Shown: piece after piece, positions 1 through 64,000 of the stretch
How positions within the stretch are numbered: position 1 is the first letter of the stretch
Layout: the number at the start of each line of letters is the position of its first letter
Assembly (NCBI RefSeq): GCF_017357865.1
Contig: NZ_CP060096.1
Coordinates: forward strand, 1,661,001-1,725,000
DNA: 64,000 nucleotides
Source of the DNA: Aceticella autotrophica
GTDB taxonomy: Bacteria > Bacillota > Thermoanaerobacteria > Thermoanaerobacterales > Thermoanaerobacteraceae
Direction: 5' to 3'
The notes under the pieces: generated by a model
The model's input: only the letters and a program-made list of their open reading frames with translations
Databases searched by the model: none
Told to the model about the DNA's origin: nothing
Translations under genes and position numbers: made by a program

Positions 1-815
1 AAAATATTATCTCCTCCGGCCATATCTATCATTTTTGCAACATATGAACCTCCTGTTGGAACATAAACCATCCCTTTATAGATTTGACCCCATGCTACTT
101 TTGGTTTGTTTTCTTTTGGAACCTTATCTTTTATTTCATTGATTTTTTTCACAGCATTGTTAAAGAAATCAGACGCCTCTTTATCTTTATCATAAAAAGC
201 GGCAAGAAACTTTATCCATTCCAGTCTGGCTATTGGGTCGTTCTCAAGCCATTCATTATCAACAGCATAAGGTACTCCGAGTTCTTTCAATTTTTTGGGA
301 AAATCCTCTGTACCTGCCATACCTGACTGAGTATACAAAAAGACTACGTCTGGAGAAATCTTTGTTATCTCCTCATAGTTTGGTGCCGAATTCTGACCCA
401 AATATTTAATACTTCCATTTTTCAGTCCTTGTTTTATCTCATCTATATACCACTGTTTTTCCGGTGTTGTAACACCTACCACCGTATTCAGGACACCTAA
501 AGGACGCAAAAGTGCAGCCTGCGTTGTTGAAGCTGTAATAACCTTTTTAACTGGCGTGTAAATAACCGGTAAATCCTTGTACTTATCAGGAACTTTCTGC
601 CCACGTAATACAAGAAGCATTTCTCTGCCGTCACCGTCAGTAACTTTTTTTATTCCATCAGATATACTCTCTATCTTGAAACCCTTTGCATATTGAACAT
701 TTATTTCGGACTTTGCAGCCGTTTTCTCTTGAGTCTTTTCCTGTGTCTTACAGCCAGTTAAAAGCAAGGCAGCTATAAAGCAAAAGATTAAAATATATGA
801 AATTGTTTTTTTCAT
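1..815 (-). CDS. ABC transporter substrate-binding lipoprotein (BtuF/FepB type), C-terminus off the window
   Basis: The gene starts at ATG 815 and runs off the left edge, leaving about 271 residues. The N-terminus is a lipoprotein signal (MKK, hydrophobic stretch, LLLTGC lipobox). It is followed by the two-lobe periplasmic-binding pattern of COG0614: a strand with VITASTTQAALLRPLG, then KISPDVVFLYTQSG, then a long helix and a second lobe with KVAWGQIYKGMVYVPTGGSYVAKMI. It should sit on the outer face of the membrane and deliver a chelate (corrinoid or ferric complex) to an ABC importer encoded further left. The cobalamin riboswitch immediately upstream makes a corrinoid, or cobalt-related ligand, the favoured substrate; that is inference. 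The ribosome site is GAGAGGAG. No gene lies between this start and the riboswitch. Confidence 0.85.
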   Translation of the reverse strand, partial: MKKTISYILIFCFIAALLLTGCKTQEKTQEKTAAKSEINVQYAKGFKIESISDGIKKVTDGDGREMLLVLRGQKVPDKYKDLPVIYTPVKKVITASTTQAALLRPLGVLNTVVGVTTPEKQWYIDEIKQGLKNGSIKYLGQNSAPNYEEITKISPDVVFLYTQSGMAGTEDFPKKLKELGVPYAVDNEWLENDPIARLEWIKFLAAFYDKDKEASDFFNNAVKKINEIKDKVPKENKPKVAWGQIYKGMVYVPTGGSYVAKMIDMAGGDNI

Positions 816-924
816 TATAATATTAAACTCCTCTCTACACAAATTCAATTTTTTAGTTTTTATAACTATCATACGCCATATTTCAATATTTCAAAATCCT
901 TCTCCATAAATTTCATAATACATA

Positions 925-968
925 AATAAGCTCCGATTACAGCCTTTTACAGTCATAACCGGAGCTTT
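925..968 (-). terminator. hairpin between cobalamin riboswitch and lipoprotein gene
   Basis: An 8-bp perfect stem AAGCTCCG/CGGAGCTT (967-960 with 935-928) lies between the riboswitch and the lipoprotein start, where an expression platform would be. The T-tract after it is weak (ATTTATG), so it may be a poor terminator or an anti-antiterminator rather than a classical terminator. Confidence 0.45.
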
Positions 969-1023
969 AAAACAGAAATCTCCCTCATATACCGTTCCCT
1001 CCCCTCCGAAGGCCAGTTTAGCA

Positions 1024-1180
1024 TTCAGGCAGGTCTCCTGGCTCTGATATCATCCTACTCCCGTTCCTTCCCGGTTTCCCAGTGGAATTAATACGGTTTC
1101 GTCCTTCATTACAGTAGCAGGGGCTGCAGCGGATTTTCACCGCTTTCCCTATTAAGCTTAAAAAGCACCTGATGCTCTTG
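1024..1180 (-). promoter_or_regulatory. cobalamin riboswitch
   Basis: Read on the minus strand, the conserved blocks occur in order: AGGTGC near the 5' end, GGGAAAGCGGTGAAAATCCG, the CTGCAGCCCCTGCTACTGT core, CCACTGGGAA, and the closing B12-box GAGCCAGGAGACCTGCC. This is the established AdoCbl-type aptamer. It sits upstream of the BtuF-like lipoprotein and would switch it off when cobalamin is plentiful. Confidence 0.93.
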
Positions 1181-1204
1181 TTATTTAATTTTGCCTTTAA
1201 TTAA

Positions 1205-1233
1205 TTTTAAACTATAAATTACGGTGTTGTCAA
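1205..1233 (-). promoter_or_regulatory. sigma-A-like promoter of the cobalamin riboswitch transcript
   Basis: TTGACA (1233-1228), a 17-base spacer, and TTAAAA (1210-1205) on the minus strand place the transcript start about 20 bases before the first conserved riboswitch block. The -35 is perfect and the -10 is imperfect. The site lies just past the selB stop codon, so the lipoprotein gene is transcribed apart from the sel operon. Confidence 0.55.
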
Positions 1234-1268
1234 GTAGTTATCAATTTTGTACCATTAAATTTTTATTC

Positions 1269-3140
1269 TTAATACAGTATCCTTATATCGCCAACTTTCT
1301 TTGTAAGTTTTATAGAATCAAAGTATTCAAGAATACTTACAGCATATTTCCGGCTTGTTTTTAATAAATCTCTATATATTGCAAGCGTTATCTCTTTATT
1401 TTCTTTAAGATAATTTGTCAAAATATCTTTTGCCTTTAAGAAATTATTTTCAGTTAAAAATATTTCTTCATTTATTTTAATAAGTCTACCTTCATTTATC
1501 AAATACTCAAATACAGCAGCAACCTTTTTATAATCCGGAAATTCTGTTGGTTTTGGTACATTATATCCTGCATTTTCATATACCTTCATAATTTCATTTT
1601 TAATAGTTTCCTGTTCAGGTGTTAGAACTATATTATAACCCCATAAGGAAACAAATTGTCCTCTGATTTTTATAATTTTTTCTTCTACCATTAATTCTAC
1701 AATAAATTCGTTTAAACTGCTTTTAAAATCTTTAAAAATCTTTGATTTAAATTCCTCTTTTGGCATGCCTTCTCTTAGAGGATTATTTTTATGGTACTGT
1801 GTTAAAATATTTTTTGCATTTTTACATATTTTATCAAAAGTTTCCTTATGATATAAATATCTAATGCCATTTTTATTAAGTTTAATAATTGACATATTAG
1901 CATTTATAATTTTCTCAAGATTTGAAATCCCGGCCATTCTTTCAATTTCACTAAAAGCGACAGGTAAAATAGAATTAGAAATTTTCTTTTCTATTAAAAA
2001 ATTCATACCAAATTTTTCAATTTTTTTTAATTCCTCTATAACATCATTTTTAAATCTTTTGTGTTTTAACGGGTTTGAAACAAGAATTATTCCACCACCT
2101 ATTGTTATCATTGGTGAATATGTTCTTATTACAAAATAATCTCCATTTAAAACTGAAACATAATTTTCAAGCAAAATCTGCGCATACGCATTTTCTCCGG
2201 CTTTTAATTCACTTTTATCAAGAAGAATAATCCTTCCAATTGTTTCGGAAGCACCTGTATAAAACCTTATTCTGTCCCGATTTTCTAATGTTTTAGAAGA
2301 TTTTAATAGTGATAACCTAACATCGATTATATTTGATGGTTCAATTGCGCCGGGCGGTGCAATAACATCGCCACGTTTTAATTTATCGGTATTAATATTT
2401 GCAAGATTTATGGCGGTTCTTTGCCCTGCATAGGCTTCCTTAACATCCTTATCATGTACCTGTAAATTTCTAACCCTGCTTTCAAGCATATCAGGATAAA
2501 CCATAACCTTATCGCCGATTTTAATCATGCCTGAAACTAATGTACCCGTTACAACAGTTCCAAAACCTGCTACAGAAAAAATTCTATCAATTGGGAGTCT
2601 ATATATGCCCTCCCCTATTTCTTTTTTAAAATTTTGAGCCTTTTCATCAATTAGTTTAATTAATTGGTTTATTCCTTCTCCTGTCACAGATGATACTACT
2701 GCTACCGGAGCATCCTTTAAAAAAGTATTAGAAAGCCCCTTTTTAATATCATCTTTCATCATATTTAACCATTCATCATCTACCATATCACACTTTGTTA
2801 TAACAACTATTCCGTTTTTTATTCCTAAAAATGATAATATATCTATATGCTCTTTTGTTTGAGGCATTATACCTTCATCTGCCGCAATGACAAGCAGTAC
2901 AATATCTATTCCATAAGCACCTGCAAGCATGTTTTTTATGAATTTTTCATGACCGGGAACATCAATTATTCCGGCTCTTATTCCAGAAGGAAGGTCAAAA
3001 TATGTAAATCCCAAATCGATTGTCATTCCTCTCTGTTTCTCTTCCTGCAACCTATCAGTATCCCGCCCTGTTAATGCTTTTATTAAAGCTGTTTTACCAT
3101 GGTCAACATGCCCTGCAGTACCAATAATTATGTTTTTCAA
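1269..3140 (-). CDS. selB: selenocysteine-specific translation elongation factor SelB
   Basis: SelB brings Sec-tRNA to the ribosome at UGA codons marked by a SECIS hairpin. The 623-residue protein opens with the GTPase P-loop [19 protein letters not shown], then switch [15 protein letters not shown] and the NKxD-type motif TKCD. EF-Tu-like beta barrels follow ([17 protein letters not shown]). The C-terminal ~250 residues have the winged-helix character that binds SECIS RNA ([12 protein letters not shown] and later repeats). The start is TTG at 3140, with GGAGGG six bases before it inside the end of selA, so translation is probably coupled. It is the last gene of selD-selA-selB. Two UGA-containing genes in this window (selD, fdhF) are its evident clients. 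Confidence 0.95.
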
Positions 3141-3142
3141 TG

Positions 3143-4522
3143 TTAACCCTCCGTTATTTTTTTAACTGATTTGAATATGATATCATAATCATCCTCTAAT
3201 AGAGTCCGTACATCAAGGATTACTGCATCAGAAACGATTCTGCATATTATTGGTATATCCCCTGTTCTAAATTTATTTTCAATATCATTTGAACTTAAAT
3301 TATCTATTTCAATTTTTATACCATATGAAGGAATATCCTGTTCAGCCAGTGCACCTCCACCTGCCATTGAAGATATCTCAATTATATCAGTTTTAACTTT
3401 GTTTATATTAGACAGAATATCTTTAAGTTTAACCGCCCTTTCGTATAAAATATCCTTATTTAGTGTTAACATCTTCAATGTAGGTATAATCTTCTCAGGC
3501 TCATTATATAAATATATTCTCAGTATATATTCTAATGTGGAAAGACACATCTTGTCGACCCTTACTGCTCTTGTCAAAGGATGTTTTTTCATCAAATCAA
3601 TAAAAGATTTTTTTCCTACTATTATACCTGCCTGCGGACCACCTAAAAGCTTATCTCCGCTAAATGTAACTATATCCATACCTGCTTTAACAACTTCCTG
3701 CACTGTTGGTTCATATGGCAACCCATATTTGCGTAAATCAACTAATACACCGCTCCCCAAATCCTCCATAATCGGTATGTTATACTTTTCAGATATCTCT
3801 ACCAATTTTTCTGTAGAAACCTCTTCCGTAAAACCTATTAACCTGAAATTGCTGGTATGAACCTTTAATATAAGACCGGTATTCTCATTAATAGCATTTG
3901 TATAATCATAATCATGTGTCTTATTTGTCGTACCGACCTCTTTTAATATTGCTCCGCTTTGCAACATAACATCAGGAATTCTGAAAGAACCGCCTATCTC
4001 AACAAGCTGACCTCTTGAGACGATAACCTCTTTTCCTTTCGACATTACTGAAAGAGAAAGAAGAACTGCTGCAGCATTGTTGTTAACAACAAGTGCAGCC
4101 TCCGCCCCCGTAACCTCACATAAAAGCTTCTCAACAAGGGAATATCTTGAACCTCTTTTCCCATTTTCAATGTTATATTCAAGTGTAGAATAATGTGCTG
4201 TTACTTCCCATAAATTTTTTATTAATTCATCAGGAAAGATAGACCTTCCGAGATTTGTATGGATAACAACACCCGTTGCATTTATAACCCTTTTTAAATT
4301 GCAATGAGTATTTTTTGATAAATATTCCAAGATTCGCTTGACTATTTCCTGCTTATTTATTGTTACCTCAATATTATGAGATATTTTATCTCTATAATCA
4401 CTTAAAACTTGTCTGATTATTTTTACAACATAATCATGCTTATAGTTTTCAAGAAGTTTAATTATATCATTTTCTCTCAAAATTTCATCAACCGAAGGCA
4501 GTTTCTTAAATAAATTGTTCAA
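3143..4522 (-). CDS. selA: L-seryl-tRNA(Sec) selenium transferase SelA
   Basis: SelA is a PLP enzyme that converts Ser-tRNA(Sec) to Sec-tRNA(Sec) using selenophosphate made by SelD. Its 459 residues match the usual bacterial length. Family motifs are visible: [16 protein letters not shown] near residue 85, a glycine-rich PLP region, and [16 protein letters not shown], which carries the PLP lysine. The start is TTG at 4522 behind AAGGAGG. It is 28 bases downstream of selD and 2 bases upstream of selB, forming one operon. The tRNA(Sec) gene (selC) was not found in this window and must lie elsewhere. Confidence 0.95.
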
Positions 4523-4550
4523 TATTTTTTCCTCCTTGTTCTACATGGAA

Positions 4551-5585
4551 CTATTTTACATATATATCATATTTTCCTTTTTCAACAACCTCTCCAACTA
4601 TTTTGCATCCAAATTTTAACCTTTTATTAAGCCTTTCATAAAGTTGCTGTGCCTTATTTTTATCTACTGATATCAAAAGACCTCCTGAAGTTTGCGGGTC
4701 AAATAGCAAATCCGATATGGCATCATCAGCATTTTTTATAAAAAACTTATTTTTAAGATAATTTTTATTTCTATAAGCACCTGCCGGTATAAGCCCCATA
4801 GCTGCAATTTCCTTAGCTCCTTCTATAATAGGTATTGCATCAATATTAAATACGATACTTACATTTGAACCATGTGCCATTTCATAAGAATGTCCCATAA
4901 GTCCAAAACCTGTAATATCTGTGCAGGAATTAACGCCTACATCAACCATAATCTCTGCTGCATCCTTATTTAAATACTTCATTACCTCAACAGTGTATGA
5001 AAAAACATCTTCTGGGCACATTTCTCCTTTAAATGCTGTATTTACAACACCACATCCAATAGGTTTAGTTAATATAAGTATATCTCCCGGTTTAGCATTG
5101 CTATTTTTAATTACCTTGTCAGGATGTACAATTCCTGTTACACAAAGCCCATATTTAGGTTCTTTATCCTCAACCGAATGACCGCCTGCTATAAAAGCAC
5201 CTGCTTCTTTTACCTTATCATTTCCACCCCTTATAATATCTTTTAATATATCAAGATATTCTACCGGAAAACATACAATATTTAAAGCAAATACAGGTTT
5301 GCCCCCCATAGCATATACATCGCTTAATGCATTTGCAGCAGCTATCTGCCCAAAATCATATGGGTCATCTACAATCGGTGTGAAAAAATCTACTGTTTCA
5401 ATCACAGCTTTATCCTCAGTAACCTTATAAGCAACCGCGTCATCATTTGTATCAAGACCTACTAATAAATTTTTATCATGCGGGATATCTATATGACACA
5501 GAACCTGTGCCAAAGCCTCAGGGCCTATTTTTGCCGCTCACCCTGAACTGCATGACATCTGTGTCAGTCTTACTCTTTCTATCAT
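4551..5585 (-). CDS. selD: selenide, water dikinase SelD, itself a selenoprotein (UGA = Sec at codon 16)
   Basis: SelD makes selenophosphate from selenide and ATP. A conventional ORF would begin only at residue ~25, losing the catalytic segment. Reading back to ATG 5585, which has GGTGAG before it, adds MIERVRLTQMSCSSG-(UGA)-AAKIGPEAL. The UGA at 5540-5538 falls exactly where the family has its catalytic Cys or Sec, and the following Lys is the catalytic lysine. Read through, the protein has 344 residues, the normal SelD length. Downstream motifs fit SelD: GLDTNDDAVAYK, DFFTPIVDDPYDFG, CTDITGFGLMGH and DPQTSGGLL. A hairpin with a GGTTC loop follows the UGA. It is first in selD-selA-selB. Confidence 0.93.
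5495..5511 (-). promoter_or_regulatory. candidate SECIS hairpin of selD
   Basis: The stem GGCACA/TGTGTC (5511-5506 with 5500-5495, one G.T pair) has a five-base loop GGTTC and begins about 27 bases after the UGA. Bacterial SECIS elements sit just downstream of the UGA inside the coding region and carry G-U at the loop tip. The fdhF hairpin in this window has the similar loop GGTCT. Confidence 0.65.
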
Positions 5586-5595
5586 ATCCTCACCT

Positions 5596-6234
5596 TCAAT
5601 CCACAGTAATTTTATCTTTAATCTGTTCAAAGAGCTTTTGTCCAATCCTTGGTACATTCATTATATCATCAATCTTCTGGAATTTTCCATGCTGTTCTCT
5701 AAAATCTATTATCTTCTGTGCTGTAACCGCACCAATCCCTGGTAATGAATCAAGTTGTTCTTTTGATGCGGTATTTATATTAATTTTACCATTATTACCT
5801 GCAATATTTACTGATGAATTACCTGTGTTTGAGCTCTGATTCCCTGGATTTTCACCTATTTTTGTTACTTTTATCATTTGCTCATCCTTTACTTTTTCAG
5901 CAAGATTCATATTTGAAAGGTCTGCACCTTCTATAACTCCACCAGCCAATTTGATCGCATCATCAATTCTGTCTCCTTCTCTCATTATATACACTCCGGG
6001 AGATTTTACAAGACCTGTGATGTAAACCTTTAATTCTTTTTTTGAATCAAAATTTTTTATCGTTTCATTATTCCCCTTGGAGTTATTTGACACACTACTT
6101 TTAGCCGTAGCCGTTTGTACTTTAATATCCTGCTGATTTTTACTCCTTTCAACTATAAAATATCCTGAAATACATAACGCAATACATATTAAAATAATCA
6201 CAGCATATTGCTGCTTTTTAGAAAAATTAAACAT
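5596..6234 (-). CDS. comEA: ComEA-like competence DNA-binding protein (TM + SLBB + helix-hairpin-helix)
   Basis: This 212-residue protein has one N-terminal membrane anchor (residues ~10-28) and a low-complexity Ser/Asn linker. A SLBB domain follows (VYITGLVKSPGVYIMREGDRI, residues ~70-120), then a second linker and a C-terminal double helix-hairpin-helix (NINTASKEQLDSLPGIG, then DDIMNVPRIGQ). This is the classical ComEA architecture: a membrane-anchored, outward-facing receptor that binds double-stranded DNA during natural transformation. No comEC or comEB lies next to it; the gene ends only 10 bases before the selD start, probably by chance clustering. Its own transcription may drive the sel operon downstream. 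Confidence 0.9.
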   Translation of the reverse strand: MFNFSKKQQYAVIILICIALCISGYFIVERSKNQQDIKVQTATAKSSVSNNSKGNNETIKNFDSKKELKVYITGLVKSPGVYIMREGDRIDDAIKLAGGVIEGADLSNMNLAEKVKDEQMIKVTKIGENPGNQSSNTGNSSVNIAGNNGKININTASKEQLDSLPGIGAVTAQKIIDFREQHGKFQKIDDIMNVPRIGQKLFEQIKDKITVD

Positions 6235-6357
6235 AGCAACACCTCAATAATTTATTTTTATATTAAATAATTTCTATAAAATTATTTAATTTCCTTTTTA
6301 TTTTTAAAATTTTTTGGTATACTTTTAGTATAAGTGTAAAATGGAGGCTGCATATAC

Positions 6358-7623
6358 ATGAAAAAACTCATTATATTAATTTTAATTCTATTTTTTGCAT
6401 TAAGCAATATACCCAATGTCTATGCTGTAGAAAATAAACCTGAAATATCCGGACCAACAGCCGTATTAATGGAATTTTCAAATGGGCAGGTATTATATGA
6501 TAAAAATATGCATAAAAGGATGTATCCTGCCAGCACAACAAAAACCTTAACAGCAATTATTGCAATTCAAAAGGGTAATCTTGATGATATTGTAACTGTA
6601 AATGATGATGTAACAAAAATAGACGGTAATTCAATGTACCTTGTACCCGGAGAGCAACTTACCTTAAGGCAGCTTTTATATGCCATGCTTCTTGAATCTG
6701 ATAATGATGCAGCTGTTGCTATTGCAGATCATATAGGAGGCAATATTAAAGATTTTGCTGAAATGATGAATCGAAAGGCTAAAGAAATAGGCGCAAAAGA
6801 TAGCCATTTTGTAAATCCAAATGGTCTACCAGACAATAATCATTATTCAACACCCTATGATATGGCTTTAATTGCAAGATATGCTATGCAAAATGATATC
6901 TTCAGGCAAATCGTCAGTACTGTTCATTATCAAATACCGCCAACAAATAAATACAATAAAATAAGAGATTTATGGATCAGCAATAAACTTATCAAACCGA
7001 CAAATTTCCATTATGATGGTGCAGATGGTGTAAAAACTGGCTATACCGTTGTTGCAAAACAGGTACTTATAGCCTCTGCCACAAGAAATGCTCATAGATT
7101 AATATCCGTCATTATGGGTGATGAAGGCACTAATATATGGTCAGATACCATAAAGTTATTAAACTATGGATTTGATAACTTTAATCTGGTTAAAAAAAAT
7201 GATAACAACGAAATAATTACATATGCAACAATAGGTAAGGTAAATTTTAAAGTACCTTTGATTGCCAAAGAGCCTTTTTATTACATTGTTAAGAAGGGTG
7301 AAGAAAACAATATAAAATCAGAAATTGTCTTAAATAAACAGCTAAAAACACCAATCGAAAAGGGATCTGCCCTTGGATATATAAAATATAGTTTAAATGG
7401 CAGTGAAATAGGACGTGTTCCACTCTTATCAGGCGAAAATGTTTATAAAAATCTAATGGGGACATATTACAATAAGGATAGGTCAATTGTTCTAAATAGC
7501 AATGATAATATAATCAATTACCTGAAATTTATTTCAGGCTTATTAATTTTATTTATCGCAATCGCCATATGGAGAAAAAAAAGAATAAGATCTAAAGGAA
7601 ATTATATTTTTTCAAAAGATTAA
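6358..7623 (+). CDS. D-alanyl-D-alanine carboxypeptidase (PBP5/DacF family)
   Basis: The enzyme trims the terminal D-Ala of peptidoglycan stem peptides. An N-terminal signal peptide (residues 1-24, ending VYAVE) is followed by the S11 peptidase motifs: SxxK in MYPASTTKTLTA, SxN as SDN in LLESDNDAAV, and KTG in DGVKTGYTV. A second beta domain follows, then a C-terminal membrane segment (YLKFISGLLILFIAIAIW) and a basic tail. So it is membrane-anchored at the outer face. The length (421) fits DacF/DacB. It stands alone on the plus strand, with GGAGG before the ATG and a terminator directly after. DacF-type enzymes act in spore cortex formation in Bacillus, but this copy could equally be the vegetative one. 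Confidence 0.93.
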   Translation: MKKLIILILILFFALSNIPNVYAVENKPEISGPTAVLMEFSNGQVLYDKNMHKRMYPASTTKTLTAIIAIQKGNLDDIVTVNDDVTKIDGNSMYLVPGEQLTLRQLLYAMLLESDNDAAVAIADHIGGNIKDFAEMMNRKAKEIGAKDSHFVNPNGLPDNNHYSTPYDMALIARYAMQNDIFRQIVSTVHYQIPPTNKYNKIRDLWISNKLIKPTNFHYDGADGVKTGYTVVAKQVLIASATRNAHRLISVIMGDEGTNIWSDTIKLLNYGFDNFNLVKKNDNNEIITYATIGKVNFKVPLIAKEPFYYIVKKGEENNIKSEIVLNKQLKTPIEKGSALGYIKYSLNGSEIGRVPLLSGENVYKNLMGTYYNKDRSIVLNSNDNIINYLKFISGLLILFIAIAIWRKKRIRSKGNYIFSKD

Positions 7624-7646
7624 AGAGGGCTTTCCCCTCTTTTTTA
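7623..7646 (+). terminator. intrinsic terminator after DD-carboxypeptidase gene
   Basis: A short stem AGAGGG/CCCTCT with a small loop, immediately followed by a run of T, begins at the stop codon. Confidence 0.85.
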
Positions 7647-7668
7647 TTATCCCCTAAATATTTATGAA

Positions 7669-8322
7669 TTATTCTAAACTGCCTCCTACCCTTATTTCAT
7701 CAAGGTAATTATAAATTGTATATCTGGATACACATAACATTTTTGCAACATAATCTATAGCACCTCTTATAAGAAATGTACCTTTTGCATCAAGAAGTTT
7801 TACCATATTGACTTTTTCTTCTTTTGTCATAAAATTAACGGGTTTACCATAATTTTCTATTGTATTATTAACAATATTCTCTAAAACATCATTAACATTG
7901 CCACCATAGGATTCAACAGCTATTTCTTGTTCACTATCGTTAATATCACAAAGTTCTTGCAATGTATTTTTTACCATGATATACTCGGAAATATCTATAT
8001 TTATACATAAACATCCAATTGCTTTTCCTTCCTCATCGTAGATGTAAATAATTGATGATTTTAATATCTTGCCATCTTTACTTTTACTCTTAAAATTAAC
8101 CTCCGATTGTGTATTGTTTGCCTTTAAAGCTTTTAAAATTGCCTCTGGAATAGGACTCCCCTTCTCCTTACCGGTTATATTTCCATTTTCAACATCTAAA
8201 ACCGAATTTTGAAAATTGGAAAAATCATACAGAATAACCTCACAATTTCTTCCAAAAGTCTTTGCAATACCTTTAACAATTGGTACAATACCTCTTAATA
8301 CAGGATGTATTTTCTGCGGCAT
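7669..8322 (-). CDS. PAS-like (YheO/DauR family) transcriptional regulator
   Basis: The 217-residue protein has an N-terminal YheO-type PAS domain (RGIVPIVKGIAKTFGRNCEVILYDF, through IIYIYDEEGKAIGCLCINIDI). The C-terminal helix-turn-helix (GAIDYVAKMLCVSRYTIYNYLDEIR) is of the HTH_22 kind. DauR in Pseudomonas, of the same family, represses D-arginine catabolism; the ligand here is unknown. The gene is monocistronic, between two terminators, with AAGGAAGAGGG before the ATG. The neighbours (a cell-wall enzyme and rsfS) give no clue to the target. Confidence 0.85.
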   Translation of the reverse strand: MPQKIHPVLRGIVPIVKGIAKTFGRNCEVILYDFSNFQNSVLDVENGNITGKEKGSPIPEAILKALKANNTQSEVNFKSKSKDGKILKSSIIYIYDEEGKAIGCLCINIDISEYIMVKNTLQELCDINDSEQEIAVESYGGNVNDVLENIVNNTIENYGKPVNFMTKEEKVNMVKLLDAKGTFLIRGAIDYVAKMLCVSRYTIYNYLDEIRVGGSLE

Positions 8323-8397
8323 TTTGATCCCTCTTCCTTATAAAAAATATAGATTAAAATTATTTAAACATTAAATAATTTTTGTAATAGTATCCTT

Positions 8398-8442
8398 ATG
8401 AAAAACCCCTCGTAACCAGAATAATTACAGGTTCGAGAGGCT
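8398..8442 (-). terminator. intrinsic terminator after rsfS
   Basis: On the minus strand a long imperfect stem (CCTCTCGAACC paired with GGTTACGAGGGG) is followed by TTTTT. It closes the nadD-yqeK-rsfS transcript. Confidence 0.85.
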
Positions 8443-8461
8443 ATACTTTAACATGATTATA

Positions 8462-8824
8462 CTAATCTAATACAAAATTGTCAAGCAGCACTTCTTTTGC
8501 ATCTCCCCAAAGTCTTTCAAGAGAATAAAATTCCCGTTCTTCTTTCATGAAAATGTGTACAATAACATCGCCATAATCCATTAAAATCCATCTTCCACTT
8601 TTATATCCTTCAATATGATTTGCATTTATACCTTTCAAAGCAAGCTTTTCTTCAATCTCATCACAAAGAGCCTTTACATGTGCTGTAGATGTGCCACTTG
8701 CAATAATGAAATAATCCGCAACAATTGTTAATTCCGCTACATAAAGAATTTTAATGTCTATTGCCTTTTTATCAATAAGTATATTAGCAATTTCCAATGC
8801 CATTTTGCCATTTTCTTTATCCAA
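8462..8824 (-). CDS. rsfS: ribosomal silencing factor RsfS
   Basis: RsfS binds ribosomal protein L14 and blocks joining of the 30S and 50S subunits when nutrients are short. The 120-residue protein shows the Iojap-family signature: VADYFIIASGTSTAHVKAL, then EGYKSGRWILMDYGDVIVHIF and EREFYSLERLWGDA. It is the last gene of nadD-yqeK-rsfS, 55 bases after yqeK, and is followed by a terminator. This order is widely conserved in Firmicutes; many Clostridia have an LCP (LytR) gene between yqeK and rsfS, which is absent here. Confidence 0.95.
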   Translation of the reverse strand: MDKENGKMALEIANILIDKKAIDIKILYVAELTIVADYFIIASGTSTAHVKALCDEIEEKLALKGINANHIEGYKSGRWILMDYGDVIVHIFMKEEREFYSLERLWGDAKEVLLDNFVLD

Positions 8825-8879
8825 ATTTTAACCCTCCATTTTATTAATTTTTATTCAAATAGTATGGTTATGCCTTCCA

Positions 8880-9461
8880 TTAAGTTCCATCCCCAAATTT
8901 AATAATCATTTCATTACGCGCCTGCACAGTCTTCTCATATAAAAGCATATTTCGTTTGACAACAGAAATGATTGTATTATTTAAAGCCATAATAACAGCC
9001 TTATTGATATCTTCTTCTGCTGCTTTTCTTAAAGCCTCTACTCCATCAAAATTTCTTCCCGGTTCTATGTAGTCTGCTAAAAAAATGATTTTATCCAATA
9101 ATGACATGTTGATATCTCCCGTTGTATGAAGTGCAACAGCTTTTTTTATATTCTCATCATCAATGCCAAAATATTCTTTTAAAAGGCAGGCACCTACAGG
9201 TCCATGCAACAAAGAGGCGGAATGCCTTAATACATCATTAAGCGGTATATTAAACCTTACTGCAAGTTTCAATAGTTCTTCATCAGTTAAGCTCTTTGCA
9301 CAGTCATGTAAAAGTCCGGCAATTGCTGCCTTTTTCTCATCTGCTCCATATTTTTTTGCAAGCTTTAATGCTGTTTCCATTACCCCCAGGGAATGTTTAT
9401 ATCTATTTGTATTTATAAGATTTTTAAGCTTATTTGCGTATTTTATCAATGCTTGATCCAT
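8880..9461 (-). CDS. yqeK: HD-domain hydrolase YqeK (bis(5'-nucleosyl)-tetraphosphatase, symmetrical)
   Basis: YqeK-family enzymes cleave Ap4A symmetrically to two ADP. The HD metal site is clear in its 193 residues: [16 protein letters not shown] supplies the first His, [10 protein letters not shown] gives the HD pair, and [11 protein letters not shown] and [12 protein letters not shown] complete the pattern. It overlaps the 3' end of nadD by 32 bases, so the two are translationally linked, as in many Firmicutes. Confidence 0.93.
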
Positions 9462-10092
9462 TTAAACAATCACCTTTTTTATATAAGTTGCATTTTTCAA
9501 TATATCTTTCTACAGATTCTGGTAAAAGATATTTTATAGGTCTATTCTCATATACACGATTCCTTATATCTGTAGATGATATTGCAAGTGAAGGTACTGT
9601 AACTTCATATACATCCTTTTTGTATAGCTTTTTTATATAATCAAGTTTTCTTTTGATTGAATCTTGACCATATCCCGGTCTTGTGGCAGCCACAAAATTA
9701 CACAGCTTCAGCAACTCATTGGAGTTCCTCCATGTTAAAATCTCCAATATAGCATCTGCTCCTGTTATAAAATATAATTCCGATTTGCTTCCATATACAT
9801 TTTTTAATTCTCTAATTGTATCTATCGTATAGGTATAACCTTCCCTATCAATTTCAATTGTTGAAACTTCAAAATATGGATTAGTAACAGTAGCTAATAT
9901 TGTCATCAGATACCTGATTTTTTTATCTGTCACTTTCCGTCTAAATTTATGGGGAGGATTTCCAGCAGGCACAAAAATAACCTTGTCCAATTTGAATTTA
10001 TCTCTTACTGCTTCAGCTGTTACAAGATGCCCATAATGTATTGGATCAAAAGTTCCTCCCATTATTCCCAATTTTAAATTTTCTTTTAGCAT
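9430..10092 (-). CDS. nadD: nicotinate-nucleotide adenylyltransferase NadD
   Basis: NadD joins nicotinate mononucleotide to AMP in NAD synthesis. The nucleotidyltransferase motif [15 protein letters not shown] is at residues 9-23, and the C-terminal ISSTDIR motif binds ATP. Its 220 residues fit the family. It leads the nadD-yqeK-rsfS operon. In most relatives obgE lies just upstream in the same cluster; here the IS605-like element at 10.15-12.17 kb separates them, so nadD needs its own promoter or transcription from the element. Confidence 0.95.
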
Positions 10093-10170
10093 CTACGGAT
10101 GTCCCCCAAAATAATTATATAAGTATTATACTATAATTACTTTTTATACACAACCATATAAAGGTAACGT

Positions 10171-10213
10171 GAAGCCTCACCATCTAAACATTTTATGTTA
10201 TAGATGGTGCTTC
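10171..10213. repeat. right-end hairpin of the IS605-like element (3' of tnpB)
   Basis: A 9-bp perfect stem CACCATCTA (10178-10186) with TAGATGGTG (10201-10209) is extended by GAAGC/GCTTC. It lies 70-110 bases past the tnpB stop, where right-end hairpins and the 3' part of an omega/re-RNA are expected. A guide would be read from the flank beyond it. Confidence 0.6.
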
Positions 10214-10280
10214 CTACTGCATTAACAGGAGGACTGCCTGTCATAAATACAGTCTGTGTCACGCAATAACCACATCGTAG

Positions 10281-11612
10281 TTATACAGCTTTAACAAGAC
10301 TAATTAATGAAGACAGGGTCTGCCGGCTTCTTGCTGCAATATCAGGAACTTTTGCCTGATATTGCAACCTCTTCTTTTCAGAAAGAGGGTTTAAGATTTC
10401 TCTTATAAAATATCTTGCGCCTATATTATATGATGCGTTTAAATCTGCATGATATTTCTTGCCTGTGGAAAATTCGCATAAATCCTTTTTGCTCAACCTT
10501 GTTACCTTTCCTGTACCATCATAGGCATATGCTGATGTGTTCTTTGGATTAACCCATGATAAATGTATCCCGTAACTGTGTGCCATATCGTGAACCTTGT
10601 TCTGTATTTTTTGCTTTGCCCAATATTGAAGCTTTATCCTCATTTTTCGTGCATAATTGCCTTTTAGTTTTAATTTTCCAAGGTACTCAAATACTATAAC
10701 ATCAGCATTATAATCTACAGCAAATTTGATTATTTGATGCACCGTATCATTAATGATTTGTTTGCTTAGATTGTTTATCTTTCTCCACAGGTTAGGTTTT
10801 CTTCCGATACCCGATATTCTTTGCGCTTTTGCTAATTTGTTGATCTCATGAAGCAAACGGTCTTTTTCTATAGGCTGGTTTATGAATAACCTTCCTATGA
10901 CAGTTCCATCATGCTTCATTGCACTGCATACAGCAGAATTGGTCAAACCTAAATCAACGGATATTATTGTTCTGTCTTTAAGCGGTGTCTTGTTTAATTT
11001 AACTGTCTTTTTGTATGTGAAATGAAGATAATATTTTTTCCCGCTTTTTACTAACATCGGATTCATTTCTTTGAAATTCGCCATATCCCTATGCTCAAGA
11101 TTTTTCGTCTTAAACTCTATGTCATGCCATACCCAGTCATTGTTTTTATACACTTTGATTTTTGCTGTGTTGTTTCCTGTGCGCTCAAACACATTATCTT
11201 TGTAGAATACCGGATATGAATATCTTTCCATTCCTAATACAGGCGGTTTTTCTTTTAATACCTTGTTTTTCGCTTCATATTGCACTTTTTTATCAAGATA
11301 ATTTTTTAAATTTGAATAATAGCTCTTTACAGCGCCAAGGGCTTCAGCAGCTGCTGCTCTTCTTAAATATGAAGGAAATTTGTAAAATCTATCGTCAAAG
11401 TCATATTTTGCCTTGTTTTTCTTTGTATTGTGTATTAATTTTTCCATATAGTTTAATTGTTTTTTTACTGTTGACAGTGTTGATACGGTATCCCATTCAT
11501 TGTCAACTGCATTAATTATGTATGATAATGCTTTATTGTATATTGATATGGTATCACTGAAAGATTTATCCGCTGTTTTGATTTTAAACTTAACTGTTTT
11601 AATACATTCCAT
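10281..11612 (-). CDS. tnpB: TnpB family RNA-guided nuclease (IS605 OrfB), zinc ribbon degenerate
   Basis: TnpB proteins are RNA-guided DNA nucleases of IS200/IS605 elements and ancestors of Cas12. In this 443-residue protein the three RuvC acidic residues are present: Asp220 in ISVDLGLTNSAV, Glu309 in VIVFEYLG and Asp390 in HADLNASYNIG. An N-terminal helix-turn-helix/wedge region precedes them. The zinc ribbon expected between the second and third RuvC motifs (two CxxC pairs) is missing: residues 355-389 contain only one cysteine (Cys379) and a YDGTGKVTRLSKKD stretch. The gene is otherwise full length. A guide RNA would come from its 3' end and the hairpin beyond. Nuclease activity is inferred only. 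Confidence 0.9.
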   Translation of the reverse strand: MECIKTVKFKIKTADKSFSDTISIYNKALSYIINAVDNEWDTVSTLSTVKKQLNYMEKLIHNTKKNKAKYDFDDRFYKFPSYLRRAAAAEALGAVKSYYSNLKNYLDKKVQYEAKNKVLKEKPPVLGMERYSYPVFYKDNVFERTGNNTAKIKVYKNNDWVWHDIEFKTKNLEHRDMANFKEMNPMLVKSGKKYYLHFTYKKTVKLNKTPLKDRTIISVDLGLTNSAVCSAMKHDGTVIGRLFINQPIEKDRLLHEINKLAKAQRISGIGRKPNLWRKINNLSKQIINDTVHQIIKFAVDYNADVIVFEYLGKLKLKGNYARKMRIKLQYWAKQKIQNKVHDMAHSYGIHLSWVNPKNTSAYAYDGTGKVTRLSKKDLCEFSTGKKYHADLNASYNIGARYFIREILNPLSEKKRLQYQAKVPDIAARSRQTLSSLISLVKAV

Positions 11613-11680
11613 ATCAACACCCCCTTTACAAATATTTCTCTTATTGTTATAATAATACCATAAAATATTTCAGTTGTAAA

Positions 11681-11746
11681 AATCGGAAGTCGGAAATCGG
11701 ATGTGAGGAGTCGGACCTCTGACCTCTGATGTCTGACCTCTGATTT
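11681..11746. repeat. short G/C-rich repeat tract at the truncated end of tnpA
   Basis: Units of TCGGAAG/TCGGAAA type (three copies, then GAGGAGTCGG) are followed by three CTCTGA-containing units spaced nine to ten bases apart. The two halves are loosely complementary, so the tract could fold into an imperfect hairpin. Its base composition is unlike the surrounding AT-rich DNA. It occupies the place where the tnpA start should be. Confidence 0.7.
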
Positions 11747-12104
11747 AGTTGTTGTAACAAAGTATAGGCATAAATGTTTAACAAAAGAAATATTAAATAG
11801 ATTAAAAGAAATAATAGAAAATTTATTTTCTAAATGGAAGTGTATTCTTATTGAATTTAACGGTGAGGCTGATCACATACATATTTTGTTTGAAGCGCCA
11901 CCACAGGTACAGCTTTCTAAATTAATAAATAATCTAAAAACTGTAACTGCAAGGTTAATAAGAAAGGAATATTCTGAATATTTAACTAAATTTTATTGGA
12001 AACCATATTTATGGAACAGAAGTTATCTTATATTATCATCCGGAGGGGCACCAATTGAAATTATAAAGCGATATATCCAAGAGCAAAATACTCCTGATGA
12101 TTAG
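11742..12104 (+). pseudogene. tnpA: 5'-truncated IS200-type Y1 transposase (tnpA)
   Basis: Open reading from 11742 gives LVVVTKYRHKCLTKE, the second half of the usual HxVFVTKYRRK N-terminus. It continues with the HUH-type metal motif ADHIHILFEAPP and the C-terminal helix with the nucleophilic tyrosine in IEIIKRYIQEQ. About 10-14 residues and a start codon are missing; no in-frame ATG remains, only a TTG at 11886 after the HUH motif. The break coincides with the repeat tract at 11681-11746. The catalytic parts of the reading frame are still uninterrupted, which suggests a fairly recent loss. Confidence 0.8.
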
Positions 12105-12120
12105 CCGTAATGATGTCTTA

Positions 12121-12148
12121 CTCCACCTAAATTCCATTATAGGTGGAG
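12121..12148. repeat. left-end hairpin of the IS605-like element (3' of tnpA)
   Basis: A 9-bp perfect stem CTCCACCTA (12121-12129) with TAGGTGGAG (12140-12148) lies 16 bases after the tnpA stop. It resembles the hairpin at the other end in sequence and size. Confidence 0.6.
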
Positions 12149-12171
12149 ACTGCGGCTACTGTTTTTTGTTC

Positions 12172-12199
12172 AAAAAAAATGATGGCTTATTAAACCATC
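12172..12199 (-). terminator. intrinsic terminator after obgE
   Basis: On the minus strand GATGG, a 9-base loop and CCATC are followed by an A and eight T, starting right at the obgE stop codon. It separates obgE transcription from the IS605-like element. Confidence 0.85.
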
Positions 12200-13471
12200 T
12201 TAATCATAAAACTCAAATTCAAAATTTCTTATATTAATAATATCACCATTTTTTAATCCTGATTTTTTAAGTTCATCTATAATACCACTTTTTCGTAAAT
12301 TTTTCTCGAAATACCTTAAGGAATTTTCATCTTGTAGGTTTACCCTTTTCAATAGCCTGTCAATTTTTGCCCCACTTAAATAATATGTGCCATTTTTAAC
12401 TTCTATATCAAGAGTTTCAGCTTCTTTTGGAATTTCGTATACTATCACATCTTCTACATCAGGATTTATTTCTTCCTTCATTTTGTCTAAGAATTCAATC
12501 ACTTTATCAAGTAAAGGTTCTATCCCTTCACCTGTTACAGCGGATATCTTGAAAACTTCTAAACCTTTTAAGCTTAATGCTTCAGTAAATATTTTACAAT
12601 TCTCCTGTGCCCCTTCAATATCTATCTTATTCGCCACTACAATCTGAGGTATTTTTGTTAATTTTTCACTATATAATGCAAGTTCGTTATTTATCTTTTC
12701 AAAATTTGAAACAGGGTTATTCCCATCAGCTCCTGAGATATCTACTATATGAAGTATCAGCTTAGTCCTTTCTATATGCCTTAAAAAATCGTAGCCCAAT
12801 CCTTCTCCTTTATGAGCTCCCTCTATCAATCCTGGTATATCTGCCATAACAAAGGATTTTCCTTTATGTTCTACTACTCCTAAATTAGGAGTAAGAGTAG
12901 TAAAAGGATAATTGGCAATTTTAGGTTTTGCTCTTGTGCATGCAGCAAGCAGTGTAGATTTACCTGCATTAGGAAATCCAACAAGTCCAACATCTGCTAA
13001 TAGCTTTAATTCCAGTCTGACCCATAGTTCTTTCCCCTCTTCGCCACTTTCAGCAAATCGCGGTGTTTTCATTGTTGATGTAGCAAACTTAGCATTACCC
13101 CTTCCACCTTTGCCGCCTCTTAATACAATAGCCTTTTGACCTGATTTAACAAGGTCTGCAATAATTTCACCTGTTTCATCATTTATTATAGATGTACCAA
13201 TAGGAAGCTTTATATAAAGATTTTCCGCATTTCTCCCATATTTATTATTTCCTTGACCATTTTCCCCATTACCTGCAATATATTTTCTCCTATACTTAAA
13301 ATCCATAAGTGTAGACATATTAGGGTCAGCTATAAATATAATATCTCCGCCTTTACCTCCATCGCCTCCGTCTGGTCCTCCATATGCTACATATTTTTCC
13401 CTTCTGAAAGAAATAACACCATTTCCGCCATTACCTGATTTTATATATATTTTTGCAGTATCTATAAACAT
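12200..13471 (-). CDS. obgE: GTPase Obg (ribosome assembly / stringent response)
   Basis: Obg is an essential GTPase for 50S maturation that also feeds into sporulation control in Bacillus. The N-terminal glycine-rich Obg fold is present (GNGGNGVISFRREKYVAYGG, GGDGGKGGD, GGKGGRGN). The G domain follows (GFPNAGKSTLL, DIPGLIEGAH, NKID), then the C-terminal OCT domain characteristic of Firmicutes. I chose ATG 13471 (MFIDTAKIYIK), which has AGGTGAT before it; an ATG five codons upstream lacks a good site. The protein has 423 residues. It is the last gene of rng-rplU-prp-rpmA-spo0B-obgE. Confidence 0.95.
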   Translation of the reverse strand: MFIDTAKIYIKSGNGGNGVISFRREKYVAYGGPDGGDGGKGGDIIFIADPNMSTLMDFKYRRKYIAGNGENGQGNNKYGRNAENLYIKLPIGTSIINDETGEIIADLVKSGQKAIVLRGGKGGRGNAKFATSTMKTPRFAESGEEGKELWVRLELKLLADVGLVGFPNAGKSTLLAACTRAKPKIANYPFTTLTPNLGVVEHKGKSFVMADIPGLIEGAHKGEGLGYDFLRHIERTKLILHIVDISGADGNNPVSNFEKINNELALYSEKLTKIPQIVVANKIDIEGAQENCKIFTEALSLKGLEVFKISAVTGEGIEPLLDKVIEFLDKMKEEINPDVEDVIVYEIPKEAETLDIEVKNGTYYLSGAKIDRLLKRVNLQDENSLRYFEKNLRKSGIIDELKKSGLKNGDIINIRNFEFEFYD

Positions 13472-13507
13472 AATATCACCTGCCATTTCGTCTTTTTTAT
13501 TATTTCC

Positions 13508-13741
13508 TTATTTATATTTTATATTTTTTCCTTCGATAAACTCCACAATCTTATCTAAATCATTACTCTTAAAGATATCCTTTTCAATTTTAAGTGCATC
13601 TATTGCTTTATGCACATAATCTATTATTTTATCCGGGTTTCCAAGCTGAGCATAACCCAGTATAATCTGAAGGTCATTAAGATAATCATGTCTCTTTTCA
13701 CTGATATATTTTAGCAATATTTCAACATTCCTGTTGTCCAT
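13508..13741 (-). CDS. Spo0B-like short histidine-containing phosphotransferase-type protein
   Basis: This 77-residue protein sits between rpmA and obgE, exactly where Bacillus has spo0B. The motif KYISEKRHDYLNDLQIILGYAQLG matches the SpoOB_a helical-hairpin H-box, in which the His of RHD(Y/F)LN is the phosphorylated residue. In Bacillus Spo0B passes phosphate from Spo0F to Spo0A, but full Spo0B is about 190 residues and has a second domain that is missing here. Many Clostridia lack Spo0F and phosphorylate Spo0A directly, so a phosphorelay role is doubtful. Position and H-box are what I see; function is open. Confidence 0.75.
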   Translation of the reverse strand: MDNRNVEILLKYISEKRHDYLNDLQIILGYAQLGNPDKIIDYVHKAIDALKIEKDIFKSNDLDKIVEFIEGKNIKYK

Positions 13742-13791
13742 ACTTTCATCCCCTTCATGACTTTTTAAAAAGTATATCCATGTAATAAGAA

Positions 13792-13815
13792 AAATCCTGA
13801 CTTAAGCCAGGATTT
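13792..13815 (-). terminator. hairpin overlapping the rpmA stop codon
   Basis: AAATCCTG (13815-13808) pairs with CAGGATTT (13799-13792) around the rpmA stop, followed by TTCTTATT. It is a plausible partial terminator between the ribosomal genes and spo0B-obgE. Confidence 0.6.
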
Positions 13816-14092
13816 CTTTTCTCTCAGCATAAACGCTTACCTGTTTTTTGTCACGGCCTTTTCTTTCAAAGGTCACATAACCATTGGTAAGTGCAAATAA
13901 TGTATCATCCTTACCTATACCGACATTTGTACCGGGGTGAATTTTTGTTCCCCTCTGTCTAACAAGAATATTGCCTGCCAGCACAAACTGTCCATCGCCT
14001 CTTTTAACACCAAGACGTTTTGATTCACTGTCACGACCGTTTCGTGAACTGCCAACACCTTTTTTATGAGCAAATAACTGCAAATTCATCAT
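13802..14092 (-). CDS. rpmA: 50S ribosomal protein L27 with cleavable N-terminal extension
   Basis: L27 lies near the peptidyl-transferase centre. The core is unmistakable ([27 protein letters not shown]). The first residues, MMNLQLFA, form the Firmicutes-type extension that the protease Prp removes after the Phe, exposing the functional N-terminus. The prp gene is immediately upstream. The start is ATG 14092, which overlaps the prp stop (TAATG) and has AGGAGG five bases before it; a second ATG follows directly. The protein has 96 residues. Confidence 0.95.
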
Positions 14093-14424
14093 TAACACCT
14101 CCTATCGCTTATCTTTATATATTCAGGATAAACCCTCTCTATATCCTTCAATCCAAGAATCATCGTTTCAATAATTGCCGTTACCTTTATTGAATCTCTT
14201 GCATCACCGTTATTCTTTACATATACTACCATATCCCCATCATGAATCTTCTTGCTTATTTCGACTGTTGGTAGATTTTCAATCCCTAAGACAGCCGTCT
14301 GTGTCACTGCCGCAACAGCGGCACATACAATATCTTTTCCATATTCATCATATCCGGCATGTCCTTTTATTTCAAACTTATAAACGGCATCGTTGTTATC
14401 TCTGAAAAATTTAGCTTTAATCAT
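14092..14424 (-). CDS. prp: ribosomal-processing cysteine protease Prp
   Basis: Prp (YsxB family, 110 residues) cleaves the N-terminal extension of L27. The catalytic His lies in [27 protein letters not shown] and the catalytic Cys 12 residues later in the same motif, at the normal spacing. It sits between rplU and rpmA as in Bacillus and Staphylococcus, 4 bases from rplU and overlapping rpmA. Its presence matches the extension visible on L27. Confidence 0.95.
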
Positions 14425-14428
14425 AACC

Positions 14429-14740
14429 CTAAACTATTTTTTCTATCTTGACTTTTGTATATGGCTGACGATGTCCCTGCTTTTTTCTTTCATTTTTCTT
14501 TGGCTTATATTTAAATACGGTAATCTTTTTGCCTTTGCCATGCTCAAGCACTTTTGCATCCACTTTTGCATTTTCAAGGAATGGCTTTCCAAATTCAAGA
14601 TTCCCATCTTCTTTTGCAACAGCCAATACCCTGTCAAAGGAATAAACATCACCTTCCTGACAATTAAGCTTTTCTATTACAAGAACATCTCCTTCTTGAA
14701 CCCTGTATTGTTTTCCGCCTGTTTCAATTATTGCGTACAT
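14429..14740 (-). CDS. rplU: 50S ribosomal protein L21
   Basis: The 103-residue protein starts [18 protein letters not shown], the standard L21 N-terminus, and ends with the basic KRKxGHRQ-like motif ([17 protein letters not shown]). I chose ATG 14740 because it has GGGGAGGTG directly before it. A longer in-frame reading from 14776 would add 12 non-conserved residues lying inside the leader. It heads rplU-prp-rpmA, with rng upstream. Confidence 0.97.
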
Positions 14741-14815
14741 ATGGCACCTCCCCTTAACCAGTCTCGCCGAAACCAAGGTAAAATTTAAAACCCGTTCCGA
14801 GCGGCTACAATAAAT
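14741..14815 (-). promoter_or_regulatory. putative L21 leader (autoregulatory mRNA structure)
   Basis: The minus-strand leader contains GCCGCTCGGAACGGG and GGTTTCGGCGAGACTGGTTAA just before the GGGGAGGTG ribosome site. From memory this resembles the ribosomal L21 leader of low-G+C Gram-positives, thought to let L21 control its own operon. A covariance-model search would settle it. Confidence 0.6.
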
Positions 14816-14844
14816 ATATTATCATAATAATATATAATTGTCAA

Positions 14845-16278
14845 TTATACATCATATTCGATAATAAAATCACTATCATTTGTTATCTTGTCAATAAGAG
14901 GAATAATTGTAACCATACGGCTTATTTTATATAACTCCTTTAATTTATAAGTTTCTATAAGATTATTTATATGCTCATTACACTTAATATAAATTTTAGA
15001 AGCATTTGTATTATTGCATATTCTATCAATATTTCTTTTTATTTTATACACTATCCAATCATTTGATAGTATATATCCTTTACCCTTGCAATAGGGACAT
15101 TTAGTAATAATATTTGTGCTTACTTGTGACCTTACCCTTTTTCTTGTCATCTCCAATAATCCCAGTTGCGTAAATCCCAGTATATTACACTTTGTCCTGT
15201 CATTTTTAAGTTGATATGCAAAAAAATCCATCAATTTTTTCTTGTCAAGTTCATCCTTCATATCTATAAAATCAATTATAATTATACCACCTATATCTCT
15301 TAATCTCAACTGTACAGCAATTTCTTTTGCAGCCTCCATATTTGTTTTTAAAATCGTTTCTTCTAATGAAGATTTGCCAATATATTTTCCTGTATTAACA
15401 TCTATTACGGTTAACGCTTCCGTCTGATCAATAATTAAAAACCCACCACTTTTAAGCCATATCTTATTCTTTAAAAGATTATCTATCTGTTTTTCAATAC
15501 CATATAAACTTATTAAGTCTCCTTCTTGATATTTAAAAATACTCTTTTTAAAATTCTTATCTTTTATATATTTAAGAATATTCTTATATTGTTTTTCGTC
15601 GTTTATTATGACTCCATCTATATCCATTGTATACATATCCTTGATATATTTGATAATAAAATTTTGTTCTTCATATAACAATGCAGGTGCTGAAACCTCT
15701 TTATACCTTTTTAGAATATCTCCATATAATTCTAAAAGATTATTCATATCTTTTAATAAATTTTCTCTTTCTATTCCTTTGGCTGCTGTTCTCATAATTA
15801 ACCCGGAATTTTCAGGTTTTATTTCTCTTGCAATCTCATAAAGCCTGTTCTTTTCATTTGTGTCATTTATTCTATGGGATAAGGCAATATAATCTAACCC
15901 CGGCATGAAAACCATATATCTTCCAGACAAAGAAATATTTGTCGTAGCCCTTGGGCTTTTACTTCCAACAGCTTCTTTTGAAATCTGCACCATTATTTCC
16001 TGTCCAGGTTTTATTATTTGGGTTATTGATGTAATATCATGTTTTATATCATCAATATAAAGTGCATCATCGACAAATAAAAAAACATTTTTTTCACTGC
16101 CAATATCGATAAATGCAGCTTGCATTCCTTTTAATACATTCTGTACCTTTCCTTTGTAAATATTGCCAAGTATACTCTTGTCATTTTTTTTATTAATATG
16201 ATATTCCCTTAATATATTATCATCTACATATGCTACCTGATTAAAATATTCATTTACATCAATTAAAATTCGTCTCAA
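14845..16278 (-). CDS. rng: ribonuclease G/E family protein
   Basis: This family cleaves AU-rich single-stranded RNA. The S1 domain is at the N-terminus (ILGNIYKGKVQNVLKGMQAAFIDIG). The catalytic DNase I-like part follows (AVTVIDVNTGKYIGKS-type motif and GGIIIIDFIDM, with metal-binding aspartates). The zinc link is CPYCKGKG near residue 393. At 477 residues it is the short RNase G form without the degradosome scaffold. The start is TTG 16278 behind GAGGTGAT. It sits between the DUF2344 gene and rplU, the order typical of Clostridia. Confidence 0.93.
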   Translation of the reverse strand: MRRILIDVNEYFNQVAYVDDNILREYHINKKNDKSILGNIYKGKVQNVLKGMQAAFIDIGSEKNVFLFVDDALYIDDIKHDITSITQIIKPGQEIMVQISKEAVGSKSPRATTNISLSGRYMVFMPGLDYIALSHRINDTNEKNRLYEIAREIKPENSGLIMRTAAKGIERENLLKDMNNLLELYGDILKRYKEVSAPALLYEEQNFIIKYIKDMYTMDIDGVIINDEKQYKNILKYIKDKNFKKSIFKYQEGDLISLYGIEKQIDNLLKNKIWLKSGGFLIIDQTEALTVIDVNTGKYIGKSSLEETILKTNMEAAKEIAVQLRLRDIGGIIIIDFIDMKDELDKKKLMDFFAYQLKNDRTKCNILGFTQLGLLEMTRKRVRSQVSTNIITKCPYCKGKGYILSNDWIVYKIKRNIDRICNNTNASKIYIKCNEHINNLIETYKLKELYKISRMVTIIPLIDKITNDSDFIIEYDV

Positions 16279-16287
16279 AAAATCACC

Positions 16288-16938
16288 TCAGTCCAATATT
16301 AAGTCTTTCCTGTCTAATCTATACGTCTCTGTATCAATTTTATCTCCTATGAATTTATTAAAAGCATTTATAACATAAAGAGGTCCAGGCGAACCCTCAG
16401 CAATTGTTAATTTAATATATAATAAAATCCATCCCTCATCAGTTGAAATATACTTAAAATTAAGAATATATGGTTTTAAATCAATATCCTTTTTCCCTTT
16501 TTTAGTTTCTTTTTTTATTATAATTTTATCCTTAGACATAAACGCTTCAATTTTATTCTGTATCTCTTTCAATTCACCAAATAATCTTGCTTTTACTATA
16601 TACTCAGCTTCTTTTACATGTTGCGACAGCAGATCCTTTTCCCCAACTTCATATGAATCTAATATATATATACCTTCAGGCAGCACTGCATTCATTCTAT
16701 CCTTAAACTCTTGTGGAGATAAATTGTCTTCTATTATCACATCAAAATAATCTCCATGTGTTGTTGCACCAAGCATAAGGGCAGGTCCGAAAGATATAAG
16801 CGGATGTGGATTAAAACCCTTCGACAATGAAAACTTAATATCCCCTCTCCTCATGGCACGCTCTATTACCCGCATAAGGTCAAGGTGTGATATGAATCTC
16901 AGATTATCTGCCTTCATAAACCTATTTCTTAGCTTCAA
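16288..16938 (-). CDS. DUF2344 / TIGR03936 family radical SAM-associated protein
   Basis: The motif RFISHLDLMRVIERAMRRGDIKFSLSKGFNPHPLISFG is the hallmark of this family, which always travels with a TIGR03960-type radical SAM protein. In some lineages the two are fused. Its biochemical role is unsettled; tRNA or rRNA modification is often assumed. I prefer the TTG start at 16938 (LKLRNRFMKADNL), nine bases after AAAGGAG; a TTG 21 bases upstream is possible. The gene overlaps the 3' end of the radical SAM gene, so translation is coupled. Confidence 0.88.
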   Translation of the reverse strand: MKLRNRFMKADNLRFISHLDLMRVIERAMRRGDIKFSLSKGFNPHPLISFGPALMLGATTHGDYFDVIIEDNLSPQEFKDRMNAVLPEGIYILDSYEVGEKDLLSQHVKEAEYIVKARLFGELKEIQNKIEAFMSKDKIIIKKETKKGKKDIDLKPYILNFKYISTDEGWILLYIKLTIAEGSPGPLYVINAFNKFIGDKIDTETYRLDRKDLILD

Positions 16939-18772
16939 AACATACAACTCCTTTATCAAGCTCTTTTATTCCACAGCCTGTACAGTTTAGCCTGCAATCA
17001 TTCGTAAGCTTGCCTTCCATGGCTTTGTTATATTCTCTTATAAGATAATCTTTTTTAACACCACAGTCAATAATATCCCATGGAAATGTCTCATAGAAAT
17101 CCCGTTCTTTGTTTGCATAAAAGTAAGGATTGATTCCTTCCTCTTCAAAGGCATCCATCCATACGTCAAATTTAAAGTAGTCCCTCCAGCTATCAAATTT
17201 ACATCCTTTTTCCCATGCTTTCACTATAGCCTGTCCGACTCTTCTATCTCCTTTTGAAATTACAGCTTCCAAAAAGCTTATATGAGGTTCATGAAAGCTG
17301 TATCGAAATATTTTCCCTTTAAGCATATTTTTTAACAAATTCTGTTTTTCAATAATTAAATCTATTTTTTCTTGACCAAACCATTGAAAAGGTGTAAAAG
17401 GTTTTGGCACAAATGTAGATGTACTGACAGTTATTTTTAAGTTCTTAGTATTACCTCTAACTTCTTTATATACATCGGCAACTTTATGTGCAAGATACGC
17501 AATTCCTGCAACATCCTCCATTGTTTCAGTTGGGAGTCCTATCATAAAATACAACTTTACGGTGTTCCATCCTGCTTTAAACGCCTCTTTAGTTGAATTT
17601 AAAAGGTCCTCTTCCGAAACACCTTTATTTATTACATCCCTCAGCCTCTGGGTACCTGCCTCAGGTGCAAGGGTCAGACCAGTTTTCCTTACTTTTTGAA
17701 TTTCCTTTAAAAGGTTAACTGAAAAAGCATCGATCCTTGTAGAAGGTAACGCAATACCTATGCCTCTTTCTTTGTATTTTTCAATCAAATCATGAATAAG
17801 CTCTTCTATTTTCGAATAATCACAGGTACTTAAAGATGTCAAAGATATTTCTTCATACCCTGTTGTCTTTATTAATTTATCCGCAAGTTCCAACAAACCT
17901 TCTCTTGATTTTTCCCTTACAGGTCTGTAAATCATACCAGCCTGACAAAAACGGCATCCCCTCGTACAACCCCTAAAAACCTCAAGCATAATCCTATCAT
18001 GAACTATATTAATGTATGGTACTATTTGCTTAGCAGGGAAATAAGATTTATCAAGATTTTTTACGATTCTTTTTTTAATTACCGAAGGAACACCCTCAAC
18101 TAAAGGGAAAATCCCTTTTACAGTACCATCCTCATTGTACTCTTCTTTATAAAAAGATGGTACATAAACGCCTTGTATTTTAGTTGCCTCCTTCAGAAAT
18201 TTTTCTTTATTGAAACCTCTATCCTTCCAGTCAGCATACAAATCCAATATTTCATTTATAACCTCTTCACCTTCACCTATAACAAATAAATCTACTACAT
18301 CAGATAAAGGTGCCGGATTATATCCACAGGGTCCACCTGCTATAATTAAAGGTGAAAAATCCCTTTCAATTCTTCTTATTGGTATGCCTGAAAGATTAAG
18401 CATATTTAATATATTGGTATAGCTTAATTCATATTGAAGTGTGAAACCAATAATATCCATTTCCTTCAGAGGTGTTTTTGTCTCCAATGTAAATAAAGGG
18501 ATATCACATTCCCTCATCATATTTTCCATATCAACCCATGGAGCAAAAACCCTTTCGCAATATGTATCACTTCTTTCATTTATCAAATAATATAAAATCT
18601 TCATGCCAAGATGTGACATGCCGATTTCATATATATCAGGAAATGCAAAAGCAAACCTTATTTTGAAATCCTTGGTATTTTTAATAATAGAGTTGATTTC
18701 TCCCCCAGTATAACGGGCTGGTTTTGCTACTTTCATAAGTATATTTTCGATTTTATCTTTAATACTATACAT
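16922..18772 (-). CDS. TIGR03960-like B12-binding-type radical SAM protein
   Basis: The 616-residue protein begins with a B12-binding-like Rossmann region (FAFPDIYEIGMSHLGMKILYYLIN). The radical SAM domain follows with cluster ligands in CTRGCRFCQAGM near residue 270 and the GLTLAPEAGTQRLRDVINKG motif. The C-terminus is a Cys cluster (CRLNCTGCGIKELDKGVVC). It is the partner of the DUF2344 gene directly downstream. The block spoIVFA-spoIVFB-TIGR03960-DUF2344-rng-rplU is common in Clostridia. The substrate is not established. Confidence 0.9.
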   Translation of the reverse strand: MYSIKDKIENILMKVAKPARYTGGEINSIIKNTKDFKIRFAFAFPDIYEIGMSHLGMKILYYLINERSDTYCERVFAPWVDMENMMRECDIPLFTLETKTPLKEMDIIGFTLQYELSYTNILNMLNLSGIPIRRIERDFSPLIIAGGPCGYNPAPLSDVVDLFVIGEGEEVINEILDLYADWKDRGFNKEKFLKEATKIQGVYVPSFYKEEYNEDGTVKGIFPLVEGVPSVIKKRIVKNLDKSYFPAKQIVPYINIVHDRIMLEVFRGCTRGCRFCQAGMIYRPVREKSREGLLELADKLIKTTGYEEISLTSLSTCDYSKIEELIHDLIEKYKERGIGIALPSTRIDAFSVNLLKEIQKVRKTGLTLAPEAGTQRLRDVINKGVSEEDLLNSTKEAFKAGWNTVKLYFMIGLPTETMEDVAGIAYLAHKVADVYKEVRGNTKNLKITVSTSTFVPKPFTPFQWFGQEKIDLIIEKQNLLKNMLKGKIFRYSFHEPHISFLEAVISKGDRRVGQAIVKAWEKGCKFDSWRDYFKFDVWMDAFEEEGINPYFYANKERDFYETFPWDIIDCGVKKDYLIREYNKAMEGKLTNDCRLNCTGCGIKELDKGVVCFEAKK

Positions 18773-19633
18773 TTAAAAACCTCCAAAAATATCACCGATG
18801 CATTTATTTAATCCGTAACTTACTGCATAATCTAAAAGCTGTGTTTCAGTTATCCTGCATTTCTCTCTCAGGTTTTTGTCCAGTACAATTATTATATGAT
18901 ATTTCAATGGTAAAAAACAATTAATTATTTTGCCGATTTTCTCATCCTCTAATACAGCAATATGATTAACTGCCATACTTCTTTTTTTTAAAAACTCTGA
19001 TTTCTTATATGCAACATCCCTTAAATGAAAGAAAACTGCCATCTTTTTCTCATTTTTTGAAGAAAAAAATAATAATATTGCCAGTATAATTAATACATAA
19101 TTTATACCACCATCTTTAATTGAATATATGGCATAATATATCATAACTATAGATATAAAATATGCAGAATAAATAGAATAATTCATAGCCCTTGTCAATC
19201 CTAAAAATCTTGAAAGAATACTTTTAAGTACCCTTCCACCATCAAGAGGAATCCCGGGAAGAAGATTAAACAAAGCCATTGCAATATTTATTTTCACTAA
19301 ATAATCAAAGCTTAAACCCGTAAATTGCATTATCATTAATAATATAAAAACAAAAATAATATTAGAGAGGGGACCAGCCAATGCAATCAATATTTCTATG
19401 TCAGGTCTTACAAATACAACACTGTCAAGAATTGCTACTCCTCCAAAAGGGAAAATTTCTATCTGTAAAATATTTATTTTTAATTTCTTTGCTATATATG
19501 CATGGCTTAATTCATGAATCAATACAGACAATGTTATATTGACAAGTTCAACATAATATCCAGTAGTAATAAGTAACAATATAAAAACCCACGTCAATGG
19601 GTTTATTTTTATTCTTAGACCATCAATATTCAT
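18773..19633 (-). CDS. spoIVFB: site-2 protease family metalloprotease SpoIVFB
   Basis: SpoIVFB is the intramembrane zinc protease that releases pro-sigma-K in the mother cell. The zinc motif HELSH is in LIHELSHAYIAKKL, and the third ligand motif is LFNLLPGIPLDGGRVLKSIL. Several hydrophobic segments and a C-terminal CBS-like region (residues ~200-286) complete the M50 architecture. It overlaps spoIVFA by four bases (ATGA). The likely inhibitor partner BofA is also encoded in the window, at 30.4 kb. Confidence 0.92.
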   Translation of the reverse strand: MNIDGLRIKINPLTWVFILLLITTGYYVELVNITLSVLIHELSHAYIAKKLKINILQIEIFPFGGVAILDSVVFVRPDIEILIALAGPLSNIIFVFILLMIMQFTGLSFDYLVKINIAMALFNLLPGIPLDGGRVLKSILSRFLGLTRAMNYSIYSAYFISIVMIYYAIYSIKDGGINYVLIILAILLFFSSKNEKKMAVFFHLRDVAYKKSEFLKKRSMAVNHIAVLEDEKIGKIINCFLPLKYHIIIVLDKNLREKCRITETQLLDYAVSYGLNKCIGDIFGGF

Positions 19634-20367
19634 TTATTCATACCACTCGATTTTTTTTCTATTCTTACCTTTATTAAAGGGTCAATAGGCTTACCATTTT
19701 CCCATACTTCAAAGTGAAGACATGACACATTGGTTTTGCCGGAATTTCCAGTTTTACCAATAATCTGTCCTTTTTTTACCTGTTCACCTTTTTTTACATC
19801 TATTTCAGATAAATAAGCATAAACTGTTCTCAAATCATTAACATGCTTTAATACTATTACTTTTCCAAGCTCCGGATTATTGTTGTCTGCTATCATAACT
19901 TCCCCATCAAGTACTGCCTTAACATTCTCTCCCATGGGTGCCTCTATATCTATTCCTTCTTGTTTAATTTCCCTATTCGTTATAGAATCTAACCTTGTCC
20001 CGAAACCTGATATTATCGTTCCTTCTATAGGAGCTGTCATTTGTAATGCAGCATCTGATGAGGTGTTTTTTTCCTCTTTATTGTTAGAAAAAACTTTAAT
20101 AACATTTTCTTTTATAGAAGGTATTTCTTCCATAACCAGTTTTAGCCCCTTTTTTGTATTCTCATAATTTGAATCAAAAGTTAATAATGTTTTTGCACCA
20201 TTTGTTATTGAATTTGTTAAAGGCAGATTTATCGCTTTAAACAGCATAATAATGCCAAGCACAATAAGGCTTATAATAAACTGGTTTTCAAAATGTTCTA
20301 TGTAATTTTTAAAATTAAACCTTTTGTTTATACCTGAATAATTTGAAGGCCATTTATTTGATTTCAT
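19630..20367 (-). CDS. spoIVFA: SpoIVFA-like M23 (LytM) peptidase-domain membrane protein
   Basis: SpoIVFA tethers and helps inhibit SpoIVFB until the forespore signal arrives. The 245-residue protein has one membrane segment (residues ~29-48) and a C-terminal LytM fold: GTIISGFGTRLDSITNREIKQEG, then VIVLKHVNDLRTVYAYLSEI and VSCLHFEVWENGKPIDP. The order and four-base overlap with spoIVFB match the Bacillus operon. GAGGAGGTTGAG precedes the ATG. Whether the metal-binding residues are complete needs an alignment; Bacillus SpoIVFA is not thought to be an active peptidase. Confidence 0.87.
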   Translation of the reverse strand: MKSNKWPSNYSGINKRFNFKNYIEHFENQFIISLIVLGIIMLFKAINLPLTNSITNGAKTLLTFDSNYENTKKGLKLVMEEIPSIKENVIKVFSNNKEEKNTSSDAALQMTAPIEGTIISGFGTRLDSITNREIKQEGIDIEAPMGENVKAVLDGEVMIADNNNPELGKVIVLKHVNDLRTVYAYLSEIDVKKGEQVKKGQIIGKTGNSGKTNVSCLHFEVWENGKPIDPLIKVRIEKKSSGMNK

Positions 20368-20512
20368 TTGCTCAACCTCCTCTTATGTTATATTTATATT
20401 ACTGGCGTTGAACGATTATGATAAAAAACAATCTCATAATTACATCTTATCTTTTATTGAAAAAAAGTGTATAATCTATTTAGATTATATTGTGATTAGG
20501 AAGGTGTAGAAT

Positions 20513-21151
20513 TTGAAAAAAATTATAATATTTATCTATTTACTGATTTTCGCTTTTTCTATAGCAGGTTGCAGTAACTCTTCAAAAAAACAAGAAACAA
20601 TAAAAAAAGAAACAAAAATAGATAACATGGAAAATAAAAAAATATCCATTGAAGAAGAAAAAAGAAAAGCACTTGAAAAAAAGGCTCAAGAGGGATATAA
20701 TGCTTTCTTAAATAAAAAATACGATGATGCTATAGCAATAGAAGATGAAGTCTTAAAAGAAGATCCAAATTGTTATACGGCTTATTCTGTAAAGGGAATA
20801 ACCCTTTGCTATTCACATAACTATGAAGAAGGGTCTAAATACATTGATAAAGCCTTAAGCATTAATCCAAATGATTATCTCGCAAGATTTAATAAAGCAC
20901 TTTCACTTGAACTGTATGGTCACTATGATGAAGCCATTTATTGGTACAAAAAGGCAATAGAAATAGAAAAGGGTGCATGGAGTTATTATGGTATTGCAAG
21001 TATTTATGGAAGGAGAGGAGATGTGGAAAATACTATAAAATACTTAAAGCTTTCTATTGAAATTGACCCAAATGTGAAAAAAGAGGCAATAAATGAACCT
21101 GATTTTGCCCCAGTAAAAAATTCCAAGGAATTTGTAAATTTAATTAAATAA
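20513..21151 (+). CDS. TPR-repeat lipoprotein
   Basis: The lipoprotein signal ends FAFSIAGC at residue 20, followed by a Lys/Glu-rich stretch of about 45 residues likely to be coiled coil. Three to four tetratricopeptide repeats follow, for example AYSVKGITLCYSHNYEEGSKYIDKAL and the next repeat ending DEAIYWYKKAIEIE. TPRs mediate protein-protein contact; no partner is evident. The start is TTG 20513 with GGAAGGTG before it. It is a single gene, divergent from spoIVFA and convergent with the TauE-like gene. Confidence 0.85.
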   Translation: MKKIIIFIYLLIFAFSIAGCSNSSKKQETIKKETKIDNMENKKISIEEEKRKALEKKAQEGYNAFLNKKYDDAIAIEDEVLKEDPNCYTAYSVKGITLCYSHNYEEGSKYIDKALSINPNDYLARFNKALSLELYGHYDEAIYWYKKAIEIEKGAWSYYGIASIYGRRGDVENTIKYLKLSIEIDPNVKKEAINEPDFAPVKNSKEFVNLIK

Positions 21152-21155
21152 AATA

Positions 21156-21518
21156 TTACTTCTCTAATATCATTTTAACAGAAAAAATCAGCATAAAAAA
21201 CCCGAAAAATTTACGCAAATAAGCCGCAGGAATATAACAAGCAAATTTAGCGCCAAATATACTTCCAATAACAAGCATCATTGCTATTATCATACCTGCT
21301 TTTAGATCCGTATTTCCATGTTTATAATATTCTAAAAATGCTGCTAGTCCAACAGGTGGAAGCATTATAGCCAAAGATGTACCTTGTGCTTTTAATTGAT
21401 CAAAACCACATATATATATAAGAGCCGGCACAACCAATAGTCCTCCTCCTATTCCTAAAAGTCCGCTTAAAACCCCTGCTGACAAGCCAATCAAGATATA
21501 TATTATTATATTAACCAT
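21156..21518 (-). CDS. TauE/SafE family membrane protein, half-size
   Basis: The family consists of anion (sulfite/organosulfonate) exporters. The motif GLLGIGGGLLVVPALIYICGFDQLKAQGTSLAIMLP is the conserved first half. At 120 residues and about four membrane segments it is half of the usual ~250-residue protein. Half-length TauE proteins exist in Thermoanaerobacter-type genomes, often as adjacent pairs; no second half lies here, so it must act as a homodimer or be a remnant. Confidence 0.8.
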   Translation of the reverse strand: MVNIIIYILIGLSAGVLSGLLGIGGGLLVVPALIYICGFDQLKAQGTSLAIMLPPVGLAAFLEYYKHGNTDLKAGMIIAMMLVIGSIFGAKFACYIPAAYLRKFFGFFMLIFSVKMILEK

Positions 21519-21540
21519 AATTTCACCACACCTTCAATCT

Positions 21541-21740
21541 TTTATATTCTCTTTTAATTTATAATATACTATCATATTTAACCAATTACGTCCAGAACGC
21601 TTTGCATCAAACATCATGTTCTCTACTCTCATAAAACCAATACTGAATGGATTTTTTCCATTTAATATGTATTTCTTCGGGATAAAAAGAACCGTCTTTT
21701 CGGCGGCGTGTTTATTAAATAAAATTTTTCAAGAGTTCCA
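21541..21740 (-). pseudogene. possible remnant of a GGDEF-type protein C-terminus
   Basis: The stretch between the TauE-like and HDAC-like genes reads MRVENMMFDAKRSGRNWLNM near its end. This resembles the last helix of GGDEF domains (ADxxMYxAKRxGRN). Upstream the frame holds no recognisable GGDEF signature; a KDGSFYPEE-like stretch appears in another frame, as if frameshifted. No intact gene is visible in 21519-21803. Confidence 0.3.
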
Positions 21741-21803
21741 TTTATAAACGGTTAAGTCTTAAATATTATAATTTTTTACTAAAAAATAATTTTAGAATAT
21801 ATA

Positions 21804-23114
21804 TCATTTACTCATAAACACATCATTAACTTTATCTTGTAAATATACTTTAGAATATTTCCCCCTTGACGCTTCTTCATACATCTTATATCCTTCGTCA
21901 ATGCAGGCTTTACATGCATCTCTTGGAATAGAAACAGCAAATATTTCATAACCCAAATCCGAACGGGACTGAATTGTATTAACTCCTGAACAAGAAGGAC
22001 ATACCTTGAATTTCTGTGTCTGGGTTTCCCTAATGCCATCTGTGTCATAATATATATTTCTTGACCTCGATATATATTGTTTATTTTTAATTGTTTCTCT
22101 TTGAATATCGTCTTTCCTGCGCCAGCAGCTGTAAATCTTATCGCACAGTTCTTTTATATATTCCGTAATCCTATGTGATTGCCTGAGTTTTTCAGGATCA
22201 TAGTCCGGTTCTTTTACACGAGAATAGTCAAGCCCTGCCATAGCAAGAATTATACCGAGGTTTACATAAGGAAGAGCTCCTTCAATTGAATATCCGCCTT
22301 CCAAAACTGCAATATCGGGATTTAATCGATGGTTTAACTCGGCATAGCCGTGGGCAGTAAACTTCATATTTGTAATAGGATCTGTATAGTGGTTATCCTG
22401 ACCTGCAGAATTTACAATAATATCGGGTTTATATTCTCTAAGTATAGGAATAACAAGATTGTCAAGTACATACAAAAAGCCTTCTTCACCGGTTTCAGGA
22501 GGAAGCGGTATGTTTATATTGTATCCTATAGCAGAGGGACCTCCAAATTCATCAATAAAACCTGTACCGGGATAAAGGGTTCTTCCATCCTGATGAAAGG
22601 ATATATAGAGGGTATCCTTATCATTCCAGTAAATATCCTGAGTACCATCACCATGGTGACAATCCGTATCCACGATAGCTATTTTTTTATTCCCAAATCG
22701 TTGCCTTATATTTTCCAGCATAACAGCTTCTATATTAATGATACAAAAGCCCCGATCTCCATATACTACCCTCTGTGCATGATGTCCCGGCGGTCTTACA
22801 ATAGCAAAAGCTTTATCCACATCCTTTTCCATAACCATTTCGGCAGCCTTTATAGCACCTCCTGCAGATATCAAATGCGACTGGGTTACCCTTGTCATTA
22901 CATCAGGTACACAAAAATGCACCCTTTCAACATCCTTAACAGTAGCCATATCAGGATTATAAAATTTTATTCCGTTAATATCTTCAATCCCTTCTTCAAA
23001 TACCTGATCCTGAGTATAAAGAAGCCTTTCTTCTCTTTCAGGATGCGTAGGGCTTATTGCCCAATCAAAAGCCGGAAAAAATACAAGACCCAATTTGTTT
23101 TTAGCCTTAATCAT
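21804..23114 (-). CDS. histone deacetylase-family amidohydrolase with C-terminal Cys pairs
   Basis: HDAC-family enzymes in bacteria deacetylate acetylpolyamines, acetoin-pathway proteins or other acyl amides. Active-site elements are complete: HPEREERL near residue 24, VRPPGHHAQ (His111-His112), VDTDCHHGDGTQD (zinc ligands Asp151, His153), SAGQDNH (Asp240) and EGGYSIEG (Tyr275). After the catalytic domain a ~110-residue tail carries CPSC (372-375) and CKAC (401-404), suggesting an extra zinc site, which is unusual for the family. I chose ATG 23114 (436 residues) with GGGAGG before it; the previous gene overlaps by 8 bases. It is coupled to the HyuA-like gene. Confidence 0.87.
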   Translation of the reverse strand: MIKAKNKLGLVFFPAFDWAISPTHPEREERLLYTQDQVFEEGIEDINGIKFYNPDMATVKDVERVHFCVPDVMTRVTQSHLISAGGAIKAAEMVMEKDVDKAFAIVRPPGHHAQRVVYGDRGFCIINIEAVMLENIRQRFGNKKIAIVDTDCHHGDGTQDIYWNDKDTLYISFHQDGRTLYPGTGFIDEFGGPSAIGYNINIPLPPETGEEGFLYVLDNLVIPILREYKPDIIVNSAGQDNHYTDPITNMKFTAHGYAELNHRLNPDIAVLEGGYSIEGALPYVNLGIILAMAGLDYSRVKEPDYDPEKLRQSHRITEYIKELCDKIYSCWRRKDDIQRETIKNKQYISRSRNIYYDTDGIRETQTQKFKVCPSCSGVNTIQSRSDLGYEIFAVSIPRDACKACIDEGYKMYEEASRGKYSKVYLQDKVNDVFMSK

Positions 23115-24780
23115 TATTTGCACCTCCCAGTTCATATAATAATCCAGGTCTTATCTGGGCTCTTATCCTTATATTTTTGCCACTGGTATAAAATCCCCTC
23201 ACCATATTGAAGCTTGATTCTTCTGTTATTTCTGCTTCAAATTCCTTATCAATAGTTCCTATAGCAGAAGCCTTTTCTTTTAAAAGTTGCAATGCCTTTT
23301 GTTTTGCCTCATATATAGTGAAATTTTTGTCAATTTTCTCATATAGCCCCATTTCAGGTACTGAAAGTTTACCTTCAGCAGTATCAGCTAAAACTGTTAC
23401 TTCAGCAGTTGTCTTTGCAAGAGCTGCTCCTATTGCATTAGCCACCTCATAATTTTCTGGAACATAACAAGGCAGGTTAAATTCTCTTTCCAATAGAGGA
23501 GCTAAAGCCTTAGCAGGACCTCCTATGGCAGAAATATACTGTGGCTTCAATTTTTTCCCGTATAAAAGTTCTTTAACCGTATATACAGGTTTACTGTTAA
23601 TTTCATCAAGGATGTGATTCACTTCTTGTTTTATCATAGTTCCCATCTTTTTATAGATATATTCTGAGGTTCCTTTGACATCTAATCCGAGTTTATCTCC
23701 TATTTGTTTCATTGCTGAAACAGCCTGCTCTTTATTACCAAAATCGAGAAGCCCCAAGACTATCATAGCATCACTTGGAGTAGGCACAGAACCCCCAAGT
23801 GCCATTGGAAACCCCTCTCGGCGAGGTCCTATCTCTATTTCTCCATCTTCAACATGTATTGCGCTATCTCCTCCGAGACCTATAGAAACACTGTATATAG
23901 CCCTTACCAGTGTATTATAATTGCTTATATTAATACCAAGAGGCTCAAAAAGTGAAATCCCATCTGCCACAAAAGAAATATCAGTTGTAGTACCACCAAT
24001 ATCTAAAAAAACAGCATCCTTATCTCCTGGCTTAAAAGCAAGTGCACCCATTAAGCTTGCAGCAGGTCCTGATAATATAGTATTTACCGGATATTGCTGT
24101 CCTGCATCTAAGCTTATTGTTCCGCCATCAGCTTTAAGCACATTAACCGGAACATTGATATTTTCTTTTTTCATAGCCTTCCTTATGCTTTCACAAAATG
24201 ATTTGAAAACATAATATACTGCAGAATTTAAGTAGGAAGTATACACCCGTCTTGGAAAGTTTAATTTTCCTGAAAGCATATGTCCCATCGTTACAGGAGA
24301 AAATTCATCATCTAAAAGCCGGCTAATATTAATTTCATGCATAGGATTTCTAATAGAAAATTTAGCCACCACTGCACATGCTTTTATATCCTTATCCCTA
24401 AATTTTGCAACAGCTTCTTGTATTTCCTCTGGGTTAAAGGGTTTTATTTCTCTACCGCGATGGTCAACATATCCTGTAATAAAAATATTCTCTTTTCCAC
24501 ATGCCAGAAAAGAGGGATCCATGCCCGGACCGCTTTCTATAACCATACCAACAGGAGCAATCTTACCCTCTACAATGGCATTTGTTGATATAGTAGTGCT
24601 TAAATTTATATGCTCAATACTTGAAATATCCTTATCTTTAAGCAAACAATTTAAAGTTTTCCATATGGATCCAAATAAATTAGTATGATCGGTAGGAGTC
24701 TTAGCTACATCTATAATATTACCCTTATCAATAAGTACAGCATCCACATGGGTTCCTCCCATATCCAATCCTACAATCAA
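23107..24780 (-). CDS. hydantoinase/oxoprolinase (HyuA-type) family protein
   Basis: The 557-residue protein has the actin-like ATPase fold of HyuA: phosphate-1 motif MIVGLDMGGTHVDAVLID, the hydantoinase signature GGTISLDAGQQYPVNTILSGPAASLMGA, and AVFLDIGGTTTDISFV. Family members open cyclic amides with ATP (N-methylhydantoin, 5-oxoproline) or carboxylate ketones, usually with a HyuB partner. No HyuB is present; instead the gene is translationally coupled to an HDAC-like amidohydrolase. This suggests successive hydrolysis of one unknown amide substrate. The start is TTG 24780 behind AAGGAGG. Confidence 0.87.
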   Translation of the reverse strand: MIVGLDMGGTHVDAVLIDKGNIIDVAKTPTDHTNLFGSIWKTLNCLLKDKDISSIEHINLSTTISTNAIVEGKIAPVGMVIESGPGMDPSFLACGKENIFITGYVDHRGREIKPFNPEEIQEAVAKFRDKDIKACAVVAKFSIRNPMHEINISRLLDDEFSPVTMGHMLSGKLNFPRRVYTSYLNSAVYYVFKSFCESIRKAMKKENINVPVNVLKADGGTISLDAGQQYPVNTILSGPAASLMGALAFKPGDKDAVFLDIGGTTTDISFVADGISLFEPLGINISNYNTLVRAIYSVSIGLGGDSAIHVEDGEIEIGPRREGFPMALGGSVPTPSDAMIVLGLLDFGNKEQAVSAMKQIGDKLGLDVKGTSEYIYKKMGTMIKQEVNHILDEINSKPVYTVKELLYGKKLKPQYISAIGGPAKALAPLLEREFNLPCYVPENYEVANAIGAALAKTTAEVTVLADTAEGKLSVPEMGLYEKIDKNFTIYEAKQKALQLLKEKASAIGTIDKEFEAEITEESSFNMVRGFYTSGKNIRIRAQIRPGLLYELGGANND

Positions 24781-24879
24781 TTTAAATGCCTCCTTAGTAT
24801 TAAAACATTTAAAAATTTTTCCTTCTTTATTAATAATATATCAAATAAATAAATATATCAAATTAAATTTTATAAATTA

Positions 24880-25989
24880 TCAAAAATTTATTTTTTGCCT
24901 TCTCATTCCGATATTCAACAGCAATCCCAGCCCAATCATATTAGCAAGCATAGAACTTCCCCCATAGCTCATAAATGGAAGGGGTATGCCTGTTACAGGC
25001 ATTATTCCAATTGCCATACCTATATTTTCAAGAATATGAAAAGCCAACATTGATATTATACCTGTAGCAACAAGATATCCAAATCTATCTTTTGCCATAA
25101 CAGCAATCTTCCATGATTTATAAAGCAAAATAGCGTACAATATAAGCAAGAAAGAAGCACCTATAAAGCCCAGTTCTTCGCCTATTACAGAAAAAATAAA
25201 ATCTGTCCATGCCTCAGGAAGATAATAAAGCTGTGTCTGACTCCCATTAAAAAGCCCTTTTCCCCAGAACATACCTGAACCAACAGCAATTTTTGATTGT
25301 GTTACATGATATCCAGAACCTAAAGGATCAAGTTTTGGATTTACAAATGATAAAAGTCTATTACGCTGATATGGTTTTAATATTTTATATGCAAAAGGCA
25401 ATAACATAAGTCCTGACATAATTAAACTAACAAAAATTCTAAGTTTTACTCCTGATATGAAAAGCATACCTAAAAATATGGCTAAGAATACAAGTGCCGT
25501 TCCCAGATCAGGCTGTAGCATGACGATAATAAATGGAATAGCAACATGAATAAGAGGAACAATTAATTCTTTGAAATATCTTATTTCCCCCATGTTGTTA
25601 AATTTTTGTCCCAAGGTTAAAATCAATGCAATTTTAGAAAATTCTGATGGCTGAATAAAAACCGGACCTATATGAATCCATGATTGTGCTCCATTACTGG
25701 TTTTGCCAATAACCAAAACTGATAAAAGAAGTAATATGTTGACAATGTAAATAACTGTAGAAAATTTTTGAAATATATTATAATCAAATAAATTTATAAT
25801 TATAATCATTACAAGTCCTGCCAATATCGCAAATAACTGAATCATTACCTTTTGATATGAACCTGTTTTTAATGTGTGAGATGCACTTAAAATTACAATA
25901 AGACTTAATATGGAAATTAGTAAAGCGGTTATCAATAAACCATAATCAAAATTTTTCAGAAGCTTCTTATTATATGCCTTATACACCAC
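24880..25989 (-). CDS. rodA: RodA/SpoVE family peptidoglycan glycosyltransferase (copy 1)
   Basis: SEDS-family polymerases extend glycan strands from lipid II. The 369-residue protein has about ten membrane segments and the family motifs: FIQPSEFSKIALI, MLQPDLGTALVF, RLLSFVNPKLDPLGSGYHVTQSKIAVGSG, LPEAWTDFIFSVIGEELGF and IPLPFMSYGGSSM. These match canonical RodA. The start is GTG 25989 with AAAGGAG. A second, diverged copy lies 3 kb away at 29.0-30.1 kb. Confidence 0.93.
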   Translation of the reverse strand: MVYKAYNKKLLKNFDYGLLITALLISILSLIVILSASHTLKTGSYQKVMIQLFAILAGLVMIIIINLFDYNIFQKFSTVIYIVNILLLLSVLVIGKTSNGAQSWIHIGPVFIQPSEFSKIALILTLGQKFNNMGEIRYFKELIVPLIHVAIPFIIVMLQPDLGTALVFLAIFLGMLFISGVKLRIFVSLIMSGLMLLPFAYKILKPYQRNRLLSFVNPKLDPLGSGYHVTQSKIAVGSGMFWGKGLFNGSQTQLYYLPEAWTDFIFSVIGEELGFIGASFLLILYAILLYKSWKIAVMAKDRFGYLVATGIISMLAFHILENIGMAIGIMPVTGIPLPFMSYGGSSMLANMIGLGLLLNIGMRRQKINF

Positions 25990-26030
25990 ATATTTCTCCT
26001 TTATAGTATTTTATCCTATTGATATATAAA

Positions 26031-27044
26031 TTAATTTATTTTTAAAACTGCTGCGCCTTTGATTTTTCCGCTTTTCAGCATGACCAAGGCTTTGTTTGCT
26101 TCTTCAAATGAAAATCTTACAATCTCCGGTTTTATCGGTATCTCTTTTGCAATATTAAGGAATTCCTCTACATCACTACTTGTAACATTAGCAACACTTT
26201 TTATTTCACGTTCTTCCCAGAGCAATGTATCATAGTTGATTTCTGGTATTTTTGTTTCTTTTCTAATAGCATTAATGACAACCCTTCCACCTTTTTCAAG
26301 AATTTTTAATGCTTCAATTACAACTTCCCCTTTTGGAGTTGTATCAATTGCTTTATTGCACTTTTGAGGAGGTGTTTCTCCTGTTTCTCCTACCCAATCT
26401 GCTTTCATTTTTAAAGCAAGGTTATATGGCTCATCATTTTTTCTTCTTGTAAAAACAAAAATTTTAGAGTGTGGATAAAGATACCTAACAACTTGAAAAA
26501 CAATGTGGTTTGAACCACCAAATCCAAAAAGAGCAACGGTTTCACCATCTTTAATTTCTGCAAGCTTAATCGCTCTAAAACCTACTGCTCCTGCACATAA
26601 TAAAGGTGCAGCTTCCTCGTCAGTAAAAATATCAGGGATTTTGTACGCAAAATTTTCTTTTGCTTTTGTAAATTCAGCATATCCTCCATTAACATCACAT
26701 CCTGTTGCTTTGAATTCTTTGCAGAGATTTTCAAGTCCCTCTTTGCAGAATTTGCATTTTCCACAGGCAGAATTAATCCATGCAACCCCAACCCTGTCAC
26801 CAATTCTAAATTTTTTAACATTTCTCCCCATCCTAATAATTCTTCCAATTATTTCATGACCGGGAACAACAGGAATTTTAGGAATTTTCCTGCCCTCAAT
26901 TTCATCCAATTCAGTATGACAGACTCCACAGGCTAAAACCTTAATTAAAACTTCATCTTCTGAAATTTCTGGGACTGGTACATTTAAAAGTGCTAACGGC
27001 ACTTCCTCTACTTTGCCGATTCTTTTAATGAAAAATGCTTTCAT
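26031..27044 (-). CDS. zinc-dependent medium-chain alcohol dehydrogenase
   Basis: The GroES-like N-domain carries the catalytic zinc ligands in ACGVCHTELDEIEG and PGHEIIG. The structural zinc loop is CGKCKFCKEGLENLC, and the Rossmann domain has ALFGFGGSNHIVFQ. The NAD(P) motif is slightly unusual (GFGGSNH in place of GxGGxG). The start at ATG 27044 (MKAFFIKRIGK) fits the family. A longer form from a TTG near 27122 behind a GGGGG stretch would add about 26 residues and cannot be excluded. The substrate is unknown. It lies with hsp20 and a K+ channel gene between the two rodA copies. Confidence 0.87.
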   Translation of the reverse strand: MKAFFIKRIGKVEEVPLALLNVPVPEISEDEVLIKVLACGVCHTELDEIEGRKIPKIPVVPGHEIIGRIIRMGRNVKKFRIGDRVGVAWINSACGKCKFCKEGLENLCKEFKATGCDVNGGYAEFTKAKENFAYKIPDIFTDEEAAPLLCAGAVGFRAIKLAEIKDGETVALFGFGGSNHIVFQVVRYLYPHSKIFVFTRRKNDEPYNLALKMKADWVGETGETPPQKCNKAIDTTPKGEVVIEALKILEKGGRVVINAIRKETKIPEINYDTLLWEEREIKSVANVTSSDVEEFLNIAKEIPIKPEIVRFSFEEANKALVMLKSGKIKGAAVLKIN

Positions 27045-27473
27045 TCGAACCCTTTTTAAACGCAAAGACCTTAGGACATCTTCTATGAATTGGATAGGGA
27101 TAAAATTTTTTATTTCCAAGTTTAACAGCCCCCTTTTGTTTGATATATTTTCAAAACAGTATATCTTGAAATATGTCAATTGCCAACTCTTTAAATTTAA
27201 TTATACTACAAAATTACAATAATATCGCCATCTTTAAATAAAAAAATTAAAAAACTTTGTTGATTTCATGAAAATATTAATATATTTATTACAAAAAATG
27301 AAAGGACAAGCAAATAAAAGATAAATTGTATTTTTTTAAATAAATAAGTTCTATTTTCATGTACTTGCCTTTAATGATACTAAACGAATTTTATTGTTAC
27401 TTAATGAGATTTGACCTTTTATAAACATTAAAATACAATGAAAATGTAAAATATTAATAGGAGGGTGATATAT
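27045..27473. other. AT-rich intergenic region
   Basis: Apart from the possible N-terminal extension of the dehydrogenase (27045-27122) and the hsp20 promoter (27411-27439), I see no gene, CIRCE element or strong hairpin here. The sequence is very AT-rich. Confidence 0.6.
27411..27439 (+). promoter_or_regulatory. sigma-A-like promoter of hsp20
   Basis: TTGACC (27411-27416), a 17-base spacer and TACAAT (27434-27439) lie 35 bases before the hsp20 start. No CIRCE inverted repeat (HrcA operator) is visible, so heat control, if any, is by another route. Confidence 0.65.
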
Positions 27474-27896
27474 ATGTTTGGATTAATACCAAGTAAAAGA
27501 AAGGCTGATGACCTACCTTCACTATTTGACGATTTCTTTAATAATGATTTTTTCAATATGGTTCCAGTTCATTTTAATACCTTCAAAACAGACATAAAAG
27601 AAACGGATAAAGAATATATCATCGAATCAGAATTACCAGGCTTTAACAAAGAGGATATTCAATTAGGAATAGACAATGATTATCTTATTATCAGAGCTGA
27701 AAAAAATGAGGAGAAGAAAGAAGAAAAAGGCAATTATATTAGAAGAGAAAGATATACAGGAAAGATGGAACGTAGATTTTATATTGGAGATGTAGAGCAA
27801 GAGAAAATAAATGCAGAATATAAGGATGGTATTTTAAAGATTTTGCTTCCCAAAAAAGAACAGGTTCAGATAAAAAAACAGATTCCTATTACTTAA
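27474..27896 (+). CDS. Hsp20/alpha-crystallin small heat-shock protein
   Basis: Small heat-shock proteins hold unfolding proteins in an ATP-independent way. The alpha-crystallin domain spans residues ~35-130 (TDIKETDKEYIIESELPGF, DYLIIRAEKNEE, RRFYIGDVEQEKINAEYKDGILKILLPK), including the A-x-x-x-G-x-L motif in AEYKDGILKI. ATG 27474 is preferred over an upstream GTG because it lies nine bases after AGGAGG; this gives 140 residues. A sigma-A promoter precedes it and a terminator follows. It is the only plus-strand gene between the two rodA copies. Confidence 0.93.
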   Translation: MFGLIPSKRKADDLPSLFDDFFNNDFFNMVPVHFNTFKTDIKETDKEYIIESELPGFNKEDIQLGIDNDYLIIRAEKNEEKKEEKGNYIRRERYTGKMERRFYIGDVEQEKINAEYKDGILKILLPKKEQVQIKKQIPIT

Positions 27897-27917
27897 AAAT
27901 AAAAATATATATCATAG

Positions 27918-27946
27918 AAAAACGGGTATTGAGAAAACCCGTTTTT
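27918..27946. terminator. bidirectional terminator between hsp20 and the K+ channel gene
   Basis: AAAAACGGG (27918-27926) pairs perfectly with CCCGTTTTT (27938-27946). The A and T runs allow it to work for both converging genes. Confidence 0.9.
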
Positions 27947-28951
27947 CTATATTCTTGTTAACAATACTAATTTCTCGAGTTTTTCCAATTGTTCAGTGCT
28001 ACCAATAGCTATTAGCAAATCCCCTTCTAAGATAATTTCATTGGAATTTGGATTATGTAAAATCTCTTTTCCTCTTTTGATAGCCATAATTAAGCAGCCG
28101 GTTTTTTCTTTTATCCCAGAATTTTTTAATTCTCTGCCAATTATCTCAGAAGGGAAATTAACCTTGATTTCCTCAATTGCCAGCGGCATTTCATTTTCAT
28201 AAAGAATTGTATCAATAAATTCGGCAATAAAAGGCTTTATCACCGCAGCAGCCATTCTCATGCCTCCAATCATGGTTGGAGAAATGACTTTATCCGCTCC
28301 TGCTCTTATTAGTTTTCCTTGAGATTCTTTTTGTATGGCTCGCGCCACCACCAATAAATCGGGGTTTATTCCTTTAGCGGTTAAAGTAACAAAAACGTTG
28401 TCAGCATCCGTAGCTAAGGCAGTAATTAGTCCTTTTGCTTTTCTAATCCCAGCTTGTTCTAAGACTGAATCTTCTGTAGCATCTCCTTGAATAACTAATA
28501 CTCCATCATCACTAAGTTTTTGTACTATTTTTTCATCTTTATCTATCACCAAAAAAGGAACTTTTTCTTTTTTCAGCCTCTCAATAACATTTTCTCCAAT
28601 TCTGCCAGCACCGCAAATAATAACATGGTCATTTAATTGAATAATTTTTTTATACATCTCTCTCCTCCCTAAAACATCCTGTAACTTGCCTTCTACTATT
28701 ACACCTACAAATTCACTGAGTGTATAAGCCGCTAAACCCACTCCAATTATAATTAAAAATATATTAAAATACAATCCCGCTACTGTCTTTGGGATAATAT
28801 TCCCATATCCCAAGGTAAAAATAGTAGTAATAGTTAGCCACGCTGCTTGCAAAAAATTGAATTTTTCTAAATACATAAACCCAATAATTCCAATAACTAT
28901 TACAACAAGCAATGCTTGAAAGGCAATCGCTAACTTTTTTAAAGATTCCAC
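27947..28951 (-). CDS. two-TM potassium channel with RCK (TrkA-N/TrkA-C) domains
   Basis: The protein has two N-terminal membrane helices (residues ~7-28 and ~60-85) around a pore loop TIFTLGYGNIIP. A TrkA-N Rossmann domain (HVIICGAGRIGENVIERL, GDATEDSVLEQAG) and a TrkA-C domain follow. This is the MthK/YugO-type gated channel plan. The selectivity filter reads TLGYGN where most K+ channels have TVGYGD; the core GYG is kept but the flanking Val and Asp differ, so selectivity may be altered. The length is 334 residues. Confidence 0.9.
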   Translation of the reverse strand: MESLKKLAIAFQALLVVIVIGIIGFMYLEKFNFLQAAWLTITTIFTLGYGNIIPKTVAGLYFNIFLIIIGVGLAAYTLSEFVGVIVEGKLQDVLGRREMYKKIIQLNDHVIICGAGRIGENVIERLKKEKVPFLVIDKDEKIVQKLSDDGVLVIQGDATEDSVLEQAGIRKAKGLITALATDADNVFVTLTAKGINPDLLVVARAIQKESQGKLIRAGADKVISPTMIGGMRMAAAVIKPFIAEFIDTILYENEMPLAIEEIKVNFPSEIIGRELKNSGIKEKTGCLIMAIKRGKEILHNPNSNEIILEGDLLIAIGSTEQLEKLEKLVLLTRI

Positions 28952-29027
28952 TCCCCTGCACCTTCCTTTTTTATCTTAAGTTAATATCCTTATATATCAA
29001 AAATTATATATCTTTCATAAAACATGG

Positions 29028-30125
29028 TTAAAAGTTTATCTTTTGCCTACGCATACCAATATTCAATAAAATACCTATTGCAATCATATCTAAAACCATA
29101 GAACTTCCCCCATAGCTCATAAATGGAAGCGTAATTCCTGCAACTGGCATAATACCAATCGTCATACCTATATTCTCAAGTATATGGAAAGAAAACATTG
29201 ATAAAATACCTACCGCAACAAGCCTCCCAAACTTATCCTTAGCCATAAATGCAATTCTCCATGCTTTATATAAAATTATCCCATAGAGCAAAATGATAAT
29301 AGATGCACCGATAAAACCAAGTTCCTCACTAATAACAGAAAAAATAAAATCCGTCCAAGCTTCTGGCAAAAAATAAAGTTGGGTCTGACTTCCATTAAAC
29401 AATCCCTTACCCCAGAACATACCGGAACCTACAGCAATTTTTGATTGCACAACATGGTAGCCTGACCCCATTGGATCAAGATTAGGATTTATAAACGATA
29501 AAAGCCTATTACGCTGGTATGGCTTTAGTATTTCATATGCAATAGGCATAAAGGCAATACCCGCCGCAATTAGTTCTGTAAATACCCTTGGTTTTATGCC
29601 AGAAATAAAAACCATCCCTATAAATATTGCTAAAAAAACTAATGCCATACCAAGATTCGGCTGCAGCATTACAATTATAAATGGAATACCCACGTGTACC
29701 AAAGGGCTTAATAATTCCTTAAAGGATTTTATCTCATCCATATCATTAAATTTTTTTGCCAATGTTATTATTAATGCAAGTTTTGAAAATTCAGCTGGTT
29801 CTATACAAATTGGTCCAATATAAATCCAACTTCTTGCACCATGACTGACCCTGCCAATAAACAAAACAGACAATAATACTAATATATTTGCAATATAAAT
29901 ATATGTTGCAAATTTGGGATATATATCATAATCAAATAAATTAACTATAAATAAACTTATTAATCCAACTATAATCGCCACAAACTGAACTGCAACCTTC
30001 TTATAAGAACCCGTCATAGCGGCATGTGATGCACTTGAAATGACAATAATACTTAATGCAGAGATTAATATTACTGTAATTAACAAACCAAAATCAAAAT
30101 TTTTTAGAAGCCTTCTGTTAAACAC
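29028..30125 (-). CDS. RodA/SpoVE family protein (copy 2, diverged at conserved sites)
   Basis: The 365 residues are close to copy 1 throughout, with the same ends (NFD(F/Y)GLLIT and NIGMRRQKINF). Several residues that are near-invariant in the family are changed: QPDLGTALV becomes QPNLGMALV (Asn157, Met160), QPSEFSK becomes EPAEFSK, and VIGEELG becomes VISEELG. The PEAWTDFIFSV region and the SYGGSS motif are kept. It may be a specialised, perhaps sporulation-stage, polymerase or a lipid II-binding form with reduced activity. The start is GTG 30125 behind AGAAGGAG. Confidence 0.88.
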   Translation of the reverse strand: MFNRRLLKNFDFGLLITVILISALSIIVISSASHAAMTGSYKKVAVQFVAIIVGLISLFIVNLFDYDIYPKFATYIYIANILVLLSVLFIGRVSHGARSWIYIGPICIEPAEFSKLALIITLAKKFNDMDEIKSFKELLSPLVHVGIPFIIVMLQPNLGMALVFLAIFIGMVFISGIKPRVFTELIAAGIAFMPIAYEILKPYQRNRLLSFINPNLDPMGSGYHVVQSKIAVGSGMFWGKGLFNGSQTQLYFLPEAWTDFIFSVISEELGFIGASIIILLYGIILYKAWRIAFMAKDKFGRLVAVGILSMFSFHILENIGMTIGIMPVAGITLPFMSYGGSSMVLDMIAIGILLNIGMRRQKINF

Positions 30126-30210
30126 CGTTTATTTCTCCTTCTAATTATTTATTATATTTCTAAAAAAATTTGTCAATATAATAATTTGCAAAAATTTCCA
30201 TACAATGGCA

Positions 30211-30239
30211 TTGACATTAAGCAAAAGATATGTTATATA
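30211..30239 (+). promoter_or_regulatory. promoter of tRNA-Arg
   Basis: TTGACA (30211-30216), a 17-base spacer and TATATA (30234-30239) lie about 50 bases before the tRNA. Confidence 0.75.
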
Positions 30240-30288
30240 GAGTAAGTAGCATATTTTAATTTAAAGTAAGTACAGCAACATAAAACAT

Positions 30289-30364
30289 GCGCCTGTAGCT
30301 CAGTGGATAGAGCGATTGACTCCGGATCAATAGGCCGCAGGTTCAACTCCTGTCAGGCGCACCA
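30289..30364 (+). tRNA. tRNA-Arg (anticodon CCG)
   Basis: The full cloverleaf can be drawn: acceptor GCGCCTG/CAGGCGC, D-arm GCTC...GAGC, anticodon stem ATTGA/TCAAT with loop CTCCGGA (anticodon CCG), T-arm GCAGG/CCTGT with a TTCAACT loop, and an encoded ACCA 3' end. It reads the rare codon CGG. It has its own strong promoter and stands alone. Confidence 0.97.
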
Positions 30365-30409
30365 GTATTTAAACAAATTTAATCGAGAACCAACTCCCAT
30401 TTATTTTCG

Positions 30410-30679
30410 TTAAATTAAACAAAATACATATTTCAATATTATTAAAATTAATATTCCTGGTATACCAAAAACACCTACAATAAATGAGGTTAGTATCGTT
30501 ATAGGAAGATGAATCCCTATAATTGCTCCAAAGAAATTAAAAATAATTAAAAATGCAAAACCTATAATAGAGTTAATTATAAATCTGAATAAAATTTTTA
30601 AAGATATTCCAAATAACCATACTAAAAATGCCAGAACGATAATCCCTATCATAAATGATAAAATACCAGTTCCTATCAT
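30410..30679 (-). CDS. bofA: pro-sigma-K processing inhibitor BofA family protein
   Basis: BofA sits in the outer forespore membrane and holds SpoIVFB inactive with SpoIVFA. The 89-residue hydrophobic protein shows the family pattern: LKILFRFIINSIIGFAFLIIFNFFG, then IHLPITILTSFIVGVFGIPGILILIILK. SpoIVFA and SpoIVFB are encoded 11 kb away in this window, so the full sigma-K checkpoint set is present. Confidence 0.88.
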   Translation of the reverse strand: MIGTGILSFMIGIIVLAFLVWLFGISLKILFRFIINSIIGFAFLIIFNFFGAIIGIHLPITILTSFIVGVFGIPGILILIILKYVFCLI

Positions 30680-30832
30680 AAAATCACTCCCTTCTCAATA
30701 CCTTGAATATTATTATAACATATTTATATAAATTAAAAATAGGTTAAAATATTAGTATTAAGTTGAATAAAAATTCATATTAGTATAAAATAAAGCAGTA
30801 TTAAATCTTAAGAATAAGGAGTTTTGATATTT

Positions 30833-31639
30833 ATGAGTCTTATTTTAAAAGCATTTATTATGGGAATCGTTGAAGGTTTAACAGAATTTCTTCCGATTTC
30901 TTCTACAGGTCACCTAATAATTATGGGAGATTTTCTTCATTTTACAGATGAATACGCAAAAATGTTCGAAATAGTTATACAACTTGGTGCAATACTTGCA
31001 GTAGTATATTATTATAGGGAAAAAATATGGAATTCTTTAAAGAACTTAGCACCCGGAAAATGGGGCTATAAATTATGGTATAAGATAATTATTGCATTTA
31101 TACCATCCGCTATTTTAGGTATTACTTTAGTTAAGTATATAAATAAATACCTCTTTTCATCTTTTACTGTATCAATTGCACTAATAATTGGTGCAATAAT
31201 GATGATAATTGTTGAAAATACCTTCAAAGATAGTAAAATAAATGATATAGATATGATAGACAATAAAAAATCCTTCTGGATCGGTATTGCACAATGTATG
31301 TCTTTATTTCCCGGTATGTCAAGGTCTGCCTCCACTATAATGGGTGGAATGATGGTGGGTCTGACTGTTAAAACCGCAGCAGAATTTTCCTTCTTTTTAG
31401 CAATACCCACAATGTTCGCAGCAACTGCTTTTGACCTATTGAAAAATATTACATACATGACAATGTTAGAATGGGAAGCACTGGCAGTAGGATTTATAAT
31501 GTCATTTATAGTAGCATTAATTGTTATTGATAAATTTCTTTCCTATCTTAGTAAACATTCTTTAAAACCATTTGCATATTATAGATTGATAGTTGGTATC
31601 GTTATGATTATTTTGATAATAAAAGGCATTATTAAATAA
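30833..31639 (+). CDS. uppP: undecaprenyl-diphosphatase UppP (BacA)
   Basis: UppP recycles the lipid carrier of cell-wall synthesis by removing a phosphate, and confers bacitracin tolerance. The first signature GIVEGLTEFLPISSTGHLI is at residues ~11-29; the second, LFPGMSRSASTIMGGMMVGL, carries the catalytic Arg and Ser. About seven to eight membrane segments are visible. I chose ATG 30833 (MSLILKAFIMGIVEG), 11 bases after AAGGAG; a TTG at 30824 is too close to it. The protein has 268 residues. Confidence 0.95.
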   Translation: MSLILKAFIMGIVEGLTEFLPISSTGHLIIMGDFLHFTDEYAKMFEIVIQLGAILAVVYYYREKIWNSLKNLAPGKWGYKLWYKIIIAFIPSAILGITLVKYINKYLFSSFTVSIALIIGAIMMIIVENTFKDSKINDIDMIDNKKSFWIGIAQCMSLFPGMSRSASTIMGGMMVGLTVKTAAEFSFFLAIPTMFAATAFDLLKNITYMTMLEWEALAVGFIMSFIVALIVIDKFLSYLSKHSLKPFAYYRLIVGIVMIILIIKGIIK

Positions 31640-31662
31640 AGCAGACTGCTTAAGGTCTGCTT
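31639..31662. terminator. hairpin between uppP and the macro-domain gene
   Basis: AAGCAGAC (31639-31646) and GTCTGCTT (31655-31662) form a perfect 8-bp stem between two converging genes. The T-tracts are short, so strength is uncertain. Confidence 0.65.
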
Positions 31663-32185
31663 AATCCATTTCATTAAATACTTTTAAGTATACATCGTAA
31701 TCCTTATCATTATGCAAAATAAATCTGACTTCCTTAATATCGCTTTTATCAAGATAATCAGAAACCGCCCTAAGTGCTATCCTTGCAGCTCTTTCAACCG
31801 GAAATCCATATACCCCTGTACTTATTGATGGAAAAGCAATCACCTTAAGTTTACAGTTATCAGCTATTTTAAGACTCTCTATATAAGCACTTGCCAATAA
31901 ATTATCTTCATTATTTTTTCCACCTTCCCATACGGGTCCTACAGCATGTATAACATATTTTGCTTTTAAATTTCCTCCGCTTGTTATTACAGCATTCCCC
32001 GTTGGACACTCCCCTTGCTTTTCTCTTATAGCTTTACACTCTTCATCGATTATGTAACCCCCGGCTTTGTGAATCGCACCGTCAACACCTCCGCCGCCGA
32101 GTAATCCTGAATTAGCTGCATTTACAATTGCATCAACATCCTGTTCTACAATATCTCCCTTAAATATCTTTATCTTATCCTTCAT
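31661..32185 (-). CDS. macro-domain protein (YmdB-like O-acetyl-ADP-ribose deacetylase)
   Basis: Macro domains bind or hydrolyse ADP-ribose derivatives. Its 174 residues show the family pattern: DAIVNAANSGLLGGGGVDGAIHKAGG (binding loop with catalytic Asn and Asp), CPTGNAVITSGGNLKAKYVIHAVGP, and FPSISTGVYGFPVERAARIAL. It is a single gene. No ADP-ribosyltransferase or sirtuin is adjacent, so a general role in clearing ADP-ribose adducts is likely. Confidence 0.93.
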   Translation of the reverse strand: MKDKIKIFKGDIVEQDVDAIVNAANSGLLGGGGVDGAIHKAGGYIIDEECKAIREKQGECPTGNAVITSGGNLKAKYVIHAVGPVWEGGKNNEDNLLASAYIESLKIADNCKLKVIAFPSISTGVYGFPVERAARIALRAVSDYLDKSDIKEVRFILHNDKDYDVYLKVFNEMD

Positions 32186-32297
32186 TTAAATCACCCCAAT
32201 TTCCTACAAGATATATATTAAACAATACATTAAGTATACATAATTTAATAGAACAAATCAAGTTGATAGGTAAAATTTACTTTATTTGGTTCTGATT

Positions 32298-33986
32298 TTA
32301 TATATAAACCTTTGTAAAATAAGTTTTATTTATGTCATGAAAAAAAATACAGCAAATGTCCTTCTTTTTGTTTTCATCAGTTATATCATATCTAAAATAT
32401 CCATACGAGATTTTTTTAGCCCTATCAAGGCTTGAAAGACATAAAACCTGAGGTAAATTATCCTTTAACCAATCTTCATCCCGTAAATAATTTTTAATAT
32501 AATTTAACATATTTTTATCTGAATCCTTTAAACGAACCGGCAATTCTTTATCCTTGTTGAAATACATAAAGTCAAATTTAATCAGATCTTTTAAAAAATG
32601 TATATCAACATCCATATGCTTTTTACTAAATTCATAAATAATGTCATATAAAGACTTTAATGAATGGTTTTTATATATCAATTCATTATCCTTCCAATAT
32701 TTATATAATGATAAATAAAATTCAAAAGGTCTATTAAATTCATCTGTTAAATATTTAAGCGTATTTACAAACTTTCCCGAATTATAATATTTATTCACAA
32801 GGAATGCTATTCCCTTCAATATTCTAAGCTCCTGATAACTGATATCTTTATTGTATAATATCTCATAAGGTGGTTTACTATCATATACAATGCCATACTT
32901 CTCAGCTTTTTCCCTTAACAAAGTCCCTTTTAAAAGTTTTAAAAATCCCAGTTGTATTTCATTTGGATTAAGATTATATACATCATCAAAAGAACCGCTG
33001 AAGGTAAAAAAATTATCAAAAGGAAGCCCCGCTATTAAATCCACATGAAGCTTAATACCAGCATCATGCAACATTTTTACCCCCTCCAATGTCCTTTTAA
33101 CATCCGATGTTCTGGATATTTCCTCTAAACTAAGGGTATTTGTAGTCTGAACTCCTACTTCAAATTGAATTCTATCTTCTAATCCTTTTAAGCTTTTTAT
33201 AAACTCTCTATCTACAAGCTCAGGATTTATTTCAAAATGAAAAATAGTACCTTCTGGCAGTGCTCTTATACAAGATAGAATATCTTCAGCTCTTTTAAGG
33301 TTGGAATTAAAGGAACGGTCTATAAACTTAACTATTTTTACCTTTTTATCTGAAAACCATTTTAAATCTTGTCTAACCTTATCAATACTGACGTATCTTA
33401 ATTTATTATCAAGTGATGAAAGACAATAACTGCACCTGAAAGGACATCCCCTTGATGTTTCATAATATACGAGCTTGTTATTTAAATCCTCATCTTCTTC
33501 ATATGCCATAGGTATTTCATCTAAATTTACGTAATCTTCCCATGATTGAACAATAATCTTCCCATCTTCACAATATGCAATCCCATTTATTTTATTTATA
33601 TCAATTTTACCTTCTAAACCATACAATAATTCTTTAAAAGCCCTTTCTCCTTCCCCAATGACTATATAATCTACAAAGTTATTTTTAAGAAGATTTAATA
33701 CATCATATGAAACCTCCGGTCCGCCAAATATAATAATAATTTCCGGTTTTATCTTTTTAATATTTTCAGATAGATAAAGAACCATTTCAATATTCCAGAT
33801 ATAACATGAAAATCCTATAATATCAGCACCTGTTTCAAGTATTTCTTCCAATACATAATCTATATTGTCATTAATTGTTGCTTCAAAAATATCAATATTT
33901 GAAAAGCCACAATACTTTTTAATATTTCTTATCGCAAGGTTTGTATGATAAAACTTGGCATTAAGCCCAACCAATAATGTATTCAT
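32298..33986 (-). CDS. B12-binding domain radical SAM protein
   Basis: The N-terminal ~130 residues form a B12-binding-type Rossmann fold (LEEILETGADIIGFSCYIWNIEM, IIIFGGPEVSYD). The radical SAM domain follows with the cluster motif CPFRCSYCLSS near residue 185. A C-terminal region of about 150 residues without recognised domains is typical of the DUF4080-bearing group. I chose ATG 33986 (MNTLLVGLNAKF) with AGAGGG before it; a longer start overlaps thiF. It lies directly downstream of the thi genes and may be under the TPP riboswitch. The substrate is unknown. Confidence 0.88.
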   Translation of the reverse strand: MNTLLVGLNAKFYHTNLAIRNIKKYCGFSNIDIFEATINDNIDYVLEEILETGADIIGFSCYIWNIEMVLYLSENIKKIKPEIIIIFGGPEVSYDVLNLLKNNFVDYIVIGEGERAFKELLYGLEGKIDINKINGIAYCEDGKIIVQSWEDYVNLDEIPMAYEEDEDLNNKLVYYETSRGCPFRCSYCLSSLDNKLRYVSIDKVRQDLKWFSDKKVKIVKFIDRSFNSNLKRAEDILSCIRALPEGTIFHFEINPELVDREFIKSLKGLEDRIQFEVGVQTTNTLSLEEISRTSDVKRTLEGVKMLHDAGIKLHVDLIAGLPFDNFFTFSGSFDDVYNLNPNEIQLGFLKLLKGTLLREKAEKYGIVYDSKPPYEILYNKDISYQELRILKGIAFLVNKYYNSGKFVNTLKYLTDEFNRPFEFYLSLYKYWKDNELIYKNHSLKSLYDIIYEFSKKHMDVDIHFLKDLIKFDFMYFNKDKELPVRLKDSDKNMLNYIKNYLRDEDWLKDNLPQVLCLSSLDRAKKISYGYFRYDITDENKKKDICCIFFHDINKTYFTKVYI

Positions 33987-34005
33987 TATATTCCCTCTTG
34001 TGATT

Positions 34006-34794
34006 TTACAATTTTTTCTCATATTTTAAATTTTTTATTGTAGGATTTTTCCCGCAAAGTGGGCAAGTATCTCTTTTATGCCAATTTATATCCCTAAATT
34101 TAAGATTAAGTGCATCAAACGTCAAAACACGCCCAGATAAATTCCTGCCAATATTTAATATTATTTTCACAGCTTCTAATGCTTGAATAGAACCTATTAC
34201 ACCTGCTACCATCCCCAGTATCCCACTATCTGACGGTTCTGCTACTGCGTCGTTTTTCGGCTCCTCATGGTATAGACAGCGGTAACAAGGTCCCTTGCCT
34301 GGGATAATTGTCATAACAATCCCTTCAAATTCTATTGCACCTGCTTCTATAAGAGGCTTATCTAAGAAAAAACATGCATCATTAACAAGATACCTTGTTG
34401 GAAAATTGTCAGATGCATCTATTATAACATCATAATCCTTTATTATATCTTCTATATTATCAGGCATAATCCTTGTTTTATATTTTAGGATATTCACGTC
34501 AGGATTAAGCTTTTTAACCTTTTCTTCCGCTGAATCTGCCTTATATTTGCCCAGATCATCCGTTGAATGTATTATTTGCCTGTTAAGATTTGATATTCCA
34601 ACAACATCAAAATCCACAATTCCAATAGTTCCGATTCCACAGGCTGCAAGATAGTATATAGCTGGAGAGCCAAGACCACCCGCACCTATAACCAGCACTT
34701 TTGACATTAAAAGCTTTTTTTGGCCTTCAAGCCCTATGTCTTTAAGTATTATCTGCCTGGAATACCTTAATATTTGTTCATCCACATATATCAT
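34006..34794 (-). CDS. thiF: ThiF/MoeB-type sulfur-carrier adenylyltransferase
   Basis: This E1-like enzyme adenylates the C-terminal Gly-Gly of ThiS. The ATP-binding motif VLVIGAGGLGSPAIYYLAACG is near residue 32, with the SNLNRQIIHSTDDLG motif after it. The zinc-binding Cys pairs are CYRC-type (GPCYRCLYHEEP) and CPLCGK. The 262-residue length fits. It overlaps thiE by four bases. In principle it could also act on MoaD, since Moco is made in this organism, but no moaD lies in the window. Confidence 0.92.
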   Translation of the reverse strand: MIYVDEQILRYSRQIILKDIGLEGQKKLLMSKVLVIGAGGLGSPAIYYLAACGIGTIGIVDFDVVGISNLNRQIIHSTDDLGKYKADSAEEKVKKLNPDVNILKYKTRIMPDNIEDIIKDYDVIIDASDNFPTRYLVNDACFFLDKPLIEAGAIEFEGIVMTIIPGKGPCYRCLYHEEPKNDAVAEPSDSGILGMVAGVIGSIQALEAVKIILNIGRNLSGRVLTFDALNLKFRDINWHKRDTCPLCGKNPTIKNLKYEKKL

Positions 34795-35426
34795 TCCTTT
34801 AATATAGCTCTCAATTTATTGATTTTTCCTTTTATATCATCAGCACCTACTATCTCTGTAACTAAAGCCATACATTTTGCACCATGTTTTTTTACTTCTT
34901 TGATATTACCTTCTTTTATGCCGCCTATTGCAACAAAAGGTATATCAATATTTTTTACAACAAAATCAAGATATTCAAGACCAACCGCATCACAAACATC
35001 TTTTTTAGTCTTTGTAGGAAATATAGGTCCAACACCTATATAATCAGCACCTCTTTTAACCGCATCTAAGGCTTGCTCCGGTGAATGTGTAGAAAGGCCG
35101 ATAATTACATCGTTTCCAACAATCTCCCTTACCCTCTCAATAGGCATATCTTCCTGTCCAATATGGACACCGTCTGCCTTGACCGCTAATGCAAGGTCTA
35201 TATCATCATCTATTATAAATGTTACACCGGCATCTTTTGTCATTTTTCTCAATTCAACACATTCATTGTATTTATACAGCATTTTTTTTTCTTTTTCACG
35301 ATACTGAATGATTTTAATACCTGCTTCAATCATATCCTTAACAACCTGAATATTATCTCTCCCTTTAGAATATTCTTCGGCTGTTATGCAATAAATATCT
35401 GTATCAAGTACATTTTTCCCCATCAT
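34791..35426 (-). CDS. thiE: thiamine-phosphate synthase ThiE
   Basis: ThiE joins the thiazole and pyrimidine halves into thiamine phosphate. Its 211 residues form a TIM barrel with the family signatures IIQYREKEK, FIIDDDIDLALAVKADGVHIGQEDMP, GLSTHSPEQA, DYIGVGPIFPTKTKKD and FVAIGGI. It is the fourth gene of thiS-thiG-thiH-thiE-thiF. No thiC, thiD or thiM is nearby; the pyrimidine branch must be elsewhere. Confidence 0.95.
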   Translation of the reverse strand: MMGKNVLDTDIYCITAEEYSKGRDNIQVVKDMIEAGIKIIQYREKEKKMLYKYNECVELRKMTKDAGVTFIIDDDIDLALAVKADGVHIGQEDMPIERVREIVGNDVIIGLSTHSPEQALDAVKRGADYIGVGPIFPTKTKKDVCDAVGLEYLDFVVKNIDIPFVAIGGIKEGNIKEVKKHGAKCMALVTEIVGADDIKGKINKLRAILKE

Positions 35427-35438
35427 TTCACCTCAAAT

Positions 35439-36554
35439 TTATATGACATTTTCCCAATCCTTAAAAATAGGTTGATATCCCGAACTACGAATCATTTCTA
35501 CAATTTCTTCAAGGCTTCTATTGTCAGATACCTCAAATTGACCCGAGTCCTCATATTCCTTTTCTTCAAGATATCCTCCGACCTTTGTTGAAGATTCAGC
35601 AGAAAATTTTGTTATACCAAGGGGTATAAGATTATTCCTTAAATCTGCACTTTCTCTCGTTGATAATGAAATTCCAAGTCTTGGCATAAAAATCCTAAAG
35701 GAAAGGATGATTTGTACGAGATTTTTATCTGATACATTAGATTTCGGCTGAAAAGCTCCGATATGCGGTTTTATTCTTGGTACAGATACACCTACATCAA
35801 CATCACCATATTTGTCTTGCAGATATTTCGCATGCAAAGCCGTATAGAATACATCCTTTCTCCAGTCATTCAATCCCAGCAAGGCACCTATATTTACGTT
35901 TTTTATTCCTGCCCTGCATGCCCTGTCCGGTGTTTCAAGCCTGTATTTGTAATTTTTCTTTGGACCCGATAGGTGAACTTCATCATATGTCTTTTCATCA
36001 TATGTTTCCTGATATATCGTAATAGAATCAACACCTGCATGAACTAATTCTTCATATTCTTTTTCCTTTAATGGATAAATCTCTATACAAATGGACGAAA
36101 AGTATTCCTTTAAGACAGCCACACAAGTCTTTATATATGAAACCGGGGTTTTTGCTCTTGACTCACCTGTTAGTATTAATATATGTCTAAAACCTTTTTG
36201 ACTTATTAACTCTGCTTCGTGTCTTACATCTTCTATTGACATAATATTCCTTTTTATCTTATTATCGGCATTGTATCCACAATAAGCACATTTATTGATA
36301 CAATAATTTGCAAGATACATTGGTATATATAAAAGTATTACTCTGCCAAAATTTTGAATCGTCACCCTATGAGCCTTTTGTGCCATTATCTCAAGATATT
36401 TTTCAGCATTTGGTGATAAAAGAGTAAGAAAATCGTATATATTCAGTTTATCTTTTGATATTACCCTTTCTATATCATAATCTGAAATACTGTTAAAAAA
36501 ACCTTCAAAATTAAAATTCCTATATCTAATATACTCATAATAAAAAGTCGTCAT
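35439..36554 (-). CDS. thiH: 2-iminoacetate synthase ThiH
   Basis: ThiH is a radical SAM enzyme that cleaves tyrosine to p-cresol and dehydroglycine for thiazole formation in anaerobes. The cluster motif CINKCAYCGYN is near residue 85; HILILTGESRAKTPVSYI and the C-terminal GYQPIFKDWENVI complete the family pattern. At 371 residues it is typical. Use of ThiH rather than oxygen-dependent ThiO fits an anaerobe. Confidence 0.95.
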   Translation of the reverse strand: MTTFYYEYIRYRNFNFEGFFNSISDYDIERVISKDKLNIYDFLTLLSPNAEKYLEIMAQKAHRVTIQNFGRVILLYIPMYLANYCINKCAYCGYNADNKIKRNIMSIEDVRHEAELISQKGFRHILILTGESRAKTPVSYIKTCVAVLKEYFSSICIEIYPLKEKEYEELVHAGVDSITIYQETYDEKTYDEVHLSGPKKNYKYRLETPDRACRAGIKNVNIGALLGLNDWRKDVFYTALHAKYLQDKYGDVDVGVSVPRIKPHIGAFQPKSNVSDKNLVQIILSFRIFMPRLGISLSTRESADLRNNLIPLGITKFSAESSTKVGGYLEEKEYEDSGQFEVSDNRSLEEIVEMIRSSGYQPIFKDWENVI

Positions 36555-36569
36555 ATTTATTACCTTCTT

Positions 36570-37340
36570 TTATAAATTTAGAAATCCTGTCAATGGCGAT
36601 GATGCTTCAGCATACTTTTTTACAGCACCAATACCTGAAATATATGCCATTCTCCCGGCTTTTACAGCATTACTGAAAGCCTCTGCCATAAATACCGGAT
36701 CACCAGCCGTTGCAATCGCTGTATTTACAAGAACTGCTGATGCCCCCATTTCCATAGCTTCACATGCTTCATGGGGTCTACCTATTCCTGCATCGACAAT
36801 AATCGGAAGGTCTATTTCATCAATCATTATTTGAACAAGCTCTTTGGTTTTAAGCCCTCTATTTGTTCCAATAGGTGCCCCAAGGGGCATAACCGCAGCA
36901 GCGCCTACATCTCTAAGCCTTTTCGCCACCATAAGGTCGGGACTTACATAAGGCAAAACAACAAACCCTTCCTTAGCAAGTACTTCTGTTGCTTTTATTG
37001 TTTCTATATTATCTGGCAGTAAATATTTATTATCAGATATAACCTCAATTTTTATCCAGTTTCCTGCTCCCATAGCTCTTGCAAGACGTGCTATCCTTAC
37101 CGCTTCATCAGCATTTCTTGCGCCAGATGTATTAGGCATCAGAATACAGTTGTCAGGTATATAATTTGTCATATCTTCTTTAGTTTTGCCAAAATCCACT
37201 CTTCTCACAGCAACGGTGACAACCTGTGCACCGGATTTCTTAATCACATCTGGTATAAGACTGTCATCAGGAAATTTACCTGTACCAATAAACAACCTGT
37301 TTGTTATTTTCTTATTACCGATTATCAATTCATCTTCCAT
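36570..37340 (-). CDS. thiG: thiazole synthase ThiG
   Basis: ThiG forms the thiazole ring from deoxyxylulose phosphate, dehydroglycine and ThiS thiocarboxylate. Its 256 residues contain the TIM-barrel motifs [58 protein letters not shown] and [28 protein letters not shown]. It sits between thiS and thiH, with which it acts as a complex. Confidence 0.96.
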
Positions 37341-37342
37341 AA

Positions 37343-37543
37343 CTACCCACCTCCTACAAATCTTACAACTTCTAAATTGTCATTTTCCTTTAAAATTATT
37401 TGAGACCATTTTTCTTTTTTGACAATATCATAATTGTACTCAACAACAACTGTATCAGGATTTATGCCTTTCGATGAGAGAAATTCTAAAAGGGTCATTT
37501 TCTTATTTATTAATACTTCTTCACCATTGAGTTTTAACCTCAT
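37343..37543 (-). CDS. thiS: sulfur carrier protein ThiS
   Basis: ThiS is a small ubiquitin-like protein that carries sulfur as a C-terminal thiocarboxylate. The 66-residue protein starts at ATG 37543 ([11 protein letters not shown]) behind TAGGAGG and ends VRFVGGG, supplying the required terminal Gly-Gly. A longer reading (37576) would extend into the leader and is not supported. It is the first gene of the operon after the TPP riboswitch. Confidence 0.94.
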
Positions 37544-37561
37544 ACAAAACCTCCTAAGATA

Positions 37562-37590
37562 AAACAAAAAGCTCACGTAAGTGAACCTCT
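37562..37590 (-). terminator. riboswitch-linked intrinsic terminator before thiS
   Basis: On the minus strand GTTCAC-TTAC-GTGAGC is followed by TTTTTGTTTT, between the TPP aptamer and thiS. It would stop transcription when TPP is bound. Confidence 0.75.
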
Positions 37591-37602
37591 CATAAAAAAT
37601 CT

Positions 37603-37688
37603 ATGGCTCCCTACGATAGTACTAACTATATCAGGTTTTATGGGTTAAGAGCCTGAGCCCTTTCTCAGCCTTTCGGCACCCCAGCCTC
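37603..37688 (-). promoter_or_regulatory. TPP riboswitch (THI element)
   Basis: The minus strand reads GGGGTGCC, GGCTGAGA, then ACCTGATATAGTTAGTACTA and CGTAGGGA, which are the conserved THI-box blocks in correct order. It controls thiSGHEF and possibly the radical SAM gene at the end. Confidence 0.95.
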
Positions 37689-37823
37689 AATATTCAATTT
37701 TTTAAATGCTGTAGCTTAACATATGGTAAAAACTTTCATCGACCTTTGCCTTTATAATATTATATTACTTCTTCCATTAGAAATCAACATAAATTCTTTA
37801 TTTTGAATTACGTTTGGTTATAC

Positions 37824-38519
37824 TTAATATTTTACCGCATTATCTTTTTTTAAATATTTGTTTGCCATATTCATAACAAAATTGATATCATCATCAGACA
37901 AATGTTCTTTTAAAACGTTCATTATCTTGATATTTTTTTCTGGTGATATACCTTTTTGCGATATTTTACTTATCTCCGACACACCTTTCGGTCCTATTTT
38001 AACAATAAGATTTACTACTTTTGCTTTCTCTAAAAATCCCATTTCTTTCTGTGCCTTTTGAATCTTTTCTGGTGTTACAACAAAGCTGCTTAAAGCATTA
38101 TCATCATTGTTGCTTTTATCTTCTTTTATGCCATTCTTACCATCATTTGAATTTTCCCTTTTTCTTTCTTGGATAAGTTCTTGTAACTTCTCTTTTTTTA
38201 TTTCATTTGTTTTTTCATCAGTAATATTTTTTCTATCATTTTCATCTTGATTTACTCTACATGATTCTCCGGATTTTTCTTCCCATAGTCCTGCTTTGTT
38301 CGTCTTCTTCAAAGAAGAATACGATAATGAGTCGACTGGTTTTTGTTTTTCAAATACTGAAACAGTATCATTTTCATAATAATTAAAATATGTTCTATCA
38401 GGGTTTTCGATTTCTTTTTTAAGTACTAATAGTTCTTTTGCTTCAAAACTTAGCATAAGTATAATACTGAAGGCTGTAGACATTAATAAAATAATACAAT
38501 ATACAAATGTCTTATTCAT
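37824..38519 (-). CDS. hypothetical membrane-anchored protein
   Basis: I do not recognise this 231-residue protein. One membrane helix spans residues ~5-25. A very polar, Lys/Glu/Asn-rich linker follows (~60-150, probably disordered or coiled coil). The compact C-terminal ~80 residues are helical (LEKAKVVNLIVKIGPKGVSEIS, then MNVLKEHLSDDDINFVMNMANKYL). The topology suggests the C-terminal part is outside the cell or in the intermembrane space of the sporangium. It stands between the thi leader and yyaC; the spore-related neighbours hint at a sporulation role but nothing in the sequence proves it. Confidence 0.65.
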   Translation of the reverse strand: MNKTFVYCIILLMSTAFSIILMLSFEAKELLVLKKEIENPDRTYFNYYENDTVSVFEKQKPVDSLSYSSLKKTNKAGLWEEKSGESCRVNQDENDRKNITDEKTNEIKKEKLQELIQERKRENSNDGKNGIKEDKSNNDDNALSSFVVTPEKIQKAQKEMGFLEKAKVVNLIVKIGPKGVSEISKISQKGISPEKNIKIMNVLKEHLSDDDINFVMNMANKYLKKDNAVKY

Positions 38520-38591
38520 TTAATCACTCCTTTCAGTCAAAATATATTATTGCTTAATTTAATTAATTTATACAGGATTGGAGGCATAAGT

Positions 38592-39113
38592 ATGGATGAA
38601 TTGCGTATTAAATACAATGATAAAGATGCTATTAATGTATTATCAGAATATTTATGCGAGTTTATTAATCAAAATTCAGTAATTTTATGTATTGGAACAG
38701 ACAAATGTATCAGCGATTCACTTGGTCCCATTGTTGGCAATATGCTCACTAAGATGATTAAAGGTCCTTATGTATACGGCACTTTAAAAAAGCCTGTTCA
38801 TGCCAAAAACCTCGCTGATAATATAAATTTTATAAGAAAGAATTATACATATAGCAATATAATTGCCATAGATGCATGCCTTGGCGATGAAAAAAGCATT
38901 GGCAAAATATCAGTAAAAAAATCACCTTTATACCCCGGCAAGGGAATAGGAAAAAAAATACCGCCTGTTGGCGATATCTCAATAATAGGAATAATTGACG
39001 TATACGACATGATTCCACCTTATAATACAAGATTAGGTTTTGTCTTTGAAATGGCGGAAGTTATTGCTCTAAGCCTGCAAAAAGCCTTATTTTTGACTGC
39101 ACCCCATCTTTAA
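38592..39113 (+). CDS. yyaC: YyaC-type (DUF1256) spore protein
   Basis: The protein belongs to the GPR-like YyaC family, related in fold to the germination protease. The motif VILCIGTDKCISDSLGPIVGNMLTK is near residue 25, followed by YGTLKKPVHAKNL and IIAIDACLGDEKSIGKISV. I chose ATG 38592 (MDELRIKYNDKD), seven bases after GGAGG; this gives 173 residues. In Bacillus the gene is sporulation-expressed. It converges with the GerM-domain lipoprotein gene. Confidence 0.88.
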   Translation: MDELRIKYNDKDAINVLSEYLCEFINQNSVILCIGTDKCISDSLGPIVGNMLTKMIKGPYVYGTLKKPVHAKNLADNINFIRKNYTYSNIIAIDACLGDEKSIGKISVKKSPLYPGKGIGKKIPPVGDISIIGIIDVYDMIPPYNTRLGFVFEMAEVIALSLQKALFLTAPHL

Positions 39114-39124
39114 AAGGAGAGAGG

Positions 39125-40261
39125 TTAGTTTGAATTAAACGGTAATTTTCTTTTGTCAGATACAATTATAGCTCTTGCCTCCTTATTTTTTGTTAATATC
39201 ATACCCAGTTCATCACCGATTTTTATATCGTCAAAGCTTATATCTTTTTCTGAATATTTATACCCTCCCTGACTGTCATAACCTATCTTTTCCTGAAAAT
39301 GTATTACAGCATTTGGCAGCACTTTTATATCAGGTCCCACTTTGTTATTCATATCCGGTGCATCCTGATATTCCCTTTCAATGGTTAAAACCCTTGTATC
39401 AGGATTAATTCCCTTTACTACACCATAAATAAATGTTTCCCCTTTGGATGGGTCTGTTTCGGAAATCTTTATAAGTTGTGCATTAACATCACTTATTACC
39501 CATATATTGTTTTCACCAACACCCTCAGGCTGTATTAATGTGACAACATATGCCTTATTGTTATGCATCGCATTTATAACTGCTTTTCCATTCTCTTTTG
39601 ATTGTAGTGTAAATTGGTCGTTACTATCAAAGCCAACAATCCCTCCTTCCATTTGTACAACCTTTAATGGATCAAGCCTCCATGTTTCCTTACCAAGTTT
39701 CGTATTGTCCTGTAATTTTTTAACCCTTGATTTGTTATTATACACTTCTCCTGTTATTACTGTCCTTTTTAGAGGTTCTAAACCTATTATATAACCTTTA
39801 ATGGAATTAACCTTATTCCCTTCAATAAGTATCTGAACCCTATTTATATCTGACAAACCTGTAAGTGTATTAACTAAAGCGCAAATTCTAAATTTTGCTG
39901 TATTTTCAGGCATTTTTGTTACATAATCTTTTGAAAAATTTATATATGCTGTCGAATCTTTCAACTGAGCGGAAATCAGTTTCGTACTATCAGGAATTAT
40001 CGGTTTTGAAAACTCATCTTTTGGTCCATTAACAAGCTCTCTAAATACCTGTTTTAAAACATCTGAATTTTGCGGTATATCCCTCGTTTCCATATTTAAA
40101 CCATTACTTTTGTCATTTAAGAAATAAAGTGAAACAGTTTTAATACTTTCCGATGCCGTATTAGGTCTTACGGTGGTATTTTGCTCAGGATTTGATTTTG
40201 AAGAACATCCCGAAAATAAAACTACAATAATAAGAAATATAATCAATAAATTTTTTTTCAT
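39125..40261 (-). CDS. GerMN-domain lipoprotein
   Basis: The lipoprotein signal ends VLFSGC near residue 19. A GerMN domain spans residues ~40-160 (VSLYFLNDKSNGL, LKQVFRELVNGPKDEFSKPIIPDSTKLIS, FRICALVNTLTGLSDINRVQILIEG), as in the spore germination/cortex protein GerM. The remaining ~200 residues are beta-rich and may hold a second, unnamed domain. It probably acts on the outer face of the membrane in spore or wall assembly. Confidence 0.82.
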   Translation of the reverse strand: MKKNLLIIFLIIVVLFSGCSSKSNPEQNTTVRPNTASESIKTVSLYFLNDKSNGLNMETRDIPQNSDVLKQVFRELVNGPKDEFSKPIIPDSTKLISAQLKDSTAYINFSKDYVTKMPENTAKFRICALVNTLTGLSDINRVQILIEGNKVNSIKGYIIGLEPLKRTVITGEVYNNKSRVKKLQDNTKLGKETWRLDPLKVVQMEGGIVGFDSNDQFTLQSKENGKAVINAMHNNKAYVVTLIQPEGVGENNIWVISDVNAQLIKISETDPSKGETFIYGVVKGINPDTRVLTIEREYQDAPDMNNKVGPDIKVLPNAVIHFQEKIGYDSQGGYKYSEKDISFDDIKIGDELGMILTKNKEARAIIVSDKRKLPFNSN

Positions 40262-40407
40262 GATCCTCTGCCCCCTATTAAACTAATATATAAATATTAT
40301 AACAGAATAAGATTGAAATAAAAATCTATAAAAAATAATGAAAATATTATTATTTTAAAAAAACAATTCATAATATACTATCTAAATCGAATTTTTCTCT
40401 AAATTAA

Positions 40408-40436
40408 TTGCTATATAAAAAAAAATATTGTATAAT
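40408..40436 (+). promoter_or_regulatory. candidate promoter of the ferredoxin-like gene
   Basis: TTGCTA (40408-40413), a 17-base spacer and a perfect TATAAT (40431-40436) lie 100 bases before the start. The leader between is AT-rich without a clear structure. Confidence 0.5.
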
Positions 40437-40535
40437 AAAAAAAAATCTACTTCCATTGCTTTAAAAAATTCAAACAATAAATTGAAACAAATTATATACT
40501 AAATATTTTATTCTTTTGAAAAAGGAGGAAATAAT

Positions 40536-41114
40536 GTGAAAAATAATTTAAATGCATTTGTTATTGCTAACCCTAATAGATGCATTGGATGCAGAACATG
40601 TGAAATAGCATGTGCATTAGCACATCTTGAAGGGAATCCGCTATCTGAAGGAACAGATGATTTTCAATTCAATCAGCGTTTAAATGTTATTAAAACAGCA
40701 ACAGTAAGCTCTCCAATACAGTGTCGACATTGTGAGGACGCCCCATGTGCAAATGTCTGTCCGGTTGGAGCTATTGTAAGAAAAAATAATACAATTCAAA
40801 TTAATAACCAAATTTGTATTGGTTGTAAAAACTGCTTGCTTGCATGTCCTTTTGGTGCTATAGATTTTATAACAGAATATGTAAACGGTAAAAAAAATAT
40901 ACAAGAAAATTTAAAGATTGTAGAAAATTCAAATATGTATAACAAAGAAAGAATAATTGCTAATAAATGTGATTTGTGCATAGGCAGAGAAAATGGTCCT
41001 GCATGTGTAGAGGTATGTCCAACAAATGCTTTAAGATTAGTAAAACCAAATATGCTGGTTAATTCGATTAAAGAAAAAAGGAAAAAAGTAACAACAGCTT
41101 TACCTTTTATTTAA
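40536..41114 (+). CDS. HycB/HydN-type four-[4Fe-4S] electron-transfer protein
   Basis: The 192-residue protein has four ferredoxin-like Cys clusters: CIGCRTCEIACA, CRHCEDAPCANVCPVGA, CIGCKNCLLACPFGA and CDLCIGRENGPACVEVCPTNA. This is the pattern of HycB, HydN and the beta subunits of molybdopterin oxidoreductases. It is the natural electron acceptor for the FdhF-type formate dehydrogenase encoded 10 kb away. The start is GTG 40536 behind AAAGGAGG. No hydrogenase gene is adjacent, so the next electron carrier is unknown. It lies just upstream of the Moco riboswitch and is transcribed in the same direction. Confidence 0.9.
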   Translation: MKNNLNAFVIANPNRCIGCRTCEIACALAHLEGNPLSEGTDDFQFNQRLNVIKTATVSSPIQCRHCEDAPCANVCPVGAIVRKNNTIQINNQICIGCKNCLLACPFGAIDFITEYVNGKKNIQENLKIVENSNMYNKERIIANKCDLCIGRENGPACVEVCPTNALRLVKPNMLVNSIKEKRKKVTTALPFI

Positions 41115-41161
41115 ATTTAAGGCGAAAATTAATCAATTATAGTCATAATTAAAAATTTAAA

Positions 41162-41275
41162 ATCTCCGAGTCCTTATTTCTAAAGTAAGTTATATCTTGC
41201 TATGAAATAAGAACCGATAGGGTATTAATGGAAACGTTAATGCCTCCTGTTTGGAAAGGAGAAAGGACTAACTAA
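41162..41275 (+). promoter_or_regulatory. Moco-type riboswitch
   Basis: The leader opens with CTCCGAGTCC and closes with GGACTAAC (5-bp AGTCC/GGACT closing stem, 41169-41173 with 41265-41269). Inside are an 8-bp stem CTTATTTC/GAAATAAG, a 7-bp ATTAATG-gaaa-CGTTAAT hairpin, and the conserved core GCCTCC...GGAAAGGAG. These features match the molybdenum/tungsten cofactor RNA motif. It precedes the modABC operon, so cofactor supply would control molybdate uptake. Whether it senses Moco or the tungsten form was not resolved. Confidence 0.85.
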
Positions 41276-41330
41276 TAGAAGATGAAAATGCTTTGATTTG
41301 GTATTTTTACCTTTTATTTAGTAGTGGCTT

Positions 41331-41356
41331 TGCACCTTTCTTGAGGTGCTTTTTTA
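41331..41356 (+). terminator. intrinsic terminator of the Moco riboswitch
   Basis: GCACCT-ttcttg-AGGTGC is followed by TTTTTTATTT, between the aptamer and modA. It is a classic expression platform for transcription attenuation. Confidence 0.88.
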
Positions 41357-41471
41357 TTTAATAAATTTTGAATGAATTTTTAAGAGAAATATATTATCTC
41401 TTGAAATTCAGATATATAAAACAATAGACGTTACCGAAAATATGTAAAATATTTTAAGGAGGAGAAATAAG

Positions 41472-42296
41472 ATGAAAAAAATTAAAATTAAATGGATATT
41501 TTTATTGGCATGCGGATTATTGACTTTATTATTTTTTGGAGGGTGTGGACAGGAAAAGACAAATACACCTGCCGATAAAACGAAAAATGCAAATACAAAA
41601 AGCATCATGATATTTGCAGGAGCTGGACTTAAAGATGCCTTGCCAGAGGTGTCAAAAAAATACAGCCAAATTCATCCCGATGTAAAATTTTCCTTCAATT
41701 TCGCTGGTCTTGGTACCTTACAACAGCAGATTGAACAGGGAGCATATTGTGATATACTTATAGGTCCCGGAGAAAAACAGTGGAATACATTACGAAGTGA
41801 AAATTTGATTGATAAAGCAACAGAAAAAAAGATTTTATCTGATAAACTGGTTCTTATTACACCAAAAGACAGCCAGAAAGTAAAAAGTTTTGAAGACCTT
41901 ACTTCACCTGAAGTTAATAAAATTGCCATGGGAGATCCTGCTGTTGTACCTGGCGGTGAATGGGCTAAAAAAGCTCTGACAAGCTTAGGACTTTGGGATA
42001 AAGTAAAATCTAAACTTATTTTTGCAAAGGATATACAAGAAATCAGAGCTTATGTAGAAACAGGAAATGTGGATGCCGGATTTATATGGAAATCAAATAC
42101 TACAAATGATAATAAGATTAGGATTGCTGCAGAAGCACCTGAAAATTCCTGCCCTCCTGTTTTCTTCAGAGGAGCAGTTATAAATAACAGCAAGGAAAAA
42201 GAAACAGCTCTTGATTTTCTAAACTATCTCAAAGGTCAGGAGGCATCAAAAATTTTCAAAAAATATGGATTTATACCTTTAGAACAAAAACAATAA
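41472..42296 (+). CDS. modA: molybdate-binding lipoprotein ModA
   Basis: ModA captures molybdate or tungstate outside the cell. The lipoprotein signal ends LLFFGGC near residue 25. The family pattern follows: IMIFAGAGLKDALPEVSKKY, FNFAGLGTLQQQIEQGAYCDILIGPGEKQ, LVLITPKDS, KIAMGDPAVVPGGEWAKKAL and AYVETGNVDAGFIWKSN. The 274-residue length fits. It is the first gene after the riboswitch-terminator and leads modA-modB-DUF364-modC. Confidence 0.93.
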   Translation: MKKIKIKWIFLLACGLLTLLFFGGCGQEKTNTPADKTKNANTKSIMIFAGAGLKDALPEVSKKYSQIHPDVKFSFNFAGLGTLQQQIEQGAYCDILIGPGEKQWNTLRSENLIDKATEKKILSDKLVLITPKDSQKVKSFEDLTSPEVNKIAMGDPAVVPGGEWAKKALTSLGLWDKVKSKLIFAKDIQEIRAYVETGNVDAGFIWKSNTTNDNKIRIAAEAPENSCPPVFFRGAVINNSKEKETALDFLNYLKGQEASKIFKKYGFIPLEQKQ

Positions 42297-42323
42297 ATCC
42301 AAACTAAAAGAAGGAGTCCAAAA

Positions 42324-43004
42324 ATGATATATCCTATATTCTTATCAATAAAAGTATCAATAATAGCAACAGTTATTAACTTTATAATAGCAATATCTCT
42401 TGCACGTTTTTTTTTAATAAAAAATTTTTCAGGAAAAGAAATCTTGGAAACCTTTTTTTGTTTGCCATTGGTTTTGCCCCCAACGGTTACGGGTTTTATC
42501 CTTCTTGTACTCATAGGAAGAAATGGACCAATAGGTTTTCTCATTAAGAAAATATTTAACGGTCAACTGCTGTTTACGTGGTGGGCTGCTGTAATTGCAT
42601 CTTCTATAGTCGCCTTTCCGCTCATGTATAAGAGTGCAAAAGCGGCTTTTGAAAGCGTAGATATAAAACAGGAGCGGGCTGCACGTATTTTAGGCGCAAA
42701 TGAGTTTAGGGTTCTTTGTACTGTTACGATGCCTCTTGCCTGGCCTGGTATTCTATCGGGTATAGTTCTTTCATTTGCACGAGCTATTGGTGAGTTTGGA
42801 GCAACATTGATGATTGCAGGTAATATCCCAGGCAAGACTCAGACAATGCCAATAGCAATTTATTTTGCAGCAGAGGGGGGAGATTACAAAACAGCCGGAT
42901 ATTTTGTTATTGTAATTCTTTTATTATCTTTTGGTTTAATATATTATATAAACTGGATCTCAAAAAAGAAAATTTTACATTATACAGAAAAAGAAAGAAA
43001 ATAA
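42324..43004 (+). CDS. modB: molybdate ABC transporter permease ModB
   Basis: The permease has about five membrane helices and 226 residues. Family motifs are LPLVLPPTVTGFILLVLIG, and the EAA loop with RAARILGANEFRVLCTVTMPLAWPGILSGIVLSFARAIGEFGATLMIAGNIPGKTQTMPIAIYF split across helices. GGAG precedes the ATG. It works with ModA upstream and the ATPase two genes downstream. Confidence 0.95.
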   Translation: MIYPIFLSIKVSIIATVINFIIAISLARFFLIKNFSGKEILETFFCLPLVLPPTVTGFILLVLIGRNGPIGFLIKKIFNGQLLFTWWAAVIASSIVAFPLMYKSAKAAFESVDIKQERAARILGANEFRVLCTVTMPLAWPGILSGIVLSFARAIGEFGATLMIAGNIPGKTQTMPIAIYFAAEGGDYKTAGYFVIVILLLSFGLIYYINWISKKKILHYTEKERK

Positions 43005-43035
43005 TCTGAAATTAATTATGTAAGGAGATAGATTT

Positions 43036-43764
43036 ATGGATTTTTATAATGACTTAAAGTCTAAGTTAAAGGAAATTGTTGATGAAAATAGGTTATTGAA
43101 TGAAAATGTTGAGATTAAAGCCTGCCTGCTTTCTCCGAAAGATGCTATTGGTGCTACAAAACGTAAAGATTATGTTATTTTAAAGGGTAAAGAAAAACTT
43201 ATGCAGGCAGAATTTAAAGGTTCTTATGGACAGGCATTTACTGATTCATTAAATGATTTTCATGGTTCTATTGAAAAGATACTGGAACTTCCACTTAAAA
43301 ACAACTTTGAAAGAGCTATTTTTATTTCGTCCTTAAATGCAATTATGCGGTATCTGGGTTTAGCTGATCACACAGTACACTGTAAAAACAACGATTTAGA
43401 AAACTGCGCTCAGAAAATAGTCCCTTTCATTATTGAAAAATACGGACAACCGCGTATATGCTTTGTGGGGCTACAACCAGCGTTAGTAGAAGCCTGTGCC
43501 TCCAAATTTCCTGTTAAGGTGCTTGACCTGGATAAAGATAACATAGGTAAAGAAAAAAGCGGTGTTTTGATACTGGATGGAGAGAAAGATTATAAGGATG
43601 CAATAGAATGGTGCGATATAGCATTGGTAACAGGGAGTGTTGTTGTTAATGGAACGATTGAGAATATTTTAAAGGTCCGAAAACCCTTGATCTTTTTTGG
43701 GACAACGGCTGCCGGGGCTGCTAAGTTAATGGGATGGGAAAGATTTTGCCCTTGTTCTTATTGA
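43036..43764 (+). CDS. DUF4213/DUF364 putative metal-chelation protein
   Basis: The 242-residue protein has an N-terminal enolase-N-like part (GSYGQAFTDSLNDFHGSIEKIL, residues ~58-80) and a C-terminal Rossmann-like DUF364 part (PRICFVGLQPALVEACASKF, then ALVTGSVVVNGTIENILKV and IFFGTTAAGAAKLMGWERFCPCSY). A structure from Desulfitobacterium led others to propose heavy-metal chelation. Its place between modB and modC suggests a role in molybdate/tungstate handling, or in the chelate pathway encoded further down. It has its own GGAG site. No signal peptide is present, so it is cytosolic. Confidence 0.88.
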   Translation: MDFYNDLKSKLKEIVDENRLLNENVEIKACLLSPKDAIGATKRKDYVILKGKEKLMQAEFKGSYGQAFTDSLNDFHGSIEKILELPLKNNFERAIFISSLNAIMRYLGLADHTVHCKNNDLENCAQKIVPFIIEKYGQPRICFVGLQPALVEACASKFPVKVLDLDKDNIGKEKSGVLILDGEKDYKDAIEWCDIALVTGSVVVNGTIENILKVRKPLIFFGTTAAGAAKLMGWERFCPCSY

Positions 43765-43803
43765 TATAGACTTCTTAGTATGCTGGAAAAAAGGTGATGA
43801 AAG

Positions 43804-44469
43804 ATGCTTAAAGTAAAATTTGTAAAAAGGCTTCCTGATTTTGTTCTTAAAGTTGACTTATTGGTTGATAAAGAAATTTTGGTACTTGTTGGACCTTCAG
43901 GATCTGGTAAAACAACTGTTTTAGAATGTATTGCAGGTTTTCAAAAGCCAGATTGGGGAGAGATAATATTAGGGGAGAAAACCCTTTTTTCCTCATCAAA
44001 ACGAATCAATCTTCCTTCATACAAACGGGGTATCGGATATATATTTCAGGAATATGCGCTTTTTAACCATTTAACAGTAAGAGATAATATCTTATATGGG
44101 GTAAAAAATATATTAAAAGATGAAAAAGAAAAACAACTTAATGAAATACTTAAAAAATTTGATATATTTCATTTAGCTGAAAGATATCCAGTTCAGCTTT
44201 CGGGCGGAGAAAAACAGCGGGTAGCCCTGGCAAGAACCCTTATAACAAAGCCTCATTTGTTATTGCTGGATGAGCCCCTTTCAGCTATGGACAGGAAACT
44301 AAGGGAAAGGCTATGCAAGGAAATAAAGGAACTTCATGGGCAGTGGAAGATACCCTTTGTTTTGGTTACACACTACCAATATGAAGCAAAGCTTGGCGAT
44401 AAGGTTTTTAAGGCTGAAAAAGGTGAAGACAAAGGAGAAATAATAATGAAGTTCCATCAAAGTGCTTGA
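43804..44469 (+). CDS. modC: ABC transporter ATPase ModC-like, lacking the C-terminal Mop domain
   Basis: Walker A is GPSGSGKTTVLE, the Q-loop is YIFQEYALFNHLTVRDN, the signature is LSGGEKQRVALAR, and Walker B is LLLLDEPLSAMD. At 221 residues it lacks the C-terminal TOBE/Mop molybdate-sensing domain of full ModC (~350 residues), so feedback by bound molybdate is not expected; the riboswitch may replace it. It should energise ModB. The last codon overlaps the start of the FecCD-type permease (TGATG), tying the two transporters into one operon. Confidence 0.9.
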   Translation: MLKVKFVKRLPDFVLKVDLLVDKEILVLVGPSGSGKTTVLECIAGFQKPDWGEIILGEKTLFSSSKRINLPSYKRGIGYIFQEYALFNHLTVRDNILYGVKNILKDEKEKQLNEILKKFDIFHLAERYPVQLSGGEKQRVALARTLITKPHLLLLDEPLSAMDRKLRERLCKEIKELHGQWKIPFVLVTHYQYEAKLGDKVFKAEKGEDKGEIIMKFHQSA

Positions 44470-45578
44470 TGGGCAATGCAGTTGATTATTGTCAGTATTG
44501 CTATGGGGACAAAGGTTTAGAAAGTAACATTCTATGGAAAGGATTGGTTGAAGTGGCATTTTACAGAAAAATAAAAATTTCAGTCATGGGTATTTTGGCT
44601 ATATTGCTCATAATTGCAATCTTTGTATCTCTAACACTGGGACGATACGCCATTCCGCTGGCACAGATCATCACCATATTAATGTCCAAACTCTTGGATC
44701 TTCCCGTAACATGCTCTAAAACAATGGAAATGGTTTTGTTCAATGTGCGTATCCCAAGAATCTTTGCAGCTATACTTGTAGGAGGTGCTTTATCAGTTTC
44801 TGGAGCAACATATCAAGGACTTTTTAAAAATCCAATGGTATCCCCAGATATCCTTGGGGCTTCTGCTGGAGCTGGCTTTGGTGCTGCTATAGCAATTTTA
44901 ATCTCCCTTGGTTCAATTGGTATTCAAATTTCCGCTTTTCTGTTTGGTTTGGGAGCAGTTGTCATCTCATATACCATGTCAACTATAATCAGCCGCAACA
45001 ATAATGCTATTTTGGTATTGGTATTGACAGGAATGGTTGTATCTACGATGTTTTCTTCCTTTACTTCTATGGTTAAATATGTAGCTGACCCTGAGAGCAA
45101 ACTGCCTGCCATTACCTTTTGGCTTATGGGAGGGCTTTCTTCCATAAGTAAAAATGACATAGCTGTATTGCTCATACCGATAGTTATTGGTTTAGTCCCT
45201 CTTATCCTGCTTCGATGGAGATTGAATGTCATTTCCTTTGGCGATGAGGAAGCACAAGCAATGGGTATTGATACAAAAAAAATGCGTTTGCTTTTCATCA
45301 TTTCATCAACATTAATGACATCAGCAGCGGTTTCGGTCAGTGGTATGGTGGGCTGGATCGGACTAATTATTCCACATATTGCCAGACTCATCGTGGGACC
45401 TAATTATAAAGCAATGTTACCTGCTTCATTTCTTATTGGCAGTACCTTCCTGCTTTTTGTAGATGACATAGCTCGAAATACCTTTACTGTTGAAATCCCT
45501 TTAGGAATATTGACTTCTCTCATAGGAGCACCATTTTTCTTCTATCTGCTGGCAAAAGGAAGGAAGGGTTGGGTATGA
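44469..45578 (+). CDS. FecCD/BtuC-type ABC permease
   Basis: This is a ten-helix importer permease of the chelate/cobalamin family: GRYAIPLAQI, RIPRIFAAILVGGALSVSGATYQGLFKNPM, SPDILGASAGAGFGAAI, FGDEEAQAMGID (the coupling helix) and GLIIPHIARLIVG. MolB of Haemophilus is a molybdate importer of this same type, so molybdate, tungstate or a metal chelate are all possible cargos. I used ATG 44469 because it overlaps the modC stop; a GTG at 44553 is an alternative. The extra N-terminal piece holds a short CQYCYG motif of unknown meaning. Confidence 0.88.
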   Translation: MGNAVDYCQYCYGDKGLESNILWKGLVEVAFYRKIKISVMGILAILLIIAIFVSLTLGRYAIPLAQIITILMSKLLDLPVTCSKTMEMVLFNVRIPRIFAAILVGGALSVSGATYQGLFKNPMVSPDILGASAGAGFGAAIAILISLGSIGIQISAFLFGLGAVVISYTMSTIISRNNNAILVLVLTGMVVSTMFSSFTSMVKYVADPESKLPAITFWLMGGLSSISKNDIAVLLIPIVIGLVPLILLRWRLNVISFGDEEAQAMGIDTKKMRLLFIISSTLMTSAAVSVSGMVGWIGLIIPHIARLIVGPNYKAMLPASFLIGSTFLLFVDDIARNTFTVEIPLGILTSLIGAPFFFYLLAKGRKGWV

Positions 45579-46357
45579 AATTGGAAATTAAAAATGTATC
45601 CTGTGGATATGGAACAAAAATTGTTCTTAAAGACTTTTCAATACAGGTAAGTTCAGGTGAAATTCTGTGCCTATTAGGACCAAATGGAGTAGGAAAAACA
45701 ACCTTATTCAAAACTATTCTGGGATTTTTAAAATTGCATAGTGGTGAAATTCAACTAAACGGAGAAGATATAAAATATTGGTCCAGAAAAAAACTGGCAA
45801 AAACCATCGGATATGTACCTCAAGCTCATACACCACCTTTCCCATTTTCTGTACTTGATGTAGTAGTTATGGGACGTACTGCTCATTTAGGGGTTTTTTC
45901 TTCACCGTCTAAAGAGGATTTAACCATTGCAGGGAAAGCCTTGGAAATTTTAGGGGTTTCTTTTCTAAAAGACAGAATTTATACTGAAATCAGCGGTGGT
46001 GAACGGCAAATGGTGCTTATTGCCAGGGCTTTAACGCAGCAGCCCGATATTCTTGTAATGGACGAGCCTACCGCTAATTTAGACTTTGGAAATCAAGTAC
46101 GTGTACTTGAACAAATTAAGAAACTTGCTAAAAAGGGAATGGGGGTGATAATGACTACTCATTTTCCAGATCACGCATTTTTATGCAGTACAAAAGTAGC
46201 CTTGATGCAACGAAACAACGTGTTTACCTTAGGATATGCAGATGATGTAATTACAGAAGAGAATTTGAGGATAGCTTATGGAGTAAATGTAAAAATAACC
46301 TGCTTAAAGGGTGTAGACGGAGAAATTATTAAAGCCTGTGTGCCTTTGCTTAGTTAA
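45575..46357 (+). CDS. FecE/BtuD-type ABC transporter ATPase
   Basis: Walker A is GPNGVGKTTLFK, the Q-loop region is TIGYVPQAHTPPFPFSVLDVVVMGRTAHLG, the signature is ISGGERQMVLIARAL, and Walker B is ILVMDEPTANLDFG. At 260 residues it is the usual size for siderophore/cobalamin importers. ATG 45575 overlaps the permease stop (ATGA) and has GGAAGG upstream. It pairs with the FecCD-type permease and the lipoprotein that follows. Confidence 0.93.
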   Translation: MKLEIKNVSCGYGTKIVLKDFSIQVSSGEILCLLGPNGVGKTTLFKTILGFLKLHSGEIQLNGEDIKYWSRKKLAKTIGYVPQAHTPPFPFSVLDVVVMGRTAHLGVFSSPSKEDLTIAGKALEILGVSFLKDRIYTEISGGERQMVLIARALTQQPDILVMDEPTANLDFGNQVRVLEQIKKLAKKGMGVIMTTHFPDHAFLCSTKVALMQRNNVFTLGYADDVITEENLRIAYGVNVKITCLKGVDGEIIKACVPLLS

Positions 46358-46390
46358 TATTTTTGATTTTTTAAAAGGAGTGAAATAAAT

Positions 46391-47509
46391 ATGTGTAAAA
46401 AAAGAAAAAACTTTATTTTATCAATATTTATCATTATATGTATAATCTTAGCCGCAGTGTTTACCGGCTGCGGTAGTCAAAAAACATCAAAAAGCAATGA
46501 ACAAGGGAATCAAGGTACAAGAACAATAGTAGATATGGCTGGTAGAACAGTAACAGTACCTTCCCATATTAAAAAAGTTTGTTCAACCAATCCTATAGGA
46601 ACCGTATTTATGTATACATTGTCGCCGGATAAAATTGCAGGTTTAAATAACAAAATCTCAAAAGCTGAAAGTAAGTTCACAATAAATTCTTATAAAAACC
46701 TTCCTGTTGAAGGTGGTTATTTTGGGCAGGGTCAAACAATGAATAAGGAAGAACTATTAAAAATAAAACCTGATATAATACTTAATATGGGTCCTATAAA
46801 TAGTTCGTCAATTTCTAATGCAGATAAAATACAGAATGATTTAGGTATACCTGTTGTATGCGTAACAAGTGATTTGGATAAAATGGACAATGCTTACAAA
46901 TTTATGGGTAATTTGACAGGAAACACCAGTAAAGCTAAAGAACTTGGGGATTATTGTAAAAAAACGTATGCTGAAATTACAGATATAGCCAAAAAAATAC
47001 CTGAAGATAAAAAGGTTAAAGTATATTATGCAGAAGGGAAAGAAGGTCTACAGACAGACCCGAAAGGTTCCATACACTCAGAATTAATTGACCTCGTAGG
47101 AGCAATAAATGTAGCCCAAGTGCCAATACAAGCAGGTTATGGTCGTAGCGGGGTATCTATGGAACAGCTTCTCAAATGGAATCCTGAAGCAATTTTGGTA
47201 TGTATTGACCAAGGGTTTGCAGCTCCAGCAAATGATCCTTACAAAGTAATAATGTCTAATCCGAATTGGAGTAATTTAAAGGCAGTAAAAGATAAAAAGG
47301 TATATGTTATTCCTTGTGAACCATTTAATTGGTTCGATAGACCCCCATCAGTAATGAGGATTTTAGGAGCAAAATGGCTGGGAAATTTATTGTATCCAAA
47401 CTACTTTAAATATGATATAAAGGCAGAAGTTAAAGAATTCTATGATAAATTTTTGCATATAAAAATTACTGACCAACAATATGAGGAAATTATGTCTAAT
47501 GTAAAATAG
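46391..47509 (+). CDS. chelate/oxyanion-binding ABC transporter lipoprotein (FecB/MolA type)
   Basis: The lipoprotein signal ends VFTGC at residue 27. The first lobe includes RTIVDMAGRTVTVPSHIKKV and NKEELLKIKPDIILNMGP. A backbone helix follows (TGNTSKAKELGDYCKKTY), then the second lobe (KVKVYYAEGKEGLQTDP, GAINVAQ, SMEQLLKWNPEAILVC, WLGNLLYPNYF). This is the COG0614 fold used by ferric-siderophore, cobalamin and MolA-type molybdate binders. The second lobe is clearly related to residues ~400-572 of the radical SAM protein two genes downstream. A terminator follows. Confidence 0.92.
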   Translation: MCKKRKNFILSIFIIICIILAAVFTGCGSQKTSKSNEQGNQGTRTIVDMAGRTVTVPSHIKKVCSTNPIGTVFMYTLSPDKIAGLNNKISKAESKFTINSYKNLPVEGGYFGQGQTMNKEELLKIKPDIILNMGPINSSSISNADKIQNDLGIPVVCVTSDLDKMDNAYKFMGNLTGNTSKAKELGDYCKKTYAEITDIAKKIPEDKKVKVYYAEGKEGLQTDPKGSIHSELIDLVGAINVAQVPIQAGYGRSGVSMEQLLKWNPEAILVCIDQGFAAPANDPYKVIMSNPNWSNLKAVKDKKVYVIPCEPFNWFDRPPSVMRILGAKWLGNLLYPNYFKYDIKAEVKEFYDKFLHIKITDQQYEEIMSNVK

Positions 47510-47537
47510 AACTTATTAACGTTATAAAAGATTGAAG

Positions 47538-47584
47538 TTAAGGAATATAATTAATATCTTAAATATATTCCTTAACATTATTTT
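47538..47584 (+). terminator. terminator after the FecB-type lipoprotein gene
   Basis: A 12-bp perfect stem TTAAGGAATATA (47538-47549) / TATATTCCTTAA (47564-47575) is followed by a T-rich stretch. The methyltransferase and radical SAM genes downstream are therefore partly or separately expressed. Confidence 0.7.
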
Positions 47585-47616
47585 CATGTATTTAATAAAA
47601 CAAGGGGTGGATAGGA

Positions 47617-48249
47617 GTGGAAATAAATGTAAAAGAATTTGATGAAATTGCTCGTAATATCTTTGCTCCTGTTTATCCTGTTATTGCAAAACAAATAAAA
47701 TGCAGAACAGGTATAACAACAGGTACATGTTTGGATATTGGAAGCGGTGGAGGATATCTTGGGATCGAATTATCTAAAATTACAGATTTGTCGGTAATTT
47801 TACTTGATAAATCAGAAGAAATGCTAAAGATTGCTGGTGATAATATCATAAAGAATGCCTTAGAAACTAAAGTTAGGACTCAACTCGGAGATGTCCACAA
47901 TATACCTTTTGAAGATCAGACTATTAATCTTGTAATAAGCAGAGGGTCAATATTTTTTTGGCATGACCTTCCAAAAGCCTTTAAAGAAATTTACAGGATA
48001 CTTACACCAGATGGAATGGCATATATCGGCGGTGGATTTGGCACGGCAAAATTAAAAGAACAGGTAGCAACAAATATGAAAAAAAGAAATAAAGAGTGGA
48101 AGGGAGGAATGATTCAGACTTTTGGCAATAACCCGGTAGAAATGCTCGATAATCAATTAAATCACGCGGGAATTAAGAATTATAAGGTTATTATGGATGA
48201 ATCAGGATTATGGTTGATTATGAAAGGATGTAATAACAGTGAAATGTAA
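47617..48249 (+). CDS. class I SAM-dependent methyltransferase
   Basis: The 210-residue protein has the motif I glycine loop in TCLDIGSGGGYLGIEL, the acidic post-I residue in VILLDKSEEMLKIA, GDVHNIPFEDQTINLVISRGSIFF as motif post-II, and IYRILTPDGMAYIGGGFG. The core resembles UbiE-type methyltransferases; the acceptor is unknown. The start is GTG 47617 behind AAGGGGTGG. Its 3' end overlaps the radical SAM gene by 11 bases, so the pair probably acts on one substrate, plausibly the molecule imported by the FecBCD-type system just upstream. Confidence 0.88.
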   Translation: MEINVKEFDEIARNIFAPVYPVIAKQIKCRTGITTGTCLDIGSGGGYLGIELSKITDLSVILLDKSEEMLKIAGDNIIKNALETKVRTQLGDVHNIPFEDQTINLVISRGSIFFWHDLPKAFKEIYRILTPDGMAYIGGGFGTAKLKEQVATNMKKRNKEWKGGMIQTFGNNPVEMLDNQLNHAGIKNYKVIMDESGLWLIMKGCNNSEM

Positions 48250-50023
48250 AATTTGCGAAAGAGGCTGTAAAATTCCTGAAAATGGAACAGGTGCATGTGG
48301 TTTATATGAAAATAACGGACAAGGTATTGTAGAAAGATTTCCGAATAAGTATCTTATTACCTGCCCAATATCAATAGAAACAATGCCTATGTTGCATTTT
48401 TATATGGGACAGAAATTTTTACAGGTGAGTACTGTAGGATGTAATTTCCATTGTCCGGGATGTATTTCTACAGTAATTGTAAAAGAAATGAATCATGAAA
48501 GCAAAGCACTTAAAGAGTTATCTCCGGTGGAAATAGTAAATGAAGCCATAAAAAATAATTGTATTGGTATTGCTTTTTTAATGAATGACCCTATTGCATC
48601 TTTTTACACATTTGTAAAGATAGCAGAAGCTGCAAAAGAAAGGAACTTGCTTGTAGGCTGTTCTTCTAATACGTACTTTACTGAAGATGCATTAAACAAA
48701 ATTATTAAATACTTAGATTTTATTAATATAGGCATAAAAGGGATGTCTGATGATATTTACCGTAAATGCGGTGGAAGTACGGTTAACCCTGTTATAAGAA
48801 ATATGAAAATATTGCATAATAATGGGGTATGTATTGAGGTATCCTGTGTATACACAAACAATAATGAGAAGGAAATAATAGAACTTGCAAAAAAGATAAA
48901 GCAAATATCCAAAGATATACCATTACAAATTATGCGTTTTATCCCACTGGAAGAAGCTGATTGCTCTTTAGAACCTTCAATTAAATCTTCAGAAGAACTT
49001 GTAAAAGAATTAAAGCAGTATGTTAATTATGTGTATCTTTTTAATTCACCTGGAACTGATTTCTTAAACACATATTGTCCTGTATGTGGGGAACTTATTT
49101 ATAAAAGGGATTTTTATGGTCCCATGGGTGCAAAATTAAAACCTATGGAAGGTTCAAACTTAGTAGAAAAAGAAATTTGTCCAAGGTGTTCATTTAAATT
49201 AAGTTATAAAGGCTCTTTAAAAAATGTTAAATATCAAGAAGCTGATTTTGAAGGAGGATACCCCTTTACCAGAGCATTGGAAATCATTGAGTCTATATTA
49301 ATTACTATTGGTGTTAGTGAAAAAAATAAAATAGTTAAGGTTTGGGAATATGTACTTTGCAATAAAAAATTAAAAGATCTCCATTTGAATATACAAAATT
49401 TAAATAATTATATTAATACCATAAAAATTTTTGGTAAAATACTTGGCTATAACAATGAAGCAGAAAATTTAGCACGTTATTTGGAAGAAAAAATTTCCAT
49501 AATTCAAAACGGACTTTCTAATGTAAAAAATAAACCCAGGGTGTATTATGCTATGGGCAAACCGCTTTTTTGCATTAAAGGCGGAAGAATGGAGAATCAA
49601 TTAGTAGAAGCAGCAGGAGGAATTAGTGTAAATAAAGAACTTGACTGCGGCGGAAGACCCGGAATGAGAATTACAGCAAAACAATTAAATAAATTAAATC
49701 CGGATATCATTTTTATCTCTGCATTTATATCAAATTCAGTTGAAGATTTTTATGATGAGTGTATTAAAGATGGAATAAATACAGAGGCAGTAAAAAATAA
49801 GAGAATATATACACATATAGCGCCAGGATTTGACTTTGGAAGTCCAAGATGGATATTAGGACTCATGTATATAGCCAATAATCTGCATCCTGATATATTT
49901 AATTTTAATGTTATAAAAGAAGCAGAACAATTCTATCAAAAATTTTATAATATGGATTTTACTCTATCAAATCTAAACCGCTCTTTTGCGAAACCAGACA
50001 ACAAATGGAAACTAAAAGCATAA
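48239..50023 (+). CDS. radical SAM protein fused to a substrate-binding-protein lobe
   Basis: Residues 1-30 carry a PflA-like Cys set (C3, C6, C10, C20, with GTGACGLYENN). The radical SAM motif CNFHCPGC follows at 68-75, then GIAFLMNDPIASF and a barrel to ~265. Two further Cys pairs, CPVC (280-283) and CPRC (314-317), look like a zinc or iron site. From ~400 the protein aligns with the C-terminal half of the FecB-type lipoprotein upstream: backbone helix, then KPRVYYAMGKPLF, ITAKQLNKLNPDIIFIS, LGLMYIANNLHPDIF, FYQKFY. There is no signal peptide, so this lobe works in the cytosol. It may hold the imported ligand for the radical SAM centre. Start GTG 48239. Function unknown. Confidence 0.87.
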   Translation: MKCKICERGCKIPENGTGACGLYENNGQGIVERFPNKYLITCPISIETMPMLHFYMGQKFLQVSTVGCNFHCPGCISTVIVKEMNHESKALKELSPVEIVNEAIKNNCIGIAFLMNDPIASFYTFVKIAEAAKERNLLVGCSSNTYFTEDALNKIIKYLDFINIGIKGMSDDIYRKCGGSTVNPVIRNMKILHNNGVCIEVSCVYTNNNEKEIIELAKKIKQISKDIPLQIMRFIPLEEADCSLEPSIKSSEELVKELKQYVNYVYLFNSPGTDFLNTYCPVCGELIYKRDFYGPMGAKLKPMEGSNLVEKEICPRCSFKLSYKGSLKNVKYQEADFEGGYPFTRALEIIESILITIGVSEKNKIVKVWEYVLCNKKLKDLHLNIQNLNNYINTIKIFGKILGYNNEAENLARYLEEKISIIQNGLSNVKNKPRVYYAMGKPLFCIKGGRMENQLVEAAGGISVNKELDCGGRPGMRITAKQLNKLNPDIIFISAFISNSVEDFYDECIKDGINTEAVKNKRIYTHIAPGFDFGSPRWILGLMYIANNLHPDIFNFNVIKEAEQFYQKFYNMDFTLSNLNRSFAKPDNKWKLKA

Positions 50024-50040
50024 AACTAAAAAATACAATA

Positions 50041-50087
50041 AAAAAAGAAGTATACCTAACTTAAAATAATTGTATACTTCTTTTTTT
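50041..50087. terminator. bidirectional terminator between the radical SAM gene and moeA
   Basis: A 15-bp near-perfect stem (AAAAAAGAAGTATAC with GTATACTTCTTTTTT) lies between two converging genes, with A and T runs on both sides. Confidence 0.92.
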
Positions 50088-50100
50088 ATTAGTTTATAGA

Positions 50101-51315
50101 TTAATTAAATATAAATCTTCCTTCAAGCATTTCCCCCTTTTTTACAATATTCTTTTCTTCCGGCATTATTATAATCCCATTGGCTCTTGTCATTGTTTTT
50201 AATTGACTTGAACTTTGACTACCCGCATTGTAAGCATAATATTTATCTGATTTTTTTTCTATTTTAACATATATATATTTTCTTCTTTCTGTTTTTGCTT
50301 TAATATCCTCTCCTAAAACAATAGAAATTTTTTTTGGAAGAACATCTACCTCTCCCTTCATTTTCTTCAGTGCTGGTTTTACAAATTCTTCAAATGTTGT
50401 TATAATTGATGCAGGATTTCCAGGTAAACCAAAAAATAATTTATCTTCATAAGTAGCAAAAGTTATAGGCTTACCTGGTTTAATTGAAACAGATGTAAAA
50501 TGTATTTTAAATCCTATTTTATTTAAAATTTCATCAATAAAATCATAATCTCCTACTGAAACACCACCAGAACTTATTAATACGTCAACCTCAGCCAAGG
50601 CTTCTTTTATTTTCTGAATTATTACCTCTTTATCATCAGGAATAATTCCAAATGATAATACAGATTTGATTCCGATACTTTCTAATAAGGCTTTCAAGGA
50701 ATATTCATTACTGTTTCTTATTTTACCGGGTTGTAATTTTTTATCTATATTTATTAATTCATTTCCTGTTATTATTAAAGCTACCTTCGGCAAATTATAT
50801 ACAGGTATATATTCTTGACCTAAAGAAGCCAAAAAACCTATTTCTGGCGGTCGAATAATTTTACCCTTAGGTAAAGCTAATTCTCCGAAGGAAACCTCCT
50901 CTCCCTTATTAATAATATTATTGTTGCTTTTAACCGGTCTATTTATTATGATTTTCTTATCTTTAATATCTACCTTCTCTATTTCTATAACTGCGTCTGC
51001 ACCTAAAGGAATAGGTGCTCCAGTCATAACTTTGTATGTTTGACCTGTTTCTATTTCCTTTTTAAAATCATCACCAGCTTTAATACTTCCCCTGACAGTT
51101 AATTCAATTGGATTTTCTTTAGAAGCATTCAAGGTATCAGAACTTTTTAATGCATAACCATCCATTGCCGATTTATCAAAAGGAGGTAAATAATCATAAG
51201 CATAAATATCTTCTGCCAAAACCCTTCCTAAAGAAGATAACAAATCTATTCTTTCAATACCTAAAACATTTGTTGAGATTAAGATGGTTTTTAGTGCTGA
51301 TTCAATGCTCAACAT
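50101..51315 (-). CDS. moeA: molybdopterin molybdenumtransferase MoeA
   Basis: MoeA inserts molybdate into adenylylated molybdopterin. The 404-residue protein shows LPPFDKSAMDGYALK, MTGAPIPLGADAVI, PPEIGFLASLG, ISSGGVSVGDYDF, VSIKPGKPITFA and FFGLPGNPASI, all conserved family blocks. ATG 51315 overlaps the fdhF stop (TAATG), so it was translated in step with fdhF. The IS element inside fdhF lies upstream and should be polar on this gene unless the element supplies a promoter. Confidence 0.95.
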   Translation of the reverse strand: MLSIESALKTILISTNVLGIERIDLLSSLGRVLAEDIYAYDYLPPFDKSAMDGYALKSSDTLNASKENPIELTVRGSIKAGDDFKKEIETGQTYKVMTGAPIPLGADAVIEIEKVDIKDKKIIINRPVKSNNNIINKGEEVSFGELALPKGKIIRPPEIGFLASLGQEYIPVYNLPKVALIITGNELINIDKKLQPGKIRNSNEYSLKALLESIGIKSVLSFGIIPDDKEVIIQKIKEALAEVDVLISSGGVSVGDYDFIDEILNKIGFKIHFTSVSIKPGKPITFATYEDKLFFGLPGNPASIITTFEEFVKPALKKMKGEVDVLPKKISIVLGEDIKAKTERRKYIYVKIEKKSDKYYAYNAGSQSSSQLKTMTRANGIIIMPEEKNIVKKGEMLEGRFIFN

Positions 51316-52834
51316 TATTCTTTCACCTTAATCAACATCTGTTTTTTAATTCTTTCATATTCATCTTTTATATATTGTTCTGCCCATATCTGATCATCAA
51401 TTTTTTCTACCTTGACTGCACAATATTTATATTCAGGGGTTTTTGATATAGGGTCAAGATTATCCAATGTTAATTCATTTGCAGCACCAATCCACCACTG
51501 ATAAGTCATATATGTTGCACCTTTTTGCACTCTATCAGTAACTAAAGCCCTTGCTATTACTGAACCTCGACGAGAACTTATCCTAACTAATTCCTGATCC
51601 TTTATCCCTAATTCTTTTGCATCTTCTATATTTATTTGCAGATACCCTGGTTCATCAGCTAATTTCTGTAAAGGACGGCAGTTGCCTGTCATCGTTCTTA
51701 CCGAATAGTGTCCAACTTCTCTCACGGTAGACAAACTTAAAGGATATTCGTCATCGGGCAATTCAACAGGTGGTCGCCATTCAGCAGCAAACAACAAACC
51801 TTTGCCATTTGGTCTTGCAAATTTGTTTCCTTTATACAAATATGGTGTACCTGGATGATCCTCGCTCGGACAAGGCCATTGAATACTACCTAATTCTTTA
51901 ATACGCTTATAACTTGCACCAGCAAAATTAGGACACAAACTTCTCATTTCATCCCATATTTCCTCGGTATTTTTATAACTCATGGGGTATCCCATAGCAG
52001 TGGCAATTTCGCAGATAATCTGCCAGTCCGGCTTTACATCACCTTTAGGTTCAACTGCTTTACGCATTAGTTGAAAGCCACGATCAGCACAAGTGTAAAC
52101 TCCATCATGTTCACCCCAAGCAGTCGCAGGCAAAATTACATCAGCATGCAAAGCAGTTTTATTCATAAAAATATCTTGGACAACAACAAATTCCATTTTG
52201 TCTAACGTTTCTCTTACTTCAGCAGCATTGGGATCACTTTGAACTGGATCTTCTCCAAAAATATAATAAGCTTTAATTTTATCTTCATGTAATACTAAAT
52301 GAGGCACTTCTGTCAGCATATAACCGGGTTTAGAAGAAAGTTTTACTCCCCATGCTTTTTCAAACTTTGCTTGAATTTCAGGATTATTTACTGGCTGATA
52401 TCCGGGATACAAATTGGGCAAAGCTCCCATATCGCAAGCTCCCTGTACATTGTTTTGACCACGAACAGGACCAATTCCTACATTTGGTCTTCCATAATTG
52501 CCTGTTAAAAGTCCTAATCCTGCTAATCCCTTAACAACATCAACTGCCTGACCGAATTGACAAACACCCATTCCATAAAGAATATACGAATCCTTCGCTT
52601 CTGCATACATTCTTATGGCTTTGCGAATTGTATCTGCAGGAATTCCAGTAATAGACTCGGCATATTCAGGTGTATATCTATCAACAATTGCTTTATATTC
52701 TTCAAAACCTTCTACATATTTGTCAACATATTCTTTATTATAAAGACCCTCATTGATCAATACATTACCAAATGAATTTACTAAAACCATATTTGTTCCG
52801 CCTTTAATTGGCAGCCATAGATCAGCTATTCTAG

Positions 52835-54744
52835 GAGTCCACTCGGAAAGAGCTTATCTACAGGTTAAAAATTTTTATCATCACAAAAATTATCAGAATA
52901 ATCTCTATTTAACTAAATATATATGACTTTGTTATTGATTTTAATATGTATGTTCTGCTTTATTGATCTGTTATTGCTATTTTTAATCTCATTAACCATT
53001 CTTTAAGCCGTTTTTGGGCAGACTTCTCCCTTCTTAATTTGTCTATTACAAATTTTAGAAATATGTTTCATTATTACTTTGATATTATTGTTTATTGCTA
53101 CCATTATCATTTGCCATCTTATTTTTAATTTCCCTCTATACCTTCCTTTACGTCCGCCATGCCTGGTAAGTTCTGATATGTTTCTTTCTACATTCGGTCT
53201 TTTTGCATAGTCTTCTTTAAATTCATCTGTTTTTTGATATTCTCTTTGTTCTTGTATCTCTTTTTCATATGGATGTATATTTATTGTTCTCCCTTTTTTT
53301 GATTTTGTACATTGGTCTTTTAGCGGACAATCATTACATTCTTCTGCTCTAAATTTTACTGTAACTTGCTCATGTTTTTGCGTTTTTTCAGTATCAAATT
53401 GTTTTATGTGTCCGTTGGGACATTCTACTGTTCCTTTTTCTAAATCAATTTTGAATTCTTCTTTTGAAAATCCTCCACTTGGATTTGTTGCTTCCGGTAC
53501 TCTAATGCAAAAATCTGTTCCTTCTTCTTTCCTTTTTTCTATTTCTTCAAAGTCACTATATGCACAATCTCCATACAGTTTATCTATATCAACGCCGTTT
53601 CTTCGGCTTTGTTCTATAAGATCACTCATATGTTCACCATCTGCTATATTTGCTCCATCGACTTCTATTCCTACTACTACTGAGCCTTTTTCTCCTCCTG
53701 TTATAATTTCAGCTTTGTATCCATCTGATAATTTCGATGAGGTCTTTCTCCCATGGCGCATTTCGTCATCTACTACTGATATTATTCTGTCTTTCGCTGT
53801 TCCTTCTATCATTTTTACATGCCCATCGTTTGTTATTTCAACATCTTGTAATGCTACTCTTTCTAATAATTCAATTGCTTTTTTTAAATCATCTTTTATA
53901 TCTTTTTTTGTTTTTATATTTTCTACGAGTGATAGTGCATCTTTAACAAGTTCTTCGAGTAATTTTGCTTTTTCTTTTTCATTTTCCCATGCTATTTTGG
54001 GTTTTTTGATATTTTCTTCATAATCTGTTCTTTTCAGTATTTTTTTTGATGCATCTTCCATTTCGTAAAACTTCATGAAACGGAGAACCATCTTTATCCC
54101 TTGGTATATCATAGTGTAAGTATCTTGTCTGGCACAAGAGCCCCAAATCATGAATGAATCTATTATATGTAAGTTGTCTTTATTAAACAGTCCTACTTCT
54201 TTTGCCTGACTAATTGTTTTAATAAATATTTCTTTTCCTATTTCACTGTTAAACAGTCTTTTTCTATGATCACATAATGTTACTGCATCTATTCCATCAA
54301 AATCCCGTGGTGCGGTTAATGCATATTTAATTCTATCATCGAATCGTGATTCTTCTTCCATTTCACGATCAGAATATCCTTTTTCAAATTGTATCAGCAT
54401 CGCTGTAAATGTATATACTGGGGATATGGATTCTCTGCCATAGTATGAGAAAAGTGGCTGAAACATTTCTTCATTAAGATTATTAAATACCCATGTTCTT
54501 AGTCTATGATAATAACTTACTTCAGAAATTTTCCCAAGTAACCAATAATCTGAAAATGACATTTGTCTATCTGCTTTTCCTATCATTTTTATCACCACAT
54601 TTTTTTTTATATTATTTATATTATACCATAAAAAATACCTCTTAAGTGCTTATTTCGTGTGTGTTTAGGAGTATTTTTTTTGTAAATTATATGGCTTTCA
54701 ATAACATATTTGTTAATTTATGATTGATGATTCCGAGTGGACTC
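52835..54744 (-). mobile_element. IS1182-like insertion sequence inside fdhF
   Basis: The 1910-bp element is bounded by perfect 14-bp terminal inverted repeats (GAGTCCACTCGGAA at 52835-52848 and its complement at 54731-54744). A direct CTAG duplication flanks it at 52831-52834 and 54745-54748. It carries one transposase gene. The intact repeats and target duplication, and the undamaged fdhF halves, indicate a recent insertion. Confidence 0.95.
53003..54586 (-). CDS. IS1182-family DDE transposase
   Basis: The 527-residue transposase has an N-terminal DUF772-like domain (YTFTAMLIQFEKGYSDREMEEESRFD). The DDE core follows: first Asp in LHIIDSFMIWGS, second in DKLYGDCAYSDFEEI, Glu in RPNVERNISELTRHGGRKGRYRG. 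A Cys-rich insert (CNDCPLKDQC) is usual in IS1182 members. I chose ATG 54586 (MIGKADRQMSF) with GGTGAT before it; a GTG four codons upstream is possible. The frame is complete, so the element should be active. Confidence 0.93.
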   Translation of the reverse strand: MIGKADRQMSFSDYWLLGKISEVSYYHRLRTWVFNNLNEEMFQPLFSYYGRESISPVYTFTAMLIQFEKGYSDREMEEESRFDDRIKYALTAPRDFDGIDAVTLCDHRKRLFNSEIGKEIFIKTISQAKEVGLFNKDNLHIIDSFMIWGSCARQDTYTMIYQGIKMVLRFMKFYEMEDASKKILKRTDYEENIKKPKIAWENEKEKAKLLEELVKDALSLVENIKTKKDIKDDLKKAIELLERVALQDVEITNDGHVKMIEGTAKDRIISVVDDEMRHGRKTSSKLSDGYKAEIITGGEKGSVVVGIEVDGANIADGEHMSDLIEQSRRNGVDIDKLYGDCAYSDFEEIEKRKEEGTDFCIRVPEATNPSGGFSKEEFKIDLEKGTVECPNGHIKQFDTEKTQKHEQVTVKFRAEECNDCPLKDQCTKSKKGRTINIHPYEKEIQEQREYQKTDEFKEDYAKRPNVERNISELTRHGGRKGRYRGKLKIRWQMIMVAINNNIKVIMKHISKICNRQIKKGEVCPKTA

Positions 54745-54924
54745 CTAGCAGATTCTGTTATCCTTGGATCAACAACAATAATTTTAGCTCCTTTTTCTTT
54801 TGCTTTCACTATTCTCCTTGCTACTATCGGATGAGAATCTGCTCCATTGTATCCAAAAATAAATAATAAATTAGCATCTTCTATCTCATTAATTGAGTTA
54901 GTCATTGCACCATTTCCTAATGTT

Positions 54925-54941
54925 GCGGCTAGACCAGCCAC
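54925..54941 (-). promoter_or_regulatory. candidate SECIS hairpin of fdhF
   Basis: GTGGCT-GGTCT-AGCCGC (54941-54925, one T.G pair) starts 13 bases after the UGA. The loop GGTCT is the same as in the E. coli fdhF SECIS, the best-known bacterial example. Confidence 0.8.
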
Positions 54942-55498
54942 TGATGGAGCATGTCAAACCCGAGCACAGTGATCAATATTATTAGTACCGATTACAGCTC
55001 GCATAAATTTTTGCATTATATAATTTGCCTCATTTCCTGGACCGCGAGCTGATCCAGTACCCATAATAGCATCAGGACCATATTTATTTTTTATTTCTTT
55101 AAGCTTATTAGCAACATAACCAATTGCTTCTTTCCAAGAAACTTCAACTAACTTACCATTCTTTCTAATCATAGGTTTCTTTAAACGGGCAGTTAATAAT
55201 TGTGGGTCATTAAGGTAATCCCAACCATAGCGACCTTTTAAGCATAATGTTCCCTCGTTTGTTCTGCCAAAAGCTCCTTCAGCTCTTATTATTTTACCAT
55301 CTTCAACTACAAGATATAATTGACACCCTGCACCACAGTATGGGCATACAGTTAAAACCTTTTTTTCCATAGCTTTTTCCTCCTTTTTAACATTATAATA
55401 ATTAGATAACCTTTACTCCACAAAACTATTATAACACCAAATATTTATAAATTTCAATTTTAATTTACATGTTATATTAAATAATTATTATAACCCTT

Positions 55499-56635
55499 TT
55501 ATGCTAATTTTACTTTAGTATTATTTATACAATTATAGTATCCTTTTAAAACAACCGACATGGTTTGATTCCATATACGGGTTTCAGCATGTTTTCTTGC
55601 ATAAATGCCAAAAATTTTTCTCAAATTTTTATTATTTATCAGCTTAATTATTGCATTTGCCATGTCCTTGGGGCTATTGCTTTTATAAGAAATGCCATTA
55701 AAACCATCTTTTAAATTTTCTTTAATTCCTCCACAAAATGGTGCAACTACAGGTAAGCCTGAAGACATAGCCTCAAGTACAACATTCCCATATGTTTCAG
55801 AGGTTGAAGGAAATGTAAATATATCACTTGAAGCATATAGTATTGAAAGTTTTTCCTGATCTAATTCCCCAGTAAAAATTATATCAGGAATATTTAAAGA
55901 TTTATAAAATGCCTCGGATGGTCCACTTCCTGCAATTATTAATTTTATATTTGAAAATATTTTTTTAACAATTTTAAATGCATCAAATAAAATATCTATA
56001 TTTTTTTCCGGTGCTATTCTTCCTACATATAATAAAGCTATCTCATCAACATTTATACCAAAATATTTACGAATTTCCGGTTTTCGCTTAAATGGATTAA
56101 AAAATTCTCCATCAACGCCACGTCCCCATATTAATAAATTATTAATACCTTTCGACTTCAATATTTCTAATGTTTCATGTGAAGGGCAAAAATTTATATG
56201 TGACTGATTATGAAACCAAATAAGATAATACCAAAACAAATGCGACAAAAACGGATAATTATAATATGCTGCATAATCTGCAAAATTTGTATGATAAGAT
56301 GATGCTATAGGTATATTGTTTTTTTGAGCCCATCTTAGTCCTGAATAACCCATAGTAAATTCCGTTACCAAATGGACTATATCAGGTTGGAATTTTGAAA
56401 GTATTATATTTACTTCCCTTTCTGTTGGAATTGCAAGTTTCAATTCAGGATAAAAAGGTAATCGATAACTTCTAAAACAGTACACTTCTTCATCATTATT
56501 TCCGATCCCTGTTTCGGGTATTAAAACTATACTTTCAATTCCATTGCTTTTTAAATAATTTCTTAATCTTGCAATTGTTTTTGAAACACCGTTAATCTGC
56601 GGTAAATAAGTATCTGAAAAAAAAGCAACTCTCAC
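55499..56635 (-). CDS. GT4-family glycosyltransferase (MgtA-like)
   Basis: The 378-residue protein opens MRVAFFSDTYLPQINGVSKTI, typical of GT4 enzymes that build glycolipids. The donor-binding GT-B half contains LLYVGRIAPEKNIDILFDAF, PSTSETYGNVVLEAMSSGLPVVAPFCGG and the EX7E motif within it. It lies 11 bases after ugd, which makes UDP-glucuronate. Actinobacterial MgtA works on glucuronosyl-diacylglycerol, so a glucuronate-containing glycolipid is a reasonable guess; polysaccharide synthesis is the alternative. The start is GTG 56635 with AGGAGG. Confidence 0.88.
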   Translation of the reverse strand: MRVAFFSDTYLPQINGVSKTIARLRNYLKSNGIESIVLIPETGIGNNDEEVYCFRSYRLPFYPELKLAIPTEREVNIILSKFQPDIVHLVTEFTMGYSGLRWAQKNNIPIASSYHTNFADYAAYYNYPFLSHLFWYYLIWFHNQSHINFCPSHETLEILKSKGINNLLIWGRGVDGEFFNPFKRKPEIRKYFGINVDEIALLYVGRIAPEKNIDILFDAFKIVKKIFSNIKLIIAGSGPSEAFYKSLNIPDIIFTGELDQEKLSILYASSDIFTFPSTSETYGNVVLEAMSSGLPVVAPFCGGIKENLKDGFNGISYKSNSPKDMANAIIKLINNKNLRKIFGIYARKHAETRIWNQTMSVVLKGYYNCINNTKVKLA

Positions 56636-56646
56636 ATCAATGCCTC

Positions 56647-58059
56647 CTATAATATATTTTTAACATCTGCAAGATTAATCCCTCCACGATATGCACATTC
56701 TCTTTTTGCAATCTCTCTTTTTTTAAATTGACAACTATTTATAAGACTTTTCAAAGAATCTGGAGAATAAGCTCCTCGACCAACTCCGACATATTTAAAA
56801 CCGTATTTTTCTATATCTTCTATTTCAAGAAAGTTTCTTCCGTCAAGTATTAATCTGCGATTAACTAATTTTCTTGCTTTTTTCCAATTTATATCCTTTA
56901 TTTCCGACCATTCGGTTAACAAGAGTATTGCATCTGCACCACTCAATGCATCATAGCAATCCTTTGCAATATAAATCTCGGGAAATAAATTCTTAACATT
57001 TTTACAAGCCCTATCTTGCGGATCATACACCCTCACATCAGCACCATTTTCTATAATATATCTGATTATATCAAGAGATGGAGCATCTCTCAAATCATCT
57101 GTCCCCGGTTTAAACGTTATTCCAAGCAAAGCAACAGTAAGCCCTTTTAATCTGCCATATATTTCTTTTAAGCGATAAGGCAAAAGCATTCTTTGTCTTT
57201 GATTAACAGTTTCAGTTGCTTTTAAAATAGCTACTTCGACATTATTTTTATTAGCAGTATTTATTAATGATGATAAATCCTTTGAAAGACATGAACCTCC
57301 ATAGCCAATACCTGCTCCAAGAAAATCCCCACCGATACGTGGATCCATCGCCATACCTTTTACTACCATTTTTATATCTGCTCCAACTTTTTCGCATAAA
57401 ATTGATATTTCATTTGCGAATGAAATCTTAGTAGCCAAAAATGCATTTGAAGCATATTTTATCATTTCAGATGTATTTCTATCAACTATTAAGATTGGTC
57501 TTTTCAAAGGTCTATAAAGTCGTTCCAATAATTTCGCAACTTTATTTGAATTTGTTCCGATAATTATCCTATTAGCTTCAATAGTATCTTTCAAAGCACT
57601 TCCTTGCCTTAAAAATTCTGGATTTGATGCTGTAACCCATCTTTTCCCTCCTCTGTTTAAATATTCTTCAATTAGAGTAGATGTGCCAATCGGTACGGTA
57701 CTTTTAATTACTAATATTCCACTATTACATGATAAAGATGATATCTCATCAATTACACTGTTAAATGCTGTCATATCAATTATTCCCTCTTGATTAAGAG
57801 GTGTTCCTACTGAAATCATATAAATATCAATTATACCCTTTACTTCCTTTAAATTACTTTCAAACTCAATCATATTTTTCTCTTTTACCCCATTCAATAG
57901 TTCATCCATTCCTTCTTCAAAAAAAGGCATTTGATTATTCTTTAACATTCTGAGTTTTTCTTTATTCTTTTCAACAACAGTTACTTTGTTACCTATATTC
58001 GCCAGAACACATCCCGTCACAAGTCCAACATATCCTGCACCAATTATACAAATCTTCAC
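56647..58059 (-). CDS. ugd: UDP-glucose 6-dehydrogenase
   Basis: The enzyme oxidises UDP-glucose to UDP-glucuronate with two NAD+. The Rossmann motif is MKICIIGAGYVGLVTGCVLANIG, the linker contains TASNPEFLRQGSALKDT, the catalytic Cys lies in GAGIGYGGSCLSKDL, and GITFKPGTDDLRDAPSLDII is the C-domain motif. At 470 residues it has a tail of about 25 residues after the usual end (KKREIAKRECAYRGG...), which is basic and of unknown use. The start is GTG 58059 with TGGAGG. It leads a two-gene operon with the GT4 gene. Confidence 0.94.
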   Translation of the reverse strand: MKICIIGAGYVGLVTGCVLANIGNKVTVVEKNKEKLRMLKNNQMPFFEEGMDELLNGVKEKNMIEFESNLKEVKGIIDIYMISVGTPLNQEGIIDMTAFNSVIDEISSLSCNSGILVIKSTVPIGTSTLIEEYLNRGGKRWVTASNPEFLRQGSALKDTIEANRIIIGTNSNKVAKLLERLYRPLKRPILIVDRNTSEMIKYASNAFLATKISFANEISILCEKVGADIKMVVKGMAMDPRIGGDFLGAGIGYGGSCLSKDLSSLINTANKNNVEVAILKATETVNQRQRMLLPYRLKEIYGRLKGLTVALLGITFKPGTDDLRDAPSLDIIRYIIENGADVRVYDPQDRACKNVKNLFPEIYIAKDCYDALSGADAILLLTEWSEIKDINWKKARKLVNRRLILDGRNFLEIEDIEKYGFKYVGVGRGAYSPDSLKSLINSCQFKKREIAKRECAYRGGINLADVKNIL

Positions 58060-58277
58060 ACTAAAACCTCCATATAAAATACTTCCTTTATTATAAATAT
58101 ATCAACATAATGTTAACTTCTTCTTACGATACTGTTAAATATATGTTAAATCAGACTTTTAACATATATTCGTATTTTTATTAAATTCTCTTATAAAGAA
58201 AAAAATATAATTTATTTTTTTCTTTTTTACATAATGTACTATTATTTCTTGTATTTTACAAATAATGTATAGCTAAT

Positions 58278-58308
58278 AAAAAAAATAGCTGTACGCTATT
58301 TTTTTTCT
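58278..58308 (-). terminator. intrinsic terminator overlapping the ccpA stop
   Basis: AAAAAAATAGC-GTACA-GCTATTTTTTTT is read on the minus strand from the last ccpA codons. Confidence 0.85.
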
Positions 58309-59306
58309 TCTTCATAACCTGTTGATTCTCTAATAATAAGATGGTGAGGTAATACAACATGTAATTCATCAATAGGCTTTTTTGATAAAATCTTAATCAT
58401 AAGCCTCATGCTTATGGCACCAATATCATATGCCGGCTGTTGTATAGTCGTAATTGTTGGTCTAAACATATATGAAAGATAAGTATTATCAAATCCAACT
58501 ACATGTATATCATCCGGTACTTTCAAACCTGAATCAAAGATTGCATTTATTGCCGCAACAGCCATTTCATCAGATGCAGCAAAAACAGCATCAACTTTTT
58601 GCTCTAAAAGTTTCAGCATGGAAAGATATGCCTGTTTAACCTTAAAATTGCCTTCAACAACAAGCTCAGACTTATACCTTATCTTTGCTTTCTTCAGTGC
58701 CTCTTTATACCCCTCTAATCTCAACATGCCACCGATAGGATCAGTTTTAGGACCGGTTATCATACCGATTTTCTTATGCCCCAAAGATGTCAGATATTTA
58801 ACCGCATCATATGCTGCCTTTTTATTGTCAATATTAACATTTGGCAATTTTAATTCCTTATCCTGTGTTCCTGCTAGTACAACCGGAGCTTTCATACTCA
58901 TAAATACTTCCATAATTGTATCTCTTATTATGTTACCCATAAATATTAACCCATCAATTTGTTTTTCTCTTAATATCTCAATATAATTCATTTCTTTGTT
59001 TTCGTCCTGGTCTGTATTACATAAAAAGATATTATAATCGTACATATTCGCTACATCTTCTACCCCTCTAACAACCTCAGGGTAAAATGTGCTTGAGATA
59101 TCCGGTATTACAACTCCAATAGTATGTGTTTTTTGGATTTTCAGACTTCTTGCCAATGCATTTGGTTTATAACCCGTCTTTTTGATTGCATCAAGAACCC
59201 TCTGTTTAGTTTCATCTGTTACTACCGCACTATTGTTTAATACCCTTGATACCGTTGCAATCGAAACATTAGCTTCTCTTGCAACATCCTTGATAGTTGC
59301 ATTCAT
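58296..59306 (-). CDS. ccpA: LacI-family catabolite control protein CcpA
   Basis: The N-terminal helix-turn-helix (TIKDVAREANVSIATVSRVLNN) and hinge (KPNALARSLKIQKTHTIGVVIPDISSTFY) are nearly the same as in Bacillus CcpA. GVEDVANMYDYNIFLCNTDQDENKE and the C-terminal core continue the likeness over 336 residues. CcpA with phospho-Ser HPr represses or activates carbon genes at cre sites. A strong promoter and a cre-like site precede it. Confidence 0.9.
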   Translation of the reverse strand: MNATIKDVAREANVSIATVSRVLNNSAVVTDETKQRVLDAIKKTGYKPNALARSLKIQKTHTIGVVIPDISSTFYPEVVRGVEDVANMYDYNIFLCNTDQDENKEMNYIEILREKQIDGLIFMGNIIRDTIMEVFMSMKAPVVLAGTQDKELKLPNVNIDNKKAAYDAVKYLTSLGHKKIGMITGPKTDPIGGMLRLEGYKEALKKAKIRYKSELVVEGNFKVKQAYLSMLKLLEQKVDAVFAASDEMAVAAINAIFDSGLKVPDDIHVVGFDNTYLSYMFRPTITTIQQPAYDIGAISMRLMIKILSKKPIDELHVVLPHHLIIRESTGYEEEKK

Positions 59307-59320
59307 TTACATCACTCCTA

Positions 59321-59334
59321 CGGTATCGTTTTCT
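59321..59334 (-). promoter_or_regulatory. cre-like site near the ccpA transcription start
   Basis: AGAAAACGATACCG on the minus strand agrees with the TGNAANCGNWNNCW consensus at all but the two outermost positions. It lies just after the -10, where bound CcpA would block elongation. Autoregulation is inference. Confidence 0.45.
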
Positions 59335-59343
59335 CTTATAGTT

Positions 59344-59372
59344 ATTGTACTTTTTTCATGAAAATTTGTCAA
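59344..59372 (-). promoter_or_regulatory. sigma-A promoter of ccpA
   Basis: TTGACA (59372-59367), a 17-base spacer and TACAAT (59349-59344) lie 38 bases before the ATG. This is a near-consensus promoter. Confidence 0.85.
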
Positions 59373-59468
59373 TAGATTTTCTCAAAAAAAACAAAAAAGG
59401 AAATCTATCCTACCTCATTCCACAAACCTGCTCACTTTTACATAGTTATAGGCGGTGAGGAATGAGGG

Positions 59469-59600
59469 TCAGTATTTATCCTTCTGATTATCCTTATCTG
59501 TATCTCTTAAAACAAATAATGGTAAAAAAGAGATAGCCATGTACATTATACCTATAACGATTAACAATAAAACACTGAGTTTTATTATCAGCTGTTCCAT
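59469..59600 (-). CDS. small single-pass membrane protein, 43 residues
   Basis: ATG 59600 has a strong GGAGGTGG ribosome site seven bases upstream. The product MEQLIIKLSVLLLIVIG... is one hydrophobic helix (residues ~4-31) followed by a charged, basic-acidic tail (LRDTDKDNQKDKY). I recognise no family. A hairpin (CCGGCATAT/ATATGCCGG, 59611-59653) lies right before the ribosome site and could cover or expose it. The good start signal and clean membrane profile argue for a real gene. It lies between ccpA and the HAD gene. Confidence 0.6.
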   Translation of the reverse strand: MEQLIIKLSVLLLIVIGIMYMAISFLPLFVLRDTDKDNQKDKY

Positions 59601-59671
59601 AAAACCACCTCCGGCATATTTTGAAAATACCTGTACTTTATTATATGCCGGGGTCTTTAATAAGGTAACAC

Positions 59672-60508
59672 TTAAACTGCTATGATTCTCTGCCTTCTGA
59701 ATATCTTATTTATAGCAAAAGCAATCCCATCTTTATCATTTGATTTTGTAATAAAATCAGCCTTTATCTTAACAAGGTTAGGAGCATTATCCATTGCAAT
59801 ACCAAACCCTGCATATTCTATCATTGATAAGTCATTTATGTTATCTCCGACAGCAGCTACAGAATCCCTTTTAATATCATACATATTTGCAAGGGTTTTC
59901 AAGGCATTGCCTTTACTTACACCTATTGCATTTATTTCAAGGTGTCCGCCTCCTGAAGTGGAAACAGCCACCTTTTTACAGAGTTCATCATAAACATCAG
60001 AATCCAAAGGTTTAGGATTTTTTATATCCCCTATTGCATATATCTTCGCAGTACCTTTCCCTATTCTCTTTATATATTCAGCAACATCACCAACGGTATT
60101 AACCCTTGCCTTATTATTTTTGTATGTAAGATACCAGTTAACCCTTTCATTTATTTCATCGACAATAAGTTCATCATCGATATATAGATTTACCTGATAC
60201 CCTATCTCTTTTAAGATTTTTATTGTATATACTGCATCATCTGGTTGAATAGGATTGTAATAATATGTCTTCCTTGTATATATATCTTTAATCAATGCAC
60301 CATTAAAGCAAATTAAGGGTGCATTGATTTTAATTTCCGCCGCATATGGTAATATTGATGTAAACATTCTTCCTGTAGCAATTGTATAGATGATACCTCT
60401 CGCTCTTAATTCATTTATTGCATCCATGTTAGCTGCGGAAATCTTATTATCACTGTTTAACAGGCTTCCATCAGCATCAACAACAAATAATTTACACATA
60501 TATTCCAA
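59672..60508 (-). CDS. Cof-type HAD-superfamily phosphatase
   Basis: This type IIB HAD enzyme of 278 residues has motif I as FVVDADGSLLNSDNKIS (DxDGS), motif II in TIATGRMFTSILPYA, and motifs III/IV in KGNALKTLANMYDI and VAAVGDNINDLSMIEYAGFGIAMDNA. Cof-type enzymes dephosphorylate sugar phosphates, flavin or PLP precursors. The substrate cannot be read from the sequence. The start has GGAGTTGG and the upstream region is AT-rich. Confidence 0.92.
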   Translation of the reverse strand: MEYMCKLFVVDADGSLLNSDNKISAANMDAINELRARGIIYTIATGRMFTSILPYAAEIKINAPLICFNGALIKDIYTRKTYYYNPIQPDDAVYTIKILKEIGYQVNLYIDDELIVDEINERVNWYLTYKNNKARVNTVGDVAEYIKRIGKGTAKIYAIGDIKNPKPLDSDVYDELCKKVAVSTSGGGHLEINAIGVSKGNALKTLANMYDIKRDSVAAVGDNINDLSMIEYAGFGIAMDNAPNLVKIKADFITKSNDKDGIAFAINKIFRRQRIIAV

Positions 60509-60707
60509 CTCCTATACTATATTCTTTATGTTTTATTATATTATAACAGTTTGTAAATTTACATACCATATCAAAGAGTAACATGAAACGTTAACAATGA
60601 AAAATTTACATTCGGCAAATATATTTAACAAAGTATATTATATGCATATTCTAAATAAATATTTTCAATAATATATATTAATGATATTGAAAAGAAAGGG
60701 TTAAATT

Positions 60708-61382
60708 ATGCTTATCATTTTTTTTCGTACATTGATACTTTATTTCATGGTAGTAGTTGTAATGAGAATAATGGGAAAACAACAAATAGGTCAACTTCAA
60801 CCATATGAATTTGTTGTTGCCCTTATGATAGCAGACCTGGTTGCTGTCCCGATGCAGAACAAAGGCATACCTCTGCTTTCTGGAATAATACCTATATTGA
60901 CATTAATGGTATCTCAATTGTTTTTATCATATATTTCCATGAAAAGCTTGAGATGCCGCTCACTCATATGCGGAACACCTGCTATCCTCATAAAAAAAGG
61001 CAAGATAATTACATCACAGCTTCAACAAGAGAGATATAATATCAATGACCTTCTTGAAGAGCTTAGGGTTGCAGGATATCCTAATATAGCAGATGTTGAA
61101 TATGCAATACTTGAGACAAACGGCAATTTAAGTGTTATACCAAAAGTCACTAAGAGACCGGTAAATCCTGAAGATTTGAACCTATCTCCCCAATATGAAG
61201 GCTTACCATTACCTATAATTATTGATGGGCAGATAATAGAAAAAAATATTAAAGATGCAAATATAGATTTAAACATGCTTAATGACCAGCTAAAAATGTG
61301 GAAAGTAGATGATATTAAGGATGTTATACTGGCATCCTTAGATCCTAATAATATCCTTACTGTATATAAAAGGGAGGAATAA
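60708..61382 (+). CDS. DUF421/YetF-family membrane protein
   Basis: Three N-terminal membrane helices include MGKQQIGQLQPYEFVVALMIADLVAVPMQ, the family signature. A cytosolic domain follows (LICGTPAILIKKGKIITSQLQQERYNINDLLEELRVAGYPNIADVEYAILETNG). In Bacillus, YetF-type proteins are spore-germination or membrane-associated proteins of unclear function. It is directly followed (three bases) by the DUF4363 gene, a pairing that is common in Clostridia. Confidence 0.9.
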   Translation: MLIIFFRTLILYFMVVVVMRIMGKQQIGQLQPYEFVVALMIADLVAVPMQNKGIPLLSGIIPILTLMVSQLFLSYISMKSLRCRSLICGTPAILIKKGKIITSQLQQERYNINDLLEELRVAGYPNIADVEYAILETNGNLSVIPKVTKRPVNPEDLNLSPQYEGLPLPIIIDGQIIEKNIKDANIDLNMLNDQLKMWKVDDIKDVILASLDPNNILTVYKREE

Positions 61383-61385
61383 CTG

Positions 61386-61769
61386 TTGAAATATGTTTTA
61401 CCTTTAATAACAATAATCGTGGCATTAATCATATTAATAGATATAGCAGCATACAATTACCTGAATACTACATCACAGAATTTTAACAATACCATAATAA
61501 AGATAGAAAAGGATGTAAACAATGGAAAATGGGACAGTGCCAAAAACAAGATCGAAAAACTTGATAAAACATGGAATAAAATTAACAGCAAATGGGCAAT
61601 TTTAATCGAACATAATGAAATAGACGAAATAGATATAACCTTAGCAAAATTAAAAAGCTATATCTATACAAATAATAAAAATTTCAGTCTTGCTGAACTT
61701 AAAACCTTAAATGAAAAATTTAAGCATATACCTGTAAGCGAAAAATTAATCTTGGAAAATATATTGTGA
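61386..61769 (+). CDS. DUF4363 family protein
   Basis: The 127-residue protein has an N-terminal membrane anchor or uncleaved signal (residues 3-22) and an all-helical remainder. The pattern NTIIKIEKDVNNGKWDSAKNKIEKLDKTWNKINSKWAILIEHNEIDEIDITLAKLKSYI resembles the DUF4363 family (described here by its parts, N-G-x-W repeats and the W-x-x-I/L-I-x-H-x-E box). The start is TTG 61386 behind GGAGG. It is coupled to the YetF-like gene; function unknown. Confidence 0.82.
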   Translation: MKYVLPLITIIVALIILIDIAAYNYLNTTSQNFNNTIIKIEKDVNNGKWDSAKNKIEKLDKTWNKINSKWAILIEHNEIDEIDITLAKLKSYIYTNNKNFSLAELKTLNEKFKHIPVSEKLILENIL

Positions 61770-61799
61770 TTTTAACATTGACAAAATTTAAATTAAATG

Positions 61800-61975
61800 C
61801 TATTTTATATTTGATGGTATCTCAACGTGGAACCATACTAAAATTTTTTTAATTTAATACAGTATTACTCTGCCAGGATCATTTGACCGGGACGGAAGAT
61901 AAAAAGCTTACTTCACCTTCTGATTTCCCGGAAGGTTTTTTAATTATCTTCCTAAATCTAATAAGGGGGCTGATG
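61800..61975 (+). promoter_or_regulatory. structured leader of the pan operon with terminator
   Basis: The 200-base gap before the DUF2520 gene has a small hairpin (ATGGT/ACCAT, 61815-61838), a GC-richer segment (CTGCCAGGATCATTTGACCGGGACGGAAG) and an intrinsic terminator at 61914-61943. No ORF is visible. The layout is that of a riboswitch-like attenuator. The described pan RNA motif of panBCD operons is a candidate, but I could not match its consensus with certainty. Confidence 0.5.
61914..61943 (+). terminator. intrinsic terminator in the pan leader
   Basis: ACCTTC (61916-61921) with GAAGGT (61932-61937) is followed by a T-run and TTAATT, 35 bases before the first pan gene. Confidence 0.75.
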
Positions 61976-61977
61976 AA

Positions 61978-62835
61978 TTGAAGATTGGTTTTATCGGAGC
62001 TGGAAAGGTAGGTTGTGGTTTCGGCTTTCTATTATCAAAAAATAATGTTTATCTATCTGGGTATTTAAGCAAAAATATCGAATCGGCAAAGTATGCTGCA
62101 GTACTTACAAAATCTGCATATTATGACAATTATGACGCCATATTAAAGGATTCTGATGTTATAATAATCAGCACTAATGATACCTCAATAGATAATGTAG
62201 TACAAGAACTAATCAAATATAAACATCTTATTAAAGATAAAGTGTTTGCACATTTGAGTGGCGCAATAACCTTAAAAATTTTAAATCCAATAAGTGAAAT
62301 AGGCGGACATGGAATGGTTATACATCCTGTTCAAACATGCCCTTCTATTAATGCTGCTATATCATTGCTGCCGGAATCGTATATTACCATTGAGGGTGAT
62401 TCTATAGCAATAAGTATAGGAAAATATTTAGCAGAAAAAATTGGCGCAAAACCCATAATCATTAGTGATATCAATAAACCCCTTTATCATGCTGCATGTG
62501 TTGTGGTATCAAACTACCTTGTTACACTTACGCAAGCAGGCTTAACAATTCTTAAATCTTCAGGATTTCCTGTTGAAAAGTATCCTGACGTACTTATTCC
62601 GCTTATGGAGGGAACTTTAAAAAATATAAATGAAAAAGGATGCTTAAATTCATTATCAGGTCCTGTAGCAAGAGGTGACACAGATACTATTAAACTTCAT
62701 CTTGAAAATATTTCAGAGGAGGAAATTCTTAAACTTTACAAGACCCTTGGCAAAATGACTCTTAATATAGCTTCAAAAACAGAAAATTTTCCATATAATA
62801 AATATAAAGAAATGGAGGATATTTTTAATGAATGA
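61978..62835 (+). CDS. Rossmann/DUF2520 reductase, candidate ketopantoate reductase
   Basis: An N-terminal NAD(P) fold (MKIGFIGAGKVGCGFGFLL) is followed by a DUF2520 C-domain (GHGMVIHPVQTCPSINAAISLLP, then HAACVVVSNYLVTLTQAG and LSGPVARGDTDTIKLHL). The 285-residue protein overlaps panB by eight bases, exactly where panE would be expected. PanE is not recognisable elsewhere in the window. I infer that it reduces ketopantoate to pantoate; non-PanE ketopantoate reductases have been described in other bacteria (PanG). The start is TTG 61978 behind AAGGGGG. Confidence 0.82.
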   Translation: MKIGFIGAGKVGCGFGFLLSKNNVYLSGYLSKNIESAKYAAVLTKSAYYDNYDAILKDSDVIIISTNDTSIDNVVQELIKYKHLIKDKVFAHLSGAITLKILNPISEIGGHGMVIHPVQTCPSINAAISLLPESYITIEGDSIAISIGKYLAEKIGAKPIIISDINKPLYHAACVVVSNYLVTLTQAGLTILKSSGFPVEKYPDVLIPLMEGTLKNINEKGCLNSLSGPVARGDTDTIKLHLENISEEEILKLYKTLGKMTLNIASKTENFPYNKYKEMEDIFNE

Positions 62836-63652
62836 AAAAATAACCGTATCAACACTTAAAAAATATAAACAAACCGGTAAGAAGATTACCGCACTTACCG
62901 CATATGATTTCCCAACTGCAAAAATACTCGATGAAAGCGGTATTGACATGATTTTAGTAGGCGACTCACTTGGAATGGTTGTTCTTGGATATGAAAGCAC
63001 ATTACCTGTTACCATGGATGACATGGTACATCATACAAAAGCCGTAACACGAGGTGTAAAAAGGTCATTTGTTATGGCAGATATGCCATTTATGTCCTAT
63101 TCTATTTCAAAAGAAACCACTATGCAAAATGCAGCAAGGCTTATTGCGGAAGGCAATGCGCAATCAATAAAAATTGAAGGCGGCTGTGAAGTAGCACCTA
63201 TTATAAAGTTAATAGTAGATGCAGGCATTCCGGTCATAGGACATTTAGGACTTACGCCCCAATACATAAATCAATTGGGAGGATATAAGATACAAGGAAA
63301 AGATATGGAAAAAGCAAAAAAAATCATGAAGGATGCAAAAACTTTAGAAGAAGCCGGTATCTGCGCTCTTGTTTTAGAATGTGTTCCATCAGAACTGGCA
63401 AAAGATATTACAGAAAACATATCAATACCTACAATCGGAATAGGTGCGGGACCTTATTGCGATGGTCAAATCCTTGTTACACATGATATGTTGGGAATTA
63501 CTCAAGGACACAGACCAAAATTTGTAAAACAATATGCAAATATAGATGAAATCATGAAAAATGGTCTTAAAAATTATGTAAATGATGTAGAATCAGGAAG
63601 CTTTCCTTCAAAAGAACATTCATTTACAACTGAAAAGAGAGAAAATAAATGA
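62828..63652 (+). CDS. panB: 3-methyl-2-oxobutanoate hydroxymethyltransferase PanB
   Basis: PanB makes ketopantoate from 2-oxoisovalerate and methylene-THF. The 274-residue protein shows ALTAYDFPTAKILDESGIDMILVGDSLGMV, VMADMPFMSY, AQSIKIEGGCE, PVIGHLGLTPQ, and IPTIGIGAGPYCDGQILVTHDMLG, all diagnostic. It overlaps the DUF2520 gene upstream and panC downstream (ATGA), so the three are translated together. Confidence 0.96.
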   Translation: MNEKITVSTLKKYKQTGKKITALTAYDFPTAKILDESGIDMILVGDSLGMVVLGYESTLPVTMDDMVHHTKAVTRGVKRSFVMADMPFMSYSISKETTMQNAARLIAEGNAQSIKIEGGCEVAPIIKLIVDAGIPVIGHLGLTPQYINQLGGYKIQGKDMEKAKKIMKDAKTLEEAGICALVLECVPSELAKDITENISIPTIGIGAGPYCDGQILVTHDMLGITQGHRPKFVKQYANIDEIMKNGLKNYVNDVESGSFPSKEHSFTTEKRENK

Positions 63653-64000
63653 TAATCATAGATAAAATAAGTAAACTGAGAGAGATAATTGCGGAGTGCA
63701 GACTTTCCGGAAAAAAAATAGGACTTGTGCCAACAATGGGTTATCTTCATAATGGACATCTTTCCCTCGTAAAAAAAGCAAAGGAGTATTCAGATTTCGT
63801 TTGTGTCAGTATATTTGTAAATCCAATTCAGTTTGGGGAAAATGAAGATTTTGCAAAATATCCAAGGGACCTGAATAGAGATACTGAACTTTTAAAAGAA
63901 ACAGGCTGTGACTTATGTTTCACACCTTCAGTCAAGGAAATGTATCCAAATGAAATATTAACATCAGTAAGTGTAGACAAACTTACAGATAAGCTCTGCG
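63649..64000 (+). CDS. panC: pantothenate synthetase PanC, 3' end off the window
   Basis: PanC joins pantoate and beta-alanine with ATP. The ~117 residues present include the signature GLVPTMGYLHNGHLSLVKKA and FVNPIQFGENEDFAKYPRDLNRD, which carry the ATP-binding residues. The start ATG 63649 overlaps the panB stop. The gene continues beyond the right edge; panD may follow. Confidence 0.95.
   Translation, partial: MIIIDKISKLREIIAECRLSGKKIGLVPTMGYLHNGHLSLVKKAKEYSDFVCVSIFVNPIQFGENEDFAKYPRDLNRDTELLKETGCDLCFTPSVKEMYPNEILTSVSVDKLTDKLC

Follow-up and report, generated by a model that had tools for sequence, protein, structure and literature searches.

The selenide water dikinase SelD is listed among the two most widespread bacterial selenoproteins by Zhang et al. 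(2006; PMC1794560). In Clostridium difficile, SelD is given as an established selenoprotein (PMC10484987; table in PMC1794560) with selenocysteine (Sec) encoded by UGA, and selD is the first gene of a selD-selA-selB locus (PMC5677094). According to the latter report, insertion into the C. difficile selD gene abolished 75Se labelling, and growth of the selD deletion mutant was restored to the wild-type level by a plasmid carrying selD alone with 500 bp of upstream DNA. The three 75Se bands described in this 2017 work were assigned to GrdB, PrdB and GrdA, and a labelled SelD is not among them. The hairpins that direct Sec insertion in bacteria (bSECIS) were reported for Sec-containing SelD genes by Mariotti et al. 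(2015; PMC4561486). The constraints given for such elements are a 3–9 nt loop, a 4–16 bp stem, a G in the first two loop positions, a distance of 16–37 nt from the UGA and a minimum free energy of –7.5 kcal/mol or below (PMC13188914).

The locus described here is part of a 64 000-nt stretch of the Aceticella autotrophica genome (the window; Table 1). Its SelD is very probably a selenoprotein, judging from the gene and its relatives, and we are close to certain that it is an ordinary bacterial Sec-containing SelD, made from ATG 5585 with UGA as Sec16. This is the long-known usual form in bacteria of this kind; the reading is correct and ordinary. selD is again the first gene of selD-selA-selB, with all three genes on the same strand. 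No substantive difference from the C. difficile system was found in the sources cited above; in A. autotrophica, the tRNA-Sec gene is located about 100 kb from selD.

Table 1. Features of the selD locus and of the rest of the window (window coordinates).
Feature	Position	Strand	Description or basis
selD (selenide water dikinase)	4551..5585	–	344 aa, single in-frame TGA; frame and profile match
TGA codon 16, inferred Sec	5538..5540	–	On the catalytic Cys of other SelDs; alignment
Ribosome-binding sequence ahead of ATG 5585	5588..5596	–	AAGGTGAGG; direct reading
Proximal stem	5513..5526	–	5 bp, loop CUGA, –4.8 kcal/mol
Distal hairpin, probable bSECIS	5494..5512	–	8 bp, loop GUU (GGUUC with the last pair opened), UGA–loop gap 33 nt
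selA, L-seryl-tRNA(Sec) selenium transferase	3143..4522	–	TIGR00474, 619.2 bits
selB, Sec-specific elongation factor	1269..3140	–	TIGR00475, 373.2 bits
Cobalamin riboswitch just past selB	1011..1187	–	Above gathering score
TPP riboswitch	37591..37693	–	Above gathering score
Moco riboswitch	41152..41276	+	Above gathering score
fdhA-type formate dehydrogenase gene, broken; second selenoprotein gene of the window	51315..55370	–	Sec TGA 54956–54954, DHCARV-U-HAPSVAGLAATLGNGAMTN
Insertion sequence splitting fdhA	52835..54744		14-bp perfect inverted ends, flanking CTAG duplication
DDE transposase within the insertion sequence	53003..54598		PF13751
pan motif	61811..61899	+	Above gathering score

The frame running from 5585 to 4551 contains 344 sense positions, and its sole interruption is the TGA at 5540–5538. 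When this TGA was read as a residue, the profile search returned a full-length SelD (TIGR00476, 395.8 bits for a cut-off of 125; NF002098, 345.9 for a cut-off of 299), so that the curated family cut-offs for SelD were passed. Residue 16 aligned with the conserved Cys of two SelD chains of solved structure (3u0o_A and 2yye_A). Frame and alignment, both established directly, bear out the initial annotation, which had placed the UGA at the catalytic position within SCSSG-U-AAKIGPEAL. The ATG and good ribosome site that it had put upstream of the UGA were found as well (AAGGTGAGG at 5596–5588), and the stop codon of a comEA-like gene lies 10 nt before this ATG.

It had also been stated that a standard gene call would start past the catalytic segment. 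This is true of the mechanical ORF call, which chose TTG 5513 and gave a 320-aa protein starting downstream of the UGA. If this start were the real one, the product would be a SelD-like protein without the catalytic segment and the UGA would be a true stop of a short upstream frame. We consider this extremely improbable: the segment preceding the UGA is conserved as protein in relatives and has its own ribosome-binding sequence, the shortened product would leave the only SelD of the genome with neither the catalytic position nor the following Lys, and the TGA is exchanged with Cys but never with TAA or TAG in relatives (see below). In the 11 codons preceding the UGA, mean entropy was 1.21, 0.91 and 1.77 bits at codon positions 1, 2 and 3, respectively (98 distinct sequences). 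Such variation, weighted towards the third position, is the pattern of a coding sequence. The consequence is mainly one of annotation: selD is to be called from ATG 5585 across the UGA.

Relatives were searched in two samples. Among 61 genomes (A. autotrophica and 60 others), a strong SelD match (E < 1e-90) was obtained in 24, with 28 matches in total, and 26 of these carried exactly one TGA. One exception is a SelD (G037:C150; loci L024/L149) split by a 36-residue insertion that separates the catalytic loop from the core, with its TGA in a second piece. The other comes from a genome with three SelDs (G039, contigs C10, C7 and C13; loci L030 and L147), two with TGA and one, on C13, with TGC. 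In a phylum sample of 398 genomes, SelD was found at E ≤ 1e-60 in 259, and 148 of the best 150 matches listed carried exactly one TGA. The remaining two of these 150 were a full-length SelD without a stop (G383, TGT) and one matched from residue 35 only (G328). The latter genome belongs to the same genus as G037 and may have the same insertion.

The catalytic codon was then scored in 141 loci (L009–L149, pooled as 30 + 27 + 80 + 4, duplicates included). TGA occurred at 105 of them and a Cys codon at 29 (TGC in 16, TGT in 13); TAA and TAG occurred at none, and seven loci were left unscored because of low similarity. This comparison with Sec or Cys orthologues had been named as a check in the initial annotation, and it came out in favour of Sec: bacterial selenoproteins are recognized by an in-frame UGA that homologues replace with Cys. 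A rapid SelD tree with 126 rows, from which the N-terminal part was left out, requires at least four changes between Sec and Cys; its support is uneven, with 49 of 123 inner branches starred and two long branches joined. A sequencing error or a decaying gene would also give an interrupted frame, and selD is indeed decayed in one relative (G014). The probability of this is practically negligible here, as the single interruption falls precisely where relatives share a TGA, and selD, selA and selB are otherwise intact.

A hairpin with a GGTTC loop had been proposed to follow the UGA. It is present at 5512–5494, and no equally good fold was obtained in 200 dinucleotide shuffles. All the constraints given above for bSECIS agree with it: loop size (3 nt, GUU), a G as the first loop position, stem (8 bp), spacing (33 nt) and stability (–8.7 kcal/mol). 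Relative to the consensus (PMC13188914), its spacing is close to the upper limit, and a weaker stem separates it from the UGA. We regard it as a probable bSECIS. Taken alone, it carries modest weight: 129 of 1000 synonymous variants of this sequence also pass the bSECIS rule, and the 49-nt context including the UGA has an unexceptional fold (z = –0.99); folding energy against synonymous variants gave z = –2.06. The nearer stem at 5526–5513 was absent from the initial annotation. It is too weak for a bSECIS here, but many relatives have their qualifying hairpin at this site.

Comparison across loci provides a stronger test than this single genome. Loci were thinned to less than 85% identity, leaving 73 with TGA and 23 with Cys. 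A qualifying hairpin was found in 44 of the 73 TGA loci, against a mean of 7.7 in synonymous variants (sd 2.5, range 4–13, 40 draws); control windows from these genes qualified in 60 of 730 cases. The other 29 TGA loci failed the published rule. The Cys loci belong to the E. coli type (here from Bacillales and Blautia), sharing the family and the catalytic position with Sec-SelD and differing by the Cys codon; five of the 23 qualified, against 1.7 expected (sd 1.2, range 0–5) and six of 230 control windows. Two fixed helices were also counted, the proximal stem in both registers because a register shifted by one suits the relatives better than that of the window. One or both stems could be formed in 58 of the 73 TGA loci, against 37.8 in synonymous shuffles (sd 3.2, maximum 50), and in none of the 23 Cys loci, against 2.3 (maximum 7). 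Folding energy relative to synonymous variants gave a mean z of –1.17 after TGA (n = 73) and –0.40 after Cys (n = 23; one-sided rank test, p = 0.003), the z-values from shuffles being upper limits since relatedness among the sequences persists through shuffling. The excess of hairpins, observed directly, is strong behind TGA and weak behind Cys. Three results carry the reading beyond chance: the frame goes on past the UGA to yield a complete SelD, exactly one TGA is present in 148 of the best 150 matches listed, and the hairpin excess is larger after TGA than after Cys.

In the 44 TGA loci that passed the rule, the loop of the best qualifying hairpin started 16–17 nt after the UGA in 19 and 30–32 nt after it in 25. 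At least six changes between the near and the far site were counted among 57 rows of the SelD tree; under the strict rule, five rows had both hairpins and 37 had neither, and its –7.5 threshold may discard genuine stems. One possible reading, which we hold tentatively and at somewhat less than even weight, is that the Sec hairpin of selD has two alternative sites between which lineages switch. SelB would tolerate a shift of about 15 nt, the intervening stem would perhaps act as a stacked spacer, and the tandem state would bridge moves within a constrained coding sequence. Both sites lie within the published 16–37 nt, so this would refine the known element without adding a new one. No report of a two-position selD hairpin was found in the parts of the literature searched, which included PMC1088965 and PMC13188914; PMC5029168 and PMC8538045 contributed nothing decisive. 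The selD genes with a near, far or doubled hairpin form a natural series for asking how far SelB reaches, a modest extra to the main result.

The genome was searched as one contig of 2 267 618 bases. It contains selA, selB, selC and selD, all found directly, with a single SelD and one above-cut-off match to tRNA-Sec (75.8 bits, cut-off 47; C1:1563200–1563291). The claim that SelD is a selenoprotein is supported by four lines: the UGA aligns with the catalytic Cys, the Sec-decoding machinery is complete, TGA and Cys are exchanged in relatives, and the comparison of loci gives a hairpin signal. It could still be argued that near-cognate tRNAs mostly insert Cys or Trp at the UGA, with Sec insertion so rare that SelD is no selenoprotein in practice. 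Cys functions at this position in 29 of the 141 loci, such reading would account for the start-up of Sec-SelD in a cell devoid of SelD, and the three C. difficile 75Se bands described were all assigned to other proteins (PMC5677094). We nevertheless judge it very improbable, given the full Sec machinery of the genome and a Sec-directing hairpin retained far more after TGA than after Cys.

For the preferred Sec-containing SelD, knowledge of the families suggests the following course for Sec insertion, catalysis and start-up. Translation would start at ATG 5585, and the hairpin beyond the UGA would position SelB with Sec-tRNA-Sec to decode UGA 5540–5538 as Sec. The 344-aa SelD would convert selenide and ATP to selenophosphate, with Sec16 replacing the catalytic Cys. 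SelA, encoded by the next gene, would use selenophosphate to form Sec-tRNA-Sec, which SelB would deliver for the synthesis of FdhA and of SelD itself. The loop would be passed on as working enzyme and would probably start from trace readthrough.

The initial annotation had described a self-feeding loop in which SelD needs its own product to be made. This is formally correct, as the genome has no other SelD, but the idea is not new, a self-supporting SelD having been printed in 2006 (PMC1794560), and the dependence is not strict, given the C. difficile complementation. We reject a strictly self-locked loop in view of the rescue of growth with selD alone as reported in PMC5677094. If the C. difficile SelD depends on Sec, then the loop began there from zero SelD, and low-level decoding of the UGA by near-cognate tRNAs would be the simplest source of start-up. 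The complementation touches the chicken-and-egg question directly and suggests a loop that may start itself, although the assignment of all three 75Se bands of that work to GrdB, PrdB and GrdA speaks against a firm conclusion.

The six-frame scan of the window for TGA-interrupted frames gave 24 candidates, among which only selD (5540) and fdhA (54956) were recognized by eye. The transposase of the insertion in fdhA had 17 matches in the genome; the insertion is probably recent, because 13 of these are full-length, stop-free copies with 99–100% identity. The broken fdhA had raised the idea that SelD is the sole selenoprotein and the machinery serves only itself. This was rejected in view of an intact molybdopterin oxidoreductase gene (C1:2194753–2196027), whose single TGA lies within DHCARL-U-HSATVAGLA, which we take to be an FdhA-like Sec motif. 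A third molybdopterin protein, without internal stop, was found at C1:110612 in the PF00384 search. No match to GrdB (PF07355) was obtained in the genome; its absence is likely, the same family being matched in five of nine genomes searched (no control was positive in the first search). SelU (TIGR03167) had no match in the genome either, with seven of 14 controls positive, one of them above the cut-off.

In the family survey, 16 genomes were searched for both SelD and tRNA-Sec: four had a full-length SelD with tRNA-Sec, one a decayed selD with tRNA-Sec, and 11 neither. In the decayed case (G014; L146, G014:C1:1674500–1680500), selD is cut to residues 1–54 and runs into a fragmentary selB, selA is gone, and the tRNA-Sec is retained at C1:1676571–1676661. 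Here, deletion has removed the Sec system and left the tRNA-Sec as an orphan. Elsewhere in the window (10281–11612, minus strand), a TnpB-like protein of 443 aa with a Cas12f1-like TNB domain is encoded (PF07282, 26.9 bits, cut-off 26.3).

Follow-up and report, generated by a model that had tools for sequence, protein, structure and literature searches.

A cytosolic radical SAM protein with a FecB-type binding lobe in a putative molybdenum/tungsten acquisition operon of Aceticella autotrophica

Results

A nine-gene operon behind a Moco/Tuco riboswitch

The window analysed here is a stretch of 64,000 nucleotides from Aceticella autotrophica (contig NZ_CP060096.1, positions 1,661,001 to 1,725,000); coordinates refer to this window, and features lie on its plus strand unless stated otherwise. 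Nine co-directional genes, separated by gaps of at most 107 nt, encode in order ModA, ModB, a DUF364 protein, ModC, FecCD, FecE, FecB, a methyltransferase and a fusion protein. The ModA-type molybdate/tungstate binding lipoprotein (41472-42296) scored 171.8 bits against TIGR01256 (cut-off 62.5), the ModB-type permease (42324-43004) was assigned from its sequence and its position between ModA and ModC, and the ModC-type ATPase (43804-44469) carries Walker and ABC signature motifs. The DUF364 protein (43036-43764; PF04016, 7.1e-11) has a putative role in heavy-metal chelation. These are followed by a FecCD/BtuC-type permease (44466-45578; PF01032, 7.8e-86), a FecE/BtuD-type ATPase (45569-46357; PF00005, 3.2e-32), for which the best models were corrinoid/heme-type ATPases, and a FecB-type binding lipoprotein (46391-47509; PF01497, 4.4e-21) with the lipobox FTGC, which matched 4pag in the PDB at 1.9e-50 and, as its third match, MolA (3psa) at 2.3e-20. 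A class I SAM-dependent methyltransferase (47617-48249; PF08241, 1.3e-18) overlaps by 11 nt the start of the last gene of the operon (48239-50023), a GTG-initiated reading frame for a 594-residue protein in which a radical SAM domain is joined through a helical linker to a FecB-type lobe.

Beyond the operon, on the minus strand, lies a selenocysteine formate dehydrogenase gene (51315-55370) split by an insertion sequence with a 531-residue transposase (53003-54598), the N- and C-terminal parts of the enzyme flanking the insertion. A SECIS_3 element within this gene (54901-54959) scored 47.5 bits, under the gathering score of its family. The rest of the window holds a TPP riboswitch (37591-37693, minus strand) and a pan motif (61811-61899).

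The operon is preceded, in the same direction, by a Moco/Tuco riboswitch aptamer (RF01055; 41152-41276; 75.2 bits against a gathering score of 36), which places it in the predicted regulon of this riboswitch. The P3 hairpin is deleted from the aptamer in the alignment, and riboswitches lacking P3 have been assigned to the tungsten-cofactor (Tuco) class (Regulski 2008, PMC2408646). A terminator-like hairpin with a T-run (41332-41349), a pattern match from a consensus scan only, lies between the aptamer and ModA and is a possible expression platform.

Copies of RF01055 number three in this genome, and all of them flank either the fusion operon or a paralogous operon with an unfused radical SAM gene. 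This second operon (L031:6668-15500; G000:C1:802.7-811.5 kb) runs from a Moco riboswitch through FecB, FecCD, FecE, the unfused radical SAM protein and a 384-residue protein, here termed D384, to a DUF364 protein. Another riboswitch comes just behind it, followed by the genes of a tungstate-type ABC importer. Were the three riboswitches placed at random, all would fall no more than 10 kb from the two radical SAM genes with a probability of about 5e-6. D384 (L031:10788-11942; relatives in L075-L083) has no match in Pfam, and its family is tied to unfused radical SAM/importer operons. Its predicted model (pLDDT 80) gave a marginal structural match to phosphonoacetate hydrolase (E 1.9e-3), and on this model D384 could possibly belong to the alkaline phosphatase superfamily.

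Domain structure and fold of the fusion protein

The radical SAM domain occupies residues 1-322 of the fusion and a single FecB/COG0614 lobe residues 387-575 (49397-49963). Pfam places Radical_SAM (PF04055) at residues 64-219 (5.8e-16), and the motif CNFHCPGC lies at residues 68-75 (48440-48463), as given in a preliminary description of this sequence. Peripla_BP_2 (PF01497) was matched over residues 389-525 at 3.9e-7 and 30.2 bits, above the gathering cut-off of 27.5. The preliminary description had also aligned the C-terminal part with the FecB-type lipoprotein encoded two genes upstream, and BLASTP bears this out over residues 387-575 (E = 6e-15, 28% identity). Among PDB chains, phmmer matched class III binding proteins over approximately residues 362-581 (4ovk, 7e-17; 4hn9, 5e-10).

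An AlphaFold2 model of the fusion, built with 36 natural homologues, had a mean pLDDT of 90.9 and a pTM of 0.91. Foldseek searches with the lobe of this model returned 4ovk, 4hn9, 4pag and MolA 3psa (E 1e-11 to 1e-8), and those with the radical SAM half returned PFL-activase (5e-8) and NifB, so that the protein has both the CxxxCxxC motif and the fold of the radical SAM superfamily. Pfam, the PDB sequence matches and the model thus agree with the earlier assignment of the lobe to the COG0614 fold. Of the two lobes that characterise COG0614/PF01497 proteins, however, the model predicts the C-lobe alone, the N-lobe being replaced by a conserved helical insert (residues 333-386; 49235-49396) that contains the motif GGYPFTRALE. 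No alpha/beta N-lobe is predicted in residues 340-384; three helices are modelled there instead (340-357, 362-374 and 378-384), and residues G339, G340 and Y341 are invariant in the alignment. A complete two-lobed binding protein concealed in residues 325-400 was ruled out by the same three helices. How barrel and lobe are placed relative to each other is taken from one predicted model.

No signal peptide or lipobox was found in the fusion, in keeping with the preliminary description; over its first 45 residues the hydropathy maximum is 0.41, as against 3.43 for FecB. It is therefore well supported that the lobe is cytosolic and joined to a radical SAM centre.

Conserved cysteines and cleft loops

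Four N-terminal cysteines (C3, C6, C10 and C20; 48245-48298) are conserved throughout the family, at 100% in the fusions, in their unfused sister group and in AmmeMemoRadiSam-type controls, and none of the radical SAM cysteines or core residues varies among 36 fusions. Two CxxC pairs (280-283 and 314-317; 49076-49189) lie where they had been located before. Their description as extra pairs does not hold, since the 29 stand-alone AmmeMemoRadiSam-type proteins in the alignment all have them (100%), and fusion-specific additional Fe-S pairs are thereby ruled out. The eight flanking cysteines (3, 6, 10, 20, 280, 283, 314 and 317) are thus common to ordinary AmmeMemoRadiSam enzymes, and the full cysteine pattern of that family is present at 100% in the 36 fusions and 29 controls, with the exception of C314 (97% of the fusions). 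Features peculiar to the fusions are C177 and C508, invariant among them, and the GGYPFTRALE segment, while C141 is present only in the fusions and in the D384-associated type.

Within the fused lobe the cleft loops have a mean entropy of 0.56, as against 1.08 elsewhere, whereas in the neighbouring lipoproteins these loops vary more than the remainder (1.28 against 0.98). The conserved face of the fused lobe comprises residues 440-455, 472-476, 494-500 and 529-538. These loops were picked from strand ends of the model by analogy with class III binding proteins, and not from a contact map. On that analogy, the putative ligand-facing loops would be the most conserved part of the lobe, which lends indirect support to the reception or presentation of a ligand.

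Distribution of the family and origin of the lobe

An alignment-based scan of genome contigs showed that the fusion belongs to a conserved family; about 35 independent loci were counted, spread over Bacillota, Desulfobacterota-type bacteria and Methanosarcinaceae. Full-length homologues, 37-88% identical, occur in a genome of the same family as A. autotrophica, in Clostridium thailandense, Desulfosporosinus, Desulfotruncus, Pelotomaculum, Syntrophomonas, Desulfobacter and Desulfocarbo, in Geobacter MAGs, and in Methanolobus/Methanosarcinaceae; none was found on plasmids. Because full-length copies recur in so many genomes, an assembly artefact can be dismissed.

The best NCBIfam match of the fusion was TIGR04337 (AmmeMemoRadiSam; 124.1 bits, E 5.6e-36), under the 220-bit cut-off of that model. 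Phylogenetic analysis of the radical SAM domain unites the fusions, along with one truncated and one contig-cut copy, in one clade, the sister clade of which consists of the unfused radical SAM proteins paired with D384, and a 100/100 branch separates both from stand-alone AmmeMemoRadiSam (AmrS) proteins. From sequence comparison the fusion is thus clearly a relative of AmmeMemoRadiSam, and neither by score nor by tree a member. The genome of A. autotrophica itself encodes a single fusion, alongside one D384-type operon and a single ordinary AmmeMemoRadiSam gene.

The lobe had been described as borrowed from the binding protein of the neighbouring importer, a view which the phylogeny contradicts. 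In the lobe tree every fused lobe falls in a single clade (100/100), which a long branch separates from the whole sample of 44 lipoproteins, and the best match of the lobe in its own genome is FecB of the paralogous operon (65.7 bits, as against 51 for the neighbouring lipoprotein). Since the fused lobes stand together and away from the lipoproteins, the lobe was evidently acquired once and long ago; judged by these sequences it is an old branch of single origin and not a copy of its present neighbour. A recent fusion involving the adjacent lipoprotein gene is ruled out by this tree. We found no description of a radical SAM/FecB-lobe architecture in the open-licence literature with the limited search terms used.

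Genes that accompany the fusion

Neighbouring genes were tallied over 35 fusion loci, some of them cut by contig ends, 10 D384-type loci and 18 control loci. The methyltransferase was present in 31/35 fusion loci, within 300 nt in 26 of them, and in 0/10 D384-type and 0/18 control loci. FecB was found in 30/35 fusion loci, FecCD in 25/35 and FecE in 23/35, a DUF364/DUF4213 protein in 14/35, and a Mo/W gene (ModA, ModB, MoeA, FDH or FmdE) likewise in 14/35; several fusion loci have no Mo/W marker inside the contig. None of the 18 control loci contained FecB, FecCD, DUF364/DUF4213 or Mo/W genes. The fusion gene thus travels with an importer and a methyltransferase, indirect support for the view that the lobe receives or presents the imported ligand.

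A cluster resembling TonB-dependent receptors comprises ten genes in seven Gram-negative fusion loci, one member being confirmed by Pfam, and ExbB/ExbD are encoded at some Gram-negative loci. Together these point to a ligand whose size or scarcity would rule out entry through porins, and the receptors suggest that it is chelated. Gene clustering returned no recurrent exporter, peptide synthetase or ligase among the fusion neighbours, and no recurrent glycyl-radical enzyme family.

Several less frequent neighbours were also recorded. SBP_bac_6 proteins without an evident signal peptide occur in four fusion loci; those at L033:1952-2824, L048:4804-6024 and L058:13201-14175, one of them with a DUF1858 domain, adjoin HypB/CobW-like GTPases and may be cytosolic. 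Four fusion loci (including L037:8896-9756, L064:4014-5024 and L032:4406-5458) encode a further radical SAM protein, most similar to HmdB/BioB. In genome G051 (L032/L033), probably a Syntrophomonas, which has 14 Moco/Tuco riboswitches, several FecB-type lipoprotein genes lie within about 25 kb around the fusion, six of them in the two stretches examined. In Desulfosporosinus fructosivorans (L038:6193-9899), nitrogenase-like D, K and H genes separate the methyltransferase gene from that of the fusion; for D and K the scores were well under the nifD/nifK cut-offs.

Riboswitches and cofactor genes at related loci

RF01055 was also seen at other fusion loci. It immediately precedes DUF4213-FecCD-FecE-FecB-methyltransferase-fusion operons at two of them (L111 and L112), FecCD at L046/L047 and FecB-fusion at L049. 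The unfused D384-type operons of L031, L102-L105 and L107 likewise have it directly upstream; it was absent from seven control loci of ordinary AmmeMemoRadiSam genes. P3-lacking riboswitches were seen in the window and in L054, and P3-bearing, Moco-type riboswitches precede the fusion operons of L111 and L112 and are also near the L046/L049 fusions. A role limited to tungsten is ruled out by the latter.

The same-family relative (G009) encodes a fusion 88% identical to that of the window in an operon ordered ModB remnant-DUF364-ModC-FecCD-FecE-FecB-methyltransferase-fusion. Immediately before it, in the same direction, lie nitrogenase component 1 genes and NifV. MoaC, MoeA and RF01055 are all absent from this genome, in which only one molybdopterin-domain match, of 167 residues, was found. 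The genome of A. autotrophica presents the reverse, with MoaC, three MoeA genes and the riboswitch but no nitrogenase. As the operon of G009 is maintained behind nif genes without MoaC, MoeA or the riboswitch, the link is with the metal (Mo/W) and not with the pterin. A CRISPR array with CRISPR-DR2 repeats (L034:17324-19496) lies downstream of the G009 fusion.

Discussion

That this system transports Mo/W we infer from its context of riboswitch, ModABC, MoeA and nif genes, and the link between importer and metal is very probable. This evidence (Moco/Tuco riboswitch, ModABC, MoeA and nitrogenase) is new beyond the preliminary description, in which the lobe was read as receiving the imported ligand or presenting it to the radical SAM centre. 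That reading is the best explanation found, the cleft loops being conserved and the gene travelling with its importer; the identity of the ligand, its binding by the lobe, the reaction and its direction, breakdown or synthesis, are what we infer. An action of the fusion on the imported ligand is in itself somewhat favoured, and we give about even chances to the fuller proposal that it is a cytosolic processing enzyme of a Mo/W acquisition operon, the lobe of which holds the imported ligand while it is altered together with the methyltransferase. In such a scheme, low levels of Tuco, or of Moco in the relatives, would cause the riboswitch to permit reading of the operon, and the FecB-FecCD-FecE importer, with a TonB-dependent receptor in Gram-negatives, would take up a Mo/W species that is probably complexed by an organic ligand. 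In the cytosol this ligand would rest in the FecB-type lobe, positioned over the radical SAM site, with the surrounding domain as a substitute for the missing N-lobe, and the fusion and the co-encoded methyltransferase would alter the ligand such that the metal is freed for assembly of Tuco/Moco or, in the nitrogen fixer, FeMo-co. We weakly prefer dismantling of the ligand to its construction, because no exporter or ligase recurs among the neighbours.

The opposite direction, in which fusion and methyltransferase would build a Mo/W-binding metallophore with the lobe holding the growing chelator, is unlikely but the most serious of the competing explanations. A role in making or altering a pterin/flavin-like chelator has been proposed for DUF364 (PMC2954201), proteins of this type accompany the fusion at the 14 loci counted above, and the TonB-dependent receptors fit an organic carrier; the lack of recurrent exporter, peptide synthetase and ligase families speaks against synthesis, however, and an import-type binding lobe suits the capture of the form that is imported. 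We consider rather improbable a role like that of PFL-activase, in which the lobe would serve for protein docking or as a scaffold and the radical SAM domain would switch on another enzyme, for instance the adjacent methyltransferase. PFL-activase is structurally close to the radical SAM half, and the methyltransferase is a near-obligate partner, but glycyl-radical enzymes do not recur nearby, and the cleft loops are more conserved than the outer helices of the lobe, the pattern of a small-molecule pocket.

Slightly less credible still is a cytosolic receptor or metallochaperone that merely senses or carries Mo/W, with the radical SAM site as a redox switch. Cytosolic FecB-type domains do act as sensors in the regulator Btr, and the SBP_bac_6 proteins mentioned above would be in keeping with such a role; the fusion, however, has no DNA-binding domain, and all 36 sequences retain the same radical SAM cysteines and core residues. 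Riboswitches often control importers of their own ligand, and this, along with nearby MoeA genes and Moco riboswitches, would favour the import of a pterin for salvage, be it Moco, molybdopterin or a product of its breakdown. Salvage is nevertheless the least likely rival and highly improbable, weakened as it is by the retention of MoaC in 14/15 host genomes and by G009, where the operon is kept without MoaC/MoeA and with nitrogenase.

To return to a processing enzyme for an imported ligand, a broader and more doubtful conjecture is that anaerobic bacteria and methanogens use a dedicated organic carrier for Mo/W. This carrier would enter through FecBCD (and TonB), and a radical SAM/methyltransferase pair would open it in the cytosol, the pair's own half of a binding protein presenting the metal complex. 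To our knowledge, Mo/W acquisition by anaerobes in sulfidic, metal-poor settings is known for free oxyanions only. If the conjecture is true, Mo/W would also be traded as complexes among syntrophs, sulfate reducers and methanogens, the formate and CO2 enzymes of which depend on these metals, and a radical-chemistry counterpart of siderophore release would exist for them. It also gives a testable use for a branch beside the AmmeMemoRadiSam enzymes, which are widespread and without known reaction, and the design, in which half a binding protein would become the substrate-holding part of an enzyme, is unusual.

Comparison with known systems

The fusion shares with AmmeMemoRadiSam proteins (TIGR04337, amrS) the four-cysteine N-terminal motif, CxxxCxxC and two C-terminal CxxC pairs, but differs in its score below the cut-off, its separate 100/100 clade, its lobe and its place beside importer genes, seen in 0/18 controls. 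No assigned reaction for AmmeMemoRadiSam was found in the open-licence literature. With the FecB/BtuF-type COG0614 class III proteins, including MolA (3psa), it has in common the C-lobe fold of residues 387-575; unlike them, it has a single lobe that is cytosolic, fused to an enzyme and in a clade of its own.

The importer resembles MolBCA of Haemophilus influenzae, a type II, FecBCD-like Mo/W importer of low affinity for molybdate/tungstate oxyanions (PMC4031551). In contrast to MolBCA, the system described here also has a riboswitch, a DUF364 protein, a methyltransferase and a radical SAM enzyme, joined in Gram-negatives by TonB receptors. ChuW/HutW, which serve anaerobic heme degradation, offer a parallel in outline, in that import of the FecBCD type is followed by opening of a metal ligand through a radical SAM enzyme; these enzymes are HemN-like, methylate heme itself and have no binding lobe, and homology is not claimed. 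The action proposed for the fusion after import likewise resembles siderophore release. Finally, in the regulator Btr (YbbB) a cytosolic FecB-type domain is fused to an AraC-type DNA-binding domain. Btr, named in NCBIfam NF049932, is thus a precedent for a cytosolic FecB-type domain, although its partner there is a DNA-binding domain and in the fusion an enzyme.
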